Part shown: positions 1 through 53,600 of the stretch, in pieces
Position numbering within the stretch: position 1 is the first letter of the stretch
How the letters are laid out: every line of letters starts with the position of its first letter
Source: Nitrospina sp.
GTDB taxonomy: Bacteria; Nitrospinota; Nitrospinia; Nitrospinales; Nitrospinaceae
Assembly (NCBI GenBank): GCA_020430445.1
Contig: JAGQJZ010000008.1
Location: 1 to 53,600, forward strand
Direction of reading: 5' to 3'
DNA: 53,600 nt
Program-made: the position numbers and the translations under genes
Notes under the pieces: model-generated
Databases searched by the model: none
Told to the model about the DNA's origin: nothing
The model's input: only the letters and a program-made list of their open reading frames with translations

Positions 1-66
1 CGCGTTTCGGTCCAGGCCGGTGATTCCACCGTCGAGCTTGTCCTCAACAGCCTTGTGGAAGGCTGA
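1..66 (+). CDS. C-terminal end of an upstream protein (partial)
   Basis: An open frame enters from the left edge and ends at TGA 64-66, giving only 21 residues that finish ...LNSLVEG. The next gene starts 25 bases later on the same strand, so the two may be co-transcribed. The fragment is too short to assign to a family. Confidence 0.55.
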   Translation, partial: RVSVQAGDSTVELVLNSLVEG

Positions 67-90
67 TCCGTTCCCTTCATCTTTGTTTGC

Positions 91-1257
91 ATGAAAACAA
101 AAAGCCGCGAGCGCGCCTTCGCTCTCATCACCGTTTCCCTGGCGGTGTTCGTTTGCCTGCTCATCACCGAAGGCGTTTTGCGCCTCATGGAAAAACTGCC
201 GCAGAAACTGTACCTCGATTACGGCGACGCGGTGGATCAGGACTACAATCCGGGCGGTCTGTTCAAAAAGGATTTCGATGAGGAGGTCATCGATTTCTAC
301 GGCAAGCCGGTGATGATGAAAACCAACTCCGCCGGATTTCGCAACGAGCAGGAATTCGGTGTCAATCCCCCCGGGGGAACCGTGAGGGTGATGTCCATCG
401 GTGATTCCTTTGGCGGAGGCTACCGGCTGGGGCAGACGCAGACCTACACCTACCTGCTGGAAAAGGAACTCAACGCTCTCGGCTTCAAGGTGGAAATGCC
501 GCTGGCGCTGGCGGAGGATCCCTATGGCGCACTGAACTACCTGCGCCGAACCGGGCTGTCGTACCACCCCGATGCGGTTTTGCAGGGCATCACCATCGGC
601 AACGATTTTCTAACCGTCACTTCGTCGGTCAGCGGCATGTGGAAACGCCTGTCGGAATTGAAACTGACGCCGGAATGCCAGATTCCAAAAACCTGGTGGA
701 ATCTCACCAAATGGTGGGCCAACTACGGACGGTTTCATGTGCGCGTGGCGCGATTGATTTTAAAGCCCAACCGGGCTATTGCTTCCTACATGGGGCAGTA
801 CCGTGAGCCGTTGGCGATGGACGGCCTGCACGGCCTCGGCCTGTTTTTGAAAAATCCTCCAGCGGAAGTGGAAAAGGCTTATGAGGATTTATTCAATCTG
901 ATCCGGCAATACAGCGAAGAATTGAAAAAGAAAAACGTGCCGGTGTGGTTTGTTGTTTTCCCGCAGCGGTTCCAGGTGCAGGCGGAAGACTGGCAGGCGG
1001 CGATCAAGGAATACATGCTGAAGCCCGAATGCTTTGATCTCGAAAAACCCAACCGCCGGATCATGCAGTTTTGTGAGAAGGAGGGGCTGGCGTGTTTCGA
1101 TCCCACGCCGGGCATGCGGCAGCGGCGGATCACGGAAGGGAAGAAACTTTACTTCCCGCGCGGCGACATGCACTGGAACCCCGACGGCAACCGCGCCCTG
1201 GCGCTGGCGATACTGGATGATTTAAAAGGAAAGATTAGACAGCTAAAGTCACGTTAG
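91..1257 (+). CDS. Membrane-anchored SGNH/GDSL hydrolase-like protein
   Basis: The 388-residue protein starts with a short basic segment and one hydrophobic helix (about residues 9-29), so it is probably anchored with its bulk in the periplasm. SGNH-fold signatures follow in order: block I around SIGDSFGGG (catalytic Ser in GDS), an ITIGNDF segment matching the G-x-N block, and a C-terminal DMHWNPDGN segment matching the Asp-x-x-His block. Related proteins act on acyl or acetyl groups of polysaccharides, as in AlgX/AlgJ-type proteins; the substrate here cannot be read. A second protein of the same type lies at 26492-27676 on the minus strand. A shorter frame-shifted reading at 87-281 is a shadow. 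Confidence 0.75.
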   Translation: MKTKSRERAFALITVSLAVFVCLLITEGVLRLMEKLPQKLYLDYGDAVDQDYNPGGLFKKDFDEEVIDFYGKPVMMKTNSAGFRNEQEFGVNPPGGTVRVMSIGDSFGGGYRLGQTQTYTYLLEKELNALGFKVEMPLALAEDPYGALNYLRRTGLSYHPDAVLQGITIGNDFLTVTSSVSGMWKRLSELKLTPECQIPKTWWNLTKWWANYGRFHVRVARLILKPNRAIASYMGQYREPLAMDGLHGLGLFLKNPPAEVEKAYEDLFNLIRQYSEELKKKNVPVWFVVFPQRFQVQAEDWQAAIKEYMLKPECFDLEKPNRRIMQFCEKEGLACFDPTPGMRQRRITEGKKLYFPRGDMHWNPDGNRALALAILDDLKGKIRQLKSR

Positions 1258-1289
1258 TCGTAGACGACTATCGAAAGGCAACCCTGGCT

Positions 1290-1560
1290 GCCTTGATTTT
1301 GAAAAATATGAAATCCCCCTGCTTCGCTTCTCTCTTGGCAAGGAGAGTTTTGTAAAAGTCAAAAGGGAATATCCAAGGCGAGATTCTTCGGGCTTAAGGG
1401 CCCTCAGAATGACAATAAAACATCGTCACGTCATACTGAGCCCTTCGGCTTCGCTCAGGACAGGCTCCGCGAAGTATCTCGCCTTGAAGGTTTTTCAGGA
1501 TTATGCAAAGCTCTCCTTGTAAAGGAGGCTGGGGGAAATTCAGATTTTTCTTTGAAAAAC
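1290..1560. repeat. Mosaic intergenic repeat region
   Basis: The 316-base gap between two genes carries no coding signal but has short blocks that recur elsewhere in the window. They are a 'GCGAGATTCTTC...CTCAGAATGACA' block, a 'TCATACTGAGCCCTTCGGCT' type block, and a block reading 'GAAGGTTTTTCAGGATTATG' at about 1486-1505. The last recurs with few changes near 31799-31818, just upstream of argH. These look like degenerate dispersed elements rather than a mobile element with ends or a transposase. Confidence 0.6.
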
Positions 1561-1573
1561 TTTTCGTTTTTCT

Positions 1574-2314
1574 ATGACCCCGTTCAACACACAACACCGT
1601 CCCTGGCCGCTGCCGGAATCGGCGTGGGTGATGACCATGCGCTGGGAGCGGTTGTTGTTCGCCCACTGGGCGGTTGATGCCGATACCATGCGCCAGTTGA
1701 TTCCCGCGTCACTGCAACTCGACACGTTTGATGGGAAGGCGTGGATCGGTGTCGTGCCCTTCCGCATGGCGGGAACGCGTCCGGCCTGTCTGCCCGCCCT
1801 GCCCTGGCTGTCGTATTTTCCTGAACTCAACGTGCGCACCTATGTCATACGGGATGGCAAACCGGGCGTGTGGTTTTTCAGTCTGGACGCGGGAAATCCC
1901 ATCTCCGTACGGCTGGCGCGTGGCCTGTTCCATCTGCCCTATTTCGACGCGCGTATGAGTCTGAATGAAAAAGCAGGTGGTGTTGTGTTCCGGTCGAAAC
2001 GCACGCACAGCGGCGCGCCGCCGGTGGAGTTGAAAATCAGGTACCGTCCTGTGGGCGATGTTCAGTTGGCGCAGCCGGGATCATTGGATCACTGGTTGAC
2101 CGAGCGTTACTGTTTTTATGCCGAAGACCGGCGAAAGCGATTGTTCCGTTGCGATGTGCATCACGATCCCTGGCCTCTGCAGCCGGCGAAAGCCGACATC
2201 ACCGCGTGTTCTCTCGCCTCGTCTTTGGGGCTGGCCCTTTCTTCCGCACACGCGATCCTGCACTATTCCCACACCCTCGCCGTTCACGCCTGGCCGCTCG
2301 CAAGAGTGGGATGA
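1574..2314 (+). CDS. DUF2071 (YqjF-like) family protein
   Basis: A 246-residue protein with the features of the DUF2071/COG3361 family: an N-terminal 'MRWERLLFAHWAVD' segment, 'GKAWIGVVPFRM', 'FPELNVRTYV' and 'GVWFFSLDA'. These are the usual order and spacing, and the length is normal for the family. The biochemical role of the family is not established; it has been compared to the acetoacetate decarboxylase fold. It stands alone between two repeat-rich gaps, with no visible operon partner. Confidence 0.85.
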   Translation: MTPFNTQHRPWPLPESAWVMTMRWERLLFAHWAVDADTMRQLIPASLQLDTFDGKAWIGVVPFRMAGTRPACLPALPWLSYFPELNVRTYVIRDGKPGVWFFSLDAGNPISVRLARGLFHLPYFDARMSLNEKAGGVVFRSKRTHSGAPPVELKIRYRPVGDVQLAQPGSLDHWLTERYCFYAEDRRKRLFRCDVHHDPWPLQPAKADITACSLASSLGLALSSAHAILHYSHTLAVHAWPLARVG

Positions 2315-2339
2315 CCTCGAATAGGGAGGGGAAAAGGCG

Positions 2340-2655
2340 CAAACCAAAAGTTAAAAGCAAGGGCGACTGTTCGGCGCTGGGCCGACAAAAAGCCAAAGTC
2401 AAAAGCAAAGGCGAGATTCTTCAGCTCCGCTGACGCTCCACTCAGAATGACATGTTTGAGTTGTTAGGCGGCAATGCTTTTGGGTTGTCACTTTGAGCTT
2501 GTCGAAAGGAGGCGACCCGGTTTTCGCTGTCGCATTTTCCTCCGGCTATGCTCCGGACAGGCTCGGCTCAATGTGACGGCGGAAAGGCTAAACACAAATC
2601 TTTAAAGCAAAATCGAGATTTATTGGGTCTTCGACCCTCAGAATGACAGGATAAA
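2340..2655. repeat. Mosaic intergenic repeat region between DUF2071 gene and lnt
   Basis: This roughly 350-base gap holds two diverged copies of a 'CCAAAAGTTAAAAGCAAGGGCGA' type motif (about 2342-2366 and 2389-2413). It also holds 'GCGAGATTCTTCAGC...CTCAGAATGACA' and 'GGGTCTTCGACCCTCAGAATGACA' blocks like those at 1380-1420. A long inverted block, roughly GTCACTTTGAGC ... GCTCAATGTGAC, brackets 2487-2578. No gene was found. Confidence 0.55.
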
Positions 2656-2672
2656 ATTTGCGAGGTTTTAAA

Positions 2673-4298
2673 TTACTCCTGCGTTTTATTTTCCGATGGA
2701 GTGGGAAGCAGGTCCTTTTTTGCCGCCAGTTGCATGCGCGAAAGGAAGGCGAGAATAAAGGTGAGCGCCAGGCAGAACCAGCTGAAGACGTCGCCAAGTG
2801 AAGTGTAAAATGTGGGGCCGCCCGAACGCGGGTGGATGTCGCCGGTGACCACGGCGCTGGTGAACAGTTCCGTCGGCTGGTGGATGGTTCCGTCGGCGGT
2901 GATAATGCCGGTGATGCCGGTGTTGGCGGCGCGGACGATGGGCACGCGGTTTTCGACCGCGCGCAGGGCGGCGATGGCGATGTGCTGGTACGAGGCGGCG
3001 CTCTTGCCGAACCAGGCGTCGTTGGTGATGTTGACCAGGAAACGCGCGCCGTTTTTCACCGGCTGGCGCACAAGATCGGGGAAAATGATTTCGTAGCAGA
3101 TGTTGACGCCGAAGGGCTGGCCTTTGACTTCGAAGACATCGTAGGCGTCGCCGCGCTGGAAATCACCGATCGCCATCACCATCTTTTCCACAAAGAACAA
3201 AATTTTACGAAACGGTACGAATTCGCCGAACGGCACGAGGTGAATCTTGTCGTACCGCCCTTTCGGCATGCCGGTGGCGTCGATGAAGTAGGCGCTGTTG
3301 TAGTAGAGAACCTCGCGTTTTCCTGCGGCATTTTCGGTGCGGATGGCCGACGGGGCGCCGATGAGTACCGGAACGCCGGTATGTGCAACGTGGTTGAGCA
3401 CGCGTGTTGTGCCTTCCGGTTCGATGCCGAAATAGAACGGCGTCGCCGCTTCGGGCCAGACGATGAGGTCCGGCTTGGCCTGCGCCGCTTTTTCCGCCAG
3501 ATTGAAATAGCGTTGGAGGACCTCGCCGCTGTGCCGCGGGTCCCATTTCATCTCCTGTTTGATGTTGCCTTGCAAAAGCGAGACTTTAAGTGGAGCACCG
3601 GCCTGGTTCGAGGCTTCGGCGTATTGTTTCAGCGTGAAGTTGCCATACCCCCAGCAGGCGAGGAGCACCGTAAGCGTGGCTCCCGCAACGGGCCAGCGCA
3701 GGCGGGCGAAGCGGGAATGATGGGTGATTTCCGGATGACAGGCGTAGAACAGGCCGGAGTTGACGAGCACGATCAGCGCGGTGACGCCGTACACGCCGGT
3801 GAATTCGGCGATCTGGATGAGTTCCGGTTTGGAGTATTGCGAGTAACCGAGGCTGAGCCAGGAAAAGCCGAGCACTTCGGGCGTGGAGCGCAGGTATTCG
3901 AGTCCGGTCCACAGGACGGGGGTCAGGAGAAAAAAGAACGCCGGGTTGCCGCGCGTCAGGTATTTGGCCAGCCCGCAGAACAGGGCCAGGTATGCCGAGA
4001 GGTAAGCCACCAGCAGGAGCAAAACCGCCCAGGCCACGGGCAGCGGCAGGTGACCGTAGTCGACCATGGTGTTGACGACCCAGCTCAGGGCCACGGAGTA
4101 AAACACGATCCCGGCCGTAAACCCTTGTAACGCCGCCTTTTTAGGGCCCAGGGGATGGATGGCGAAATACAGCGGGATGAGGGCGAACAGGGCCAGCGGG
4201 GCCCAGTCGAACCGGGGAAATGAAAACGCTAAAAGCAGCCCGGACAGGGCGGACAGGCCGAGTCGCTTTGCGTCAGCGGAATGGAGTTGTACCTTCAC
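2673..4298 (-). CDS. lnt: Apolipoprotein N-acyltransferase
   Basis: The 541-residue inner-membrane enzyme transfers the third acyl chain to the N-terminal Cys of lipoproteins, the last step of lipoprotein maturation. The N-terminal half has several hydrophobic helices (about 14-215). The C-terminal half is a carbon-nitrogen hydrolase domain with the Glu-Lys-Cys triad visible: E283 in LIVWPEAATPF, K351 in GRYDKIHLVPFGEF and C401 in VNICYEIIFP. A last helix lies near 505-525. Length and order fit the family. It is transcribed divergently from the BFD-like gene, with about 60 bases between the starts. Several lipoproteins in this window would be its substrates. Confidence 0.95.
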   Translation of the reverse strand: MKVQLHSADAKRLGLSALSGLLLAFSFPRFDWAPLALFALIPLYFAIHPLGPKKAALQGFTAGIVFYSVALSWVVNTMVDYGHLPLPVAWAVLLLLVAYLSAYLALFCGLAKYLTRGNPAFFFLLTPVLWTGLEYLRSTPEVLGFSWLSLGYSQYSKPELIQIAEFTGVYGVTALIVLVNSGLFYACHPEITHHSRFARLRWPVAGATLTVLLACWGYGNFTLKQYAEASNQAGAPLKVSLLQGNIKQEMKWDPRHSGEVLQRYFNLAEKAAQAKPDLIVWPEAATPFYFGIEPEGTTRVLNHVAHTGVPVLIGAPSAIRTENAAGKREVLYYNSAYFIDATGMPKGRYDKIHLVPFGEFVPFRKILFFVEKMVMAIGDFQRGDAYDVFEVKGQPFGVNICYEIIFPDLVRQPVKNGARFLVNITNDAWFGKSAASYQHIAIAALRAVENRVPIVRAANTGITGIITADGTIHQPTELFTSAVVTGDIHPRSGGPTFYTSLGDVFSWFCLALTFILAFLSRMQLAAKKDLLPTPSENKTQE

Positions 4299-4357
4299 GG
4301 CCTTTAAGTTATAGTATATAAACGGTTAACATGCCAATTCGTGCGTAAAGGGACGCC

Positions 4358-4609
4358 GTGTCGACACAAAGCCAGCTCATAGATCACTTCAAAAAGGTTT
4401 GTATCTGCCGAAGCGTGACGGGTGGAACCATTTTGAAGGCGATACGTGGAGGATGCCTCTCCTTTGAGGCCCTGCGCCGTCAGATCCGTGTGGGCACCGG
4501 GCAGTGCGGCGCCAAGCGCTGCCGCGAGAAGATTGAGACCCAGATTCGGGACTACAAGGACAGCCTGAAGACCGAAGCGGAAGACGTCGAACGTCACCGT
4601 TCTTCCTGA
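4358..4609 (+). CDS. Small BFD-like [2Fe-2S]-binding protein
   Basis: This 83-residue protein uses a GTG start preceded by AAAGGGA. It carries the BFD-like cluster-binding pattern: C15-x-C17 in VCICRSV, then C50-x4-C55 in TGQCGAKRC, around a short helical core (TILKAIRGG, SFEALRRQIRVGTGQC). The family covers free-standing bacterioferritin-associated ferredoxins and domains attached to oxidoreductases. As a stand-alone gene it could be an electron carrier or an iron-sensing or storage partner; no bacterioferritin gene is nearby. An extra Cys at 33 lies between the ligand pairs. Confidence 0.8.
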   Translation: MSTQSQLIDHFKKVCICRSVTGGTILKAIRGGCLSFEALRRQIRVGTGQCGAKRCREKIETQIRDYKDSLKTEAEDVERHRSS

Positions 4610-4826
4610 AGCTGACAAAGCCCACGCATTATAGAATTATTTCCCCTGCCTCACCAGTTTTCAATTCGCGGAAAACCGGATTTTAAGATTCCATGCGATA
4701 CAGCGTGGTTGGGAACGGTGTGCCGGTGACGGTTCCCCGGCGTTTTTTGGCCTGGAATGTGTTATCCTAGAAGCAGTCAAGTTTGATTTAAGAGCAGTCT
4801 CTTTCCCACTCCATCAGATATTTGTT

Positions 4827-5195
4827 GGGGGCGATCAGGGTTCGACGGGAGTAATGAGACGAAGGTGGCATGTACGGGACGCCGTTGGCCCGTTAAAAAA
4901 CGGCACTATTCCATAATCGCCAACGATTATGAAATCGCTGTAGCTGCTTAACTAACCCTTAAGCCAGTTACCGTCTTCTCCTCTCCCGTCCACGGGGGGG
5001 ATGCGGACGTCAGCTAAGTGGACTGGCCGCGCGGTTTCCGTTTCCGGATCGCGGGGTGAGAACTTAGGAAACTGGCCGGCATGGAATCCTGTCTGTGGGA
5101 GTTAGTGCCGGTGAGATCCAGAACATAGACTAAACATGTAGAAGCCTTCTGTTGACGACTTTCGGACGGGGGTTCGATTCCCCCCGCCTCCACCA
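4827..5195 (+). ncRNA. ssrA: Transfer-messenger RNA (tmRNA)
   Basis: The 5' strand GGGGGCG (4827-4833) pairs with CGCCTCC (5185-5191), including a G3-U wobble, the alanine identity determinant. The T-arm GGGGG-TTCGATTC-CCCCC precedes it, and discriminator A plus encoded CCA end the gene. The tag frame starts at GCC 4919 and reads ANDYEIAVAA followed by TAA (4949-4951), so the full added tag would be AANDYEIAVAA. The order is that of a standard one-piece tmRNA. A 7-bp hairpin (CTCCACC/GGTGGAG, 5188-5208) overlaps the mature 3' end and may assist termination or processing. tmRNA with SmpB rescues stalled ribosomes. Confidence 0.97.
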
Positions 5196-5240
5196 CCTTT
5201 CGGTGGAGTAGTTTCTTAGCAACGTAAATAATCTCGCGCG

Positions 5241-5365
5241 CTCTATCTGCAGAATCGATCGGCGGGCCGTGTTGCCGGCCCCGCGCCCAACGGCTCCTTG
5301 CCGGAGGGACAGTTTTTTGGCATTGTGAATTTCTTCATTGGGTTTTACCGCAGAATCGGGCGGGT
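5241..5365. repeat. Dispersed intergenic repeat (one partial and one full copy)
   Basis: The tmRNA is followed by 350 bases without a gene. Here 'CGGCTCCTTGCCGGAGGGA' (5291-5309) is followed about 30 bases later by 'GGGTTTTACCGCAGAATCGG' (5339-5358). The same two blocks in the same order and at similar distance occur at 14382-14455, 52765-52837 and 52863-52950. A half copy, 'TCTGCAGAATCGATCGGCGGG', lies at about 5245-5265. The first block is itself a small inverted repeat (CTCC/GGAG). Confidence 0.55.
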
Positions 5366-5546
5366 TGCCACGGCTCCCTCTCCAGCCAGGTTTTTGGATT
5401 AGGCTTCAACGCCTCCATGCTTCGATGTCTTTAAGAATTTCATTTTCAGTGATTTTCCTCTTTATGTGTTAGGATAGCGGAAGTCTGATTTTCTGAATAC
5501 GGGAATTCGTTTTCCTTCTGCAAACCCGCCTTCCCCTGAGTGTCTC

Positions 5547-6236
5547 ATGGTTGATCCCGCCATCTTTGCAAACGCCTACAACAATGGAACGCTGACCCGC
5601 CCTACCGTGTTTGTTCAGGACCTGCTCAACAACACCCGCAAGACCCTGCGCAAATACCCCATCAATATTGGCGATGACGGTACGCTGGGAAACTCCGGCA
5701 TCACCAACCGTTGTTTCGTGACCAACGGCAATGCGGGCCTGAGGCCGGGGAAAATTTTGCGGACCAAGCACATGCATGCGGCGGAGTCGTTCAATTTCAA
5801 TTTGACCAATCTCGGCCTGCCGGTGGGGCATCAAATCTCCGTTTACCGGGTGGCCGCCGTTGTTTCGAACGTAGCGCCGAGTTGGTGCGTGCTTCCACGC
5901 AATGGAGGTCCCAATTTAATGATCACGGTTCAATTGACCGGTTGCGCCGTGATGGTGGCGAATGGTCCAAATCCCGGTGATATCAAGGTGGCGCATCTAC
6001 AGCCGAACGCTCAAAATCACCAGACCGGGGTGCAGTTGCACAACCATTTGCTTGGCCAGAACTATCTGGCGGTGTACGGTCGCGGCCGGTATGACCACCG
6101 CGACGCCAATGGTCTGGAAGACCGGCGGGTGGCGATAATCGGGGTGCGGCGCAACCGGCGCTGGAAAATTTACGCGCAGAAAAAAGGAACCGTCTTGAAC
6201 GACATCCGCAGCGTTCACCGGATTTATCCCCCTTGA
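5547..6236 (+). CDS. Unrecognised protein with an LxGC...His deamidase-like signature
   Basis: A 229-residue protein that I cannot place in a named family. It has no signal peptide or membrane helix. The central sequence reads VQLTGCAVMVANG with Cys133, and a histidine in KVAHLQPN follows at position 150. An LxGC motif in a beta-rich region with a His about 15-17 residues later marks the CNF1/BLF1/CheD group of glutamine deamidases, so a catalytic Cys-His pair is plausible. CheD proteins have this same spacing of 17. The rest of the chain, including a basic tail (VRRNRRWKIYAQKK), resembles none of them to my eye. It is monocistronic, between tmRNA and the hut operon. An unrelated family with a chance motif remains possible. 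Confidence 0.6.
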   Translation: MVDPAIFANAYNNGTLTRPTVFVQDLLNNTRKTLRKYPINIGDDGTLGNSGITNRCFVTNGNAGLRPGKILRTKHMHAAESFNFNLTNLGLPVGHQISVYRVAAVVSNVAPSWCVLPRNGGPNLMITVQLTGCAVMVANGPNPGDIKVAHLQPNAQNHQTGVQLHNHLLGQNYLAVYGRGRYDHRDANGLEDRRVAIIGVRRNRRWKIYAQKKGTVLNDIRSVHRIYPP

Positions 6237-6418
6237 GTTTTCACCCACATACATTCTGCAGAGCCTTCAATATTCCTCAGGACAAGGTTGTGTTACCGGG
6301 GCTGGTGAAAAATTTCTGGACCTGGAGTTCCATAAGAGAGAACCTGTTCTCAAGGGAATAAGGAAAGGGACCCGCCGCAAGGGCAGCCCTTCCGCCCAAA
6401 CAAAACAGGGGTTCCGGT

Positions 6419-7333
6419 ATGGGCGACGTCAAACTGGCAGACATCATGCAATCGGGCGAATCCGGCGATGTGGTCGTGCTGGGATTCCCCTATGATGAAG
6501 GCGTGGCCCGCAACGGCGGACGCCCGGGAGCCCACCTTGGGCCGGAAAAATTTCGCGCCTGGCTCAAGCGCTTCGGCTCCCTGCACAATCCGGAAGTTGA
6601 AACCGATCTCACCTCCCTGAAAGTTTCGGACGCGGGCGATGTCCCTCCCGGCCTGTCGCTTGAAGAAGCCCACACACATCTCACCGGCAAAGTAGCGGTT
6701 GTTCTGCAGGCGGGAGGCATTCCCTTCGTTATAGGCGGCGGCAATGATCAGTCTTACCCCAATGCCCGTGCGCTGATCGAAACTCGTTCCGGGCAACAGG
6801 TCGGGGTCATCAACATCGACGCCCATCTCGATGTGCGTCCTCTCAATTCGGGACAGGCGCACAGCGGTTCGCCGTTTCGCCTGTTGCTAGAAGACTCGCG
6901 TTTTTTCGCTGACCGTTTCATTGAATTCGCCGCCCAGGGCAGCCAGTGCAGCCGCGAGCACGCAAATTTTGTGCGGCAGCGTAACGGCCGCATCGTCTGG
7001 CTGAACGAGATGCAAAAGATGGGTCCGGCGGCGTCATTCGATTCCGCATTGGAAGAACTGGGCAGCCGCTGCGATGCCCTGTTCGTCAGTTTTGACCTCG
7101 ATTCGGTGGCGGCCGCACACGCTCCCGGCGTTTCCTGTCCTGGCGTTCTGGGACTGAGCGCCCGCGATGCGATGAAGATCGCCGAAACGGCGGGGCGTCA
7201 TCCCGTGGTTTTCCTTTTTGATCTGTCGGAATACAATCCTTTAATAGAAGAAGAGCGTACGGGCAGGCTGGCCGCCGGTCTCTTTTACCATTTCTGCCTG
7301 GGGGTCGCCGCGAGAAAGGAGGGTCGACCATGA
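6419..7333 (+). CDS. hutG: Formimidoylglutamase-like protein of the arginase/ureohydrolase family
   Basis: The 304-residue protein has the ureohydrolase fold pattern: GFPYDEGVARNGGRPGAHLGP, then GGGND (106-110), NIDAHLDVR (D134, H136, D138) and SFDLDSV (D226, D228). Five of the six usual dinuclear Mn ligands are present. The first ligand, normally His in GG(D/G)H, is Asn109 here. It would hydrolyse N-formimino-glutamate to glutamate and formamide, the last step of one histidine degradation route. Its stop overlaps the hutU start in an ATGA, so the two are translationally coupled, and the context strongly supports the Hut role. An AGGGG sits about 7 bases upstream of the start. Confidence 0.85.
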   Translation: MGDVKLADIMQSGESGDVVVLGFPYDEGVARNGGRPGAHLGPEKFRAWLKRFGSLHNPEVETDLTSLKVSDAGDVPPGLSLEEAHTHLTGKVAVVLQAGGIPFVIGGGNDQSYPNARALIETRSGQQVGVINIDAHLDVRPLNSGQAHSGSPFRLLLEDSRFFADRFIEFAAQGSQCSREHANFVRQRNGRIVWLNEMQKMGPAASFDSALEELGSRCDALFVSFDLDSVAAAHAPGVSCPGVLGLSARDAMKIAETAGRHPVVFLFDLSEYNPLIEEERTGRLAAGLFYHFCLGVAARKEGRP

Positions 7334-9036
7334 AACGAAAAATCCCCGCCACCCGCCCCATGGCCATGGACCGTTGTCCGAAGCGTTCGCCCCGGGCGGG
7401 AACCTCGCTCAAATTGAGCTGTTGCGACTGGGATACGGAAGCGGCGCTGAGGATGTTGCAGAACAACCTCGACGACCGCGTGGCGCTCCACTGGAAACAG
7501 TTGATCGTTTACGGCGGCAGCGGGAGGGCGGCCCGCAACTGGACCGAGTACCACCGCATCGTCCACGAATTGAAACGTCTAAAACCCGACCAGACGTTGT
7601 GCATCCAGTCAGGCAAACCGGTCTACATCGCCAAAACGCATCCGGAAGCGCCGCGCGTCGTCATCGCCAATTCCAACCTCGTACCCGCCTACGCCACGCC
7701 CGAGCACTTCGATCAACTGGACCGCATGGGACTGATGATGTACGGTCAGATGACGGCGGGAAGCTGGATCTACATCGGCACGCAGGGCATTCTGCAAGGG
7801 ACTTATGAGACCTACGGCGCCTGCGCGTCCATGAGTTTCAACGCGCACAGCCTGGCGGGGAAATGGATTTTCACCTCCGGCCTGGGCAACATGGGCGGGG
7901 CGCAACCGCTTGCGGGGACGATGAACGAGGCGAGCGTCCTCGTCGCCGAGGTCGACCCGACTCAGCTGCAACGGCGTCTCAAGGAAGGCTATCTGGATCG
8001 CGCCACGGAATCGATGGATGAGGCGCTTGAATGGATCGATTCCGCTCTAAAGGACAACCAACCGGTGAGCGTCGGCCTCCTCGCCAACGGGGCCACGGCA
8101 CTGAAGGACCTGTTGAAGCGGCGGCGCATTCCCGACATCGTATCCGACCAGACCCCGGCGCACGATCTCATGGACTACGTGCCGGAAGGCGGAAGTTACG
8201 ATTCGCTAATGAAGTTGAAAGCGAAGCAGCCGGAGGAATACCGCAAGCGTTCGCTCGCCACCACCGTCGAGCACACGCGGGCGATGATCCAGATGCAGGA
8301 GGAAGGCGCGGTGGTGTTCGACTACGGCAACAATCTGCGCGGCCAGGCGGAGCTTGGCGGTCTGAACGTGCGCAAGGCGGACGGTTCCTTTATCTATCCC
8401 GGATTCGTTCTGGCCTATGTGCGCCCGCTGTTCTGCGAAGGACAGGGTCCTTTCCGCTGGGCCCTGTTGTCCGGCCGGAAGAAAGACCTGTGGACGGTGG
8501 ACGAGGCGGTGCTCAAAACGTTTCCGGAAAAAATCGCCCTCCGGCGCTGGATTGAAAAAGCACAAAAGCAGGTGCCCATACTCGGTTTGCCGACGCGCGT
8601 CTGCTGGCTGGGTTATGAAGAGCGCGCGCGGATGGGCGCGGTGATGAACCGGCTGGTGAAAACCGGCAAGGTGGCCGCGCCGATCGTCATCGGGCGCGAT
8701 CATCTGGACTGCGGCAGTGTGGCTTCACCCAACCGGGAAACCGAAGGCATGCTCGACGGAAGCGATGCGGTGGCGGACTGGCCGCTGCTCAATTTCGCCA
8801 TCAACGGAATCTCCGGCGCAAGCTGGATCAGTTTTCATCACGGCGGTGGCGTGGGTATCGGTAATTCGCTGCACGCGGGCATGGTCGTCGTGGCCGATGG
8901 CACGAAGAAAAAGGCCGACCGGCTGGAGCGCGTGCTGACCAACGACCCCGGTCTGGGCGTCGCCCGGCATGTGGACGCGGGTTACGATCTGGCAAAGAAA
9001 GTGGCGAAGAAAAAGAAGGTTCCCTTACCCAAATGA
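7330..9036 (+). CDS. hutU: Urocanate hydratase
   Basis: A 568-residue cytosolic enzyme converting urocanate to imidazolonepropionate with a tightly bound NAD+. Hallmarks in order are YGGSGRAARNW (61-71), GTYETYGACA, the NAD-binding FTSGLGNMGGAQPLAGT (181-197), VFDYGNNLRGQA and C425 in GLPTRVCWLGYEERARMG. These are followed by IGRDHLDCGSVASPNRETE and a HHGGGVGIG segment. Length is normal for the family. The first 30 residues are less conserved than usual before LSCCDWDTEAALRML, but the frame is continuous. It starts inside the hutG stop and is followed 6 bases later by hutI. Confidence 0.96.
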   Translation: MKRKIPATRPMAMDRCPKRSPRAGTSLKLSCCDWDTEAALRMLQNNLDDRVALHWKQLIVYGGSGRAARNWTEYHRIVHELKRLKPDQTLCIQSGKPVYIAKTHPEAPRVVIANSNLVPAYATPEHFDQLDRMGLMMYGQMTAGSWIYIGTQGILQGTYETYGACASMSFNAHSLAGKWIFTSGLGNMGGAQPLAGTMNEASVLVAEVDPTQLQRRLKEGYLDRATESMDEALEWIDSALKDNQPVSVGLLANGATALKDLLKRRRIPDIVSDQTPAHDLMDYVPEGGSYDSLMKLKAKQPEEYRKRSLATTVEHTRAMIQMQEEGAVVFDYGNNLRGQAELGGLNVRKADGSFIYPGFVLAYVRPLFCEGQGPFRWALLSGRKKDLWTVDEAVLKTFPEKIALRRWIEKAQKQVPILGLPTRVCWLGYEERARMGAVMNRLVKTGKVAAPIVIGRDHLDCGSVASPNRETEGMLDGSDAVADWPLLNFAINGISGASWISFHHGGGVGIGNSLHAGMVVVADGTKKKADRLERVLTNDPGLGVARHVDAGYDLAKKVAKKKKVPLPK

Positions 9037-9042
9037 ACGACG

Positions 9043-10287
9043 ATGGCTGAACGCATGAAACCGCTCATCTGTTTTCGCAACATCGGCGCGTTGATCCAGA
9101 TCCGCCCCGGACCGCCGCCGCGCCTTGCCATAAGGAAGGGCTGCGCTCTGCTGGTGCGGGATGGCCGCGTCGAGAAGGTGGTGGCAGATTCAAAAATCAG
9201 CACCCGGGATGTTTCGATAACGGTGGACCTCAAGGGCAAAGCCGTGATTCCCGGGTTTGTCGATTGCCACACGCATCTTGTGTACGGCGGCACCCGCAAG
9301 GATGAAATGGAACAGCGCCTGGATGGCGCTTCCTATCTTGAAATTCTGCAGCAGGGCGGCGGTATTCTCAGCACCGTCAAAGCGACGCGCCGGGAAACGG
9401 AAGACGCGTTGTTTGAATCGGCACGCCGGCGGATGCGGCGGATGATGACGCTCGGCACCACCGCCTTCGAGATCAAATCCGGTTACGGTCTCGACCTGAA
9501 GACCGAGATGAAGATGCTGCGTGTCGGCCGGCGTCTGCGCGAATCCTTAAACGTTCCGGTCATCCTCACCTACCTGGGCGCGCACGCGATTCCCAAAGGC
9601 GAAACGGTGGACGCTTATTTTCAATTCGTGATGGATCACCTGCCGGAGTTTTTGCCGTTGGCGGACGGCGTGGATATTTTCTGCGAGCGTGGAGTGTTCT
9701 CCGTTGATCAAATGGTGGGGCTTTTCGTGCGGGCCAAGGAACTGGGGTTTCGCCAACTCAGGGCGCATGTGGAGGAATTGTCGCATCAGGGTGGCGCTTT
9801 TCAGGCGGCGCGGCTTGGTGCTCTGTCGTGCGACCATCTGGAATACGCCTCTGCGAAAGAGATCCGCGCCATGGCGAAGACAGGCTGCACGGCGGTGTTG
9901 ATGCCGGGGGTCACCTGTTTTTTGGGCGGAGAGAAACTGCCGCCGGTCGGGAAGATGCTGGAGGCGGGCGTGAACATTGCGCTGGCCACCGATTGCAATC
10001 CGGGGAGTTGTCCTTCCTATAATATGCAGACGGTGTTGAATCTGGCGCTGTCGTTGTACCGTCTGCCGCCGGACCGGGCGCTCATCGCCGCCACTCATGG
10101 CGCGGCCAAGGCCCTGGGTGGCGAAAAGGATTACGGCGGCCTGCTCCCCGGACAGCGCGCCGATTTCGCCGTGCTCAGGACCGGTGACTACCGCGACCTG
10201 TTTTATTATTTCGGCGACAACTTCGTTGCCGAAACCTGGCTAGCGGGAAAAAAAATCCAACCCGAAAAAATCCCTGCCGCTTTCTAA
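9043..10287 (+). CDS. hutI: Imidazolonepropionase
   Basis: The 414-residue amidohydrolase opens the imidazolone ring to give N-formimino-glutamate, linking HutU to HutG. Metal ligands are visible in FVDCHTHLVYGGTRKDE (H76, H78). Family motifs follow: GGGILSTVKATR, EIKSGYGLDL, YLGAHAIP, HVEELSHQGG, DHLEYAS and ATDCNPGSCP. It is the third gene of the hut operon, 6 bases after hutU. No histidine ammonia-lyase (hutH) lies in the window, so that first step must be encoded elsewhere or urocanate must be obtained another way. Confidence 0.96.
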   Translation: MAERMKPLICFRNIGALIQIRPGPPPRLAIRKGCALLVRDGRVEKVVADSKISTRDVSITVDLKGKAVIPGFVDCHTHLVYGGTRKDEMEQRLDGASYLEILQQGGGILSTVKATRRETEDALFESARRRMRRMMTLGTTAFEIKSGYGLDLKTEMKMLRVGRRLRESLNVPVILTYLGAHAIPKGETVDAYFQFVMDHLPEFLPLADGVDIFCERGVFSVDQMVGLFVRAKELGFRQLRAHVEELSHQGGAFQAARLGALSCDHLEYASAKEIRAMAKTGCTAVLMPGVTCFLGGEKLPPVGKMLEAGVNIALATDCNPGSCPSYNMQTVLNLALSLYRLPPDRALIAATHGAAKALGGEKDYGGLLPGQRADFAVLRTGDYRDLFYYFGDNFVAETWLAGKKIQPEKIPAAF

Positions 10288-10482
10288 AACTAACAGGCCT
10301 TTGATAGCTCTATATTTTTTGTTCCGGTAACTCCCGGTTTGTCTTGAGATAGAGCAGGTTGGCTCCCTGACGGGCAACGCGTTGGGACTGACCGGCACGC
10401 CATTGGCGCAACGATGCGCTGCCAGTCTGGGTTTGTAAATTATTAAGAGAAAATGAGTAAACGGCGCCTCATCAATTTCAAA

Positions 10483-10510
10483 TTGACAGAGGCGAAATAA
10501 AGTGTAGGGT
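10483..10510 (+). promoter_or_regulatory. Candidate sigma-70-type promoter upstream of the secreted protease
   Basis: The 398-base gap after hutI contains no gene. TTGACA at 10483-10488 is followed after 16 bases by TAGGGT (10505-10510), which would leave a leader of about 170 bases before the protease start at 10686. The -35 element is perfect but the -10 is weak. Confidence 0.35.
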
Positions 10511-10685
10511 CATTTTGATAATACGAAAATTCATGCTTTTTTGGGCTAAAAATCATCCGGTTGCAAAGGATCGTTCCCGTTCTTCTGAAGTTGAAGTTTG
10601 GCCTGTGGATTCGGCGATGGGAAAGTATTCGTGGCGTGGGCAGATCACCTGATTTTCAAAACCTCTATTTCGGACAGGGAAGAAG

Positions 10686-13600
10686 ATGAAAAACGACTCT
10701 GAAAATCAAATCAAAAGGATCGGTATGCGGGTTTTCATTTTACTGGGACTGTTGTTTATCCCGTTCATACATTCGGCAAAAGCGCTGGCGCAGGCACCCG
10801 AATTGTCGGTTACGCCGGGCACGGATCTGGACGCAAGCGGACTCCAGGGCGGTCCATTTTCACCCGGGACGAAGACGTACACCCTGTCCAATACCGGTGC
10901 TTCTCCTTTGAACTACAGCGTGGGCATCACCGAAAACGGTTTTGCCCTGATGGAAGGAGCTTCCGCTCCGCAGGCGGCGGCTTCTGCTTCACCGGACGCG
11001 AAACCATCGCAGGATTTGTCGGCCAAGGGCCTGGCGCAAACGGAGCAGTCGCCCGAGCGCGTCATCGTGAAGTTCAAGGGCAACGCGGCGCAGTCGATGG
11101 CGAACGGCGTGGTTCAAAACTCCGTCGAGACCGGTCTGGCAGCCGCCGGAACGGCCATCTCAAAGCACATGCCCCATGTGGGAATTACAGTTCTCAACGT
11201 CACGAACAAAGGCAAGGCGCTTGATAAAATCCTGGATGAACTCAATCAACTGGATTTTGTCGAATACGCCGAACCGGATTACACGCAGCACGCGGACCTG
11301 ACGCCCAACGATCCTTCTTTTTCCAGCCTGTGGGGGTTGCACAATATCGGGCAGAGCGGCGGGACCGTGGATGCGGATATCGACGCGCCCGAGGCCTGGG
11401 ACGCGAATACAGGAAATCCGGCGGTTGTGGTCGCCGTGATCGATACTGGCGTGGACTACAACCATGTGGACTTGGCGGCCAATATCTGGAGCAATCCCGG
11501 TGAAATTCCCGGCAACGGCATCGACGATGATGGGAATGGATACGTCGACGACATCCACGGCATCGATGCGGTCAACAATGACAGTGACCCGATGGACGAT
11601 CACAATCATGGAACGCATGTTTCCGGCACCATCGGCGCAGTGGGCAACAACGGTGTCGGCGTGGTCGGCGTCAACTGGAACGTCCGCATTCTGGGGTGCA
11701 AATTCCTGAGCGCCGGGGGATCGGGTTCCACGTCCGATGCGATCGAGTGTCTCGACTATATCCTGGGTTTGAAAAATGCAGGCATCAACGTCAAACTGTC
11801 GAACAACAGTTGGGGCGGCGGCGGATTCAGCCAGGGGCTGCTCGACGCCATCGAGGCCAATGGAGCGGCGGATATCCTGTTCGTGGCCGCCGCGGGTAAC
11901 AGTTCCGTGAATACGGATGCCTCTCCGCATTATCCTTCCAGTTACGATTCGGATTCCATCATCTCCGTCGCTTCGACGGACCGGAACGACGGCCTTTCCG
12001 GTTTTTCAAATTTCGGGGCGACCACAGTGGACCTCGGCGCTCCGGGGAGCAGTATTCTCAGCACCACCATCGGCAACACCTACAGCACGTTCAACGGCAC
12101 TTCGATGGCGACGCCGCACGTGGCCGGAGCGGCGGCTTTGATCTGGGCGCAACAGCCGGGTCTGCCGGCGCTGGGGATGAAGTCGCTGATCCTGAATTCG
12201 GTCGATCCCATCGCTTCTCTGTCGGGGAAGACCGTCACCGGAGGCCGCTTGAATGTCAACACGGCTCTGAGTTGCACTCCCGGCAACCCCACGATGCTGA
12301 TTTCCTCACCGGCGCCCGGATTCGCCGTTCCTCTCAGTCAAAGTACGGTGGTTGTCGTTTCCCTGTCCGATTGCGGACTGGCGGTCACCGGCGCGGCGGT
12401 CACGGTCACGCCCACCAACGGCGATGCGGTGTTCAGTCTTCTCGATGACGGGGCGGCCCCGGACGGAACGGCCAATGATGGGACTTACACCGGAAGCTGG
12501 TTTCCGGGAAGTGCGGGCTCTGTCACGCTGGATATCGCCGCTGACGACAATGGAAACGTCATCAATGGTTCGGTGAGCGGTGAGGCGCAGGCCAATTATA
12601 TTTTCAATGACCAGGTCGCCTTCAACTGGATCGACGCCACCACGGGCACCAATGCCGGGGTTGCCGGGGACGACACGTCGGTCAACATTCCCATTGGATT
12701 CGATTTCGATTTTTACGGCGTCAGCCAGAGCACCGTCACCGTTTCTTCCAATGGATACCTGACGTTCGGCGGAACCGGGACCGTTTACACCAACTCCGGC
12801 ATCCCCAATACGGCGCAGCCGAACAACCTGATCGCGCCGTTCTGGGACGACCTCAATCCCGGAAGCGGCGGCGCGGTGTATTACCTGTTGGAAGGGACGG
12901 AGCCGAACAGGAGGCTGACCATCGAATGGCAGGGCGTTCCCCATTACCCGGACACGGGAGCGGCGACTTTCGAGGTCACCCTGTTTGAGGGAACCCATTC
13001 GATCCTCTTCCAGTATCAGGACGTGGATTTCGGCAATGCTGCCTACGACAACGGAGCCTCCGCGACCGTGGGGATTGAAAACAACCCGGCGAACCTGGGG
13101 GTCCAGTATTCCTTAAACAGCAGCGCGATCTCCAGTCAATCGGCGATCCTGTTTTTCCTGCCGCTGGTCACGGTTGTGGACCATGGGGGCGGAACCCTCG
13201 CCGGGGGGGCCAGCACAACGGTGGACGTCACCCTTGCGCAAGCGGTGAACAACCTGAGCCCGGGGTTCTATTCGCAAACGGTTGCCTTCAGCAACCTCAC
13301 CAATGGCCTGGGGGACACCACGCGCGATGTGAACCTCACCGTGTTGGGAGGTGCCGTTCGCAACGATTTTGATGGCGACGGCGATTCGGACCTTCTGCTG
13401 GTGCACGACGATGGAAGTATCGTTTCGGTTTTACAGGAAAACTCTGTGTACCAGTCGCACGGCCTGCTCCTGCAGGTGGACCCGCTCCAGGGCTGGACGG
13501 TGCACGCGACGGGGGATGTCAACGGAGACTTGAAGGCGGACATCGTGCTCTACAACACCACAACGGGCGAAATCAGAACGGTGTGGGTGGACGGCACCGC

Positions 13601-14279
13601 GGTGTTGAATAATCTCCCAACTTTCACTCTGGACCCGGGGCTGGGTCTGGAGTTGAGAGGTGTGGGCGACTTCGATGGCGACGGGTTGGCGGAAATGATC
13701 GTGTACCATCCCACGCAGGGTTGGACGGGAATCGTGTTCCTGAGCGGTGGGGCGTATTCCTCGCTCATCTGGGCGATCACTATTGATGAACCCAATGACT
13801 GGACCTTGAAGGAAGTGGCGGACCTGACGGGAGACAGCAAATCGGACCTGGTGACCTACAACACGGTCACGGGCGAGGTGCGCGCCATCGAAATGGACGG
13901 CGCGACGCCTGTCACCGAAGTCACGTTATTCACCTTGCCTCCGGCAACGGGCTTTACCGTGGAAGACACGGGAGATTTTAACGGGGACAGTAAAACCGAT
14001 ATCCTGGCCGTCCAAGCCTCCTCCGGGGCGCTGATACCTCTGCTGATGGACGGTCTGGTGTATCAATCGTCCTTCGTCCCGGGCAATATGCCGCCGGGTT
14101 TTGGACTTGTCAATGCGGGGCTTTACGGCAAGGACAGTAAATCGGATTTTCTGATCTTCAACGACAGCAATGGGGAGGTGAATACTTTTTACCAGGATGG
14201 CGCACTCGTCAATCTGGTCACGACGGTGTTGAACCTCGGCGCCGCCTCCGGCTGGAGTCTCCATAACGGTAACCCTTAA
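10686..14279 (+). CDS. Secreted subtilisin-like (S8) protease with FG-GAP-like repeats
   Basis: The 1197-residue protein has a signal peptide (hydrophobic 15-35, ending ALAQA). A propeptide-like region (ERVIVKFKGN to EYAEPDYTQ, about 123-200) comes next. The peptidase S8 domain has the full triad: D253 in AVIDTGVDYNH, H308 in HNHGTHVSG and S473 in FNGTSMATPHVAG. A region with nidogen-like features (about 640-820: FNWIDATTG, VSSNGYLTFGG, APFWDDLNP) follows. The C-terminal third has six VCBS/FG-GAP-like units of the type GDxNGDxKxDxxxY, suggesting a calcium-binding propeller or rod. No sorting tag was recognised. It is monocistronic with its own terminator, and would digest extracellular protein or act at the cell surface. 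Confidence 0.9.
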   Translation: MKNDSENQIKRIGMRVFILLGLLFIPFIHSAKALAQAPELSVTPGTDLDASGLQGGPFSPGTKTYTLSNTGASPLNYSVGITENGFALMEGASAPQAAASASPDAKPSQDLSAKGLAQTEQSPERVIVKFKGNAAQSMANGVVQNSVETGLAAAGTAISKHMPHVGITVLNVTNKGKALDKILDELNQLDFVEYAEPDYTQHADLTPNDPSFSSLWGLHNIGQSGGTVDADIDAPEAWDANTGNPAVVVAVIDTGVDYNHVDLAANIWSNPGEIPGNGIDDDGNGYVDDIHGIDAVNNDSDPMDDHNHGTHVSGTIGAVGNNGVGVVGVNWNVRILGCKFLSAGGSGSTSDAIECLDYILGLKNAGINVKLSNNSWGGGGFSQGLLDAIEANGAADILFVAAAGNSSVNTDASPHYPSSYDSDSIISVASTDRNDGLSGFSNFGATTVDLGAPGSSILSTTIGNTYSTFNGTSMATPHVAGAAALIWAQQPGLPALGMKSLILNSVDPIASLSGKTVTGGRLNVNTALSCTPGNPTMLISSPAPGFAVPLSQSTVVVVSLSDCGLAVTGAAVTVTPTNGDAVFSLLDDGAAPDGTANDGTYTGSWFPGSAGSVTLDIAADDNGNVINGSVSGEAQANYIFNDQVAFNWIDATTGTNAGVAGDDTSVNIPIGFDFDFYGVSQSTVTVSSNGYLTFGGTGTVYTNSGIPNTAQPNNLIAPFWDDLNPGSGGAVYYLLEGTEPNRRLTIEWQGVPHYPDTGAATFEVTLFEGTHSILFQYQDVDFGNAAYDNGASATVGIENNPANLGVQYSLNSSAISSQSAILFFLPLVTVVDHGGGTLAGGASTTVDVTLAQAVNNLSPGFYSQTVAFSNLTNGLGDTTRDVNLTVLGGAVRNDFDGDGDSDLLLVHDDGSIVSVLQENSVYQSHGLLLQVDPLQGWTVHATGDVNGDLKADIVLYNTTTGEIRTVWVDGTAVLNNLPTFTLDPGLGLELRGVGDFDGDGLAEMIVYHPTQGWTGIVFLSGGAYSSLIWAITIDEPNDWTLKEVADLTGDSKSDLVTYNTVTGEVRAIEMDGATPVTEVTLFTLPPATGFTVEDTGDFNGDSKTDILAVQASSGALIPLLMDGLVYQSSFVPGNMPPGFGLVNAGLYGKDSKSDFLIFNDSNGEVNTFYQDGALVNLVTTVLNLGAASGWSLHNGNP

Positions 14280-14299
14280 ACTGATTTCAGTTTTCCAGG

Positions 14300-14342
14300 A
14301 ATCCCCCACTGTTTCTTCGTGAACGGTGGGGGATTTTTTTTG
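14300..14342 (+). terminator. Rho-independent terminator after the S8 protease
   Basis: ATCCCCCAC (14301-14309) pairs perfectly with GTGGGGGAT (14326-14334). A minor GTT/AAC extension surrounds a TTCG loop, and a run of T follows. It lies 21 bases after the protease stop codon. Confidence 0.92.
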
Positions 14343-14381
14343 TTCTGTTGTTTTGCCATGTTCCCGTTGTTTGTCTGATCA

Positions 14382-14455
14382 GGACTCCTTGCGGAGGGCG
14401 GCTTCTTTCCACTTAAAATTCCGGCGATGGGTTTTACTGCAGAATCGGGTGGGGT
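14382..14455. repeat. Dispersed intergenic repeat copy
   Basis: 'GGACTCCTTGCGGAGGGCGG' (14382-14401) followed by 'GGGTTTTACTGCAGAATCGG' (14429-14448). This matches the pair of blocks after the tmRNA (5291-5358) and the two copies near 52.8 kb. It lies between the protease terminator and the metal-efflux cluster. Confidence 0.55.
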
Positions 14456-14494
14456 GTTCCCGTGGCCTGTCTGCTCAGGACTCAACAAAACGCT

Positions 14495-14522
14495 TTGAAA
14501 AGTAATTGATTTATTGTAGTCT
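14495..14522 (+). promoter_or_regulatory. Candidate promoter of the metal-efflux cluster
   Basis: TTGAAA (14495-14500), a 16-base spacer and TAGTCT (14517-14522) lie about 40 bases before the first gene of the czc-like cluster. The match is moderate. A short perfect inverted repeat, ACGCTT-GA-AAGCGT (14546-14559), lies between the AGGAG and the start codon of that gene. Confidence 0.35.
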
Positions 14523-14563
14523 AGGGTCACACCACAAAAGAGGAGACGCTTGAAAGCGTTGCC

Positions 14564-15055
14564 ATGATGAATCTGCGAAGACTATTTTCACATTTCCTTT
14601 TGGGAAAAAGGGGGAGGAATCCCGGTACTTTGTTTTTACTGGCCGGGCTTTTCAATCTCCTGTTTCTTCCGTTCATTCATTTTCATCCCAGCGAAACGCA
14701 CGCTCACATGGGGTATGAGCTTGAGCATCAGCATGCGGGGCATTTCCATTCTCCGGAGCTGGAAAGCCTGGCGTCTCTGGTTCATTCTCATGCCGAGGGA
14801 GAAGATCCCGAGGCGCATCCGGCCGGGCACACCCATTCATCGCCGGAGGAAGAATCCGGAAAAGTTCTGTTCCCGTTTGTTGCCCCGGGCGGCAAAATCA
14901 AGGCTTTCACGTTAACGCAGATCGACTTGGGTCTGTTTTCTACCGAACCGGCCCTGCGATTTTCGGGCAAGCCCGCTTCCTTGCATCAGCAGTTTTTCCA
15001 TCCCTGCCTTTACCTCGATCGTGTTCCCCCGGTCCGCGGACCGCCCTCCCTCTAA
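14564..15055 (+). CDS. Histidine-rich periplasmic protein of the metal-efflux cluster
   Basis: The 163-residue protein has a basic N-terminus and a hydrophobic helix (about 21-38). A histidine- and acid-rich segment follows (about 39-95, with HFHPSETHAH, HQHAGHFH, HSHAEGEDPEAH and HTHSSPEEE) that would bind Zn, Co, Ni or Cu. The rest is short and ends DRVPPVRGPPSL. I cannot assign it to CzcI or CzcE by sequence. Its place directly before czcC, czcB and czcA makes a periplasmic metal buffer or sensor for the pump likely. The AGGAG lies 18 bases before ATG, with a small hairpin between them. The second Met (14567) is an alternative start. Confidence 0.75.
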   Translation: MMNLRRLFSHFLLGKRGRNPGTLFLLAGLFNLLFLPFIHFHPSETHAHMGYELEHQHAGHFHSPELESLASLVHSHAEGEDPEAHPAGHTHSSPEEESGKVLFPFVAPGGKIKAFTLTQIDLGLFSTEPALRFSGKPASLHQQFFHPCLYLDRVPPVRGPPSL

Positions 15056-15158
15056 AAAGTTTTCACGACGTAGTACAGAACGATTAAACGTTAGGGGTCC
15101 GTCTGCCAATCTCAACGCGTGGCCGGCCTCTGAGTGAAATCAATACAGGGACAAATCC

Positions 15159-16493
15159 ATGAACATCATGCTGAGGGGCGCGGTGTCTCTTGTGCTGGCC
15201 TTCGGTCTTTTCCTGCAGCCGGCAGGGGCGCAAACCCAAACCGGCGCCGGCTCTGAAAGTAAAGCAGGCCTCGCGGGAGACCTGACTTTCGAACGTGTCA
15301 TTGCCGAGGTGCTTCTGAAAAGTCCGGAGCTCCGGGCGTTTTCTCTGGAAGTGCGGGCGCGCGAGGCGGCCACGTTGCAGGCCGGGCTGTGGGACAACCC
15401 GCAACTGCAGGTCCAGTCCGAAGATATCGCCGGCACGGGAAACTGGCCGAGCTACAGTAACACGCAGACGACGGTTCAGATCAACCAGTGGATCCGGCTG
15501 GGCGGGAAGATCGCCAAACGTGAACGCGTGGCCGGCCTGTCGCGCGATCTTGCGGAGTGGGATTACGAGATTCAAAGAATGAATGTCCTCACGCGCACGG
15601 GGCAGGCGTTTGTCGATGTCCTCCGGCTTCAGGAGCAAAAGCAACTGGCTGAAGACCTGCTGGGTCTTGCGCGTTCGAATTTCGACACCATCTCCAGCCG
15701 TGTGGAAAGCGGCAAGGTTTCTCCTATTGAAGAGGTGAAAGCGAAAGTGGCGATGGCGAAAACAAAAATGCACCGGGAAAACTTTTCGCGGCAACTGGAG
15801 TCGGCCAGACGGCGTCTTTCCAGTAACTGGGGCGAGAGGAAGGCGTATTTCGCCCGGGTCCAGGGCGATTTTTATTCCATCACCTCCCTGACGCCTTACG
15901 ATGCCCTGCTCGACCGGCTGGAGAAAAATCCCGTACTCGGGCGCTGGGCGACGGAGATGACCCACCGTCAGGCCAATGCCGACTATGAGGAATCGAAAGC
16001 CATTCCGGATATTCAGTTCCAGGGAGCCTACCGGCGGAAGGAAGAGCAGGGGGTCGACACGCTGGTGCTGGGATTGACCATTCCGCTCAATATTTTCGAT
16101 CGCAACCAGGGCGGTATCGCAGAGGCTTTCCACCGCCGGGAAAAAGCGCAGGCGGAACGGCAGGCGGTGGAATTGAGGTTGCAGTCCGTTCTGGCGGAAA
16201 CCTACAACCGCCTTGCGGTGGCGCATCAACAGGTGACCGCACTCAAAAGTGAAGTCCTGCCCGGCGCGCAAACGGCTTTCGATGCGGTGCAGGAAGGTTA
16301 CCGGTTCGGCAAGTTCGGCCTGCTCGACGTGCTTGACAGCCAACGCACGTTGTTCGAATCGCGTTCCCTGTACTTGCAGGCGCTGGGGGATTACCACAAA
16401 GCGGTGCTGGACATCGAGCGCCTTATTGGAGAGCCGCTGTCGTCATGGATTACAGAACCCAAGGGTATGGGCAGGGAGGCACCCGGTGAATAA
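15159..16493 (+). CDS. czcC: TolC-family outer-membrane channel of a heavy-metal RND pump
   Basis: The 444-residue protein has a signal peptide (about 1-25) and two outer-membrane efflux protein repeats rich in long helices (LRAFSLEVRAREAATLQAGLWDNPQLQVQSED early; DYHKAVLDIERLIGEPL at the end). DVLDSQRTLFESRSLYLQALGDY is a typical coiled-coil tip segment of CzcC-type proteins. It would form the trimeric outer-membrane duct for the CzcB/CzcA parts encoded next. The czcB start lies within its last codons. A long antisense reading frame (15084-16397) is a shadow of this gene. Confidence 0.9.
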   Translation: MNIMLRGAVSLVLAFGLFLQPAGAQTQTGAGSESKAGLAGDLTFERVIAEVLLKSPELRAFSLEVRAREAATLQAGLWDNPQLQVQSEDIAGTGNWPSYSNTQTTVQINQWIRLGGKIAKRERVAGLSRDLAEWDYEIQRMNVLTRTGQAFVDVLRLQEQKQLAEDLLGLARSNFDTISSRVESGKVSPIEEVKAKVAMAKTKMHRENFSRQLESARRRLSSNWGERKAYFARVQGDFYSITSLTPYDALLDRLEKNPVLGRWATEMTHRQANADYEESKAIPDIQFQGAYRRKEEQGVDTLVLGLTIPLNIFDRNQGGIAEAFHRREKAQAERQAVELRLQSVLAETYNRLAVAHQQVTALKSEVLPGAQTAFDAVQEGYRFGKFGLLDVLDSQRTLFESRSLYLQALGDYHKAVLDIERLIGEPLSSWITEPKGMGREAPGE

Positions 16494-18294
16494 AAACACG
16501 AAAATTTTGATCGCTGTTCTCGTGGTCTTCGTGGGAGTTGTGTTTTGGCTTCAATCTCCGGATTCGCTGAATCCGTTGGCCGGAAAGCCGGGCTCGCAGC
16601 AAAACGAGCACGCAGCGGATGGGCACGGGAATACAGAGCAAGGTGGGGGCGACCACGCGAAAGGAGATTCGCACGGCCATTCGGGAGGAGGGCATCTCTT
16701 TTTACAGGGCGATCTCAAGGTTCGGGTCACTCTGTTCGAAGGCGGCGGCCGCCCGGAGTTCCGCATTTTTCCGATGGATAAAACCGGGCGGGCCATCCCG
16801 TCGTCCGAAATCAAACTGCATGTCGAACTGGAACGGCTGGGTGGGTACACAGAAACATTTTCCTTTATCGAATCGAACGGTATGTTCCGCAGCCGTGAGG
16901 AAGTGGGCGAACCGCACTCCTTTGAAGTGCGCATTCGTGCCGAATGGAAAGGCGGGACCTACAACTGGAAATTTTCCCAGGTGGAGGCGCGCGCGGAAAT
17001 CAATGAAGACATGGCGCGGTTGTCGGGGATCGAAACGGCAAAAGCCAAACCCGGTTCCCTCAAGACTCTGGTGAGCCTGAACGGAGAGGTCGGGCTGGAT
17101 GAAAAACGAACCGCGCACGTGGTACCCGGCCTGGAGGCGGTGGTGAGAAAAGTTTACGCTCACCTGGGAGACCCGGTCACAAAAGGCGAAACGCTGGCGC
17201 TTCTGGACAGCCGCCAGCTTGCGGAGGCGAAGAGTCTCCATTTGAAAGCCTTGAAAATAACCGAACCTCTGCTGCTCGACCTGGAACGGGAAAAACTGAT
17301 CTACAAAAACACCACCCGCATGCTGGAACTCCTGCATGAAGACACCGACCTCGATTCCCTGACCGATCAACTGGATCAAATGGTACTGGGGGAATCCCGC
17401 GCCCGTCTGGTCCCGGCGTTCGCCAAAATGAAACAGACCCGGTCGGTGTATGAACGGGAAAAGAAACTGTTCGCCCGCAAGATTTCTCCGGAATCGGATT
17501 TTCTTTTGGCGGAGGAACAGTATCAGAGTGCGCGGGCGAATTATCATGCCCTGCGGGAAAAAATTGCCTACGACGGCAAACTGGCCCTCTTGGAAAAACA
17601 ACGCGCGTATGAAAAAGCCGATCTGGACGTGCAGATCTCGAAGCAGAAACTGTTGACCCTGGGTTTGCTGGTGGACGAGGTCGATAAGTTGAAAGAAAGC
17701 GACGAACAGTTTTTCACGCATTACCTTCTGCGCGCGCCGTTGACGGGGGAGATCATCCAGAAACACCTCGCGGTGGGAGAGGTCATCGGTCCGAATGTGG
17801 ACATTATTGTTGTGGCCGATTTGTCCGAGTTGTGGGTCAACATCGCCATTCCCGCCAAGGAACTGAATGCCGTGAAACTGGGGCAGAAGGTCCTCATCCA
17901 GGGCGACAATCCCGAATTGAAGGCTTCCGGTGTTCTCAGTTACATCGGTTCGGTGATCGACGAAAAAACGCGCACGGTGACGGGGCGGGTGGTGATCGGC
18001 AACCCCAAACGAATCTGGCGGCCGGGAATGTATGTCGGTGTCGATCTTTTAACGGATCAGACCGCAGTCGGCATCTCCGTCCCCGTGGAGGCCGTTCAGG
18101 AGTTGCGGGGCTGGAACGTGGTCTTCGTCAAATACGGCGACCTGTATGAAGCCCGCGTGGTGGAGCTTGGCAAAACCGACGGCAAGACTTACGAAATCCT
18201 GAAAGGTTTGCGGCCGGGTGAAACCTATGTTTCAAAAAACAGTTTTTCAGTCAAAGCCGAAATCGGCAAATCCGCCGCCACCCATTCGCATTGA
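16486..18294 (+). CDS. czcB: Periplasmic membrane-fusion protein of a heavy-metal RND pump
   Basis: A GTG start at 16486 follows AGGGAGG by a few bases and overlaps the end of czcC by 8 bases. This gives 602 residues; an upstream TTG/ATG reading of the same frame inside czcC is not needed. It has an N-terminal anchor helix (about 6-23), a His-rich linker (HAADGHGN, DHAKGDSHGHSGGGH) and a CzcB N-terminal beta domain. A lipoyl-like half (LEAVVRKVYAHLGDPVTKGE), a long helical hairpin (about 245-400), the second lipoyl half and a beta-barrel (LWVNIAIPAKELNAVKLGQKV) follow. It ends in THSH. It bridges CzcA and CzcC and may capture periplasmic metal through its His-rich stretches. Confidence 0.92.
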   Translation: MNKNTKILIAVLVVFVGVVFWLQSPDSLNPLAGKPGSQQNEHAADGHGNTEQGGGDHAKGDSHGHSGGGHLFLQGDLKVRVTLFEGGGRPEFRIFPMDKTGRAIPSSEIKLHVELERLGGYTETFSFIESNGMFRSREEVGEPHSFEVRIRAEWKGGTYNWKFSQVEARAEINEDMARLSGIETAKAKPGSLKTLVSLNGEVGLDEKRTAHVVPGLEAVVRKVYAHLGDPVTKGETLALLDSRQLAEAKSLHLKALKITEPLLLDLEREKLIYKNTTRMLELLHEDTDLDSLTDQLDQMVLGESRARLVPAFAKMKQTRSVYEREKKLFARKISPESDFLLAEEQYQSARANYHALREKIAYDGKLALLEKQRAYEKADLDVQISKQKLLTLGLLVDEVDKLKESDEQFFTHYLLRAPLTGEIIQKHLAVGEVIGPNVDIIVVADLSELWVNIAIPAKELNAVKLGQKVLIQGDNPELKASGVLSYIGSVIDEKTRTVTGRVVIGNPKRIWRPGMYVGVDLLTDQTAVGISVPVEAVQELRGWNVVFVKYGDLYEARVVELGKTDGKTYEILKGLRPGETYVSKNSFSVKAEIGKSAATHSH

Positions 18295-18302
18295 TAAGAA
18301 CC

Positions 18303-18329
18303 GGCCCGCTGCATCGGAGCGGGCCTTTT
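18303..18329 (+). terminator. Intrinsic terminator-like hairpin between czcB and czcA
   Basis: GGCCCGCT (18303-18310) pairs perfectly with AGCGGGCC (18318-18325) over a 7-base loop and is followed by TTTT. It sits 8 bases after the czcB stop and 37 bases before the czcA start. The short T-run suggests partial termination, so it may lower czcA transcription relative to czcCB. Confidence 0.6.
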
Positions 18330-18366
18330 GAGTTTCACCAACGTTTCATTAAAATCCGGCTATCAC

Positions 18367-21300
18367 ATGCTCGATCGCATTCTTGAATTTTCAATCCGCC
18401 AAAGGTTCTTCGTCATATTGGTGACGCTGGGTCTGGCGGTCTTGGGTGTTTACAATTTTCAGAAACTGCCCATCGACGCCTTGCCGGACATCACCAATGT
18501 CCAGGTGCAGATCAATACCGAAGCGCCGGGTTACTCGCCGCTGGAAGTGGAACAGCGCATCAGCTTTCCTCTGGAAACGGTCCTCGCGGGACTTCCCCGG
18601 CTGGAAGAAATGCGCTCGATCTCGCGTTACGGATTGTCCCAGCTCACGCTCGTTTTCAAAGACAAGACGGATATCTACTTCGCCCGGCAGGTGATCGCCA
18701 ATCGCCTCATGGAAGCCAAGGCCAGCCTGCCGACCGGACTGGAACCCATCATGGGTCCCATCGCCACGGGGCTGGGAGAAATTTTCATGTGGGTGGTTCA
18801 ATGGAAGGACGGACTCAGCCCCCGGAAGAATGAAATGGAATCGCTCATCCAGCTGCGCACCGCGCAGGACTGGATCGTGCGGCCGCAGCTTCGAAACGTG
18901 CCGGGTGTGGTCGAGGTCAACACCATTGGCGGCTACACCAAGCAGTTTCATGTGATGCCCGACCCGGCGAAATTGATGGCGTATCAGGTTTCATTCCGCG
19001 ACGTGGTGCAGGCGTTGATGAAAAACAATGAAAACATCGGCGCGGGTTATCTCGAGCATCAAGGCGAACAATACCTCATCCGCGCTCCGGGCCAGGTCAA
19101 GAGTATTGAGGACATCGAGCAGATCACCCTGGGAAGCTTTCGCGGCAATCCCATCCACATCCACGACGTAGCCGAGGTGAAGCTGGGCAAGGAACTCAGA
19201 ACCGGTGCGGGCACCCACAACGGTGACGAGGTCGTCATGGGCACGGTGTTCATGCTGAAAGGAGAAAACAGCCGCATCGTCTCCCGCCGGGTCGCGCAAA
19301 AACTGGAAGAAATCAACAAGACCCTGCCTCCCGGCATGGAAACGAAAACCATGTACGACCGCACCAAGCTGGTCAACGCCACGCTGACCACCGTGCGCAA
19401 TAACCTGCTTGAAGGCGCGTTGTTTGTCATCGTCGTGCTGTTTCTCCTGCTGAAAAATTTTCGCGCCGCTCTCATCACGGCCCTGGTGATTCCCCTGTCG
19501 ATGCTTCTGGCGGTCACCGGCATGGTCGAGAACCAGGTGAGCGGCAACCTGCTCAGCCTGGGCGCGATCGATTTCGGCATCATTGTCGACAGCGCCGTCA
19601 TCATCGTGGAAAACTGCCTGCGCCGGCTCGAAGAGGAGCGCAAAAGAACGGGCCAGCCGCTCGATCGCGCGGCGCGGGACACCATCGTCCGCCAGGCTTC
19701 CCGCGAAGTGGTTCGCCCGAGTATCTTCGGCGCCAGCATCATCATGGTCGTGTACCTGCCCATCCTGACCCTCACCGGTATCGAGGGCAAGATGTTCCAG
19801 CCCATGGCCTTCACCGTGCTCGCCGCGCTGGCGGGCGCGCTGCTCCTTTCGCTGACGTTCATCCCCGCCATGATCGCGCAGTTTGTTGTGGCGGGCGCGC
19901 ACGAAAATAAAACACCGGTGCTGGATTCGGTCAAGGGCGGTTACCTGAACGTCCTCCAATGGATTCTGCTGCGGCGTCCTTTCGTTTTCACTTTGGCCGG
20001 ATTGCTGGTCGGGTTTTGTGTGTGGATCGGGCTGCATCTGGGACAGGAGTTCGTGCCCACGCTCGACGAACGCGACATGGCGGTGCACGCTCTGCGCATA
20101 CCCGGGACCAGCTTGAGCCAGGCGGTGAAGATGCAGCACCACCTCGAAAAGGAATTTTCGAAGCTCCCCGAGATCAGTTACGTGTTCTCCAAGATCGGCA
20201 CGGCGGACATCGCCACCGATCCCATGCCGCCGAGCGTGGCCGACACCTTTGTCATGCTCAAGCCGAGGGAGGAATGGCCCAACCCGCGTCTCAGCCGCGA
20301 GGAGCTGGTCGAAAAATTCGAAAAAGAGGTGCGCTTCATTCCCGGCAACAAGTACGAATTCACACAGCCGATCCAGATGCGGTTCAATGAACTGATCGCC
20401 GGCGTGCGCGCGGATGTCGCGGTGAAAATTCACGGTGACGATCTGGACACCCTGGTGCAACTGGGCGACCGGATAACGGAGGTTCTGTCGGGCGTTCCGG
20501 GCGCGCAGGACGTCCGGCCCGAGCAGGTGACGGGACTTCCCGTGCTGACCCTCAAGCTGCGGCGCAACGATCTCGCCCGTCTGGGATACAACGTTTCGGA
20601 AGTGCAGGAGATGATTCAGATCGCGCTGGCCGGAGTCACGGCGGGGAGGGTGTACCAGGGCGACCGGCAGTTCGAACTGGTGGTGCGCCTGCCGGAAGAA
20701 TTGAGAAGCCGGATTCCTTATCTGAAACGGCTGCCGCTCCCCCGTCCGGAAAAGCTGGCCGCCGCCCGCGTGGGTCAGGTCGCCCAGATGCTGAACCCGC
20801 ACAAGGAGATCGCCACCTCGATCCCCCTCGGCGCGGTGGCGGATATTGAAATCGTCAAGGGACCCAACCAGATCAGCCGTGAAAACCTGAAGCGGCGCCT
20901 CGTCGTTTCCGCCAATGTGCGGGGACAGGACCTCGGCTCCTTTGTTGAAGCGGCGCAGAAGGCGATCGCGGAGCAGGTCACCATTCCGCCCGGTTACTGG
21001 CTGTCATGGGGCGGCCAGTTCGAACACCTCATCTCAGCCGCCCAGCGGTTGAAGATCGTCGTGCCCATTGCGCTGGCGCTGATTTTCATCTTCCTGTTCT
21101 TCGCCGTCCGGTCGGTGACGCAGGCGTTGATTATTTTCACCGGCGTGCCGCTGGCGCTCACCGGCGGCGTGCTGTTTCTGTGGATGCGCGGCATTCCTTT
21201 TTCGATTTCTGCGGCGGTGGGGTTCATCGCCCTGTCCGGCGTGGCCGTGTTGAACGGACTGGTGCTGATCTCGTTTATCAACAAATTGCTGGAAGAGGGG

Positions 21301-21567
21301 ATGGACCTGAAACAGGCGATTTTGAAGGGCTGCGAGACGCGCCTGCGTCCCATTCTGATGACCGCGCTCGTGGCTTCACTCGGCTTCGTGCCCATGGCGC
21401 TGGCGACCGGGACCGGAGCGGAAGTGCAGCGTCCTCTCGCCACCGTGGTCATCGGCGGTATCCTGTCTTCGACGGCTCTGACGCTGCTGCTTCTACCCGC
21501 GTTCGTGTACAGCGTGCAGAAAGTTCGACAAACGAGAAACGCATCTCCCGATTCAGTGGTTTCCTGA
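18367..21567 (+). CDS. czcA: Heavy-metal-efflux RND transporter (CzcA type)
   Basis: I use ATG 18367 (MLDRILEFSIRQRFF), the normal CzcA N-terminus; a TTG 39 bases upstream lies in the hairpin tail and is unlikely. The 1066-residue protein has 12 membrane helices and two large periplasmic loops. TM4 reads DFGIIVDSAVIIVEN with D402, D408 and E415. These are the proton-relay acids of HME-RND pumps and fall on the numbers used for Cupriavidus CzcA. LPDITNVQVQINTEAPGYSP near the start is typical of HME pumps. It exports divalent cations by proton antiport; the exact metal (Zn/Co/Ni/Cd or Cu) is not proven. The next gene converges, with only 5 bases between them. Confidence 0.94.
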   Translation: MLDRILEFSIRQRFFVILVTLGLAVLGVYNFQKLPIDALPDITNVQVQINTEAPGYSPLEVEQRISFPLETVLAGLPRLEEMRSISRYGLSQLTLVFKDKTDIYFARQVIANRLMEAKASLPTGLEPIMGPIATGLGEIFMWVVQWKDGLSPRKNEMESLIQLRTAQDWIVRPQLRNVPGVVEVNTIGGYTKQFHVMPDPAKLMAYQVSFRDVVQALMKNNENIGAGYLEHQGEQYLIRAPGQVKSIEDIEQITLGSFRGNPIHIHDVAEVKLGKELRTGAGTHNGDEVVMGTVFMLKGENSRIVSRRVAQKLEEINKTLPPGMETKTMYDRTKLVNATLTTVRNNLLEGALFVIVVLFLLLKNFRAALITALVIPLSMLLAVTGMVENQVSGNLLSLGAIDFGIIVDSAVIIVENCLRRLEEERKRTGQPLDRAARDTIVRQASREVVRPSIFGASIIMVVYLPILTLTGIEGKMFQPMAFTVLAALAGALLLSLTFIPAMIAQFVVAGAHENKTPVLDSVKGGYLNVLQWILLRRPFVFTLAGLLVGFCVWIGLHLGQEFVPTLDERDMAVHALRIPGTSLSQAVKMQHHLEKEFSKLPEISYVFSKIGTADIATDPMPPSVADTFVMLKPREEWPNPRLSREELVEKFEKEVRFIPGNKYEFTQPIQMRFNELIAGVRADVAVKIHGDDLDTLVQLGDRITEVLSGVPGAQDVRPEQVTGLPVLTLKLRRNDLARLGYNVSEVQEMIQIALAGVTAGRVYQGDRQFELVVRLPEELRSRIPYLKRLPLPRPEKLAAARVGQVAQMLNPHKEIATSIPLGAVADIEIVKGPNQISRENLKRRLVVSANVRGQDLGSFVEAAQKAIAEQVTIPPGYWLSWGGQFEHLISAAQRLKIVVPIALALIFIFLFFAVRSVTQALIIFTGVPLALTGGVLFLWMRGIPFSISAAVGFIALSGVAVLNGLVLISFINKLLEEGMDLKQAILKGCETRLRPILMTALVASLGFVPMALATGTGAEVQRPLATVVIGGILSSTALTLLLLPAFVYSVQKVRQTRNASPDSVVS

Positions 21568-21572
21568 TCCAT

Positions 21573-21881
21573 TCATTTCGCGGTGGAATCCGGATCTGCA
21601 GTGGAGGAGCCGGCCTTGGCCTTTGGCCGATTTTTCATGGCCATCAAAACAGCCTCGAGGTGTTTTTCTTCCGTCAGGATTTTATCCAGCTTTTCCTGAA
21701 TTTCCTGAACGCCCATGCTGTTGCGGTAGCTCAGGATGATGAGTTTGACTGAAACCAGGAATACGGCTGTTTCCAGAAGCAGGTCGTGGGTCAATCCTTT
21801 TGAGAAAAGCGCGGCGATGAACAGCACCAGTGTGATCAGAATCACCAGGATGTTGGCCTTGCCCAGATGTTTTATTTTCAT
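21573..21881 (-). CDS. Small two-helix membrane protein
   Basis: The ATG at 21881 follows AGGA by 7 bases and lies one base after the stop of the upstream DUF2339 gene, so the two are probably co-translated. The 102-residue product has two hydrophobic segments (about 9-25 and 33-51). A predicted coiled coil follows (VQEIQEKLDKILTEEKHLEAVLMAMK), then a charged tail. I do not recognise a family. Its pairing with the DUF2339 protein suggests a shared membrane role, but none can be named. Confidence 0.7.
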   Translation of the reverse strand: MKIKHLGKANILVILITLVLFIAALFSKGLTHDLLLETAVFLVSVKLIILSYRNSMGVQEIQEKLDKILTEEKHLEAVLMAMKNRPKAKAGSSTADPDSTAK

Positions 21882-21882
21882 C

Positions 21883-23727
21883 TCAAGTCCTTTTCCATAA
21901 ATCACGGACCTTGGTGCTCAGTGCGAGGAACGCGGCGCCGATACCGAGGAACAACAGGATACGCCATATCGTGTCGAGGTGTTTGAGGTCGACCGCGAGC
22001 AGTTTCACCGCCACCACCAGCAACGTGATAAATCCGGCCTGAAACAGATCGGAGGCGTTGCGGCGCAATCCGGCGACGAACAACGCCGTGCCCTGAATTC
22101 CCCAGGCGATGGACACCCAGCCGTTGCCGTTGGGGAGCGACGCGATCTCGCGAACCCACCAGCCCATCAGGCCGATGTATGCGGCCAGCAGGTAGACCCG
22201 TCTGCTGTCTTTTTCGTCAAGGCAGAACGCGGAATAGACAAAGAGCGCGAGCACGGCAAGGTCTGTCAAGGCTTGCGGGTTGAGGATGCGCGGGTAGCGT
22301 ATATTTTCGAGTCCCACCCGCGCGGCCAGCCACACTGCAATGAGAAAAAACAAAACGTGGCCCGCCGTGCGCAGGAAGCGGAGGTTGAGTTTTTTGCCGC
22401 AGGCGTGCAAGGCGGCCAGCTCCAGGGCGAAGGTGAAGATGAGTGTGTCGCCTTCGAACAGGTACACGAACGACAGGGTCGCCAGAACCGTGGCGGCCAC
22501 TGTGTTGAGCCAGCCCAGCGTTGGCATCTCATGCATGAAAAAGCGCGCCGCCGCGCCATAGGCTGCCGCCCCTCCCAGCAGGAAGAAGCCCCAGGTGGTT
22601 TCATCCAACCGCCACACCTGCGTGGACAAAAAGAACGCGACGAGGGCGCTGCCAAGCGTGGCGATGGGCAGGTGCGCGACGACCTCGTCCCAGGAAAACG
22701 GGGAAGGCGACTCTTCTTCGTTTCCTTCACGCGATCGCGAGAGCGGTGCCGCTGGCGCGTCTTCCCTTGTGTAGCGCAATTGCGCTGTCCACCAGAATCC
22801 CAGCCAGGTCAGGACGAGCCCCGCCTGCAGGGCGATGCGATGGTTCAGGGAGCGTGAAAAACCCGTGGGCAACGCGTCCAGCGCCACGAAGTGCACTCCC
22901 CATCCGCCGATGAAGGACGCATAGAAAAGCGACGGCCAGCCTTTGAGCAGAAAAATCGCCCACGCGCCTGCGAGCAGCAGGCAGGTGTAGGCTTCGAGTC
23001 CCGTGATGTTTCCGGAGCCGCTGCGGAGGAGAAACGGCGTCGCCAGGCCGCCGAGTAGGGCGACGGTTGAAAGAGAGGCGAATTCCTGCCGCAACGACAG
23101 CACGATGCCGCCGGCGGTGACCGCTGCCATATAGAGGAACGCCACCGGATGTGGCAGGAGACCGTACATCTGGTAGGCGGCAAAACCGACGATGTAGAAG
23201 GCGGCGATGCCTCCGCCCTGCAGGATCTGGCTCTGGAGCGCGCGAGATTCGCGTTTGCGGTGGCCGATGGCGACGAGCGTGCCGCCGACCGCCGCGCCCA
23301 TCAGGAGGCGTATGGCGGGGGTGATCCAGCCGCGGTCGATGGAATATTTGACGAGGAAGACGACGCCGAGAAGCAGCAGGCCGATGCCGATGCGGCTCAG
23401 CCAGGTCTCGCCTGTGTCCATCGGAGAGTCGGCGGGCTCTGTCGCCCGAGTATCTTTGGGTGTGTCCAGTTGCGGGATGTAAGGCCGGCGTGGAGGTTTT
23501 TTGGGCGGCTTCTTTTCCGGTGTCTGTTCGTACCAGGGAATGGAGTCGGAAAAATCGAGATCCGTTTCAGGTACAACCGGTTGCCGGGGGGGCGGGGGTG
23601 GCGCCGGTTCGGGGCTGGAATCGCGCAACTGCGTTTTGAGATCGGCGACCTCCCGGTTGAGGTCGCGGACCATTGATTCGAGATGTTCGATACGTGCTTT
23701 CAGCGGTTCCAGTCCATCGCGATCCAT
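21883..23727 (-). CDS. DUF2339 polytopic membrane protein
   Basis: A 614-residue protein with an N-terminal coiled coil (about 5-37), a proline- and charge-rich linker (40-105) and then many hydrophobic helices. It contains the DUF2339 signature (GETWLSRIGIGLLLLGVVFLVKYSIDRGWITP, ALQGGG-like LQGGGIAAFYIVGFAAYQMYGLL, LGGLATPFLL). Function of the family is unknown. It is shorter than many members, with fewer C-terminal helices, but the frame is intact. The leader upstream holds paired inverted repeats (23764-23819). Confidence 0.85.
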   Translation of the reverse strand: MDRDGLEPLKARIEHLESMVRDLNREVADLKTQLRDSSPEPAPPPPPRQPVVPETDLDFSDSIPWYEQTPEKKPPKKPPRRPYIPQLDTPKDTRATEPADSPMDTGETWLSRIGIGLLLLGVVFLVKYSIDRGWITPAIRLLMGAAVGGTLVAIGHRKRESRALQSQILQGGGIAAFYIVGFAAYQMYGLLPHPVAFLYMAAVTAGGIVLSLRQEFASLSTVALLGGLATPFLLRSGSGNITGLEAYTCLLLAGAWAIFLLKGWPSLFYASFIGGWGVHFVALDALPTGFSRSLNHRIALQAGLVLTWLGFWWTAQLRYTREDAPAAPLSRSREGNEEESPSPFSWDEVVAHLPIATLGSALVAFFLSTQVWRLDETTWGFFLLGGAAAYGAAARFFMHEMPTLGWLNTVAATVLATLSFVYLFEGDTLIFTFALELAALHACGKKLNLRFLRTAGHVLFFLIAVWLAARVGLENIRYPRILNPQALTDLAVLALFVYSAFCLDEKDSRRVYLLAAYIGLMGWWVREIASLPNGNGWVSIAWGIQGTALFVAGLRRNASDLFQAGFITLLVVAVKLLAVDLKHLDTIWRILLFLGIGAAFLALSTKVRDLWKRT

Positions 23728-23763
23728 ACGGGTTCCCGAAAACGGAAAATAAGAAGGCGCAGG

Positions 23764-23819
23764 CTATTAATTAGAGGTAACACAACCCGCGCCGCCTGAC
23801 AATTAATAGGACCTCTAAT
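23764..23819 (-). promoter_or_regulatory. Interleaved inverted repeats in the DUF2339 leader
   Basis: Read on the minus strand, the arms are ATTAGAGGT, c, CTATTAATT, a 22-base spacer rich in G and C, and then ACCTCTAAT running into AATTAATAG. Two perfect 9-bp stems are therefore possible in A-B-A'-B' order. They must form a pseudoknot or compete. The element lies 37-92 bases before the DUF2339 start. Its function is unknown. Confidence 0.45.
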
Positions 23820-23902
23820 ACTTCATATTTTTTTGGCAATTCCAGGCCTGGAAAGCCGGACCTGCCGTCGCTGTGTGTTTTGAGAGGTGCTTGAATAGAG
23901 GA

Positions 23903-25399
23903 TCAAAAAGAAAGCGTGACCGCGATGTAGGAGTAGGTGCTGTCGCCCTGGCGCGGACCGTTGGGAACCGTGTCCTGGAAATCGCCGTCGAGGCGATGCG
24001 CCACGCCGCCTTCCAGCCAGATATTCGAGGTTGCCTGCCAGGAACCGGAAAGGTACACCAGTTGCCCGAGGAAGGAGCCCGACGCGCCGCTGGCATCGCG
24101 CAGGCCGGAGTTGCCCGCCCAGACTGCGGTGTCGGACGCCAGCCAAAAGGCGCGGTAGTGCACCGTGGCCTTGAGCGTGCGATGCGGTTTGAATGAAAAC
24201 TTCACGCCGGGGCCGGAGATGTTCGAACGGGTGAAGGGACGGTGCATGCTGGTGGGGCCGTAGTCGAACACGCTGGCGCCGAACAGGGAGAAGAAGCTGC
24301 CATTCGTTCCATCGTCCGGCCGGGCGTCGCCGCTGGCGTGGTCGTATTGCAGGATCAGCCGGGGCGTCCACGCCCGATCAAACGTGTAGCCCACTTCGGC
24401 GTGGTGGAAATAGGCGAAGTGATCCAGATCCCGCGTGTCCGTGGGCGCGGTGGTGGCGCGTGACGTGCCGAACTGGAAAGCGCTTTCCCATTCGTAGTCG
24501 AATCCGCCGGCACGGCTGGGGCGATAAAGACGGAAGCCGGGCGTGAACAGTTGCCGGTTGTTGGTGGCGAGTGCCGGGCTGTCGTCTTCATGATAGCCGA
24601 ACAGGTAGACCTCGCCCTTGCCGTCCCACGGCAGATGAGGCGAGGCGGCGAACAGGCCCCAGAGCATGCGGTCGAAGGTTTCTTCATCGAACGCCGTATC
24701 GTTTTGCAACAGACGCGCGGCCGCCGCCGGTTCGCGGTTCACCGGCAGGGAAAACATCGCCCGCAGGGTCTCGCCGGATCGCGCCTGCCAGAGCGCGTCG
24801 ATTCCCGTGAAAGCGTTTTTGGTGTTGCGGTAGCGGTTGCGCGCCACCAGTCGCCGCCTGCCGAAGTCCATGGTGATGCGGCCCGCGCGCACGAGGCTCT
24901 GACTGCCGTCCTGGAATAAACCGTCCGCCGTCCATTGCAGGTTGGCTTCCAGAAGTTCCGCCGCGTTGACGATGGTGGTGTTGACCACCGATCCGGAGTC
25001 ATTGAGTTCCGCCCGCGAGTCCTGCATTTCCAGTTGAACGGCAAACCGCCGATGCAGGCGCAGCGTGGCCTGGGCCAGCGTGCGCAGGGAGATCACCTGG
25101 TCGCTGCCGTCGCCGCCACGGCGGAAAGCGCGGTCGAGCGTCTCGTAGCGCGTGCGCTGCTGGACCGACAGGGAAAACCAGTCCGGCAGGTAGCCACTTT
25201 TGTTGAGAGTGAAGGCGGGGTCGGGACCGAGTCCCCGATCATTATAGACGTAAGGTTTTAGCGCTGATGGCGCCGGGGTCTTCTCTTTTCCAGTCTCCTG
25301 AGCCTGCAGGACGCCGGGGGAGAACAACAGGACGAGAAACAGAGATTGGACAATATTTTGAACACGCCAACATGCGGGGGAAGTCGATCGTCGGAACAT
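23903..25399 (-). CDS. Alginate-export (AlgE-like) family outer-membrane beta-barrel
   Basis: I use ATG 25399; a start 60 bases upstream would overlap modA. The product is 498 residues with a signal peptide ending near VLQA-QE. It contains the alginate-export family pattern: RTRYETLDRAFRRG, ISLRTLAQATLRLHRRFAVQLEMQDSRA, VRAGRITMDFGRRRLVARNRYRN, and alternating strands finishing YSYIAVTLSF with a terminal Phe typical of outer-membrane barrels. Members are often generic porins rather than alginate exporters, and there are no alginate biosynthesis genes here. The modA gene ends 10 bases before it on the same strand, so a substrate-specific porin co-expressed with molybdate uptake is possible. 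Confidence 0.82.
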   Translation of the reverse strand: MFRRSTSPACWRVQNIVQSLFLVLLFSPGVLQAQETGKEKTPAPSALKPYVYNDRGLGPDPAFTLNKSGYLPDWFSLSVQQRTRYETLDRAFRRGGDGSDQVISLRTLAQATLRLHRRFAVQLEMQDSRAELNDSGSVVNTTIVNAAELLEANLQWTADGLFQDGSQSLVRAGRITMDFGRRRLVARNRYRNTKNAFTGIDALWQARSGETLRAMFSLPVNREPAAAARLLQNDTAFDEETFDRMLWGLFAASPHLPWDGKGEVYLFGYHEDDSPALATNNRQLFTPGFRLYRPSRAGGFDYEWESAFQFGTSRATTAPTDTRDLDHFAYFHHAEVGYTFDRAWTPRLILQYDHASGDARPDDGTNGSFFSLFGASVFDYGPTSMHRPFTRSNISGPGVKFSFKPHRTLKATVHYRAFWLASDTAVWAGNSGLRDASGASGSFLGQLVYLSGSWQATSNIWLEGGVAHRLDGDFQDTVPNGPRQGDSTYSYIAVTLSF

Positions 25400-25409
25400 G
25401 AGCCTTGCC

Positions 25410-26192
25410 TCAGGGTAAGCGGTAGCCGAATTGTTTGATAAGGTTTCCTGCTGTTTCACCTTGCAGGAACTTCCATAGAGAGCGGGCGGCGGAATGTGAC
25501 TCCGCTTGTTTTAGAATCACCGCATCCTGCATCAGCGGATCGTAAAACTCGTCGGGCACGTCCCACCGGGAGCCCGGTTGCTGGTTGGCCGGATCGAGAA
25601 CCTGCGACAGGGCGACGAATCCCAGTTCGGCATTGCGCGATGAAACGAACTGAAAAGTCTGCCCGATGTTTTCACCCCGGATCAGGCGCGGGCGGATTGC
25701 GTCCCAGAGCCCGAGCTTCTTCAGCGTTTGCATGGCGGCAAGCCCGTAAGGCGCGGTTTTAGGGTTGGCGATGGCCAGGCGCTTAATTGATTTGTCCTTG
25801 AGAGCGTTTGCTCCATCCTGCGGGATCCGGGCGGGATCGGGACTCCACAGGGTGATCCGGCCCAGGGCGTAAGTCACGCGGGTGCCGGGAGCGATCTTTC
25901 CGTTTTCTTCAAGCAACGCTGGACGCTTGCTGTCGGCGGCCAGGAAGAGGTGAAAGGGCGCGCCGTGAATGATCTGGGCGTAGAGTTTGCCCGTGGAGCC
26001 CGGGATGATCTCGACCTCATGCCCGGTTTGTTTTTCAAAAGCGCCGGCTATGGTTTTGAACGGGCTGTGGAAATTAGACGCCACCGCCACCCGGATGCGT
26101 TCCGCCCACGCCGTTGAACCGGTTCCGCAAAACAACAGGAACGCAGCCAGCAGGATCAGACCGTGCCGTTTTTTGATTGCAGAAGATTTCAT
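25410..26192 (-). CDS. modA: Molybdate ABC transporter substrate-binding protein
   Basis: The 260-residue protein has a signal peptide ending STAWA-ER. ModA features follow: RVAVASNFHSPFKTIAGAFEKQTGHEV, PGSTGKLYAQIIHGAPFHLFLAADSKRP, the GRITLWSP segment and GLAAMQTLKKLGLWD. It binds molybdate or tungstate in the periplasm. The permease and ATPase (modB, modC) are not adjacent, which is unusual; the barrel gene follows instead. Two ModE-like boxes in the upstream 100 bases support molybdate control. Confidence 0.9.
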   Translation of the reverse strand: MKSSAIKKRHGLILLAAFLLFCGTGSTAWAERIRVAVASNFHSPFKTIAGAFEKQTGHEVEIIPGSTGKLYAQIIHGAPFHLFLAADSKRPALLEENGKIAPGTRVTYALGRITLWSPDPARIPQDGANALKDKSIKRLAIANPKTAPYGLAAMQTLKKLGLWDAIRPRLIRGENIGQTFQFVSSRNAELGFVALSQVLDPANQQPGSRWDVPDEFYDPLMQDAVILKQAESHSAARSLWKFLQGETAGNLIKQFGYRLP

Positions 26193-26226
26193 GGAGTCGT
26201 TCCCCTTTTACGAACGGAGATGCCTT

Positions 26227-26279
26227 CGTTATATTTTTTAGGATATATCGTTAGGCGTAATATACAATTTTATATAACC
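26227..26279 (-). promoter_or_regulatory. Two candidate ModE boxes in the modA promoter
   Basis: Box 1 is CGTTATAT-N8-ATATATCG (26227-26250), one mismatch from a perfect inverted repeat. Box 2 is CGTAATATA-N6-TATATAACC (26256-26279). Both resemble the inverted TATA/AACG half-sites of known ModE operators. They lie 35-87 bases upstream of the modA start, where a repressor would cover the promoter. Confidence 0.55.
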
Positions 26280-26491
26280 CCTGGCAAGGGAAATTATCAG
26301 AGGCGGGATCGGTGCTGGTTAAAGAGGTGCGGGGTTCGGGTTCGGCGGATTTGAGGAGAAACGTCGAAGGCAAAGGCAAGCCGCCGGACGCGGGGTCGGC
26401 TCAACGCGGCGACCAGTGGCAGAAAAACCTCGATTCGAGGGTTTTTCAGGTTACGTGGTGTTCCACTGGCGGGGCGCTTCAGGCGGGTGGG

Positions 26492-27676
26492 TCAGGTGAC
26501 CCGCCCAGAGCCCAGGATCTGGCGGACGAGGAAGTCGATCGAGTGCTGGGCCAGGAAGCGGTGGCCGGTGGAGTTGAAGTGGGTGTCGTCTTCGAAAACA
26601 TTTTTGTAAAGCGCCGCCCGGTCGAGTCTCTGAAAAGCGGGATGCAGGTTGAGCGCGGGGATGCCTTCTTTTTTCAGGAAGGCGTCGAACTGCTTCAACG
26701 GCAACGGGGGATAATCATAATACTGGTCCACGTCCATGAAATGGAGGATGACCAACTGGCTTCCCGCCTGCCGGACTTCGTAATTCAGTTTCTGGATCAG
26801 TCTGCGTGTCAGGTACCAGCCTTCGGAGTCGAAGAAAAACTTGTCGTCAAAGGGAGACTCCAGGTCTTCGCCCAGTGGGGGCGGCTGAAAGGGTTTGGCC
26901 CGTTTTGTCAGTTCATATTCCTGTGGATTCGAAGGATAGAGTTTTTCCACCCGGACCGGTTTTTGGTGGTTGTTTGAAAAAAAGTTTTTGATGTTGTTTT
27001 CGACGAGGTTGTATCCCTTGCGCGTCAGGTGATAGACGGCGCTGTGATTCCACAGCCATTTGTTGAAATCCTTCCGCGCCACGTTGGCGCGCCGTCCCAG
27101 CGAAATCTCGTACTGGCTGCGGAGTGGATTCGGGTGCGATTCCAGAAGCGCGGTCAGGTTGTTTTCCACGTCGTTGCCCCAGTAAAAGCCGAGCACGGTG
27201 ACATCCGGCTGGAACTTTTTCGCCTTGAGGTGGAACATCTGCAACGATTCCCAGGTGCCGAATCCACGCACGCCGAAATTGAGCACCTCCACATCGCGTC
27301 CCAGCCGTTTGGGCAGCCACCGTTCCCAGAGCTCATGGTAACGCTTTTCCTGCGGCACTTCCTCGCCCGCGGTCATGGAATCCCCGAGCACGGCGACGCG
27401 CAGCGAACCCGGCTGGCGGGCCAGCGGGTAGTTCCGGTCCAGCATGCCCTGGTCGTTGATGTGGATGGGATTGTTCTGTTTCAGAATCCCCTTGGCGTTG
27501 GCGCAGTATTCCCGCTCGTAGATGGGATGAAAACACAGCACCCGGACCGGATCGAACTGCCCGCCCAGCCTGAGGCCTGCTTCCGCCAGGAACAAAAACC
27601 CGAGAAAGGGCAGGGCGAAAAACAGGAACTTCTTCCAGAAAGGTGTGTTCATAGTCTGATCTAAAGAGTTTGTCAT
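26492..27676 (-). CDS. Membrane-anchored SGNH/GDSL hydrolase-like protein (second copy type)
   Basis: The 394-residue protein has one hydrophobic N-terminal helix (about 15-33). SGNH blocks follow in order: VLGDSMTAGEEV with Ser in GDSM, GFYWGNDVENN as the N block, and DDTHFNSTGH as the Asp-x-x-His block. It is the same architecture as the protein at 91-1257, though the sequences are clearly diverged. The substrate is not evident; related proteins de-acylate or acylate envelope polysaccharides. A second Met at 27652 is an alternative start, and neither has a strong ribosome site. The 299-base gap downstream, before modA, holds only the ModE-like boxes and low-complexity sequence. Confidence 0.75.
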   Translation of the reverse strand: MTNSLDQTMNTPFWKKFLFFALPFLGFLFLAEAGLRLGGQFDPVRVLCFHPIYEREYCANAKGILKQNNPIHINDQGMLDRNYPLARQPGSLRVAVLGDSMTAGEEVPQEKRYHELWERWLPKRLGRDVEVLNFGVRGFGTWESLQMFHLKAKKFQPDVTVLGFYWGNDVENNLTALLESHPNPLRSQYEISLGRRANVARKDFNKWLWNHSAVYHLTRKGYNLVENNIKNFFSNNHQKPVRVEKLYPSNPQEYELTKRAKPFQPPPLGEDLESPFDDKFFFDSEGWYLTRRLIQKLNYEVRQAGSQLVILHFMDVDQYYDYPPLPLKQFDAFLKKEGIPALNLHPAFQRLDRAALYKNVFEDDTHFNSTGHRFLAQHSIDFLVRQILGSGRVT

Positions 27677-27908
27677 TGTCTTTAAACCACGGTTGAGTCA
27701 GAATTCCATGGGTAGGTCGTTTGAAATGTATTGGACCTTTCAACCGGATCTTCTGGAAACCGGAGCCTGCCGGTTGGGTGGACACGGGCCGAGCCTGCGA
27801 TGTCCCTCGGAAAGTCGGGGGGGATCTTGTTCCATTCTACTGTACAATCTCTTCTTTTCCAAATAGTTATTGCACCTCCGAAACCCCGCCGTTACAATGA
27901 CTTGTTGT

Positions 27909-28613
27909 ATGAATGAGCAAGACGAGGGCAGGCTTTACGTGGTCAGTACCCCGATCGGTAATCTGGGGGATATCACCCGCCGGGCACTGGAAATTCTACA
28001 GCGGGTCGACCTGATCGCCGCAGAAGACACCCGCAGGACGCGGATTCTGCTGAATCATTACAGCATCGAAACCCGGCTCACCAGTTACAATTCCTACAAC
28101 AAAATGGCACGGGGCCGGGACATCCTCCGCCAGCTTTCAGAGGGCAGGCAGGTGGCCCTTGTTTCCGACGCGGGGACGCCCGGAGTTTCCGATCCCTTGT
28201 TTCATCTGCTGAAGGACGCGCTGGAGGCCGGAATCGGGGTCGAAGCCGCGCCCGGCCCTTCGGCCCTGTTGTCCGCGTTGGTGGTTTCGGGCCTGCCCTG
28301 CGACCGGTTTTTTTTCGAGGGGTTTCTTCCCCGTAAAAAAGGGAGGAAGACCCGCCTGCAATGGCTGGCAGATTTACAGTGTACCGTGGTATTGTTCGAA
28401 TCGCCGCAACGGCTGGGGCGAACACTGGAAGACATTCGGACGGTGTTCGGTAACCGCCGCGCCGTTATCGCGCGCGAGATGACCAAGCTTCACGAGGAAA
28501 CCCTGCGCGGACCGCTGGAAGAGCTGATCGCCGGTCACGCCGGACGCAAGTGGAAAGGGGAAATCACCCTGATCATTTCCGGTCATGTCATCGAGGAGGG
28601 AGAAACGCTCTGA
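27909..28613 (+). CDS. rsmI: 16S rRNA (cytidine-1402-2'-O)-methyltransferase
   Basis: The SAM-dependent tetrapyrrole-methylase-fold enzyme methylates C1402 of 16S rRNA. Signatures are LYVVSTPIGNLGDITRRALEIL, AAEDTRRTRILLNHY, VALVSDAGTPGVSDP, GPSALLSALVVSGL and FEGFLPRKKGRK. The ATG at 27909 gives 234 residues; ATG 27897 is possible and neither has a good ribosome site. The product is shorter than E. coli RsmI (286 residues) and lacks the small C-terminal domain. Its TGA overlaps the ATG of the next gene by one base, coupling it to the ParA-like ATPase. Confidence 0.93.
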   Translation: MNEQDEGRLYVVSTPIGNLGDITRRALEILQRVDLIAAEDTRRTRILLNHYSIETRLTSYNSYNKMARGRDILRQLSEGRQVALVSDAGTPGVSDPLFHLLKDALEAGIGVEAAPGPSALLSALVVSGLPCDRFFFEGFLPRKKGRKTRLQWLADLQCTVVLFESPQRLGRTLEDIRTVFGNRRAVIAREMTKLHEETLRGPLEELIAGHAGRKWKGEITLIISGHVIEEGETL

Positions 28614-29926
28614 TGGGAATTGTTTCTGTAATCGGACCCAAGGGAGGAATCGGAAAAACCACGCTTTCGATCAACACCACCGCCGCCCTCACCCGGGCCC
28701 TGAAGCAACGGGGGTCTTCAAACAGCGGCGTTTGCCTGATCGACCTCGACCTGCGGCTGCCGACCATCTCCAGCCTGCTCGACAGCCACCCGCGCAAAAC
28801 CTTTTTCGATCTGTTCAACACGCTGGCCAACCAGACCTACCAGGTGGATTTCCTGCGCTCCCTGTACCAGGTGCTGACCCGGTTCCAGGCGCATCTCGAC
28901 GGTGAAGCGGATGAAGAGCGGCTGGCGCGGAGCTTTGGCTTGTACAAGAGCCTCAACGCCGACCTGTTCCATTTCAGCGAATTCGAGTTCGGTGATCTTT
29001 TGCATGAGCTTTTCCTGCTGCGGGGCGAAGTCCATTCCCTGCAGGATATTCAAAAGCTGGATTTTATCCTGAAGCGGCTGGATTCGGCGGTGCTCCGTTC
29101 GATGGTGCACGCAAGAGAGGCGGACTCGCGGCCGTCGGCGGATGAATACATCAACTACATTGAGGAATACGGTTTCAGTATTATCGGGGGGGAGGTGCCG
29201 GTTCTCGGCAAGCGCGTCCACCGCAGGCGGATCAATGAACCCGCGTTCCTGCTCCTGTTTCTGGAATTCCTCAACCAGGTGTTCGACCGGTTCGAGTACA
29301 CCCTGCTCGACACGCCCGCCGGCGGGGTGAACCACCTGTCTTCGTTGATGAACGTGATCGACCAGGTTCTGTTCGTTTTCGACCTGAGCAACTCGATCGC
29401 CGTCAACGGCAGTATCGACGCGCTGCACTCGTTCATCGACTACTACGAGGACTTCTGTGCGGATTACCAGGCCGGTGCGCTGACAGGCCTCGACCGTGAA
29501 TTCGCCAGCCGCATGACGGTGAAGGAAGGCGAGGAAACGTTTCTTGCTTCCATGCAGGCCAAGAAGTTCGGCATTCTGTTCAACCGGTCGAGCGAATCGC
29601 GGGAAGTGGTCGAAGCGCTGGGCCGCCTGCGGGAATACCTCGACACGCTGGATAAATATGAAACCTACAAGGACCGCATCCATATCGTCGGCCTGTTGCC
29701 CAATCATAAGGTCATCAACATCACCAACAATCGCGGCGCATTGTTTTACAATAAGGACATGGGGCTCACCGCGCGCATGACCGGTATTGCCGAGAGCATC
29801 CTCAACCGTAACGCGAACTGTCCGACGCTTGCGTCGAGCGACAAGGATATCCTAAAATACCTCGCCCGCCCCGGTGGCGGAGGCTTTTCCACTCCTCTGG
29901 TCCGTCTGGCCAGTGCCTTCGGTTGA
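28613..29926 (+). CDS. MinD/ParA-like P-loop ATPase with a large insertion
   Basis: The start at 28613 overlaps the rsmI stop. The 437-residue product opens with MGIVSVIGPKGGIGKTT, the deviant Walker A with signature Lys10 and Lys15. CLIDLDLRLPT (about 42-52) fits switch I/A', and YTLLDTPAGG fits the Walker B/switch II region of ParA/MinD. Between them lies a helical insert of about 170 residues not seen in ordinary ParA, and the protein is longer than MinD (~270). No ParB, MinE or parS-like signal is nearby. Bactofilin and a YkuD-type protein follow, so it may position an envelope structure. Function is inferred only. Confidence 0.8.
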   Translation: MGIVSVIGPKGGIGKTTLSINTTAALTRALKQRGSSNSGVCLIDLDLRLPTISSLLDSHPRKTFFDLFNTLANQTYQVDFLRSLYQVLTRFQAHLDGEADEERLARSFGLYKSLNADLFHFSEFEFGDLLHELFLLRGEVHSLQDIQKLDFILKRLDSAVLRSMVHAREADSRPSADEYINYIEEYGFSIIGGEVPVLGKRVHRRRINEPAFLLLFLEFLNQVFDRFEYTLLDTPAGGVNHLSSLMNVIDQVLFVFDLSNSIAVNGSIDALHSFIDYYEDFCADYQAGALTGLDREFASRMTVKEGEETFLASMQAKKFGILFNRSSESREVVEALGRLREYLDTLDKYETYKDRIHIVGLLPNHKVINITNNRGALFYNKDMGLTARMTGIAESILNRNANCPTLASSDKDILKYLARPGGGGFSTPLVRLASAFG

Positions 29927-29931
29927 TTCCA

Positions 29932-30498
29932 ATGGACATCCCAAAATTAATGGTATTGACGGCGGACCAGTTTCGCCTGCTTCTGGGAGCGGACCCGGAC
30001 GGTTATTACGAACGCGATACCCGCGATCAGTTGCTGCGCCTGATCCAGAAACTGGAAAACTTTCAGAAAGACTGTTCACGGCCTGAAATGGACCTGTACC
30101 GCCGGCACCAGCGCAAGGCGCTGGGAATACGCCTTCCGGCGGGCAGCGAGACCCGGCATCCGGTGGAAATACCCGGGGGATTGCTGGTGGAGGGTTTGCA
30201 GCAGGGGGACGTCGACCTGGGGGGAGGTCTGGTGGTTGCGGACAGCGGCGAGGTAACGGGCAATATCACCGCCGCCTCGGTGGTGTGCCGCGGCAAAATC
30301 AAGGGGGACATCCGGGCGCGGGGAACGGTCCACCTGTGCGCCGACGGTCAGGTGGAGGGCCGCGTGGAGGCGGCCACCCTGCAGATCGAAGACGGGGCGC
30401 GTTTCACCGGCCACTGTCACCTGGAACCGGAGTTGAATTCCCCGTCTCCCAGCGCCTGGGCCAGCGTGAAGAAACTGCTGGGCATGAGGACTCCCTGA
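29932..30498 (+). CDS. Bactofilin with an extra N-terminal domain
   Basis: The ATG at 29932 lies 5 bases after the ATPase stop and gives 188 residues. Residues about 75-165 are the bactofilin beta-helix: GGLLVEGLQQGDVDLGGGLVVADSGEVTGNI, VVCRGKIKGDIRARGTV and ADGQVEGRVEA, repeating every 17-18 residues. These proteins polymerise into cytoskeletal filaments that organise cell-wall enzymes. The first 60 residues are not part of a normal bactofilin. They align without gaps to the start of the next protein (shared K5 L6, P22 xG24, Y26, R28, T30 R31, L34, I38, K40 L41, L55 Y56, Q60). This suggests a common docking domain. Confidence 0.85.
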   Translation: MDIPKLMVLTADQFRLLLGADPDGYYERDTRDQLLRLIQKLENFQKDCSRPEMDLYRRHQRKALGIRLPAGSETRHPVEIPGGLLVEGLQQGDVDLGGGLVVADSGEVTGNITAASVVCRGKIKGDIRARGTVHLCADGQVEGRVEAATLQIEDGARFTGHCHLEPELNSPSPSAWASVKKLLGMRTP

Positions 30499-30584
30499 CT
30501 CCCGATCCAATTTTGCACCCTTTCGGCCCGGGCGAATGCGTTGGTGGTTCACAGTCCTGACGCCAGCTTCTGGATCATTCAACC

Positions 30585-31739
30585 ATGGACGCGAACAAGC
30601 TCAACATCCTTTCCCTTACGGAATACAACCTGATCGCGAACAAGAACCCGCAGGGCAGTTACGACCGGGCGACGCGTGAAAATCTGTACGCGATCATCCA
30701 CAAGCTGCATGAAAACTTCAACACCCTGTCGGGTCTGGAAAACCGTCTTTATGGCAAGTTTCAGGCGGCGCGGTTCGGGGCCCTCGAGGACAAGGACAAA
30801 AGGGTCGCCCGCGAGGTGGTGCGTTACCGGCTCTCAAACCGCGTCAAGCAGTGGATTCAGGGCACGGTTCTGGCCGGGCTCTGCCTGACGCTGGTGGGTA
30901 TCCTGATTTATCAGGTTTTGCTCGACGACAATTCACGGCGCAAGGTGGACCTCGCCTGGTACGAACAGCTCAACAAGATGGGGCTGGTGTCGAAGGAGGA
31001 ACTGGCGAAGATGGAAAAGGACCTCACCATCACCGCCAGCAAACTGAAAAAAACGCGTGAGGAAAATCAGGAACTGGCGGCAACGGTGGAAGGCATGATC
31101 CTCAACAACCGGGTCGCGGAAAACCTGAAATACATCCTCAAACAGATCTACAAAGACCCGCGGACCCGGTACGAGCAGGTCGCGGGCGGCGTTTCGCTTC
31201 AGTTCGCGGGCCGGGAGCTGGCGCGTTACCTGTCGGACCCGGAACGGTGGTACCTGCTGGGGATCATCGAGACGGGTGTGATCAAAGTGATGTATAACAA
31301 CGACCAGATTCTGGAAATCGAGGCCATATTCGGACGCCAGGGGGAGGAAACCCCGCTCGGCGAATACGAGGTGAAGAACAAGGTGTTTAAGCCGGCGTGG
31401 TACAAGAGAGAGCAGATCGACGGCAAGGTCCGGGTCCGCAAAATTCCGTTTGGCCACCCGGACCACGAGATCGGCCACTGGTGGCTCGGCCTCAAGCGGC
31501 TGGGCCCGCCGGTGCCGGGGAGCTACGGGATCCATGGAGTCAACATCGCCCGCTTCAATGAGTTCTTCAAAAAGAACTTCGACTGGCGCAACGGCAGCGC
31601 GGGGTGTCCCAATATTCAGGAATGGTACCTGGAGTTTCTGGGAAGGGTGATTCCGTTGGGGACGCCGGTCAATATCGTTCCGCGCGAAAAATGGAACGGC
31701 AAGGGGGCCGTGACCGGCCAAATGGTAGGCGCGTTGTGA
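30585..31739 (+). CDS. Membrane-anchored YkuD-type L,D-transpeptidase-like protein
   Basis: The 384-residue protein has a cytosolic N-terminus (1-88) homologous to the N-terminus of the bactofilin just upstream. One membrane helix (about 90-112) and a coiled coil (about 135-170) follow, then a periplasmic YkuD domain. The active-site pattern is YGIHG (H317) followed by S338-A-G-C341-P-N. The usual motif is S/T-H-G-C, so the His before Gly is Ala here while the nucleophile Cys and the upstream His remain. The family cross-links or modifies peptidoglycan. The layout links a cytosolic scaffold domain to a periplasmic wall enzyme across the membrane. An 86-base gap separates it from the bactofilin. 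Confidence 0.85.
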   Translation: MDANKLNILSLTEYNLIANKNPQGSYDRATRENLYAIIHKLHENFNTLSGLENRLYGKFQAARFGALEDKDKRVAREVVRYRLSNRVKQWIQGTVLAGLCLTLVGILIYQVLLDDNSRRKVDLAWYEQLNKMGLVSKEELAKMEKDLTITASKLKKTREENQELAATVEGMILNNRVAENLKYILKQIYKDPRTRYEQVAGGVSLQFAGRELARYLSDPERWYLLGIIETGVIKVMYNNDQILEIEAIFGRQGEETPLGEYEVKNKVFKPAWYKREQIDGKVRVRKIPFGHPDHEIGHWWLGLKRLGPPVPGSYGIHGVNIARFNEFFKKNFDWRNGSAGCPNIQEWYLEFLGRVIPLGTPVNIVPREKWNGKGAVTGQMVGAL

Positions 31740-31876
31740 TAAGCTGTGCTGCCTGTCAAGGAGAGCTGTTTAAAAGTTAAAAGCGAATGTCAAATTCGAA
31801 GGTTTTTCAGGGTTATGCAAAGCCCTTCCTGTCAAAGGCGCGTACCCATCATTCATTTCTCACGTGTTAAGAATTC

Positions 31877-33250
<1,374 letters not shown>

Positions 33251-33304
33251 AAAAAAATCAAGATGACGGGAAATTTCAGTTCAACCCTTGCCAGAAGGAA
33301 AAAA

Positions 33305-33424
33305 ATGAGGACAATAGTACTCTTTTCAATACTGGCGATGTTCTTGATGATCGTTGCCGGCTGCGGCAATAAAAAACCGCCGGTACCTCCGAGCGGGCTT
33401 TTCGGCGTCAGTGTCAGTCAATAG
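33305..33424 (+). CDS. Tiny lipoprotein, LptM-like
   Basis: ATG 33305 is preceded by GAAGG at a proper distance. The 39-residue product has a hydrophobic signal segment and a lipobox VAG-C (Cys20), followed by GNKKPPVPPSGLFGVSVSQ. A short lipoprotein whose Cys is followed by G and a basic/proline-rich tail, encoded directly after argH, fits LptM (formerly YifL). LptM helps mature the LPS translocon LptDE. The sequence match is limited by length, so the assignment rests largely on position. A terminator follows. Confidence 0.65.
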   Translation: MRTIVLFSILAMFLMIVAGCGNKKPPVPPSGLFGVSVSQ

Positions 33425-33430
33425 TTGTCC

Positions 33431-33479
33431 ATGAACCGGTTTCTTGTTTAAGGGAAGCACCGGTTCATCACGATTTTTT
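33431..33479 (+). terminator. Terminator after the argH/small lipoprotein unit
   Basis: ATGAACCGGT (33431-33440) pairs perfectly with ACCGGTTCAT (33459-33468) over an 18-base loop. TTTTTT at 33474-33479 follows 5 bases later. It lies directly after the small lipoprotein stop and ends next to the cytochrome start. Confidence 0.75.
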
Positions 33480-33483
33480 GGAA

Positions 33484-33834
33484 ATGAAGTCCGTAATTTC
33501 AAGGTTTTTAACAGGTGTTACCGGGTTTTTGCTGGTTTTCCCGCTTTTGGGATGTGAGCCGGACAGGCCCCTCGCCCCACCGAATCACCGTAATGGCCAC
33601 AAGGTTTATTATGGTTATTGTTCCGGATGCCATGAATCCGGCAACAAGAAGGTTCCCAACCTCCGCGATAAGCGCTACCTTTCGGAAAACACCTCCGATG
33701 CGCAGATGCTCCGTTCCATCCGTAATGGGAGGGGACAAATGCCGCCGCAGGGCGGCATGCTTCGGGATGACGACATAAAAGACGCGATTCGCTACATTCG
33801 CTTCATGCAGAAAAACAGCGGCAAGGCGAAGTAA
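33484..33834 (+). CDS. Monohaem cytochrome c lipoprotein
   Basis: ATG 33484 gives 116 residues. A signal segment ends in the lipobox FPLLG-C24, so the protein is probably lipid-anchored in the periplasm. One haem c site is C46-S-G-C49-H50, and M86 in GRGQMPPQGG is a likely axial ligand, as in class I cytochromes. It resembles small c-type cytochromes that pass electrons to terminal oxidases or reductases. No oxidase genes are adjacent. The 230 bases after it hold no gene and no strong signal. Confidence 0.9.
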   Translation: MKSVISRFLTGVTGFLLVFPLLGCEPDRPLAPPNHRNGHKVYYGYCSGCHESGNKKVPNLRDKRYLSENTSDAQMLRSIRNGRGQMPPQGGMLRDDDIKDAIRYIRFMQKNSGKAK

Positions 33835-34064
33835 AGCAAATGCCGGAGATCGGCTCGCCCCGCCGACCCGGGACCTACCCAACCTCCCGATTTTAAATCT
33901 AAAATGAGTGTTTTTGGGCCTGAACAGGCTATTGAAGGTTGACTTTGTTTATCATTTTATCGAACCTGAATATAATGCGTTGGGACTGCATTTAACCTAC
34001 AGCATTTCCTATTTATATAGGAACGAATTGCCAATCCGTGCTTCAGTGTGAAGGATAAGGAACG

Positions 34065-36113
34065 ATGCGTTTTTTGTTGACCTGTTGTCCTCTTTTTCTC
34101 TTATTGGTTTTGGGTGGATTGACCACAGCCGGGGCGGTTCCGGAAGGTCCGGATTTGCCTGAAGACCTGAGCTCTCTTTCCATTTCGCAGTTGAAGAATA
34201 TCAAGCTCTCGAAGGTCACCCTGTCTTCGCGGAAAGAGGAGGAGCTGTTCGATGCGACGGCTTCTATTTATGTCATCACACAGGAAGATATCCGGCGCTC
34301 CGGAATGTTGAGCGTTCCGGAATTGCTGCGTCTGGTGCCGGGGCTGGAGGTGGCGCAGATCGACGGCAACAAATGGGCCATCACCTCGCGTGGTTTCAAT
34401 ACACGGTTTTCCAGCAAAATGCTGATCCTGGTGGATGGCAGGAGTGTCTACACCACGGTGTTTTCCGGTGTTTTCTGGGACCAGATCGATTACCCGCTGG
34501 AAGACATTGAGCGGATCGAGGTCATCAAGGGGCCGGGGGGAACCCTTTGGGGCGCGAATGCGGTCAACGGTGTCATCAACATCATCACAAAAAACGCGAA
34601 GGACACGGAGGGCGGTTATGTGACCTCCGGAGCCGGCAATCTGGAAAATGGTTTTGGAACCGCGCGGTACGGAGTCAAGCTGGGCGAAGACACCGCGTTG
34701 CGGGTGTACGGAAAATATTTCAACCGCGATGAAATGGCGGCGGACGCCGTGACACCCGCCGTCGACCAGTGGGAATCGGGAAGGGGCGGATTCCGTGCCG
34801 ACTGGCAGCCGTCGTCAAAAAACAAGGTATCGGTGCAGGGGGAGTATTTCAGGGGAGAATCGGGTTTAAGCGCCCCGAATGTGGTCACAGCGCCTATCGC
34901 CCTGGTGAATCCGCGGCGAAACGAGGAGGAAGGGTTCGAAGGCGGGCATTTCATGGGCCGCTGGGACCACACGTTTTCCAAAACGTCGGACATGCAGCTC
35001 CAGGTTTTTTACAACCGCGAATCGCGGTTCGGCCTTTCCTTCCAGACGGATTTGCATATCGACACGTACGACCTGGATTTTCAGCACCGGTTTCAGCCGC
35101 TGGAGCGTCATGAGATCACCTGGGGTTTGGGGCAACGGTTTGTCCTCGACGATTTCAAGAACACGATGAACATGGGGTTTGTCCAGGCCAACCGGACCAA
35201 CTACATCATCGGTGGATTTCTCCAGGACACCTGGTCGGTTATCCCGGACAAATTGAAGCTGACATTGGGATCGAAAGTATCGGTCAACTCCTATACCGGG
35301 GTGGAAGTGCAGCCCAGCGGGCGCGGCCTCTGGACCATTGACGACAAACAGTCGGCCTGGGTGGCGTTTTCCCGGGCGGTGCGGATTCCATCGCGCATCA
35401 CCGACGGGGCGCGCGTGGATTTGGCCACCTCCCCCGGGCCGGGTGGCGTCACGGCTGTGGCGGCCTTGATCGGGGATAAGGATGTGAAGTCGGAAGAACT
35501 GTTTTCCATGGAAATGGGTTATCGCGTCCAGCCCCATAAGAAACTCTATATCGATGTCTCCCTGTTCTACAATTTTTATGAAAGCCTGCTCACCTTTGAA
35601 CCCGGCCTGCCGGCTCTCGAACTGACTCCGGCGCCGCCGCACCTTCTGGTTCCCCTGCGCGCGGGCAACCTGGCCTCCGGAGAAACCTACGGGATGGAAC
35701 TGGTGACGAAATGGGAAGTGATGAAGCGCTGGCGTCTGGAGGGCGGTTTCAGCTGGCTTGAGATCGATCTGGACAAGGACTGGAACAGCCGGGACCTGGT
35801 CACGCCGCCCTCTTCCGGGAAAAGCCCGGAGTTTCAATGGAAGCTGCGCTCCTTCGTGGACCTGCCTTACAAGCTGGAATGGGACACGTCGCTTTTTTAC
35901 GTGGACAGGCTCACCAATATGGGAACCCCGCAGTACACGCGGCTGGACATGCGTCTGGGATGGAGGCCCCGCGAGAACCTGGAGCTCAGCGTGGGGGTTC
36001 TCAACTTGATGGACGGGGAACATTATGAGTTCGGACCGGTGAGCGAATTCAACCGGGTTTCTCCGACGCGGGTGCCCCGGAGCGGTTACGGCAAGGTCAC
36101 GTTTAAATTTTAA
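34065..36113 (+). CDS. TonB-dependent outer-membrane receptor
   Basis: The 682-residue protein has a signal peptide (ending TTAGA-VP) and a plug domain. The plug shows DATASIYVITQEDIRRSGMLSVPELLRLVPGLEV, ILVDGRSVYTTVFSGVFWD, and IERIEVIKGPGGTLWGANAVNGVINIITK. A 22-strand type barrel ends YGKVTFKF. AAGGA precedes the ATG. The ligand is not evident. The next two genes are YfiR and a CHASE8-type sensor kinase, an arrangement suggesting a signalling rather than a purely nutritional role. Confidence 0.93.
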   Translation: MRFLLTCCPLFLLLVLGGLTTAGAVPEGPDLPEDLSSLSISQLKNIKLSKVTLSSRKEEELFDATASIYVITQEDIRRSGMLSVPELLRLVPGLEVAQIDGNKWAITSRGFNTRFSSKMLILVDGRSVYTTVFSGVFWDQIDYPLEDIERIEVIKGPGGTLWGANAVNGVINIITKNAKDTEGGYVTSGAGNLENGFGTARYGVKLGEDTALRVYGKYFNRDEMAADAVTPAVDQWESGRGGFRADWQPSSKNKVSVQGEYFRGESGLSAPNVVTAPIALVNPRRNEEEGFEGGHFMGRWDHTFSKTSDMQLQVFYNRESRFGLSFQTDLHIDTYDLDFQHRFQPLERHEITWGLGQRFVLDDFKNTMNMGFVQANRTNYIIGGFLQDTWSVIPDKLKLTLGSKVSVNSYTGVEVQPSGRGLWTIDDKQSAWVAFSRAVRIPSRITDGARVDLATSPGPGGVTAVAALIGDKDVKSEELFSMEMGYRVQPHKKLYIDVSLFYNFYESLLTFEPGLPALELTPAPPHLLVPLRAGNLASGETYGMELVTKWEVMKRWRLEGGFSWLEIDLDKDWNSRDLVTPPSSGKSPEFQWKLRSFVDLPYKLEWDTSLFYVDRLTNMGTPQYTRLDMRLGWRPRENLELSVGVLNLMDGEHYEFGPVSEFNRVSPTRVPRSGYGKVTFKF

Positions 36114-36270
36114 GGGGATTTTCAACGATTCGGTATAACGCGTGGGCGCTGAAACATCAGGGTCTGCGGGCGGAAAATTAAAATTTCAGCGGTGTCTTCA
36201 AGACGGGGAAAACGGTTTGAAAACGAATCACGGCACATGTTCGGAAAACAGGGGTTGGTCCCGCATTGCA

Positions 36271-36798
36271 ATGCGGGCCGCTCTCGTGTTGTGCCTTGCG
36301 GTGGCCTGTCTTCCCGAATCGGCCCTGGCTAACGATGTTTCCATAGAACACAAAATCAAAGCGGCGTTCACATTCAATTTTATCAAGTATATCGACTGGG
36401 CGGAGAAAAGCAGCGATCCGGCGGATTCTGAATTCGTTATTTCCATCATCGGCGACGGGCCCATAAACAGCGCCCTGGCGGAACTGGAGAACAAGGAGGT
36501 TTTTGGGAAACCCCTTAAGGTCCGGTTTGTTCCCGATCTGGAAAGCGCGGGTCCCTCGAACGTTTATTTTATTAATGTTTCCGCTCAGGAAGAACTGGAC
36601 TCCATCTTCCAGAAGGCCCGGCAATGGGGTGTTTTGACGGTCGGCGAAATGGATGAATTCTGCGAGAGAGGCGGGATCATCAATTTCGTCATACTCGACG
36701 ACTCCATTCACTTTGAGATCAATCAGAAGGAAGCGCAGCGGGCCCATCTTTCGATCAGTTACAAACTGTTGAACCAGGCATCCAGGGTGATCCGGTAG
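36271..36798 (+). CDS. YfiR family periplasmic protein
   Basis: The product has a signal peptide (MRAALVLCLAVACLPESALA) and then the YfiR/DUF4154 pattern: IEHKIKAAFTFNFIKYIDWAE, FVISIIGDGPINSAL, LKVRFVPD, VYFINVSAQEELDSIF, VLTVGEMDEFCERGGIINFVILDD and LSISYKLLNQASRVIR. In Pseudomonas, YfiR is a periplasmic repressor of the diguanylate cyclase YfiN. ATG 36271 gives 175 residues. TTG 36217 and GTG 36142 extend the frame and cannot be excluded. It precedes the sensor kinase by 18 bases and probably binds its periplasmic domain. Confidence 0.88.
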   Translation: MRAALVLCLAVACLPESALANDVSIEHKIKAAFTFNFIKYIDWAEKSSDPADSEFVISIIGDGPINSALAELENKEVFGKPLKVRFVPDLESAGPSNVYFINVSAQEELDSIFQKARQWGVLTVGEMDEFCERGGIINFVILDDSIHFEINQKEAQRAHLSISYKLLNQASRVIR

Positions 36799-36816
36799 CC
36801 ATGGAAAGGTTGAATC

Positions 36817-38739
36817 ATGCCCAGCAGTGATAATTCGATCGGCAAAAGAATCAACCGGGCCATTTTGTTCACCAGTCAGTTCGTTCTGATCAGCACCTGT
36901 ATCCTGTTTACGGTCTACGAGTTGGCGATATTTAAAAACTCGCTGACCCGGGAGTTGGAAGGTCTGGCCCGTATCATGGCGAGCAACAGTTCGGCGCCTC
37001 TCGCGTTTCGGGATGAAAAAGGGGCGGAAGAACTGTTGGCCAATCTCCGGGTCATGCCCATTATCCGCGGTGCCCGCCTGTACGACAAGGAAGGGGTTCC
37101 GTTCGCCAGCTATATCCCTGAACAGCAGGGCGGCCTTGAAATTCTGCCGGAAGTCTCCCGGGAAGCGGACGACTATTTTCTGGACGGACATCTGTATCTT
37201 TTCCTCCCCGTGATGGAGAATGAAGAGAAGCTGGGCTCCATCCTGATCGTTTCGGATATCAGCGATATCTATGTGCGGATCAAATACTACGGCTTCATTT
37301 TAGTCGTCGTTTCCATATTGGCTTTGTTTGCCACTTACCGGGCTTCCACCCACTTGAAGAAGTTTGTCGCCGAGCCTGTGCAGGACTTGGCCGGAACCAT
37401 GCACAAGGTTACCGAGGAGAAGGATTTCTCCGTCCGAGCTGAAAAAAAATATGAAGATGAACTGGGCTTTCTGGTGGACACGTTCAACCAGATGCTGGAA
37501 AAAATAGAAGTCACCAACAAGGCGCTTGAAGAATCCCGCCAGTCGCTTGAACAACGGGTCCATGAAAGAACCCGGGAGTTGGAAAAAGCCCGGATGACGG
37601 CGGAAGTCGCCAACCAGGCCAAATCCGAGTTCCTCGCCAGGATGAGCCATGAACTGCGCACGCCCTTGAACGCGGTGATCGGTTTCGGCCAGTTGCTGGA
37701 AATGAACCTGAAGGAAAAGATCGATCCCAAGGACCAGGTGGGCCTGTCCCACATCGTCAACGCCGGCCAGCACCTGCTCACACTGATCAATGAAATTCTG
37801 GACCTGTCGAAAGTGGAATCGGGTTACATGGCGATATCCATGGAAGATGTGGAGCTTGAGGATTCCATGGTGGAGGTGTCTGAATTGATGGTGACGATGA
37901 GCCATGAAAAAAACATCCAGCTTGATTTCCGGCATGAAACGTTCCGGCAGGTTTATGTTTATTGCGACAAGGTGCGGTTGCGGCAGGCTTTGCTGAATCT
38001 TGTTTCCAACGGGATCAAGTACAACAGGCCCGAAGGCAGTGTCACCATATTTGCCGAATCCGGTGAAGATTCCGTGGTCGTCCATGTTGAAGACACCGGA
38101 CAGGGTATTTCCGAAGTCCGGGCCCAGGAGCTGTTCGAGCCGTTCAACCGTCTGGGTGCGGAATGGACCGGTATCGAAGGCACGGGAATCGGCCTGGCGC
38201 TCACTAAAAAACTGGTCGAACTGATGGAAGGGGAGCTTTTCTTCAAAACACGGGAAGGCGAAGGCAGCCGGTTTTCCTTCCGGTTGAAAAAAGGCGCTTC
38301 TCCCCGGACCCTGGAAGCGCGTTCGGCGGAGTCCGGTGGTTTCCAGGAGCAGCAGGCGGATGGAAAACGGTTCCGCGTCCTGTATGTGGAGGACAATCCA
38401 ATCAACCTCGCCCTGGTCGAACAGTATTTTATGAATGTCCCCAACGTGACCCTGTCGACGGCCATCGCGGGAGAGGAGGGGTTGGAGCGCGCCCGCCTGG
38501 AAACGCCCGACCTGATTTTGCTGGACATCAACCTCCCGGGCATGGACGGACGCGAGGTGTTCCGCCGTTTGCAGGAGATCGAGCCGTTGAAAAATATTCC
38601 CGTGGTCGCCGTCAGCGCCGAAGCCATGGAACAGGATGTCCAAAGAACCCTGGACATGGGATTCAGCAGTTACCTGACCAAACCCATCGACCTGGATGAA
38701 TTTGAAAAAACCGTGAACCGTTATCTGGTTTCGGTCTAA
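36817..38739 (+). CDS. Hybrid sensor histidine kinase (CHASE8-type, HAMP, HisKA, HATPase, REC)
   Basis: The 640-residue protein has two membrane helices (about 14-33 and 151-170) around a periplasmic CHASE8-like domain (LEGLARIMASNSSAPLAFRDEKGAEELLANL). A HAMP region and coiled coil (175-265) follow. HisKA has H278 in ARMSHELRTPLNAVIG, and the HATPase has N, G1 (VEDTGQGIS) and G2 (GTGIGLAL) boxes. A receiver domain follows with VEDN, phosphoacceptor D570 in LLDINLPGMDG and TKPI. With YfiR and the TonB receptor it forms a probable surface-to-cytosol signalling unit. The output partner is not encoded next to it. Confidence 0.93.
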   Translation: MPSSDNSIGKRINRAILFTSQFVLISTCILFTVYELAIFKNSLTRELEGLARIMASNSSAPLAFRDEKGAEELLANLRVMPIIRGARLYDKEGVPFASYIPEQQGGLEILPEVSREADDYFLDGHLYLFLPVMENEEKLGSILIVSDISDIYVRIKYYGFILVVVSILALFATYRASTHLKKFVAEPVQDLAGTMHKVTEEKDFSVRAEKKYEDELGFLVDTFNQMLEKIEVTNKALEESRQSLEQRVHERTRELEKARMTAEVANQAKSEFLARMSHELRTPLNAVIGFGQLLEMNLKEKIDPKDQVGLSHIVNAGQHLLTLINEILDLSKVESGYMAISMEDVELEDSMVEVSELMVTMSHEKNIQLDFRHETFRQVYVYCDKVRLRQALLNLVSNGIKYNRPEGSVTIFAESGEDSVVVHVEDTGQGISEVRAQELFEPFNRLGAEWTGIEGTGIGLALTKKLVELMEGELFFKTREGEGSRFSFRLKKGASPRTLEARSAESGGFQEQQADGKRFRVLYVEDNPINLALVEQYFMNVPNVTLSTAIAGEEGLERARLETPDLILLDINLPGMDGREVFRRLQEIEPLKNIPVVAVSAEAMEQDVQRTLDMGFSSYLTKPIDLDEFEKTVNRYLVSV

Positions 38740-38750
38740 ATCACCACGCC

Positions 38751-39125
38751 ATGCATACCCTGTACCGGGACGTCAATTTCGAAGACAGCATCAGGGTTCT
38801 CGATTACTGCCGGAGAAACAACACTGGCCGGGGCGGCTTGTTCGAAGTGTATTCGACACCGGGGCAGGACACCCACATGATCATCGTCAACTCCTGCCCG
38901 GAAGACGGACCCTCCGCCCGGTTCCGCCCGCTCGGCGCGTTTTACATCAACTACCTGCATCCCGGAGCGCTGAGTATTGAGAACGAGGATCCGGAGCACG
39001 ATGGCATGCCCTCCACCCGGCGCCACGTCGCCGCCATCAAGCAGGTGATCGATATCCTGATCGCCGAAGCCGGTCCGGAAGTCGAAATCCGGTTCAACGA
39101 CCTGCCCGCCCTGCGCGGTCTTTAA
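38751..39125 (+). CDS. Small hypothetical protein
   Basis: The 124-residue soluble protein begins MHTLYRDVNFEDSIRVLDYCRRNN and ends DLPALRGL, with no signal peptide, membrane helix or known motif that I recognise. It starts 11 bases after the hybrid kinase stop, so it may belong to the same transcript. It lacks receiver, HPt or HTH features, so a role as the kinase output is not supported. Confidence 0.65.
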   Translation: MHTLYRDVNFEDSIRVLDYCRRNNTGRGGLFEVYSTPGQDTHMIIVNSCPEDGPSARFRPLGAFYINYLHPGALSIENEDPEHDGMPSTRRHVAAIKQVIDILIAEAGPEVEIRFNDLPALRGL

Positions 39126-39206
39126 CCGGTTGCTTTTCCCCGCCGCAGTCGTGTTAGTCTGAAAGGGCAGATCCCTCAAACTTTCATAATATGGGAGAAC
39201 ATCACC

Positions 39207-39671
39207 ATGCGATGGACGCACTGTATCGGACTGATTGCACTGGTTGCCATTTTATGCCCGGGCGTGGGTTCGGCTCTGGCGGAGGGCGGCTCTCACCGCA
39301 CGGCGGACGGAAAATTGAAGGTGCTGTACCATGTGGACGGTACGGACCTGGCGACCGCCAAATACGCCATGGCCCTGATCAAGAAACACATCGAAGCCGA
39401 AGGCGGGCCGGACAAGATCGACATCAAGCTCGTCGTGCACGGTCCTGCGCTCAACCTGTTCAGGAAGGAAACGATTGACCCGGGACTGCTGAGCGGGTTC
39501 AAGGGAATCGTCGAGAAGGGGGCTGAACCGGAGATGTGCCAGGTTTCGATGAAACTGCTGAACGCACCGCTGGAAACGCTGGCGCCGGGGTTCGAGCCGA
39601 CGGAGCATCCCGTCGCGGTCAAGCGGATCGCGGACCTGCAGGAGCAGGGGTATATTTACATCAAGCCTTGA
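39207..39671 (+). CDS. Periplasmic DsrE-family protein
   Basis: The 154-residue protein has a signal peptide (ending SALA-EG) and a DsrE-like domain: KVLYHVDGTDLATAKYAMALIKKHI, KIDIKLVVHGPALNLF, and VEKGAEPEMCQVSMKLL with one Cys, ending IADLQEQGYIYIKP. DsrE-like proteins take part in sulfur-relay or bind small ligands. The exported forms have no agreed function. A clear Shine-Dalgarno (GGGAG) precedes the ATG. It stands 81 bases after the hypothetical gene. Confidence 0.85.
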   Translation: MRWTHCIGLIALVAILCPGVGSALAEGGSHRTADGKLKVLYHVDGTDLATAKYAMALIKKHIEAEGGPDKIDIKLVVHGPALNLFRKETIDPGLLSGFKGIVEKGAEPEMCQVSMKLLNAPLETLAPGFEPTEHPVAVKRIADLQEQGYIYIKP

Positions 39672-39959
39672 TGAGGAAAACCGGCCGGGAGGAGGGCAAC
39701 ACCGCCTCCTCCACGGCTCATAAAGAAATTTTTGTATCGCCTGGAAGAAGAACTTCTCAGTGAGAAAACGAGCTGCTGTTGCGCTGGCACATTGTGCCCG
39801 GCCGTAAGGCGGCAGCGGACCTTGCGGTAGGCAGCTTAAAAACCGTTGGCACGATTCGAAACTTCAGATACGTCATTCTGCGGCGAAGCCGAAGAATCCC
39901 ACCCTTGTTTCTGACTCTGTTTTTTTGCGGTTGCGCACCGGACCGATTTTGATGCAGCT
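39672..39959. repeat. Gene-free gap with a dispersed repeat block
   Basis: This 288-base gap lies between converging genes and has no coding signal. It contains 'GTCATTCTGCGGCGAAGCCGAAGAATC' like sequence (about 39872-39897), of the same family as the blocks near 1380-1480 and 2415-2455. A GGCCG-rich stretch, CCCGGCCGTAAGGCGGCAG, lies at 39798-39816. Confidence 0.4.
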
Positions 39960-40952
39960 CTACTGCAATTGAGACTGCGTCTGGGTGGAGGCGTCGCTTA
40001 TGGGCTTCATCGCGAAATAGGTTTCGTAGATGGATTCGCCTATGTTGTTCAGGTCCGACTGGATTTCATCGAGGTACTGGTGCAGGCCCTGCTCCATGAC
40101 GCCCTTGATCGTGGAATAATTCAGTTTTCCGGTCAGGCGGCCCAGACTTCTTGCCAGTTCGCTGTTGAAAGCGCCGGACGGTGTTCCGTTTATTTTAAGG
40201 AACGCTTCCTGCGCGTGGTTGATGCAATAGAGAATGGAACGGGGAAACTCACGGTCGAAAATAAGAAACTGGACAATGTTTCCGGAACTGATGAGGTTGA
40301 ACCGTTTCCGGTACATTTCCAGACTGCTGGTGGATTTCAGCAGGGCCGTCCACTGTACGTTGTCCATCGACGTTCCCACGTAATCGATTCGGGGCAGGAT
40401 GATGAAGTATTTCACGTCGAGAATCCTCGACGTCTTGTCCGCCCGCTCCAGAAACCGGCCGAGTTGCGAAAAATTCCAGGCTTCCCCGTGCGCCATGGTG
40501 GAATAGGCGATGCCCTGTATCAGGTGGGACGCCATCTTGATCTGGCTGTAAAACTTGTGCGGACTTTTGGTGACCCAGTGGCGCGCGCCGGGCTCGGAGA
40601 TGTCCAGATACAGGCGGTTGATGTTTTCCCACATTTCCGAGGTGATGACCTCCCGCACCGAGCGCGCGTTTTCCCGTGCCGCGGTGAGGCAGGAGATGAT
40701 GGAGTTGGGATAGTTACGGTCGAATGTGTGGAAGTAGATGACGTCTTCGCGGCTGAAACTGCTGAAATGTTCCGAAAAATAATGCCCATCGCCGGTGATG
40801 TCGACCAGCGGTTTCCAGGCGAACGGGTCCTTGCGCATCAAGGGGAGGTCGAGCAGCATGTGGAGCTGCGATTCGATCATCCGCGCGGTATTCTCCGCGC
40901 GTTCCAGATAGCGGTCCATCCAGTACAATGAATTGGCGACCCGACTCAGCAT
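39960..40952 (-). CDS. Alpha-E domain protein
   Basis: The 330-residue, mostly alpha-helical protein starts MLSRVANSLYWMDRYLERAENTARMIE, the hallmark of alpha-E (COG2307). It shows NARSVREVITSEMWENINRLYL and GRFLERADKTSRILDVKYF later. Family members occur with circularly permuted ATP-grasp proteins and often with transglutaminase-like peptidases. They are thought to serve a peptide-synthesis or tagging pathway whose product is unknown. Here it follows the ATP-grasp gene by 35 bases on the same strand. Confidence 0.92.
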   Translation of the reverse strand: MLSRVANSLYWMDRYLERAENTARMIESQLHMLLDLPLMRKDPFAWKPLVDITGDGHYFSEHFSSFSREDVIYFHTFDRNYPNSIISCLTAARENARSVREVITSEMWENINRLYLDISEPGARHWVTKSPHKFYSQIKMASHLIQGIAYSTMAHGEAWNFSQLGRFLERADKTSRILDVKYFIILPRIDYVGTSMDNVQWTALLKSTSSLEMYRKRFNLISSGNIVQFLIFDREFPRSILYCINHAQEAFLKINGTPSGAFNSELARSLGRLTGKLNYSTIKGVMEQGLHQYLDEIQSDLNNIGESIYETYFAMKPISDASTQTQSQLQ

Positions 40953-40987
40953 GTGTGTTCCATAAGAAAAACGTTAAATCGAAACAT

Positions 40988-42454
40988 TCAACCCACCGCC
41001 TGTTCGAAGTCTCGGGGCACTTCCCTGTCCAGCACCCAGGTGTCCTTGCTGCCGCCGCCCTGCGACGAGTTGACGACCAGGGAACCCTTTTTGAGCGCCA
41101 CGCGCGTCAGGCCTCCGGGCAGCACATAAATTTCCTTTCCATACAGGATGTAGGGTCGCAGGTCGACATGGCGCCCTTCAAAATGGTCCTTCACCAGAAC
41201 CGGCACGCGCGACAACTGGATGACCGGCTGGCCGATGTAGTTCCTCGGTTCCCGCAAAATATTCTGCACCATTTCGCGTTGCTGCCTGCGGGTGGAACTG
41301 GGGCCGATCAGCATGCCGTAGCCGCCGGACCCGTGAGTGGTCTTGACGACGAAGTTTTCGATATTGTCGATGACGTGTTGGCGCTGCGTTGCGTCTTCGC
41401 AAACGTAGGTCGGGACGTTGTTGATGATCGGATCTTCGCCGGTGTAGTATTTGATGATTTTGGGAACGAAGGAGTAGATCGCCTTATCGTCTGCGATGCC
41501 CGCGCCCGGTGCATTGGCCAGCGCCACCTTGCCCTCCCGGTATGATTTCATGATGCCGGGCACGCCCAGCAGGGAATCGGGATTGAACACTTCCGGGTCC
41601 AGGTACTCGTCGTCGATGCGCCGGTAAATGGCGTCCACCCGCTGGAACCCCTTGGTGGTGCGCATGAACACGAATCCGTCGCGGACCACCAGGTCCTGTC
41701 CTTCCACCAGTTCCTCTCCCATCTGCTGGGCGAGAAAAGAATGTTCGAAATAAGCGGAGTTGTAGATGCCCGGGGTGAGGATGGCGATGTTCGGGTCGAG
41801 AACCGATTCCGGTATCAGGTTGCGCAGGGTTTCGGCCAAACGGCCGGCGTAGTCGTCGACGGGTCGGATGGGCAACGCTTCGAACACCGTCGGCAGGGTC
41901 TGTTTCATGACGCGCCGGTTGCCCAGAACATAGGAAACTCCGGAGGGACAACGCAGGTTGTCTTCCAGTACATAAAACTCGCCGCCCTGCCCGCGCACCA
42001 GGTCGATGCCGCTGACGTGACACCAGATGCCTTTCGGCGGTGTCATGCCGATGCATTCCTTGCGAAACGCCACGGAGGACAACACCAGCTCGCGCGGCAG
42101 GATGCCGTCGTTGAGGATTTTCTGTTCGTTGTAAATGTCCTGGATGAACAGGTTCAGGGCATAGACGCGCTGGCGCACGCCGTTCTCAATGAGCTCCCAG
42201 TCCTGGGCCCTGATGATGCGGGGAACGATATCGAACGGAAATATCTTTTCCAGACCCTCGTTGTTTCCGTAAACGCCGAAGGTGATCCCCATCTGCTTGA
42301 ACTCGGCGTTGGCGGCCTTGCGCCGGTTGGAGAGTTCAAATTTGGTGAAGGAGTTGATGCGGTTGATCAGTTTTTCGACTTCGGGACGCGGCTGGCCCGC
42401 TTCCGAAAAAAATTCGTCGTAGAAGTTTTCCGGATTGTAGGTATTAAAATGCAT
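40988..42454 (-). CDS. Circularly permuted ATP-grasp protein
   Basis: The 488-residue protein matches COG2308: NRRKAANAEFKQMGITFGVYG, FPFDIVPRII, VYALNLFIQDIYNEQKIL, YVLEDNLRCPSGVSYVLGNR, LTPGIYNSAYFEHSFLAQQMGEELVEGQDLVVRD and KTTHGSGGYGMLIGP. It probably activates a carboxylate with ATP and joins it to an amine. It precedes the alpha-E gene. The transglutaminase and Anbu-type protease genes that often complete this set are not in the window. Confidence 0.94.
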   Translation of the reverse strand: MHFNTYNPENFYDEFFSEAGQPRPEVEKLINRINSFTKFELSNRRKAANAEFKQMGITFGVYGNNEGLEKIFPFDIVPRIIRAQDWELIENGVRQRVYALNLFIQDIYNEQKILNDGILPRELVLSSVAFRKECIGMTPPKGIWCHVSGIDLVRGQGGEFYVLEDNLRCPSGVSYVLGNRRVMKQTLPTVFEALPIRPVDDYAGRLAETLRNLIPESVLDPNIAILTPGIYNSAYFEHSFLAQQMGEELVEGQDLVVRDGFVFMRTTKGFQRVDAIYRRIDDEYLDPEVFNPDSLLGVPGIMKSYREGKVALANAPGAGIADDKAIYSFVPKIIKYYTGEDPIINNVPTYVCEDATQRQHVIDNIENFVVKTTHGSGGYGMLIGPSSTRRQQREMVQNILREPRNYIGQPVIQLSRVPVLVKDHFEGRHVDLRPYILYGKEIYVLPGGLTRVALKKGSLVVNSSQGGGSKDTWVLDREVPRDFEQAVG

Positions 42455-42565
42455 AACCGTTTTCCTGGAAAATTTATGTGTTTATTTTAACACACTTATC
42501 CAAAATTGCCCGAATGGGAAAGAGCGTGCCGGGCATTTTGAAAAATGGGATTTGAAAAAGTGAGA

Positions 42566-43408
42566 TCAGCCGCCAACGCGCAGTTCGACGCGTTGGCCCT
42601 CGTAATCGAACACGGCAAGGCCGGGATGGATTTCGATGAGTTTCGCTTCCATCACCGTTTCACCCACCTTGAGGCGGTGAATGCTCAGGCCAGGCAGGGT
42701 GAAGAACAGATAGTTCTCTTCGTTGTTTTCACCGAAAAAGACGATGCCTTTGAGCTTCAGGCCGGGAATGATCTCTTCGCTGCTCAGGGGGCGGATGACC
42801 GGAAGAGTGGGTGCCGGTTCCATCGCGGTGCGCTTTTGGGTGGGCACCTGTTCCAAGGCGGCGATGATTTCCTGATCGGCCGGTGCGGACTCGGCTGTCT
42901 CTTCCTGCGAGATTGGCTGAGGCACGGAACCTTCTGCAACAGACGCCACCGTCGGCGCGGGTCCGGCGGCAGGTTCGGGATTTGCCGGCGGAGCCGTTTC
43001 TTTCACGGGAGTGGGCGCCGGACGGGCCGCTTCAATTTTTGCAGGTGCTTTTTCCGGGGAATAATCGGGAATGCTGGACAGCGGAACGCCGGCCAGTTTG
43101 GGTCCGGTCTGTTTTGCCGCCGAAGATTGGGAGGCCGCTTTCGCCGTCCGTTCCCCGCTCTGTGGGACCGTGGTGGTGGATGTGGTTTTCCCGGCGGGCA
43201 TCATCAGCATGAACATGAACACCGCCACCGCCAGTCCGGTTCCGATCAACAGCAGTCCGGAGCCCCAGCGCCGAGGATTGCCGTTTAAAACAGATTGTAT
43301 CGGGGGACGCCGGTCTTCGCGGATCATCAGATCCCGAAGGTTGAGCTTCTTTTCGTGAGTCCGTTTCTCTTCCTCAAGCTTGCGCAGGGATTTTAGTATT
43401 GTGCTCAT
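42566..43408 (-). CDS. gspB: GspB-like general secretion pathway protein
   Basis: The 280-residue protein starts MSTILKSLRKLEEEKR, the usual GspB/ExeB opening. It has one membrane helix (about 48-70), a long Ala/Pro-rich periplasmic linker (75-200) and a C-terminal GspB domain (IIPGLKLKGIVFFGENNEENYLFFTLPGLSIHRLKVGETV ... VFDYEGQRVELRV). GspB works with GspA/ExeA in placing the type II secretion secretin through the peptidoglycan. The ExeA-like gene lies just upstream on the same strand, across a 77-bp tandem repeat. No other type II secretion genes are in the window. Confidence 0.88.
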   Translation of the reverse strand: MSTILKSLRKLEEEKRTHEKKLNLRDLMIREDRRPPIQSVLNGNPRRWGSGLLLIGTGLAVAVFMFMLMMPAGKTTSTTTVPQSGERTAKAASQSSAAKQTGPKLAGVPLSSIPDYSPEKAPAKIEAARPAPTPVKETAPPANPEPAAGPAPTVASVAEGSVPQPISQEETAESAPADQEIIAALEQVPTQKRTAMEPAPTLPVIRPLSSEEIIPGLKLKGIVFFGENNEENYLFFTLPGLSIHRLKVGETVMEAKLIEIHPGLAVFDYEGQRVELRVGG

Positions 43409-43411
43409 ACA

Positions 43412-43648
43412 TTCTCAAGCCTGCAGAGGTTTTGGCGTAACGTTCAGATAATTTACCCTCAACAGGCGTTTCGGCTTTATGTCCTGTGTTCTTAAGCTTG
43501 CAGAGGTTTTGGTGTAGCGTTCAGATAATTTATTCTCAACAGACGTTTCGGCTTTGTGCCCCGTGTTCTCAAGCTTGCAGATGTTTTAGCGTCGCGTTCG
43601 AACCGTTTATCGCAAGCAAGCGTTTCGACCTTGCCTCATACTTCTGTG
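43412..43648. repeat. Three tandem copies of a 77-bp repeat between gspB and exeA
   Basis: Copies start at 43412, 43489 and 43566 with the shared opening TTCTCAAGCTTGCAGAGGTT (small changes), a middle GCGTTCAGATAATTTA and a CGTTTCGGCTTT near the end. Copies 1 and 2 are nearly identical; copy 3 is diverged and a few bases longer (about 83). The unit is not a multiple of 3 and carries no frame. The sequence opening the repeat also resembles the end of the exeA-like gene (ATCCTCAAGCC at 43663), so it may come from duplication of that junction. Confidence 0.8.
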
Positions 43649-43656
43649 TTCTGCGC

Positions 43657-45753
43657 TCAGGCATCCTCAAGCCGGGGTGTTTCATAAATGGAAAGCAGGT
43701 TGTACAGCAGGATGCGGGTTTCGGTGTCGAAACGGCCGTGATCGGCGATGCCGTAATGGCGCTGGAACGCCTGCACGGAACGGACGGTTTTGGGACCGTA
43801 GATGGGGGCTTCCAGCCCTTCGAAGAAACCGAGCAGGCGCAGGTTTTTTTGCAGCCACACGGCTTCGCGGCCCGTGAATCCTTTTTCCATGACCGGCAGG
43901 CTTTCGAAATCGCGCCAGACGATATGCGCGCGGTGACTCCACAACGGTTCGACCAGTGAAAAGGGAATGGACAGCTTGTCCGCCGAACCGAGCACCGCCC
44001 GGTCGCCTTCAAGCGACAGCAGGGCGACGTACTTGGTGCCCTTCGCTTCCGGCAGCGTCAACTCCAAAAGCACCGGCTGGTTGAAGGTGCGGAGCTTCCG
44101 GAAGCTCGCGTTCAGTTCGTAAATGGAAAGCCCGTAATCGAGTTCGATGCTGTCCAGGCTGTCGGCCCTGAGACGGCGCATGTTCTCCGGCAGAACGCCC
44201 CAGCGGTCGAGCGCCCAGCGGGCGGCCTCGGATTTACTCTCGGCCAGGGACAGGGTGGACAGGTAGTTGACCAACTGTCCGCTGTTGGAAATTTTGAGCA
44301 CGCCGTTTTCGGACACCAATCCCTTCGGCGTCTCCGGTGCTGCCGCGCTCACGCGCTCCGGTGCGGGGGGCGGAGGGGGGGCCGTGTTCGTTTCGATTGC
44401 TTCTACCGGAGCGGGGTCTTGCGGTATCAGTTTGCCGGGCGCGGTGAGGTCGATGGGATCGTCTTCAATGAGCCGGTTGAAATCCACCACCGCTCCTTTT
44501 TTCTGCGGCAGGCCGAAATCGACCCATTGATCGAAGCCGAGATAGAGCATGCTCGCCAGCAGGATGCCGGGCAGGGCGACTTTCCACGCCACGCTTTTCA
44601 GGTTTGGATGCGATTCGAGACCGCCGATGTCCCGCGCGGCGGAACGGATGATCTTCGTGTTGATGTGTTTCGAATTTTGTGTGTAGGCCAGAAGCAGCGC
44701 CCGGTCCGCCATGACGTTGATCATGCGCGGGATTCCCTGTGTGTAGCGGAACAGCAGGTCGACCGCCGAGCGGTCGAAACGGATTTTGCCCTTGCCCCCG
44801 GCGACGTTGAGCCGGTGCTGGATGTAGCCGCGTGTCTCTTCAAGATTGAGCGGCAGCAGTTCCCATTGGATGGTGATGCGCTGCTTGAGCTGCCTGAGTT
44901 CGTTGCGCGCGAGAACGGTTTCGAGTTCGGGCTGACCGATGAGTACGATCTGGATCAGTTTTTCCGTTTCCGTTTCCAGGTTGGAGAGCAGGCGCAGTTC
45001 TTCAAGGACGCCCGGATCGAGGTTCTGCGCTTCGTCGATGATGACCACGACGCGGTGGCCGAGCGAGCGCTCCTTCACCAGGAATTTACGCAGATGGGAG
45101 ATCAGTTCCTTTTTGCTTTCGGCATTGGAGGGCAGGCCCAGTTCCTCGTTGATCGACTGCAACAGCTCCAGCGACGTGAGGCAGGGATGGAACACATAGG
45201 CGAAGTTGAACCCTTCGCGCAACTCACGCAGGAAGCTGCGGATGATCGTCGTCTTGCCGGTGCCCACCTCACCGACGATTTTGAGGAAACCGTTGTTCTC
45301 TTGCAGGCCGAAGACGAGGTGCGCCAGCACCTCCTTGTGTTTGGCGCTGAGGTAGAGGTATTTCGGATCCGGTGTGAGGTCGAACGGCTTTTCGATGAAG
45401 CCGTAGAAATTCAGGTAGACGCTCTGCGACTTCCTGCCCTTTTGCGTGCGCGGATTTTTAGGCAGGTCGACCAGCGGCGTCTCCGTTTTCGCGGCTTCTT
45501 CGCCGGCCTTCTTTTCCCCTTCAAGCCATTGGTTGTAGGCCAGTCGTTTTTTGGGATCGGACAACGTGTCGAACGCTTCCTTGACCTGCTCGATCTGCTC
45601 CTGCAGCGAGGTCAGGCTGGGGGTGGTTTTCTTGTTGAGGGCGGGCTTGTCCAGCATGGCGCGTTTTTTCTTGAACGCCCATTCCACCTGTTGTTGGGAG
45701 GCGTTTCTGGGCACGCCCAGCACCTGGTAATGGTCGGATTGTTGAACCTTCAT
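43657..45753 (-). CDS. exeA: ExeA/GspA-type ATPase with N-terminal J-like domain and C-terminal peptidoglycan-binding domain
   Basis: The 698-residue protein begins with a J-domain-like region (8-76: YQVLGVPRNASQQQVEWAFKKKR ... FDTLSDPKKRLAYNQW) whose HPD tripeptide is missing (LDKPALNKK instead). An ExeA-type AAA ATPase follows, with Walker A GEVGTGKTT (161-169) and Walker B VVVIIDEAQNL (236-246). A membrane helix lies at about 388-406 and a Pro-rich linker follows. Next comes a region resembling the C39-like domain of ExeA proteins (about 500-610). A PG_binding_1 domain (about 625-690, VWLQKNLRLLGFFEG, TVRSVQAFQRHYGI) ends the chain. It would cooperate with GspB to remodel or bind peptidoglycan during secretin assembly. 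Confidence 0.9.
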   Translation of the reverse strand: MKVQQSDHYQVLGVPRNASQQQVEWAFKKKRAMLDKPALNKKTTPSLTSLQEQIEQVKEAFDTLSDPKKRLAYNQWLEGEKKAGEEAAKTETPLVDLPKNPRTQKGRKSQSVYLNFYGFIEKPFDLTPDPKYLYLSAKHKEVLAHLVFGLQENNGFLKIVGEVGTGKTTIIRSFLRELREGFNFAYVFHPCLTSLELLQSINEELGLPSNAESKKELISHLRKFLVKERSLGHRVVVIIDEAQNLDPGVLEELRLLSNLETETEKLIQIVLIGQPELETVLARNELRQLKQRITIQWELLPLNLEETRGYIQHRLNVAGGKGKIRFDRSAVDLLFRYTQGIPRMINVMADRALLLAYTQNSKHINTKIIRSAARDIGGLESHPNLKSVAWKVALPGILLASMLYLGFDQWVDFGLPQKKGAVVDFNRLIEDDPIDLTAPGKLIPQDPAPVEAIETNTAPPPPPAPERVSAAAPETPKGLVSENGVLKISNSGQLVNYLSTLSLAESKSEAARWALDRWGVLPENMRRLRADSLDSIELDYGLSIYELNASFRKLRTFNQPVLLELTLPEAKGTKYVALLSLEGDRAVLGSADKLSIPFSLVEPLWSHRAHIVWRDFESLPVMEKGFTGREAVWLQKNLRLLGFFEGLEAPIYGPKTVRSVQAFQRHYGIADHGRFDTETRILLYNLLSIYETPRLEDA

Positions 45754-46098
45754 GGGTCATCCCTGTTCGCGGGGTCCGTATCACCCTTATATCGGTAGGG
45801 GCAGAGAGGGGGTGAAGGGGAAAACCCCGGCGTGAATAAGAAACATTTCAACGCCTTAAAATACAACAGGTTAATTGGAATGTCCAATAAAAATACGGAT
45901 AAGGCATTGAAATTCAAATAAATAACGGTTGGACGGCAAGGGCGGGTGAGCGGTTGATTTTATAAATATTTGAAATTTAAATAGTTATTTTGCTTTTGTT
46001 CGGAGGTTTTTGGTGCTGGTGGTTTTCTCGAAAGAGGTGTGGCGAGGGTAAAAGTTTGAAAAATTGATTATATGTACAAATTATATTAACTTATTTGC
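45754..46098. other. AT-rich intergenic gap
   Basis: These 345 bases, AT-rich in their right two-thirds, lie between the divergent exeA-like and brnT genes. There is no coding signal. The right part has runs such as TTTTATAAATATTTGAAATTTAAATAG (in pieces around 45958-45985) and a TATATT (46082-46087) close to brnT that could be part of its promoter. The toxin-antitoxin promoter should lie here, but no clear operator palindrome was seen. Confidence 0.4.
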
Positions 46099-46395
46099 AT
46101 GGGTTTTGAATGGGATGAGCGGAAAAATCAGGACAACATCGGGAGACATGGAATCAGTTTTCAAACCGCGAGTGAAATTTTTCAGGGCCCGGTGTTGAGC
46201 CGCTTGGACAACCCGAAGGATTATGGAGAACCCCCGTTGGATTTGTCTGGGAAAAGTAGCAGGCGATCTTTTGACACGATACGGAATGATAACATCCGTT
46301 TCATCTCGGCGCGGTTAGTCTCGCAGAGAGAAAGGAAATTGTTTGCACATGCCAAAAGAGAAAAGCGTGAAGGCTCTCAAGAAAATGAAGGATGA
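46099..46395 (+). CDS. brnT: BrnT-family toxin, probably damaged
   Basis: The 98-residue product starts FEWDERKNQDNIGRHGISFQTASEIF and ends FISARLVSQRERKLFAHAKREKREG, both clear BrnT features (a RelE-fold ribonuclease of the BrnTA pair). The middle, GEPPLDLSGKSSRRSFDTIRNDNIRF, is shorter than the family's usual G...R..VVVHT..(N/G)D.IR core. The hydrophobic VVVHT-type beta-strand is lost to a small in-frame deletion. The toxin may therefore be inactive, while the antitoxin downstream is intact. It overlaps brnA by 47 bases. Confidence 0.82.
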   Translation: MGFEWDERKNQDNIGRHGISFQTASEIFQGPVLSRLDNPKDYGEPPLDLSGKSSRRSFDTIRNDNIRFISARLVSQRERKLFAHAKREKREGSQENEG

Positions 46396-46606
46396 GGACA
46401 TCGATTTCAGCGACATTCCTGAACTCGACGATGGATTCTGGGAAAACGCCGAATGGGTGGAACCCGATAAAACCCTGCCGCTGACGATCCGGGTCAAGAA
46501 ATCCGTTCTCGACTACTTCAAAGCCGGTGGCAAGGGCTATCAGACGCGCATCAATGCGGTCCTGGAATCTTATGTGCGTTCGCGCATGGGGGCCGGTTCA
46601 AAATGA
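46349..46606 (+). CDS. brnA: BrnA-family antitoxin
   Basis: ATG 46349 lies in the end of brnT in another frame and gives 85 residues. The product reads KMKDEDIDFSDIPELDDGFWENAEWVEPD, then LTIRVKKSVLDYFKAGGKGYQTRINAVLESYV, the ribbon-helix-helix DNA-binding part typical of BrnA. BrnA neutralises BrnT and represses the operon as a complex. The order toxin first, antitoxin second is normal for brnTA. All conserved parts are present. Confidence 0.92.
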   Translation: MPKEKSVKALKKMKDEDIDFSDIPELDDGFWENAEWVEPDKTLPLTIRVKKSVLDYFKAGGKGYQTRINAVLESYVRSRMGAGSK

Positions 46607-46642
46607 ATTGAGAATTTTCTTGGGAGTGTTTGATGGGGTTAC

Positions 46643-47245
46643 TTACTTCTTGACGCTCCAGCTTCCGTTGTCGAGCTGGATTTTTTCGCCGGGTTTGGCG
46701 TTGTCGCGGTTGAGGCTGGCGGAAATCTTTTCCACTTTCGGCAGGTCGCCCTCGGTGAAGGCGGTGTTGGTGGCGACGATCCGCTCATAGATTGCCTTGC
46801 GGTCTTGATTCTCCTCGGCAACCAGGGTCTGCACGAACTTTTTATATTCGGCGTCGGTTTTGGTTTTTTCTGTTTCGAAAAACACCAGGTAACCGTCCTT
46901 CCCTTCCCCTGCCGCGCCGGCCTGTTTGAACTGGTTGATGTCGTCCTGGTTGAACTCCTGCCGCTGTTTGGCGCGCACGGCTTTCATCTTGCCCGGCGGG
47001 ATTTCGGCGACGGTTTTGAGTTTGCCGTTTTCGTCAACGGAGCGCACCGACGCCAGCAGCATCACGTCCTGCCCCAGTTCCTCGTAACTGCCGAGCACCT
47101 GGTTTTCCAGCGCCGTTTTCTGGTCGACGACGGTGACGTTGACATCCGCCAGTTTGCCGCCGCAGGCGGAAAGCGCCGCCCAGCCGCAAAGCACGAGGGC
47201 GATGCGCGGCAGCGGTGACTTTCTGTGGAATTGAAAGGATTTCAT
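46643..47245 (-). CDS. DUF1318-type lipoprotein
   Basis: ATG 47245 gives MKSFQFHRKSPLPRIALVLCGWAALSAC, a signal peptide with lipobox LSA-C28. The upstream in-frame Met would add nine residues and is less likely. The mature part resembles DUF1318 (VNVTVVDQKTALENQVLGSYEELGQDVMLLASVRSVDENG, KAVRAKQRQEFNQDDINQFKQAGAAGEGKDGYLVFF, YERIVATN). The function of that family is unknown. It follows the ketosynthase gene by 33 bases on the same strand, so the two could be co-transcribed. Confidence 0.75.
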   Translation of the reverse strand: MKSFQFHRKSPLPRIALVLCGWAALSACGGKLADVNVTVVDQKTALENQVLGSYEELGQDVMLLASVRSVDENGKLKTVAEIPPGKMKAVRAKQRQEFNQDDINQFKQAGAAGEGKDGYLVFFETEKTKTDAEYKKFVQTLVAEENQDRKAIYERIVATNTAFTEGDLPKVEKISASLNRDNAKPGEKIQLDNGSWSVKK

Positions 47246-47278
47246 GACAACAGTGTAACGCAATCGGCGCATCGTGTC

Positions 47279-48526
47279 TCAGGAAAATCGGCGGAACACC
47301 AGCGCCGAATTTTTCGAGCCGAAGGAGATGCAGTTGCTGATGGCGACATCGATTGATTTTTCCCGGCTTGCGTTGGCAATGTAATCCATGTCGCAGTCCG
47401 GATCGGGGGTCTCCATGTTGATCGTCGGCGTCAGGATGCCGTCCTGAAGCGACAGCAGGCACACCGAGGTGCCCAGTGCGCCGGAGGCCCCCTGTGGGTG
47501 CCCGACCATCGATTTGGTCGAGCTCACCGGCACGTTCATGGCGTGGCCGTTCAGCGCCTGCTTGACGGCGAAGGTCTCGATCTTGTCGTTCATCACCGTC
47601 GAGGTGCCGTGGAAATTGATGTAGTCGATCTCGTCCTCGTTGACGCGCGCGTCCTTCATGGCCAGCCTCAGGGCGCGGGTCGACTGCTTGCCGTCCGGCA
47701 TGATCGCCACCCGGTGGTAGGCGTCGCAGGTGGAGCCGTAACCGATGACCTCGGCGTAGATGGGAGCGCCGCGCCTGCGGGCGTGTTCCAGGTCCTCCAT
47801 CAGCAGCATCCAGCTGCCCTCGGCGAGGACGAAGCCTTCGCGGTCGCGGTTGAACGGGCGCGAGCCGCGTTCCGGCGTGTCGTTGAAGTGCACCGGGTTG
47901 GCGCGCATGCGTTCGAAGCCGGTCATCATCGCCGGGGTCACGCAGGACTCGACGCCGCCGGTGAGGATCCATTTCTCCTGTCCCGAGCGGATCGCGTTGA
48001 ACGCGTAGCCCATGGCGTCGGTGGAACTGGTGCAGCCGTTGGAGACGACGTGGCTGCGCCCCTGCAGGCCGAATTTCATCGACAGTTCGCTCGACAGCAT
48101 GCCGACCAGTGAATTGGAAATGGCGTAGGGGCTGACTTTCTTTTTCTGGTCGGAGTAATACAGGGCGAACTGCTTCTCGGAAAAGTCGAATCCCGCCCCG
48201 CCGGTGCCGACGATGACGCCGAGGCTTTCGTAATCTTCCTCCGTGAACGCATTGAAATCGATGCCCGCGTCGTTGAACGCTTCCTGCGAGGCGGCAACGC
48301 ACAGCGGAACCGCCCGTGGCAGTTTCTTGAGCTCCGACTGCGGGTAGTATTCCTCCGGATCGAAACCGGAGATTTCTCCGGCGATCTGGCAGTCGAGTTC
48401 CCCGGGATCAAACGAGGTGATCCGGCCGATACCGCTTTTGCCGTTGACGGTGTTTTCCCAAAACTGTTTTTTACCGATGCCGTTGGGGCTGATGGCCCCC
48501 AGCCCTGTGATGGCGACTCTGTTCAT
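47279..48526 (-). CDS. Beta-ketoacyl-ACP synthase (KAS II/FabF type)
   Basis: ATG 48526 begins MNRVAITGLGAISPNGIGKKQFWENTVNGKSGIGRITSFD, the usual KAS II opening; a start 24 bases upstream is less typical. The 415-residue product has the Cys-His-His triad: C165 in VSNGCTSSTDAMGYAF, H306 in INFHGTSTVMND and H343 in STKSMVGHPQGASGALG. The context of the Cys (GCTSSTDA) differs from the usual ACAT of housekeeping FabF, so it may serve a secondary lipid or polyketide-like pathway. No acyl carrier protein or reductase gene is beside it. Confidence 0.88.
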   Translation of the reverse strand: MNRVAITGLGAISPNGIGKKQFWENTVNGKSGIGRITSFDPGELDCQIAGEISGFDPEEYYPQSELKKLPRAVPLCVAASQEAFNDAGIDFNAFTEEDYESLGVIVGTGGAGFDFSEKQFALYYSDQKKKVSPYAISNSLVGMLSSELSMKFGLQGRSHVVSNGCTSSTDAMGYAFNAIRSGQEKWILTGGVESCVTPAMMTGFERMRANPVHFNDTPERGSRPFNRDREGFVLAEGSWMLLMEDLEHARRRGAPIYAEVIGYGSTCDAYHRVAIMPDGKQSTRALRLAMKDARVNEDEIDYINFHGTSTVMNDKIETFAVKQALNGHAMNVPVSSTKSMVGHPQGASGALGTSVCLLSLQDGILTPTINMETPDPDCDMDYIANASREKSIDVAISNCISFGSKNSALVFRRFS

Positions 48527-48855
48527 GGTGTGTAGAGGGGTGTGGATCAAAGGGCGTCTTAAAATATCGCCCCTGGCCGCAGGCAGGCCCTGGTTTTTTT
48601 GGACCCGCGAGTTGGCGGAATGGAACTATCGAATAATCAAAGGCTCCTTAAAATCGTGGTCAGGGTCGATTTTAACATAGGGCCGTGTAGCCGGTTCAAA
48701 TCAAATTCGTCAGATTTCCGGCAATAATTCCTGCGTTTTAGTCTGAACAGGGGATGTCCCCCTTACAATTTGCAATCAAATGCGGGCATGGTATCCTCTT
48801 GCGAGTCCACCGAATTTGTTTCAATCAATTCCTATTCATTTTTAAAGAGAAACAC

Positions 48856-49950
48856 GTGAATCCGTTACCCACAGCCAGTCTGCGAGCCGGGCAGATGATC
48901 ATCACCGGCATTGAGGGCACGACCCTGACAAAAGAAGCGGAGCGGGTGATCCGCCTTTACACGCCCGGGGGCGTCATTTTGTTCCCGCGCAACTATAAAA
49001 ATCCGAAGCAACTGTACGAACTGATCCGCGACCTGCAGGCGCTGGCCGAAGAAGTGTCCCCCGGCTGGCCGTTGTTCATCTCGGTCGACCAGGAAGGGGG
49101 CAAGGTGGCGCGCCTCACTCAACCCTTCACGCAGTTTCCCGAGCCGGGGTGCCTGGGTCTGGCCGATTCGCATGAACTGGCGTATCGCTTCGGCAGTGCG
49201 CTGGCGACGGAGCTGAAATCCGTCGGCATCAACATGGATTACGCCCCGGTGCTCGATGTGAACACCAATCCGGACAACCCGATCATCGGCATGCGCGCGT
49301 TTTCCGCCGATCCCTTGCGGGCGGGCGTGCTGGGCGTGGCGTTTTTAAACGGCATGCAGGATCTGGGAATGGTCGCCGTCGGCAAGCATTTCCCCGGACA
49401 CGGCGACACCTGCCAGGATTCGCATCTGGAGTTGCCCACGGTGGACCGGGACGAGGCCACGCTGGAACAGGTGGAACTGGCGCCGTTCGCCCATGCGGTG
49501 GAAAACGGGCTGAAGGCCATCATGACGGCGCATGTGATGTATCCCGCCTGGGACAAAAAGATGCCGGCGACGCTGTCGCGGAAAATCCTCAAGGAAATCC
49601 TGCGGGCGCGGCTGGGGTTCCAGGGCATCGTGATTTCGGACGATCTCGAGATGAAGGCCATCGACAACCACTACAAAGTGGAAGAACTGGCGGGTTTGGG
49701 CGTGGAAGCCGGGCTCGATATGTTCATGATCTGCCACAGCGAGAAAAAGGTCGCCTCCCTGCACGACACGCTGGTGCGGGGCCTTGAAAAGGGCAAAATA
49801 TCCGCCGGGTCCGTTGAGATGTCCTTGGAACGCATCCACGAGATCAAGAGCCAGTTGCCCAAGCGTCCGGCTGCGCCACCCGACCCGGACGACTGGGAAC
49901 TCGACCATGCCCGGCTGGCGAAAGAAATGGCGGAATACCTTTCGGCTTGA
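48856..49950 (+). CDS. nagZ: Beta-N-acetylhexosaminidase (NagZ type)
   Basis: GTG 48856, after AAAGAGA, gives VNPLPTASLRAGQMIITGIEG and 364 residues, the normal NagZ length. The longer reading from 48754 is in AT-rich leader and unlikely. GH3 motifs are TPGGVILFPRNYKNPKQL, FISVDQEGGKVARLTQPF, NMDYAPVLDVNTNPDNPIIG, the catalytic-loop KHFPGHGDTCQDSHLELP, and the nucleophile region VISDDLEMKAI. NagZ removes GlcNAc from anhydro-muropeptides during cell-wall recycling in the cytosol. The glycosyltransferase-like gene follows by 30 bases. Confidence 0.93.
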   Translation: MNPLPTASLRAGQMIITGIEGTTLTKEAERVIRLYTPGGVILFPRNYKNPKQLYELIRDLQALAEEVSPGWPLFISVDQEGGKVARLTQPFTQFPEPGCLGLADSHELAYRFGSALATELKSVGINMDYAPVLDVNTNPDNPIIGMRAFSADPLRAGVLGVAFLNGMQDLGMVAVGKHFPGHGDTCQDSHLELPTVDRDEATLEQVELAPFAHAVENGLKAIMTAHVMYPAWDKKMPATLSRKILKEILRARLGFQGIVISDDLEMKAIDNHYKVEELAGLGVEAGLDMFMICHSEKKVASLHDTLVRGLEKGKISAGSVEMSLERIHEIKSQLPKRPAAPPDPDDWELDHARLAKEMAEYLSA

Positions 49951-49980
49951 GTCGGGCGGCGGATCGCCCGATCAGAGAGT

Positions 49981-51675
49981 ATGCCGCCCGTAACAGCCGT
50001 CCGCACCATGCCGACCACCCGAAAATTTCAGGGGGAAGTCCGGGCTCCCGGAGTTCTGTCCGCCTCGGCGGGATGGGCCGTGGCCTACCTTTTGATCCTG
50101 GCCTACTACTATTCGTTTATCGATTACGGCCTGAACTTGTGGGACGAAGGCGGCTTCGCCAGCGGCACCCTGCGGACCTTCCGCGGCGAAATGGCGATGC
50201 GGGACTTCAATCCCATCGGCTACCTGCCCGGCCGCTACATCTATTCCTCCTGGTTTTTCGACTGGTTCGGCGTCAGCCTGCACAGCCTGCGCCTGAGCGT
50301 GGCCGTGCTGACCCCCGTCATGGTGTTGATGGTGTTCGCCATCGCGCGGCGGGTGATGTCTCCGGGATTCTCCCTGCTTGCGGCGGCGATGATGATGACC
50401 GCGCCGGGAATGTATTACAATCGGTTTTACCCGTTTTTTTGCGTGGTCAGCCTGTTCTTCCTCATCCGCTGGCTGGAAAAGCCGGGCTGGGCGCGTGGCC
50501 TGGTGCTGGCCGGAACGATTGTGTTGTGCGTCCCCTTCAAGACGGAGGTGGCGTTGTTTTCCGCCGGACTGTGGGCCGTACTCGTGCCCTGGCGTTGCCG
50601 GGAGGTGATCCCCGGGGCCGAAGTGCCGGGAAAACCTGCGGGGAGGCTCAGTCAGGGGGCCGCCCTGGGCCTGATTGGGATCGGGGCCGCCTGCGTCCTG
50701 TTTTACGTCTGGCGTTACAACGTGGCGGAGAAATTCGTCGAGATCGTCTTCACCACCCGAGCCGTGTGGGGCAACCCGTTTCCCGACCTGTTCCCTTTTG
50801 TTGAACTGTGGCAGCAACTGGGGCCCGACCGGATGTTTGAACGGGCCCTCTTCTATTTTCCCCTGGCCACCTACGCCCTGGTGCTGGTTCTCCTGGGCTG
50901 GGAAAAACTCGCGCACCGGTTCGGCGGGCAACGGCGGCAGGCGGTCCTGCTGGCGACCACCGGTATGGGCATTTGCGCCTTCGGGCTGGTGGTCTGGCGC
51001 GCCGGGTTTGACAACCTCATCCGCACCCTGCCCGCTTTTTATATCCTCTCTGCGTTCGTCCTGTACCAGGCGCACATCCGGCTGCGGGCCTTCCTTTCCG
51101 GAGCCGGACACAACGAAAAAACCCCTCCCTGGGCTCCGGAAAAACTACTGGCGGCCTTTCTGGTGGCTCTGTTCCCCCTGATCTTTTTCTACGAAATGAC
51201 CGTGGGCCACGGCTTTTATGTGGGATCGGCGGGAGCTTTGCGGGAAAACACGGAACGGCTGGAGGTGGACCGGATGGCGGTCTGGACCAACCCTTATGAA
51301 GCCCGCTGGGCGCGGGACATTCTCAAGAAAATTGAACTGGTCACGGAGCCCGGGGATGCCATTCTGGCGCTTCCGCTCAACCCGTTGTTTTATTTTCTGA
51401 CAGACCGGCCCAATCCCATCGTGCATGAATGGATCCTGCCTGGCATGCTCGATGAAGCGGCTCAGGAAGCGGTTGTCCGGCAATTGCTGATTCAGCCGCC
51501 GCACCTGGTGATCTTGTCCGACATTGCCATTGACGGAAGAGAGGACCGCCGTTTCAGCCGCTACGCCCCGAAAATCCACCGATACCTCAGGCGCCATTTC
51601 CAACTTTGGGAAAAAGTTGGATTATTTGAGGTTCTCCTTCCTGTTGGGCCCTCGGGAATTCCCGACGTTCCCTGA
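49981..51675 (+). CDS. GT39/PMT-like polytopic glycosyltransferase
   Basis: The 564-residue membrane protein has about ten hydrophobic segments. The first periplasmic loop, FIDYGLNLWDEGGFASGTLRTFRGEMAMRDF, has the Asp-Glu of GT-C enzymes that use lipid-linked sugars. A large soluble C-terminal part follows the last helix (about 420-564) and contains GDAILALPLNPLFYFLTDRPNP. ATG 50008 is an alternative start. The acceptor (protein, lipid A or glycan) is not evident. It could share a transcript with nagZ. Confidence 0.75.
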   Translation: MPPVTAVRTMPTTRKFQGEVRAPGVLSASAGWAVAYLLILAYYYSFIDYGLNLWDEGGFASGTLRTFRGEMAMRDFNPIGYLPGRYIYSSWFFDWFGVSLHSLRLSVAVLTPVMVLMVFAIARRVMSPGFSLLAAAMMMTAPGMYYNRFYPFFCVVSLFFLIRWLEKPGWARGLVLAGTIVLCVPFKTEVALFSAGLWAVLVPWRCREVIPGAEVPGKPAGRLSQGAALGLIGIGAACVLFYVWRYNVAEKFVEIVFTTRAVWGNPFPDLFPFVELWQQLGPDRMFERALFYFPLATYALVLVLLGWEKLAHRFGGQRRQAVLLATTGMGICAFGLVVWRAGFDNLIRTLPAFYILSAFVLYQAHIRLRAFLSGAGHNEKTPPWAPEKLLAAFLVALFPLIFFYEMTVGHGFYVGSAGALRENTERLEVDRMAVWTNPYEARWARDILKKIELVTEPGDAILALPLNPLFYFLTDRPNPIVHEWILPGMLDEAAQEAVVRQLLIQPPHLVILSDIAIDGREDRRFSRYAPKIHRYLRRHFQLWEKVGLFEVLLPVGPSGIPDVP

Positions 51676-52345
51676 TTGCGTTAGCGGAAATTCAGGAATT
51701 ATTCCTTCGGTTTTATCACCCTGCCAATCTGGCAATCCTTTGTTAATGTAACAATAATGGGGTGGGTTTTATTTCTGAATTCGGAAAAAAATTCATTTTT
51801 TATTTTCGAAACATGAACTGTCTGGCGATCTGTTCTAGAAAAAAATTCACAATAATCTCCCAAATAATAGTGAAACTAAAAAAAACATTAAAAGACCATG
51901 GGATTTCTCAATTTATGGATTCCTGTCCTGCCGAAATCAGGGCTGGAACGATATGGCCCAAACGGGTCAAACAGTAGATTTACAAATTCCATGAGTGTTA
52001 ATAGAAATCCCGAAAAATTTGGCATACCCTTAAATTAACCATTGAAAATATAAGGAGTTTTCGCGTTTATTTTTTCCTAAAAACATTGACATCCCTAGGC
52101 TTTGTTATATAGTACGAGCGATTTTTATTGCCATTTTGGTCATTATTATTGAAACTTAAGATAAAGAGATTTGGCAATAAAAGCAGAGGTTGGCATGGCA
52201 TTAAACAAATTCAGCTTTTTTCCCCTTTTGGAAACTCCTGGACATTCAATCTGCTATCAATAACAGCCTTTTCCTGTGTTTCTGAAAAGGCGGTGGCGTT
52301 TTTGGTAATTTGAAAAAACAGGAAAAAAATTTCGGATTAAGTGAT
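51676..52345 (+). other. AT-rich gene-free stretch with a strong promoter-like signal
   Basis: About 670 bases with much lower GC than the flanking genes. Short readings (for example 51762-51977 and 52128-52313) use GTG or TTG starts and have no recognisable product. TTGACA (52086-52091), a 16-base spacer and TATAGT (52108-52113) form a good sigma-70-type promoter directed at the XRE gene, leaving a leader of about 230 bases. An 8-bp hairpin, GCCTTTTC/GAAAAGGC (52266-52291), followed by a broken T-rich stretch lies late in the leader. Confidence 0.55.
52086..52113 (+). promoter_or_regulatory. Candidate sigma-70-type promoter upstream of the XRE regulator
   Basis: The -35 is a perfect TTGACA (52086-52091), the spacer is 16 bases and the -10 is TATAGT (52108-52113). 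Expected transcription start is near 52120, about 225 bases before the XRE start codon. Confidence 0.55.
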
Positions 52346-52765
52346 ATGGAAGAAAAGAGATCCGGTGCAGCTAAATACCTTGGCAGGCGTCTTCGCGAAT
52401 GGCGGAAGACCCTCCCTTTAAAATCTTATGAATTGGCCCGGTTGATCAAGATTTCCCAGGGGTCGCTGTCAGATATTGAGAATGATAAGTCCCTCCCTTC
52501 CGCCGACACTCTGGCAAAATTGTACCAGCACACGAATATCAATATCATCTGGCTGTTGACGGGCAGGGGGCCGATGACCCGTACAGACCCGGCGGGTGCG
52601 GATGACGGGAAACGGGATGTGGTCGAGGAAGCGTCTGAATCTTATGGCGAAGATCAGAAACTCGTGGAATTGATTGCCAAGCTGGTCCGTATTTACAAAA
52701 AAGGCGGGCATGAGAAGCGCGCCCATCTGGTGGGCTTTTTAAACGGGGCCGACCCGGGAGACTGA
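52346..52765 (+). CDS. XRE-family helix-turn-helix regulator
   Basis: ATG 52346 gives 139 residues; a TTG 36 bases upstream is possible and neither start has a strong ribosome site. The XRE/Cro-type domain covers about 9-65: LGRRLREWRKTLPLKSYELARLIKISQGSLSDIENDKSLPSADTLAKLYQHTNINIIWLLTGRG. The INIIWLLTGRG end is typical of CI-like repressors of phage or mobile-element origin. The acidic C-terminal part (about 75-139) has no peptidase motif. The AT-rich, lower-GC surroundings point to acquired DNA. The target genes are unknown. Confidence 0.85.
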   Translation: MEEKRSGAAKYLGRRLREWRKTLPLKSYELARLIKISQGSLSDIENDKSLPSADTLAKLYQHTNINIIWLLTGRGPMTRTDPAGADDGKRDVVEEASESYGEDQKLVELIAKLVRIYKKGGHEKRAHLVGFLNGADPGD

Positions 52766-52837
52766 GGTCCTTGCGGACGGCTAACGTCTTGGCGCGTATA
52801 GCGGTTGTATATGGTTTTTCTACAGAACCTGGGTGGC
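52765..52837. repeat. Dispersed intergenic repeat copy
   Basis: 'AGGTCCTTGCGGACGGC' (52765-52781) then 'TATGGTTTTTCTACAGAACC' (52810-52829), the same pair of blocks as after the tmRNA and at 14382-14455, more diverged. The copy starts at the stop codon of the XRE gene. Confidence 0.5.
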
Positions 52838-52862
52838 TATATATGGCTGGCCCCGCGCCGAG

Positions 52863-52950
52863 CGGTCCTTGCGGACGGCCACTTGCCGTGAGGCGGCCTC
52901 CTGCCACAAACAATATTGCCGATGGGTTTTTTCGCAGAACCTGCGGTCCG
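52863..52950. repeat. Dispersed intergenic repeat copy (adjacent second copy)
   Basis: 'CGGTCCTTGCGGACGGCC' (52863-52880) then 'GATGGGTTTTTTCGCAGAACC' like sequence (52921-52941), following the copy at 52765-52837 directly. Two copies in a row also occur after the tmRNA (one of them partial). Confidence 0.5.
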
Positions 52951-52952
52951 TG

Positions 52953-53600
52953 CTAGGCGGACCCCTGTATCGATCCGATTTCCCAGTTGATTTCCAAATC
53001 CACCCCGCCGCGCGGCGTCACATCCAGTTCCCATAGAAACCACAGGCAGGTGCCCTGATAGGTTTTTTCGAATCCATCCTCGGACTGGGACACGGTTTCA
53101 ATGGGGTAAAACAGGATGCGGGCTGGCGTGAGGGTCTTCCACCGTACCTCAAATCCCGCCCAGCCATCGCGTACGGCCCATTCCAGCCGTTTGGAGACCT
53201 CTCCCTCCTGCCCCACGCGGACGCGGTCAGATTCCCCACCCGGGTCCACAAAATACCGGTCTTCGGCGTCCCCGGCCAGGAGCGTGATATTGAACTCGAC
53301 TCCAAACAGTCCCTGCAGGGGATTTTCCCCACGGTTTTCCAGATGATACCGGGTCAGAATTCCGGCGGAGGTTTCTGGAAACCGGAGGGTTTTCTGCAAA
53401 AACGCCCCTGGTTGATTTACATTTACTAGTGTCTCCTGCTCCATCTCCAGTTGAAAGCCGTCCGGGGATGCGGTGCCCGTTGACTGGAACGGTTGGTCGT
53501 AAAACCGCAGGTATCCGCTGGGTCCGCCCCGCTTCAGGTCGTCGAGCGTGACCCCGGCAGGGAAGAGGCATTCCTGCAGCGACAGGCGCTCCCGGGGGTC
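52953..53600 (-). CDS. C-terminal part of a GH57-type 4-alpha-glucanotransferase/alpha-amylase (partial)
   Basis: The frame is open from the right edge (DPRERLSLQECLFPAGVTLDDLKRGG...) to TAG 52953-52955, giving 215 residues. It resembles the C-terminal beta domains of GH57 4-alpha-glucanotransferases and amylases: RERLSLQE-type linker, LENRGENPLQGLFGVEFNITLLAGD, EWAVRDGWAGFEVRWKT, IETVSQSEDGFEKTYQGTCLWFLWELDVTPRG. The catalytic domain lies outside the window, so the activity is inferred. It would remodel maltodextrin or glycogen. It converges on the XRE gene through two repeat copies. Confidence 0.75.
   Translation of the reverse strand, partial: DPRERLSLQECLFPAGVTLDDLKRGGPSGYLRFYDQPFQSTGTASPDGFQLEMEQETLVNVNQPGAFLQKTLRFPETSAGILTRYHLENRGENPLQGLFGVEFNITLLAGDAEDRYFVDPGGESDRVRVGQEGEVSKRLEWAVRDGWAGFEVRWKTLTPARILFYPIETVSQSEDGFEKTYQGTCLWFLWELDVTPRGGVDLEINWEIGSIQGSA

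Follow-up and report, generated by a model that had tools for sequence, protein, structure and literature searches.

We describe here a gene cluster of the bacterial order Nitrospinales in which three adjacent genes encode a MinD-class ATPase, a bactofilin and a YkuD-family enzyme anchored in the membrane, and in which the bactofilin and the enzyme begin with homologous domains. We lean towards reading it as an order-specific envelope module, with the ATPase working with the membrane YkuD enzyme and setting the place or the timing of enzyme action. Positioning of wall synthesis is, as we infer it, the best reading of the module; the genes and their domains, the topology given by charge bias, the shared N-terminal domain (NTD), the synteny, the joint loss of two genes and the uniqueness of the enzyme are direct observations. 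In the 53,600-nucleotide stretch of Nitrospina sp. DNA that was analyzed (the window), the genes run rsmI–ATPase–bactofilin–YkuD–argH, all on the plus strand, and the start and stop codons of the three central genes were checked. The features are as follows:

27870–28613, + strand: rsmI (16S rRNA methyltransferase), conserved upstream flank (TIGR00096, 237 bits; synteny)
28613–29926, + strand: MinD-class ATPase with helical insert, 437 aa (PF01656/PF13614); its start overlaps the rsmI stop
28634–28663, + strand: deviant Walker A box GPKGGIGKTT, ATPase residues 8–17 (alignment A6)
28802–29119, + strand: insertion domain of the ATPase, entirely helical, with its helices between residues 64 and 169 (AlphaFold [AF2] secondary structure; structural alignment)
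29309–29326, + strand: ATPase switch II DTPAGG, residues 233–238, MinD-type (33-sequence alignment)
29885–29923, + strand: C-terminal amphipathic helix of the ATPase, candidate membrane-targeting sequence (hydrophobic moment; AF2)
29932–30498, + strand: bactofilin BacB, 188 aa, with an extra N-terminal domain (PF04519)
29932–30132, + strand: shared NTD of BacB (hhalign, profile match)
30163–30417, + strand: predicted bactofilin polymerisation domain of BacB (Pfam PF04519)
30585–31739, + strand: YkuD protein, 384 aa, bitopic, with NTD, transmembrane (TM) helix, coiled coil and YkuD domain
30585–30785, + strand: shared NTD of the YkuD protein, placed in the cytoplasm by prediction (charge bias flanking the TM helix)
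30867–30923, + strand: TM helix of the YkuD protein (hydropathy; AF2 model)
30993–31106, + strand: long periplasmic helix of the YkuD protein, residues 137–174, coiled-coil candidate (AF2)
31287–31676, + strand: YkuD domain with invariant His317 and Cys341 (SYGIHG...GSAGCPN; PF03734, fold, alignment)
31877–33250, + strand: argH (argininosuccinate lyase), conserved downstream flank (TIGR00838, 648 bits; synteny)

Coordinates, codons and Pfam domains bear out an earlier note on this DNA, which had described three consecutive same-strand genes for an ATPase, a bactofilin and a YkuD protein. That note had also spoken of a single locus of three; the adjacency of the trio holds, but it does not stand alone, being flanked by rsmI and argH, with parA-parB-bacA directly ahead in most relatives.

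Next, we evaluated the arrangement across 77 Nitrospinota genomes, 64 from the order Nitrospinales and 13 others of the class. The ATPase was present in 44 of the 64 order genomes and in none of the 13 remaining class genomes (a weak match in G048 was taken as ParA). The order rsmI-ATPase-bacB-YkuD-argH was kept at ~38 loci examined, bacB being missing in some, with an identity of the ATPase and YkuD proteins across loci of roughly 51–82% (51–62% outside the genus). Gene order retained at this level of divergence indicates that the arrangement is not due to chance, and the co-occurrence of the three genes as neighbors, which the earlier note had made a test of its proposal, proved conserved order-wide. 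A second bactofilin gene, bacA, lies just ahead of rsmI in most loci and is preceded by parA and parB wherever upstream sequence was read. The window’s own genome has parA-parB-bacA and the module on different contigs: there, an rsmG-parA-parB-bacA cluster occupies positions 1005–3998 of L054 (contig C194), i.e., the part of the ancestral cluster split from the module. The same genome also encodes, at 4741–6786 on the minus strand of L055 (contig C77), a 681-aa protein in which a bactofilin domain precedes a TM-like segment and then an extended array of TPR-like repeats, as judged by eye.

The ATPase passed two Pfam thresholds, both barely (PF01656, 27.7 bits; PF13614, 27.4 bits; KGGIGKTT, DTPAGG). 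Within alignment A6, KGG and GKTT were invariant, with P9 replaced by H and I13 by V in some relatives, and the DTPAGG switch II was invariant across 33 aligned ATPases. The protein carries the KGGxGK[ST] box, the DxPAG switch II and the fold of the MinD/ParA deviant Walker A superfamily. In structural comparisons of its AlphaFold model (pLDDT 83.4), the nearest folds were FlhG (Z 23.5), FleN and E. coli MinD (Z 21.5). The alignment to FlhG/MinD spans residues 1–398 with only ~240 residues aligned, and the helices at 64–169 are inserted ahead of switch II; the deviant-Walker-A ATPase with a large insert that had been read from the letters alone is thus recovered as a helical insertion within the FlhG/MinD fold (AlphaFold pLDDT 83). 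At the C-terminus, the amphipathic helix displayed a mean hydrophobic moment of 0.54, a median shuffle p of 0.024 and a net charge of +1 to +3 over 33 sequences; it is modelled as a helix, yet with pLDDT < 50. The ATPase scored far under every NCBIfam cut-off, including the MinD equivalog TIGR01968 (30.9 bits against 212.9). We also considered a Get3/ArsA-like reading of the insert, which was left as a weak rival, PF02374 (Get3/ArsA-type) matching only at E 0.25. Overall, the protein resembles MinD, FlhG and FleN in its deviant Walker A box, DTPAGG switch II, fold (Z 21–23.5) and predicted C-terminal amphipathic helix, but differs from them in being ~20% identical over aligned residues, in its extra helical domain, in its linkage to a wall enzyme and in belonging to a phylum without detectable MinC. 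Specifically, MinC (PF03775) was found in none of the 77 phylum genomes and in 6 of 14 controls, so that division-site placement in these bacteria must use something else.

The YkuD protein scored 42.4 bits against PF03734 (cut-off 23.4), residues 217–366 of its AF2 model matched B. subtilis YkuD (1y7m) with Z 15.9, and His317 and Cys341 were invariant among YkuD relatives; domain, fold and catalytic pair are thus those of the YkuD family. Pfam detected YkuD only in this protein, with no M23 peptidase domain, and a PDB search with its sequence returned nothing credible. Its hydropathy peaks at 2.43 over residues 95–113 (model helix ~85–112), and the flank towards the N-terminus is net positive, which supports a periplasmic YkuD domain and a cytoplasmic NTD. 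One TM helix and this charge bias agree with the transmembrane protein with a periplasmic YkuD-like domain proposed previously. The AF2 helix at 137–174, the coiled-coil candidate, is partly modelled at pLDDT < 50. YkuD domains can act as L,D-transpeptidases or L,D-carboxypeptidases, e.g., Csd6, Pgp2 and Bd1075, and an Arg lies two residues after the Cys in most L,D-transpeptidases (PMC8938487). Here this position holds an invariant Asn343 instead, which makes the reaction of the YkuD protein uncertain, and Arg at Cys+2 is no requirement for the PF03734 family overall. This protein is the sole PF03734 member in every module-bearing genome except G004, with two, and G012, with two module copies; among Nitrospinales genomes lacking the module, none encoded a passing PF03734 protein.

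BacB is a bactofilin by its PF04519 score (76.5 bits, cut-off 27.9), with relatives 26–71% identical. Its first ~65 residues are homologous to those of the YkuD protein (hhalign probability 99.7%, E 8.2e-26; blastp identity of the two window proteins, 38%), with no match for the other domain pairings or for the ATPase. This domain was overlooked in the first reading of the DNA, and we rate it as the strongest link in the module. A profile of the NTD matched the BacB copy at E 1.5e-25 (the window’s BacB being itself in the profile) and yielded ~2 matches per genome, in BacB and the YkuD protein, along with two marginal extras at E 1e-3 or weaker. Across the 77 genomes, this profile search thus placed the NTD only in BacB and the YkuD protein, and only in genomes of the order. 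No Pfam family matched it at E ≤ 1, and nothing credible emerged from a PDB sequence search. We take the NTD to be a previously unrecognised, putative docking-type domain common to a bactofilin and a wall enzyme. The BacB NTD is also kept in G056 and G057 (91–94 bits), two genomes without the ATPase and YkuD genes, so that its partner cannot be those two proteins alone; a further partner is perhaps the NTD itself or BacA.

Presence and absence across the order separate the three genes. An ATPase gene accompanies an intact YkuD gene in 43 of the 64 order genomes, and both are absent or broken in 19; for 8 of these the stretch from rsmI to argH was not found, and absence there rests on incomplete assemblies. 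One-sided cases are limited to G042 and G044, both at contig ends. In G044, where no ATPase was found, an ORF near the contig end (L146, 414–1259) fuses BacB to what looks by eye like a cyclic-nucleotide-binding domain, either genuinely or through misassembly. On a tree of RsmI and ArgH (46 rows, quick method, SH-aLRT support), the joint ATPase/YkuD state changes 8 times, twice with bacB left behind. In five genomes (G029, G030, G034, G058 and G065), the interval from rsmI to the argH that follows it contains no module gene. In G049, the first ~30 ATPase codons and the last ~90 YkuD codons remain as a scar, and G048 has lost the ATPase and has a broken YkuD gene. These decay remnants between rsmI and argH (L150 of G049, 6656–7038, ATPase and YkuD; L149 of G048, 3284–4160, YkuD alone) form a natural loss series. 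In G045/G046 and G056/G057, bacB is kept and the ATPase and YkuD genes on either side of it are gone, so that a single deletion cannot explain the joint loss. Conversely, bacB alone is missing in G026, G031, G036 and four genomes of genus g14. Since ATPase and YkuD change together and bacB is lost or kept alone, the distribution of the genes indicates that the former are probably functional partners forming the core, and bacB a dispensable accessory. The joint function proposed for the trio in the earlier note is partly supported: the conserved neighbourhood, the shared NTD and the joint loss of ATPase and YkuD favour a functional linkage, but not an indivisible trio, the bactofilin being both lost alone and kept alone.

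We propose that the ATP-bound MinD-class ATPase is probably held at the membrane through its C-terminal helix, where it may cycle, and that it most likely decides the site or the timing of YkuD enzyme action, with spatial control over wall remodelling as the proposed outcome. The cytoplasmic NTD of the enzyme would be the handle by which it is held, docking on the ATPase and/or the bactofilin, and the NTD copy on BacB may bring a bactofilin scaffold into that assembly or set it in competition with the enzyme for one partner. Bactofilin would be an optional scaffold in ATPase-controlled wall editing. A more specific version, in which a MinD-class ATPase from a phylum with no detected MinC patterns the cell’s only L,D-transpeptidase-type enzyme along the membrane via a new cytoplasmic docking domain also carried by the bactofilin, is one that we put forward tentatively, as possible rather than probable.

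Other explanations share part of this evidence. The ATPase may instead act as a switch or assembly factor driven by ATP, which would activate the YkuD membrane protein, insert it or keep it stable irrespective of its location, with BacB as a loosely associated scaffold. The strict coupling of ATPase and YkuD and the optional BacB would fit such a role, and helical inserts in P-loop ATPases of the MinD/ParA-type superfamily can act as client-binding parts, Get3/ArsA being an example. However, structural comparison places the protein nearest to FlhG, FleN and MinD (Z 21–23.5), which are spatial regulators, the shared NTD on a polymer-forming bactofilin points to localisation, and a TM helix near the N-terminus makes a Get3-like tail-anchor route unneeded; we consider this account doubtful. 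That the three genes are unrelated passengers of an ordinary housekeeping operon between rsmI and argH is already unlikely, and we give the idea very little credence: the genes on either side do have housekeeping roles, and neighbours can disappear together simply through their proximity, but two of the proteins have the NTD in common, ATPase and YkuD were twice lost around a kept bacB, and the genes are retained order-wide at 51–62% identity outside the genus.

The position of the module directly behind parA-parB-bacA in most relatives raises another alternative, namely that it serves chromosome segregation, extending the parAB-bactofilin locus and coupling origin position to the wall, as BacNOP/PadC with ParA in Myxococcus. 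In M. xanthus, bacM directly follows parAB, and ParABS is organised by BacNOP (PMC5703909). Both systems combine a bactofilin with a ParA-superfamily ATPase and show a parA-parB-bactofilin order, but the second ATPase of Nitrospinales belongs to the MinD class and is linked with a wall enzyme, and a PadC-like protein is absent, with a ParB-like domain detected by Pfam in none of the three module proteins. Moreover, parA-parB-bacA is intact where the module was lost and sits on a separate contig in the window’s genome, so that a segregation role appears improbable to us.

ATPase-controlled placement of the enzyme can also be set against known wall systems. In BacA-LmdC of Hyphomonas and Rhodospirillum, the bitopic M23 endopeptidase LmdC is bound to bactofilin via its cytoplasmic tail (PMC10945521). 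As in the architecture described there, and here by prediction, a bactofilin gene adjoins that of a bitopic wall enzyme with a cytoplasmic N-terminus, a TM helix, a periplasmic coiled coil and a C-terminal catalytic domain. The Nitrospinales enzyme differs in being a YkuD rather than an M23 protein, in that its cytoplasmic part is a folded domain common to the bactofilin, and in that a MinD-class ATPase is the strict partner and the bactofilin optional. With Csd6, Pgp2, Bd1075 and L,D-transpeptidases, it shares the YkuD fold and the invariant His and Cys; unlike most L,D-transpeptidases it has an Asn two residues past the Cys, and unlike Bd1075, an exported periplasmic protein with a signal peptide (PMC8938487), it is membrane-anchored with a cytoplasmic domain. 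A contig scan for the module returned full-length matches only in Nitrospinota, other matches spanning the P-loop only. The NTD profile had no match in 20 other genomes (a set without a positive control), and ATPase-profile matches in these 20 were set aside as generic, e.g., an FlhG-like protein with a different N-terminus. Across 395 genomes of a deltaproteobacterial phylum, the YkuD-protein profile matched the catalytic domain only, never the NTD. Since these scans sample part of known diversity, distant relatives are possible. In the literature searched for bactofilins with ParA, MinD or YkuD (titles, abstracts and excerpts), there was no description of a locus that unites a bactofilin, a MinD-class ATPase and a YkuD enzyme anchored in the membrane.

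It is already established that bactofilins bind wall hydrolases and that MinD/ParA ATPases position cell machinery. What is new is the ATPase–bactofilin–YkuD module with its shared NTD, which hints at an undescribed way to place a sole YkuD-type enzyme, and the NTD offers a concrete docking hypothesis. Cultured strains differ in shape, from helical to short curved rods and slender rods (PMC8026999), and the module is present in G010. Because the YkuD enzyme is the only one of its type in almost all module genomes, removal of one gene would show the role of L,D-type wall editing, making this role addressable in Nitrospinales, major marine nitrite oxidisers. Should the more specific version above hold, the module would represent a novel form of spatial control over wall chemistry, driven by an ATPase.

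Follow-up and report, generated by a model that had tools for sequence, protein, structure and literature searches.

A paralogous N-terminal domain shared by a bactofilin and a YkuD-family L,D-transpeptidase in Nitrospinota

Closest described systems and the Nitrospina locus

In Caulobacter crescentus, the bactofilin BacA recruits the bitopic cell-wall enzyme PbpC via the cytosolic N-terminal peptide of PbpC (PMC12448750). In Myxococcus xanthus, the bactofilin BacP recruits ParA through PadC (PMC5703909). A locus of Nitrospina sp., located in a 53,600-nucleotide stretch of contig JAGQJZ010000008.1 (hereafter the window), resembles both. As in the BacA-PbpC pair, a bitopic wall enzyme with a cytosolic N-terminus accompanies a bactofilin; the topology fits, and docking would be the presumed counterpart. 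However, PbpC binds the bactofilin core with a 13-residue peptide (PMC12448750), whereas in Nitrospina both proteins carry a folded domain of ∼69 residues and an L,D-transpeptidase takes the place of the penicillin-binding protein. The BacNOP-PadC-ParA system likewise functionally links bactofilins to ParA/ParB and places a dedicated docking segment on one bactofilin, but it relies on a long disordered C-terminal tail of BacP together with an adapter that contains a ParB-like domain, and it has neither a domain shared by scaffold and client nor a wall enzyme, both of which occur here (PMC5703909). Among the papers searched, bactofilin and Nitrospina occur together in one, a broad phylogeny with a single mention of bactofilin.

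Gene clustering and Pfam assignments reveal a conserved gene order, etfBA-rsmG-parA-parB-bactofilin1-rsmI-ATPase-(domain)bactofilin-(domain)YkuD-argH, in which bactofilin1 is a canonical bactofilin and the domain-bearing protein is referred to below as the N-domain bactofilin (Table 1). The ATPase gene ends 5 bases upstream of the start of the latter. The genome from which the window comes has its partition genes and bactofilin1 on a separate contig (C194, L117:1005-3995), and rsmI directly precedes the ATPase gene. The same separation of the partition genes and bactofilin1 from the ATPase-bactofilin-YkuD module is seen across the window's genus, whereas they are found together in most relatives. 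At 437 aa, the ATPase is unusually long, with an apparent large insertion after the Walker A region. One metagenome-assembled genome, N074bin53 (G004 contigs C107 and C138), contains two complete, differing copies of the module (L070 and L081), which are more likely to come from two organisms binned together than from a genuine duplication.

Table 1. Features of the locus, in window coordinates
Feature	Position	Strand	Remarks
rsmI (16S rRNA methyltransferase family)	27870..28613	+	upstream neighbor in the conserved locus; clusters with L090 TP_methylase
MinD/ParA-like ATPase, 437 aa	28613..29926	+	Pfam CbiA 2.8e-6, AAA_31 3.9e-6; Walker motif GPKGGIGKTT
N-domain bactofilin, 188 aa	29932..30498	+	domain 1-69, then directly the bactofilin beta-helix
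Shared N-terminal domain, bactofilin copy (residues 1-69)	29932..30138	+	
Bactofilin core, first rung incomplete relative to canonical bactofilin	30163..30417	+	
N-domain YkuD protein, 384 aa	30585..31739	+	cytosolic domain, membrane helix, coil-like stretch, periplasmic L,D-transpeptidase
Shared N-terminal domain, YkuD copy (residues 1-69)	30585..30791	+	
Basic juxtamembrane helix of YkuD, conserved (residues 70-90)	30792..30854	+	no counterpart in the bactofilin
YkuD membrane helix (∼residues 91-112)	30855..30920	+	seen as a hydrophobic stretch of the translated sequence, with basic residues flanking its inner side
argH	31877..33250	+	downstream border of the conserved locus

The YkuD protein matches Pfam YkuD (PF03734) over residues 235 to 364 (E 1.3e-10, 42.4 bits against a cut-off of 23.4). 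It shares its catalytic domain with the YkuD L,D-transpeptidases, including an invariant His and Cys motif: the catalytic HGVN...SAGCPN signature is invariant in 12 homologues, as are H317 and C341. Many YkuD enzymes read SHGC at the transpeptidase motif; in this protein the motif (window 31287-31676) is SAGCPN, invariant in the aligned homologues. Unlike the YkuD enzymes of PF03734, the protein has a membrane-helix anchor, a conserved cytosolic domain and a basic juxtamembrane helix, in which K70, K72, E77, R80 and Y81 are invariant or nearly so (40 copies). The N-terminal domain precedes the membrane helix, and residues 70 to 90 contain eight K/R, compared with three just past the helix. By the positive-inside rule, this places the domain in the cytosol, in agreement with a reading of the locus made from sequence alone.

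Homology, extent and predicted fold of the shared domain

That sequence-only reading had counted 21 ungapped identities between the bactofilin and the YkuD protein over residues 1 to 60 from Met1, and the count is exact (M1, D2, K5, L6, L9, L16, P22, G24, Y26, R28, T30, R31, L34, I38, K40, L41, S49, E52, L55, Y56 and Q60). Over this stretch, the BLOSUM62 score reaches 90, while shuffled sequences average -55 ± 16 (z = 9), and none of 200,000 shuffles matched the observed score or identity count. BLASTP aligns the two proteins with 25 of 66 residues identical (E 8e-10), and a genome-wide search with the YkuD protein returns only one other good match, the bactofilin N-terminus (E 4e-4). In 60 relatives of the same order, single-sequence searches with the bactofilin reach the YkuD N-termini, and vice versa. 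When 40 YkuD copies and 31 bactofilin copies are each made into a profile, the two profiles can be aligned along 72 columns (probability 99.7, E 6e-26); the bactofilin set was chosen with a profile holding both kinds and is to that extent circular, a circularity from which the single-sequence searches are free. The proposed homology of the two N-termini is thus borne out by both the pairwise and the profile-profile comparison, and chance similarity is excluded by the shuffles, the profile comparison and the conservation in relatives.

In the domain tree, the bactofilin and YkuD copies form the two sides of one branch (support 97), which indicates a single duplication or fusion before the radiation of the order. 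The two domains are therefore paralogous copies with a single split, older than the diversification of the order, and have been distinct since; copies are now ∼25-46% identical to the window's YkuD copy.

The domain extends over ∼69 residues, compared with the ∼60 first proposed, and ends in the motif AxFGxL. Three residues, L9, Y26 and E52, are invariant across all 71 copies. L9 and Y26 were among the residues highlighted in the sequence-only reading; E52 was missing there, and R28, Y56 and Q60, which were included, are not family-conserved in the bactofilins. The conserved residues R31 and E52 probably point inward from their helices and could have a structural role. The YkuD copy contains more invariant residues than the bactofilin copy, with N15, K20, L51 and K58 being specific to it.

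Structurally, AlphaFold2 predicts matching helices in the two copies. In the YkuD copy (71 sequences), these span residues 11-18, 28-43 and 50-60 (pLDDT 82-87 over residues 11 to 60), with a short strand pair at 25-26/65-66. In the full bactofilin (31 sequences), helices 11-19, 28-43 and 50-59 are followed by a strand at 65-68 (pLDDT 92-95 for the domain elements). The full model has a mean pLDDT of 89 and a pTM of 0.81, and the junction into the beta-helix is confident (pLDDT 89-95). With a clear profile relation and matching predicted helices, neither of the two outcomes that would speak against a shared domain, unrelated profiles or differing folds, was found.

As first supposed, the domain matches no named family: Pfam, NCBIfam, PDB sequence and Foldseek searches returned neither a name nor a fold. 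No Pfam family was consistent over 26 domain members; PF24243 matched two of the 26 (best E 8e-5) and was taken as chance. NCBIfam gave no match over the domain, the best PDB sequence match had an E of 0.21, and Foldseek with the YkuD-copy model reached at best an E of 3.6 among solved folds and 1.5 among viral models. Plasmids searched with the whole YkuD protein and phages searched with the YkuD domain yielded no match, and a mobile origin of the domain was rejected on these empty searches. Beyond Nitrospinota, coverage comprised Pfam, NCBIfam, the PDB, plasmids, phages and one scan for the YkuD catalytic motif, which carriers without YkuD would escape.

Downstream of its copy, the N-domain bactofilin matches Pfam Bactofilin (PF04519; E 2e-21, 76.5 bits against a cut-off of 27.9), residues 78 to 162 corresponding to profile positions 13 to 97 of 98. 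The match starts at position 13, compared with position 2 of 98 in bactofilin1; this late start, together with the confident junction model, suggests that the domain replaces the first rung. Foldseek matches the full model to 6rib, 2n3d and 6ria over ∼100 residues only (TM-score 0.84-0.91 by target length). Like these canonical bactofilins, the protein retains the beta-helix core and the C-terminal polymerization phenylalanine: F158 aligns to F130 of BacA and is nearly invariant in 31 copies. Where canonical bactofilins have a short N-terminal tail, however, it has a new helical domain, and it lacks a complete N-terminal rung for head-to-head contact. We class it as a variant bactofilin that still matches the core model. 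The domain is thus predicted to sit at the head-to-head end of the beta-helix, a placement read from the secondary structure, the model confidence, the PF04519 start and the retained F158 rather than from coordinates.

Distribution and loss of the domain carriers

A profile of 26 domain copies (A1) finds matches in 50 of 61 genomes at E ≤ 1 and, at E ≤ 0.01, in 48 of 77 Nitrospinota genomes, but in none of 13 same-class genomes of other families, from which the ATPase is also absent. Within the phylum, the adjacent carriers occur all through a single order. Most positive genomes encode two adjoining carriers, with open reading frames of ∼180-280 and ∼380-450 residues, and some encode one. No convincing third type of carrier appeared at E ≤ 1, the extra matches having E > 0.003 and mostly partial profile coverage. 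Searching public genomes with full-length YkuD as the query yielded 41 loci, all titled Nitrospinota, Nitrospina or Nitrospinaceae except one titled Nitrospirae. This record (L091, Nitrospirae bacterium SZUA-226) falls within Nitrospinota when placed in the YkuD tree, and its label is probably wrong.

The ATPase accompanies the YkuD protein in essentially every genome. Eight loci encode the ATPase and the domain-bearing YkuD protein without the N-domain bactofilin (L068, L086, L094, L097, L098, L100, L101 and L102), and on the YkuD tree, supported branches make a minimum of four changes necessary to account for this absence. The reverse situation is found in two genomes of genus g13 (G031 and G042), which have neither the ATPase (no match at E ≤ 1e-3) nor the YkuD protein, the YkuD query matching just the bactofilin's own domain. 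The interval is closed, the N-domain bactofilin adjoining argH in both genomes and rsmI in G031. Between them, the bactofilin domain is 87% identical with a dN/dS of 0.095, and the bactofilin core is looser, at 78% identity and a dN/dS of 0.233 (one pair and simple counting in each case). Retention of the domain in genomes with a single carrier or without the ATPase indicates that its maintenance does not strictly depend on the other carrier or on the ATPase. In two g8 genomes that also lack the ATPase and YkuD (G021 and G043), the bactofilin domain has no YDxxTRE motif; in G017, where all genes are present, it is already aberrant.

Two further Nitrospinota loci contain remnants of broken or truncated YkuD genes (L103:3449-4196 and L104:6763-7068). 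Neither the ATPase nor the shared domain was found at either locus, and the remnants look like module decay after loss of the ATPase.

Candidate roles of the domain

Co-divergence was analyzed in 29 related loci with all proteins, as partial correlations of distances with the other proteins removed. The bactofilin domain correlates with the YkuD domain (partial r 0.25, permutation p 0.0025) about as it does with its own bactofilin core (0.23); the values are 0.04 for the YkuD periplasmic part and -0.15 (p 0.92) for the ATPase. This is modest evidence in favor of pairing between the two domains, or of a shared partner other than the ATPase. Direct pairing of the bactofilin with the YkuD protein, one of two options raised in the sequence-only reading, is compatible with this correlation; since each carrier keeps its domain where the other is absent, mutual pairing cannot be its only role.

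We tentatively favor, at somewhat less than even confidence, a reading in which the domain is a self-associating docking module, pairing like with like, on the end of the bactofilin and also recruiting the L,D-transpeptidase. It is the best single account of the independent retention of the copies, the head-end placement and the co-divergence. The bactofilin copy would sit at the N-terminal beta-helix end, which in canonical bactofilins bears the first rung and makes head-to-head contacts, and contacts between the domains would then set the form of the filament or cap it. The YkuD copy, facing the cytosol beside the membrane helix, would pair with filament-borne copies and so concentrate a wall-crosslinking L,D-transpeptidase at the bactofilin scaffold. 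Upon loss of a partner, each protein would retain like-with-like pairing with itself. The ATPase might work with the YkuD protein via another surface, formed by N15, K20, L51 and K58 and the juxtamembrane helix. A possible, if doubtful, elaboration is that an order-specific docking domain replaces the bactofilin head-to-head contact, so that the membrane-anchored L,D-transpeptidase sharing it docks into the end of the filament, caps it or nucleates it. Against like-with-like docking stand the loss of YDxxTRE in the g8 genomes, although G017 had diverged already, the possibly structural nature of the conserved R31 and E52, and the modest partial correlation from 29 related loci; moreover, a third partner common to all these genomes would account for the same losses.

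Such a third partner ranks next after like-with-like docking, and we regard it as unlikely. It would be something other than the ATPase, likeliest the canonical bactofilin1 polymer, or else ParB or the membrane, the domain then serving as a client tag for a bactofilin1 scaffold. Of 61 genomes, 59 contain bactofilin matches, both g13 and lineages that lack the N-domain bactofilin encode bactofilin1, and such a partner explains why each carrier is retained independently. However, bactofilin1 is equally present in genomes without carriers, so co-occurrence does not single it out, and the domain-domain correlation, computed without bactofilin1, lends it no direct support.

The ATPase itself was the other docking partner proposed in the sequence-only reading; in that role, its ATP-dependent switching would control both the bactofilin and YkuD. 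Its gene directly precedes both carriers and co-occurs with YkuD almost always, and the YkuD domain is the richer of the two in invariant residues. Nevertheless, the ATPase is an improbable common dock, because the g13 genomes retain the domain without it, under stronger constraint than the core, and the bactofilin domain shows no co-divergence with it.

Scarcely likely, too, is homology without a shared present function, that is, a copied folding or capping unit that now serves as a beta-helix cap in one protein and a juxtamembrane spacer in the other. The single split, the present divergence and the many shared invariants, which could be structural, would fit such separate roles; the adjacent, joint retention of the copies in most genomes of the order and their co-divergence argue against them. 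An exclusive heterotypic lock, with the bactofilin copy pairing solely with the YkuD copy, is very improbable: although the genes are adjacent, the domains co-diverge and YkuD positions 33 and 35, nearly fixed elsewhere, vary in the main clade without the bactofilin (g9-type), each copy is conserved in genomes without the other, and the variation at these positions concerns essentially that one clade and is merely a lead, since the independent losses at L098 and L102 retain both residues and L068 alters N33 alone.

How a bactofilin polymer selects its wall enzymes has been worked out for very few pairs. If the doubtful elaboration above, with the domain in place of the head-to-head contact, is true, scaffold and client would be joined here by a duplicated domain and coupled to an ATPase beside the chromosome-partition locus. 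A duplicated domain retained across an order and lost independently on either side offers a test of how bactofilins recruit clients, and the same system tests whether a domain can substitute for the head-to-head contact of the filament. For the Nitrospinota, marine nitrite oxidizers whose cell-shape control is little known, it provides a concrete target for cell biology: the domain probably brings a bactofilin and an L,D-transpeptidase together, and scaffold-guided wall editing would become directly testable.
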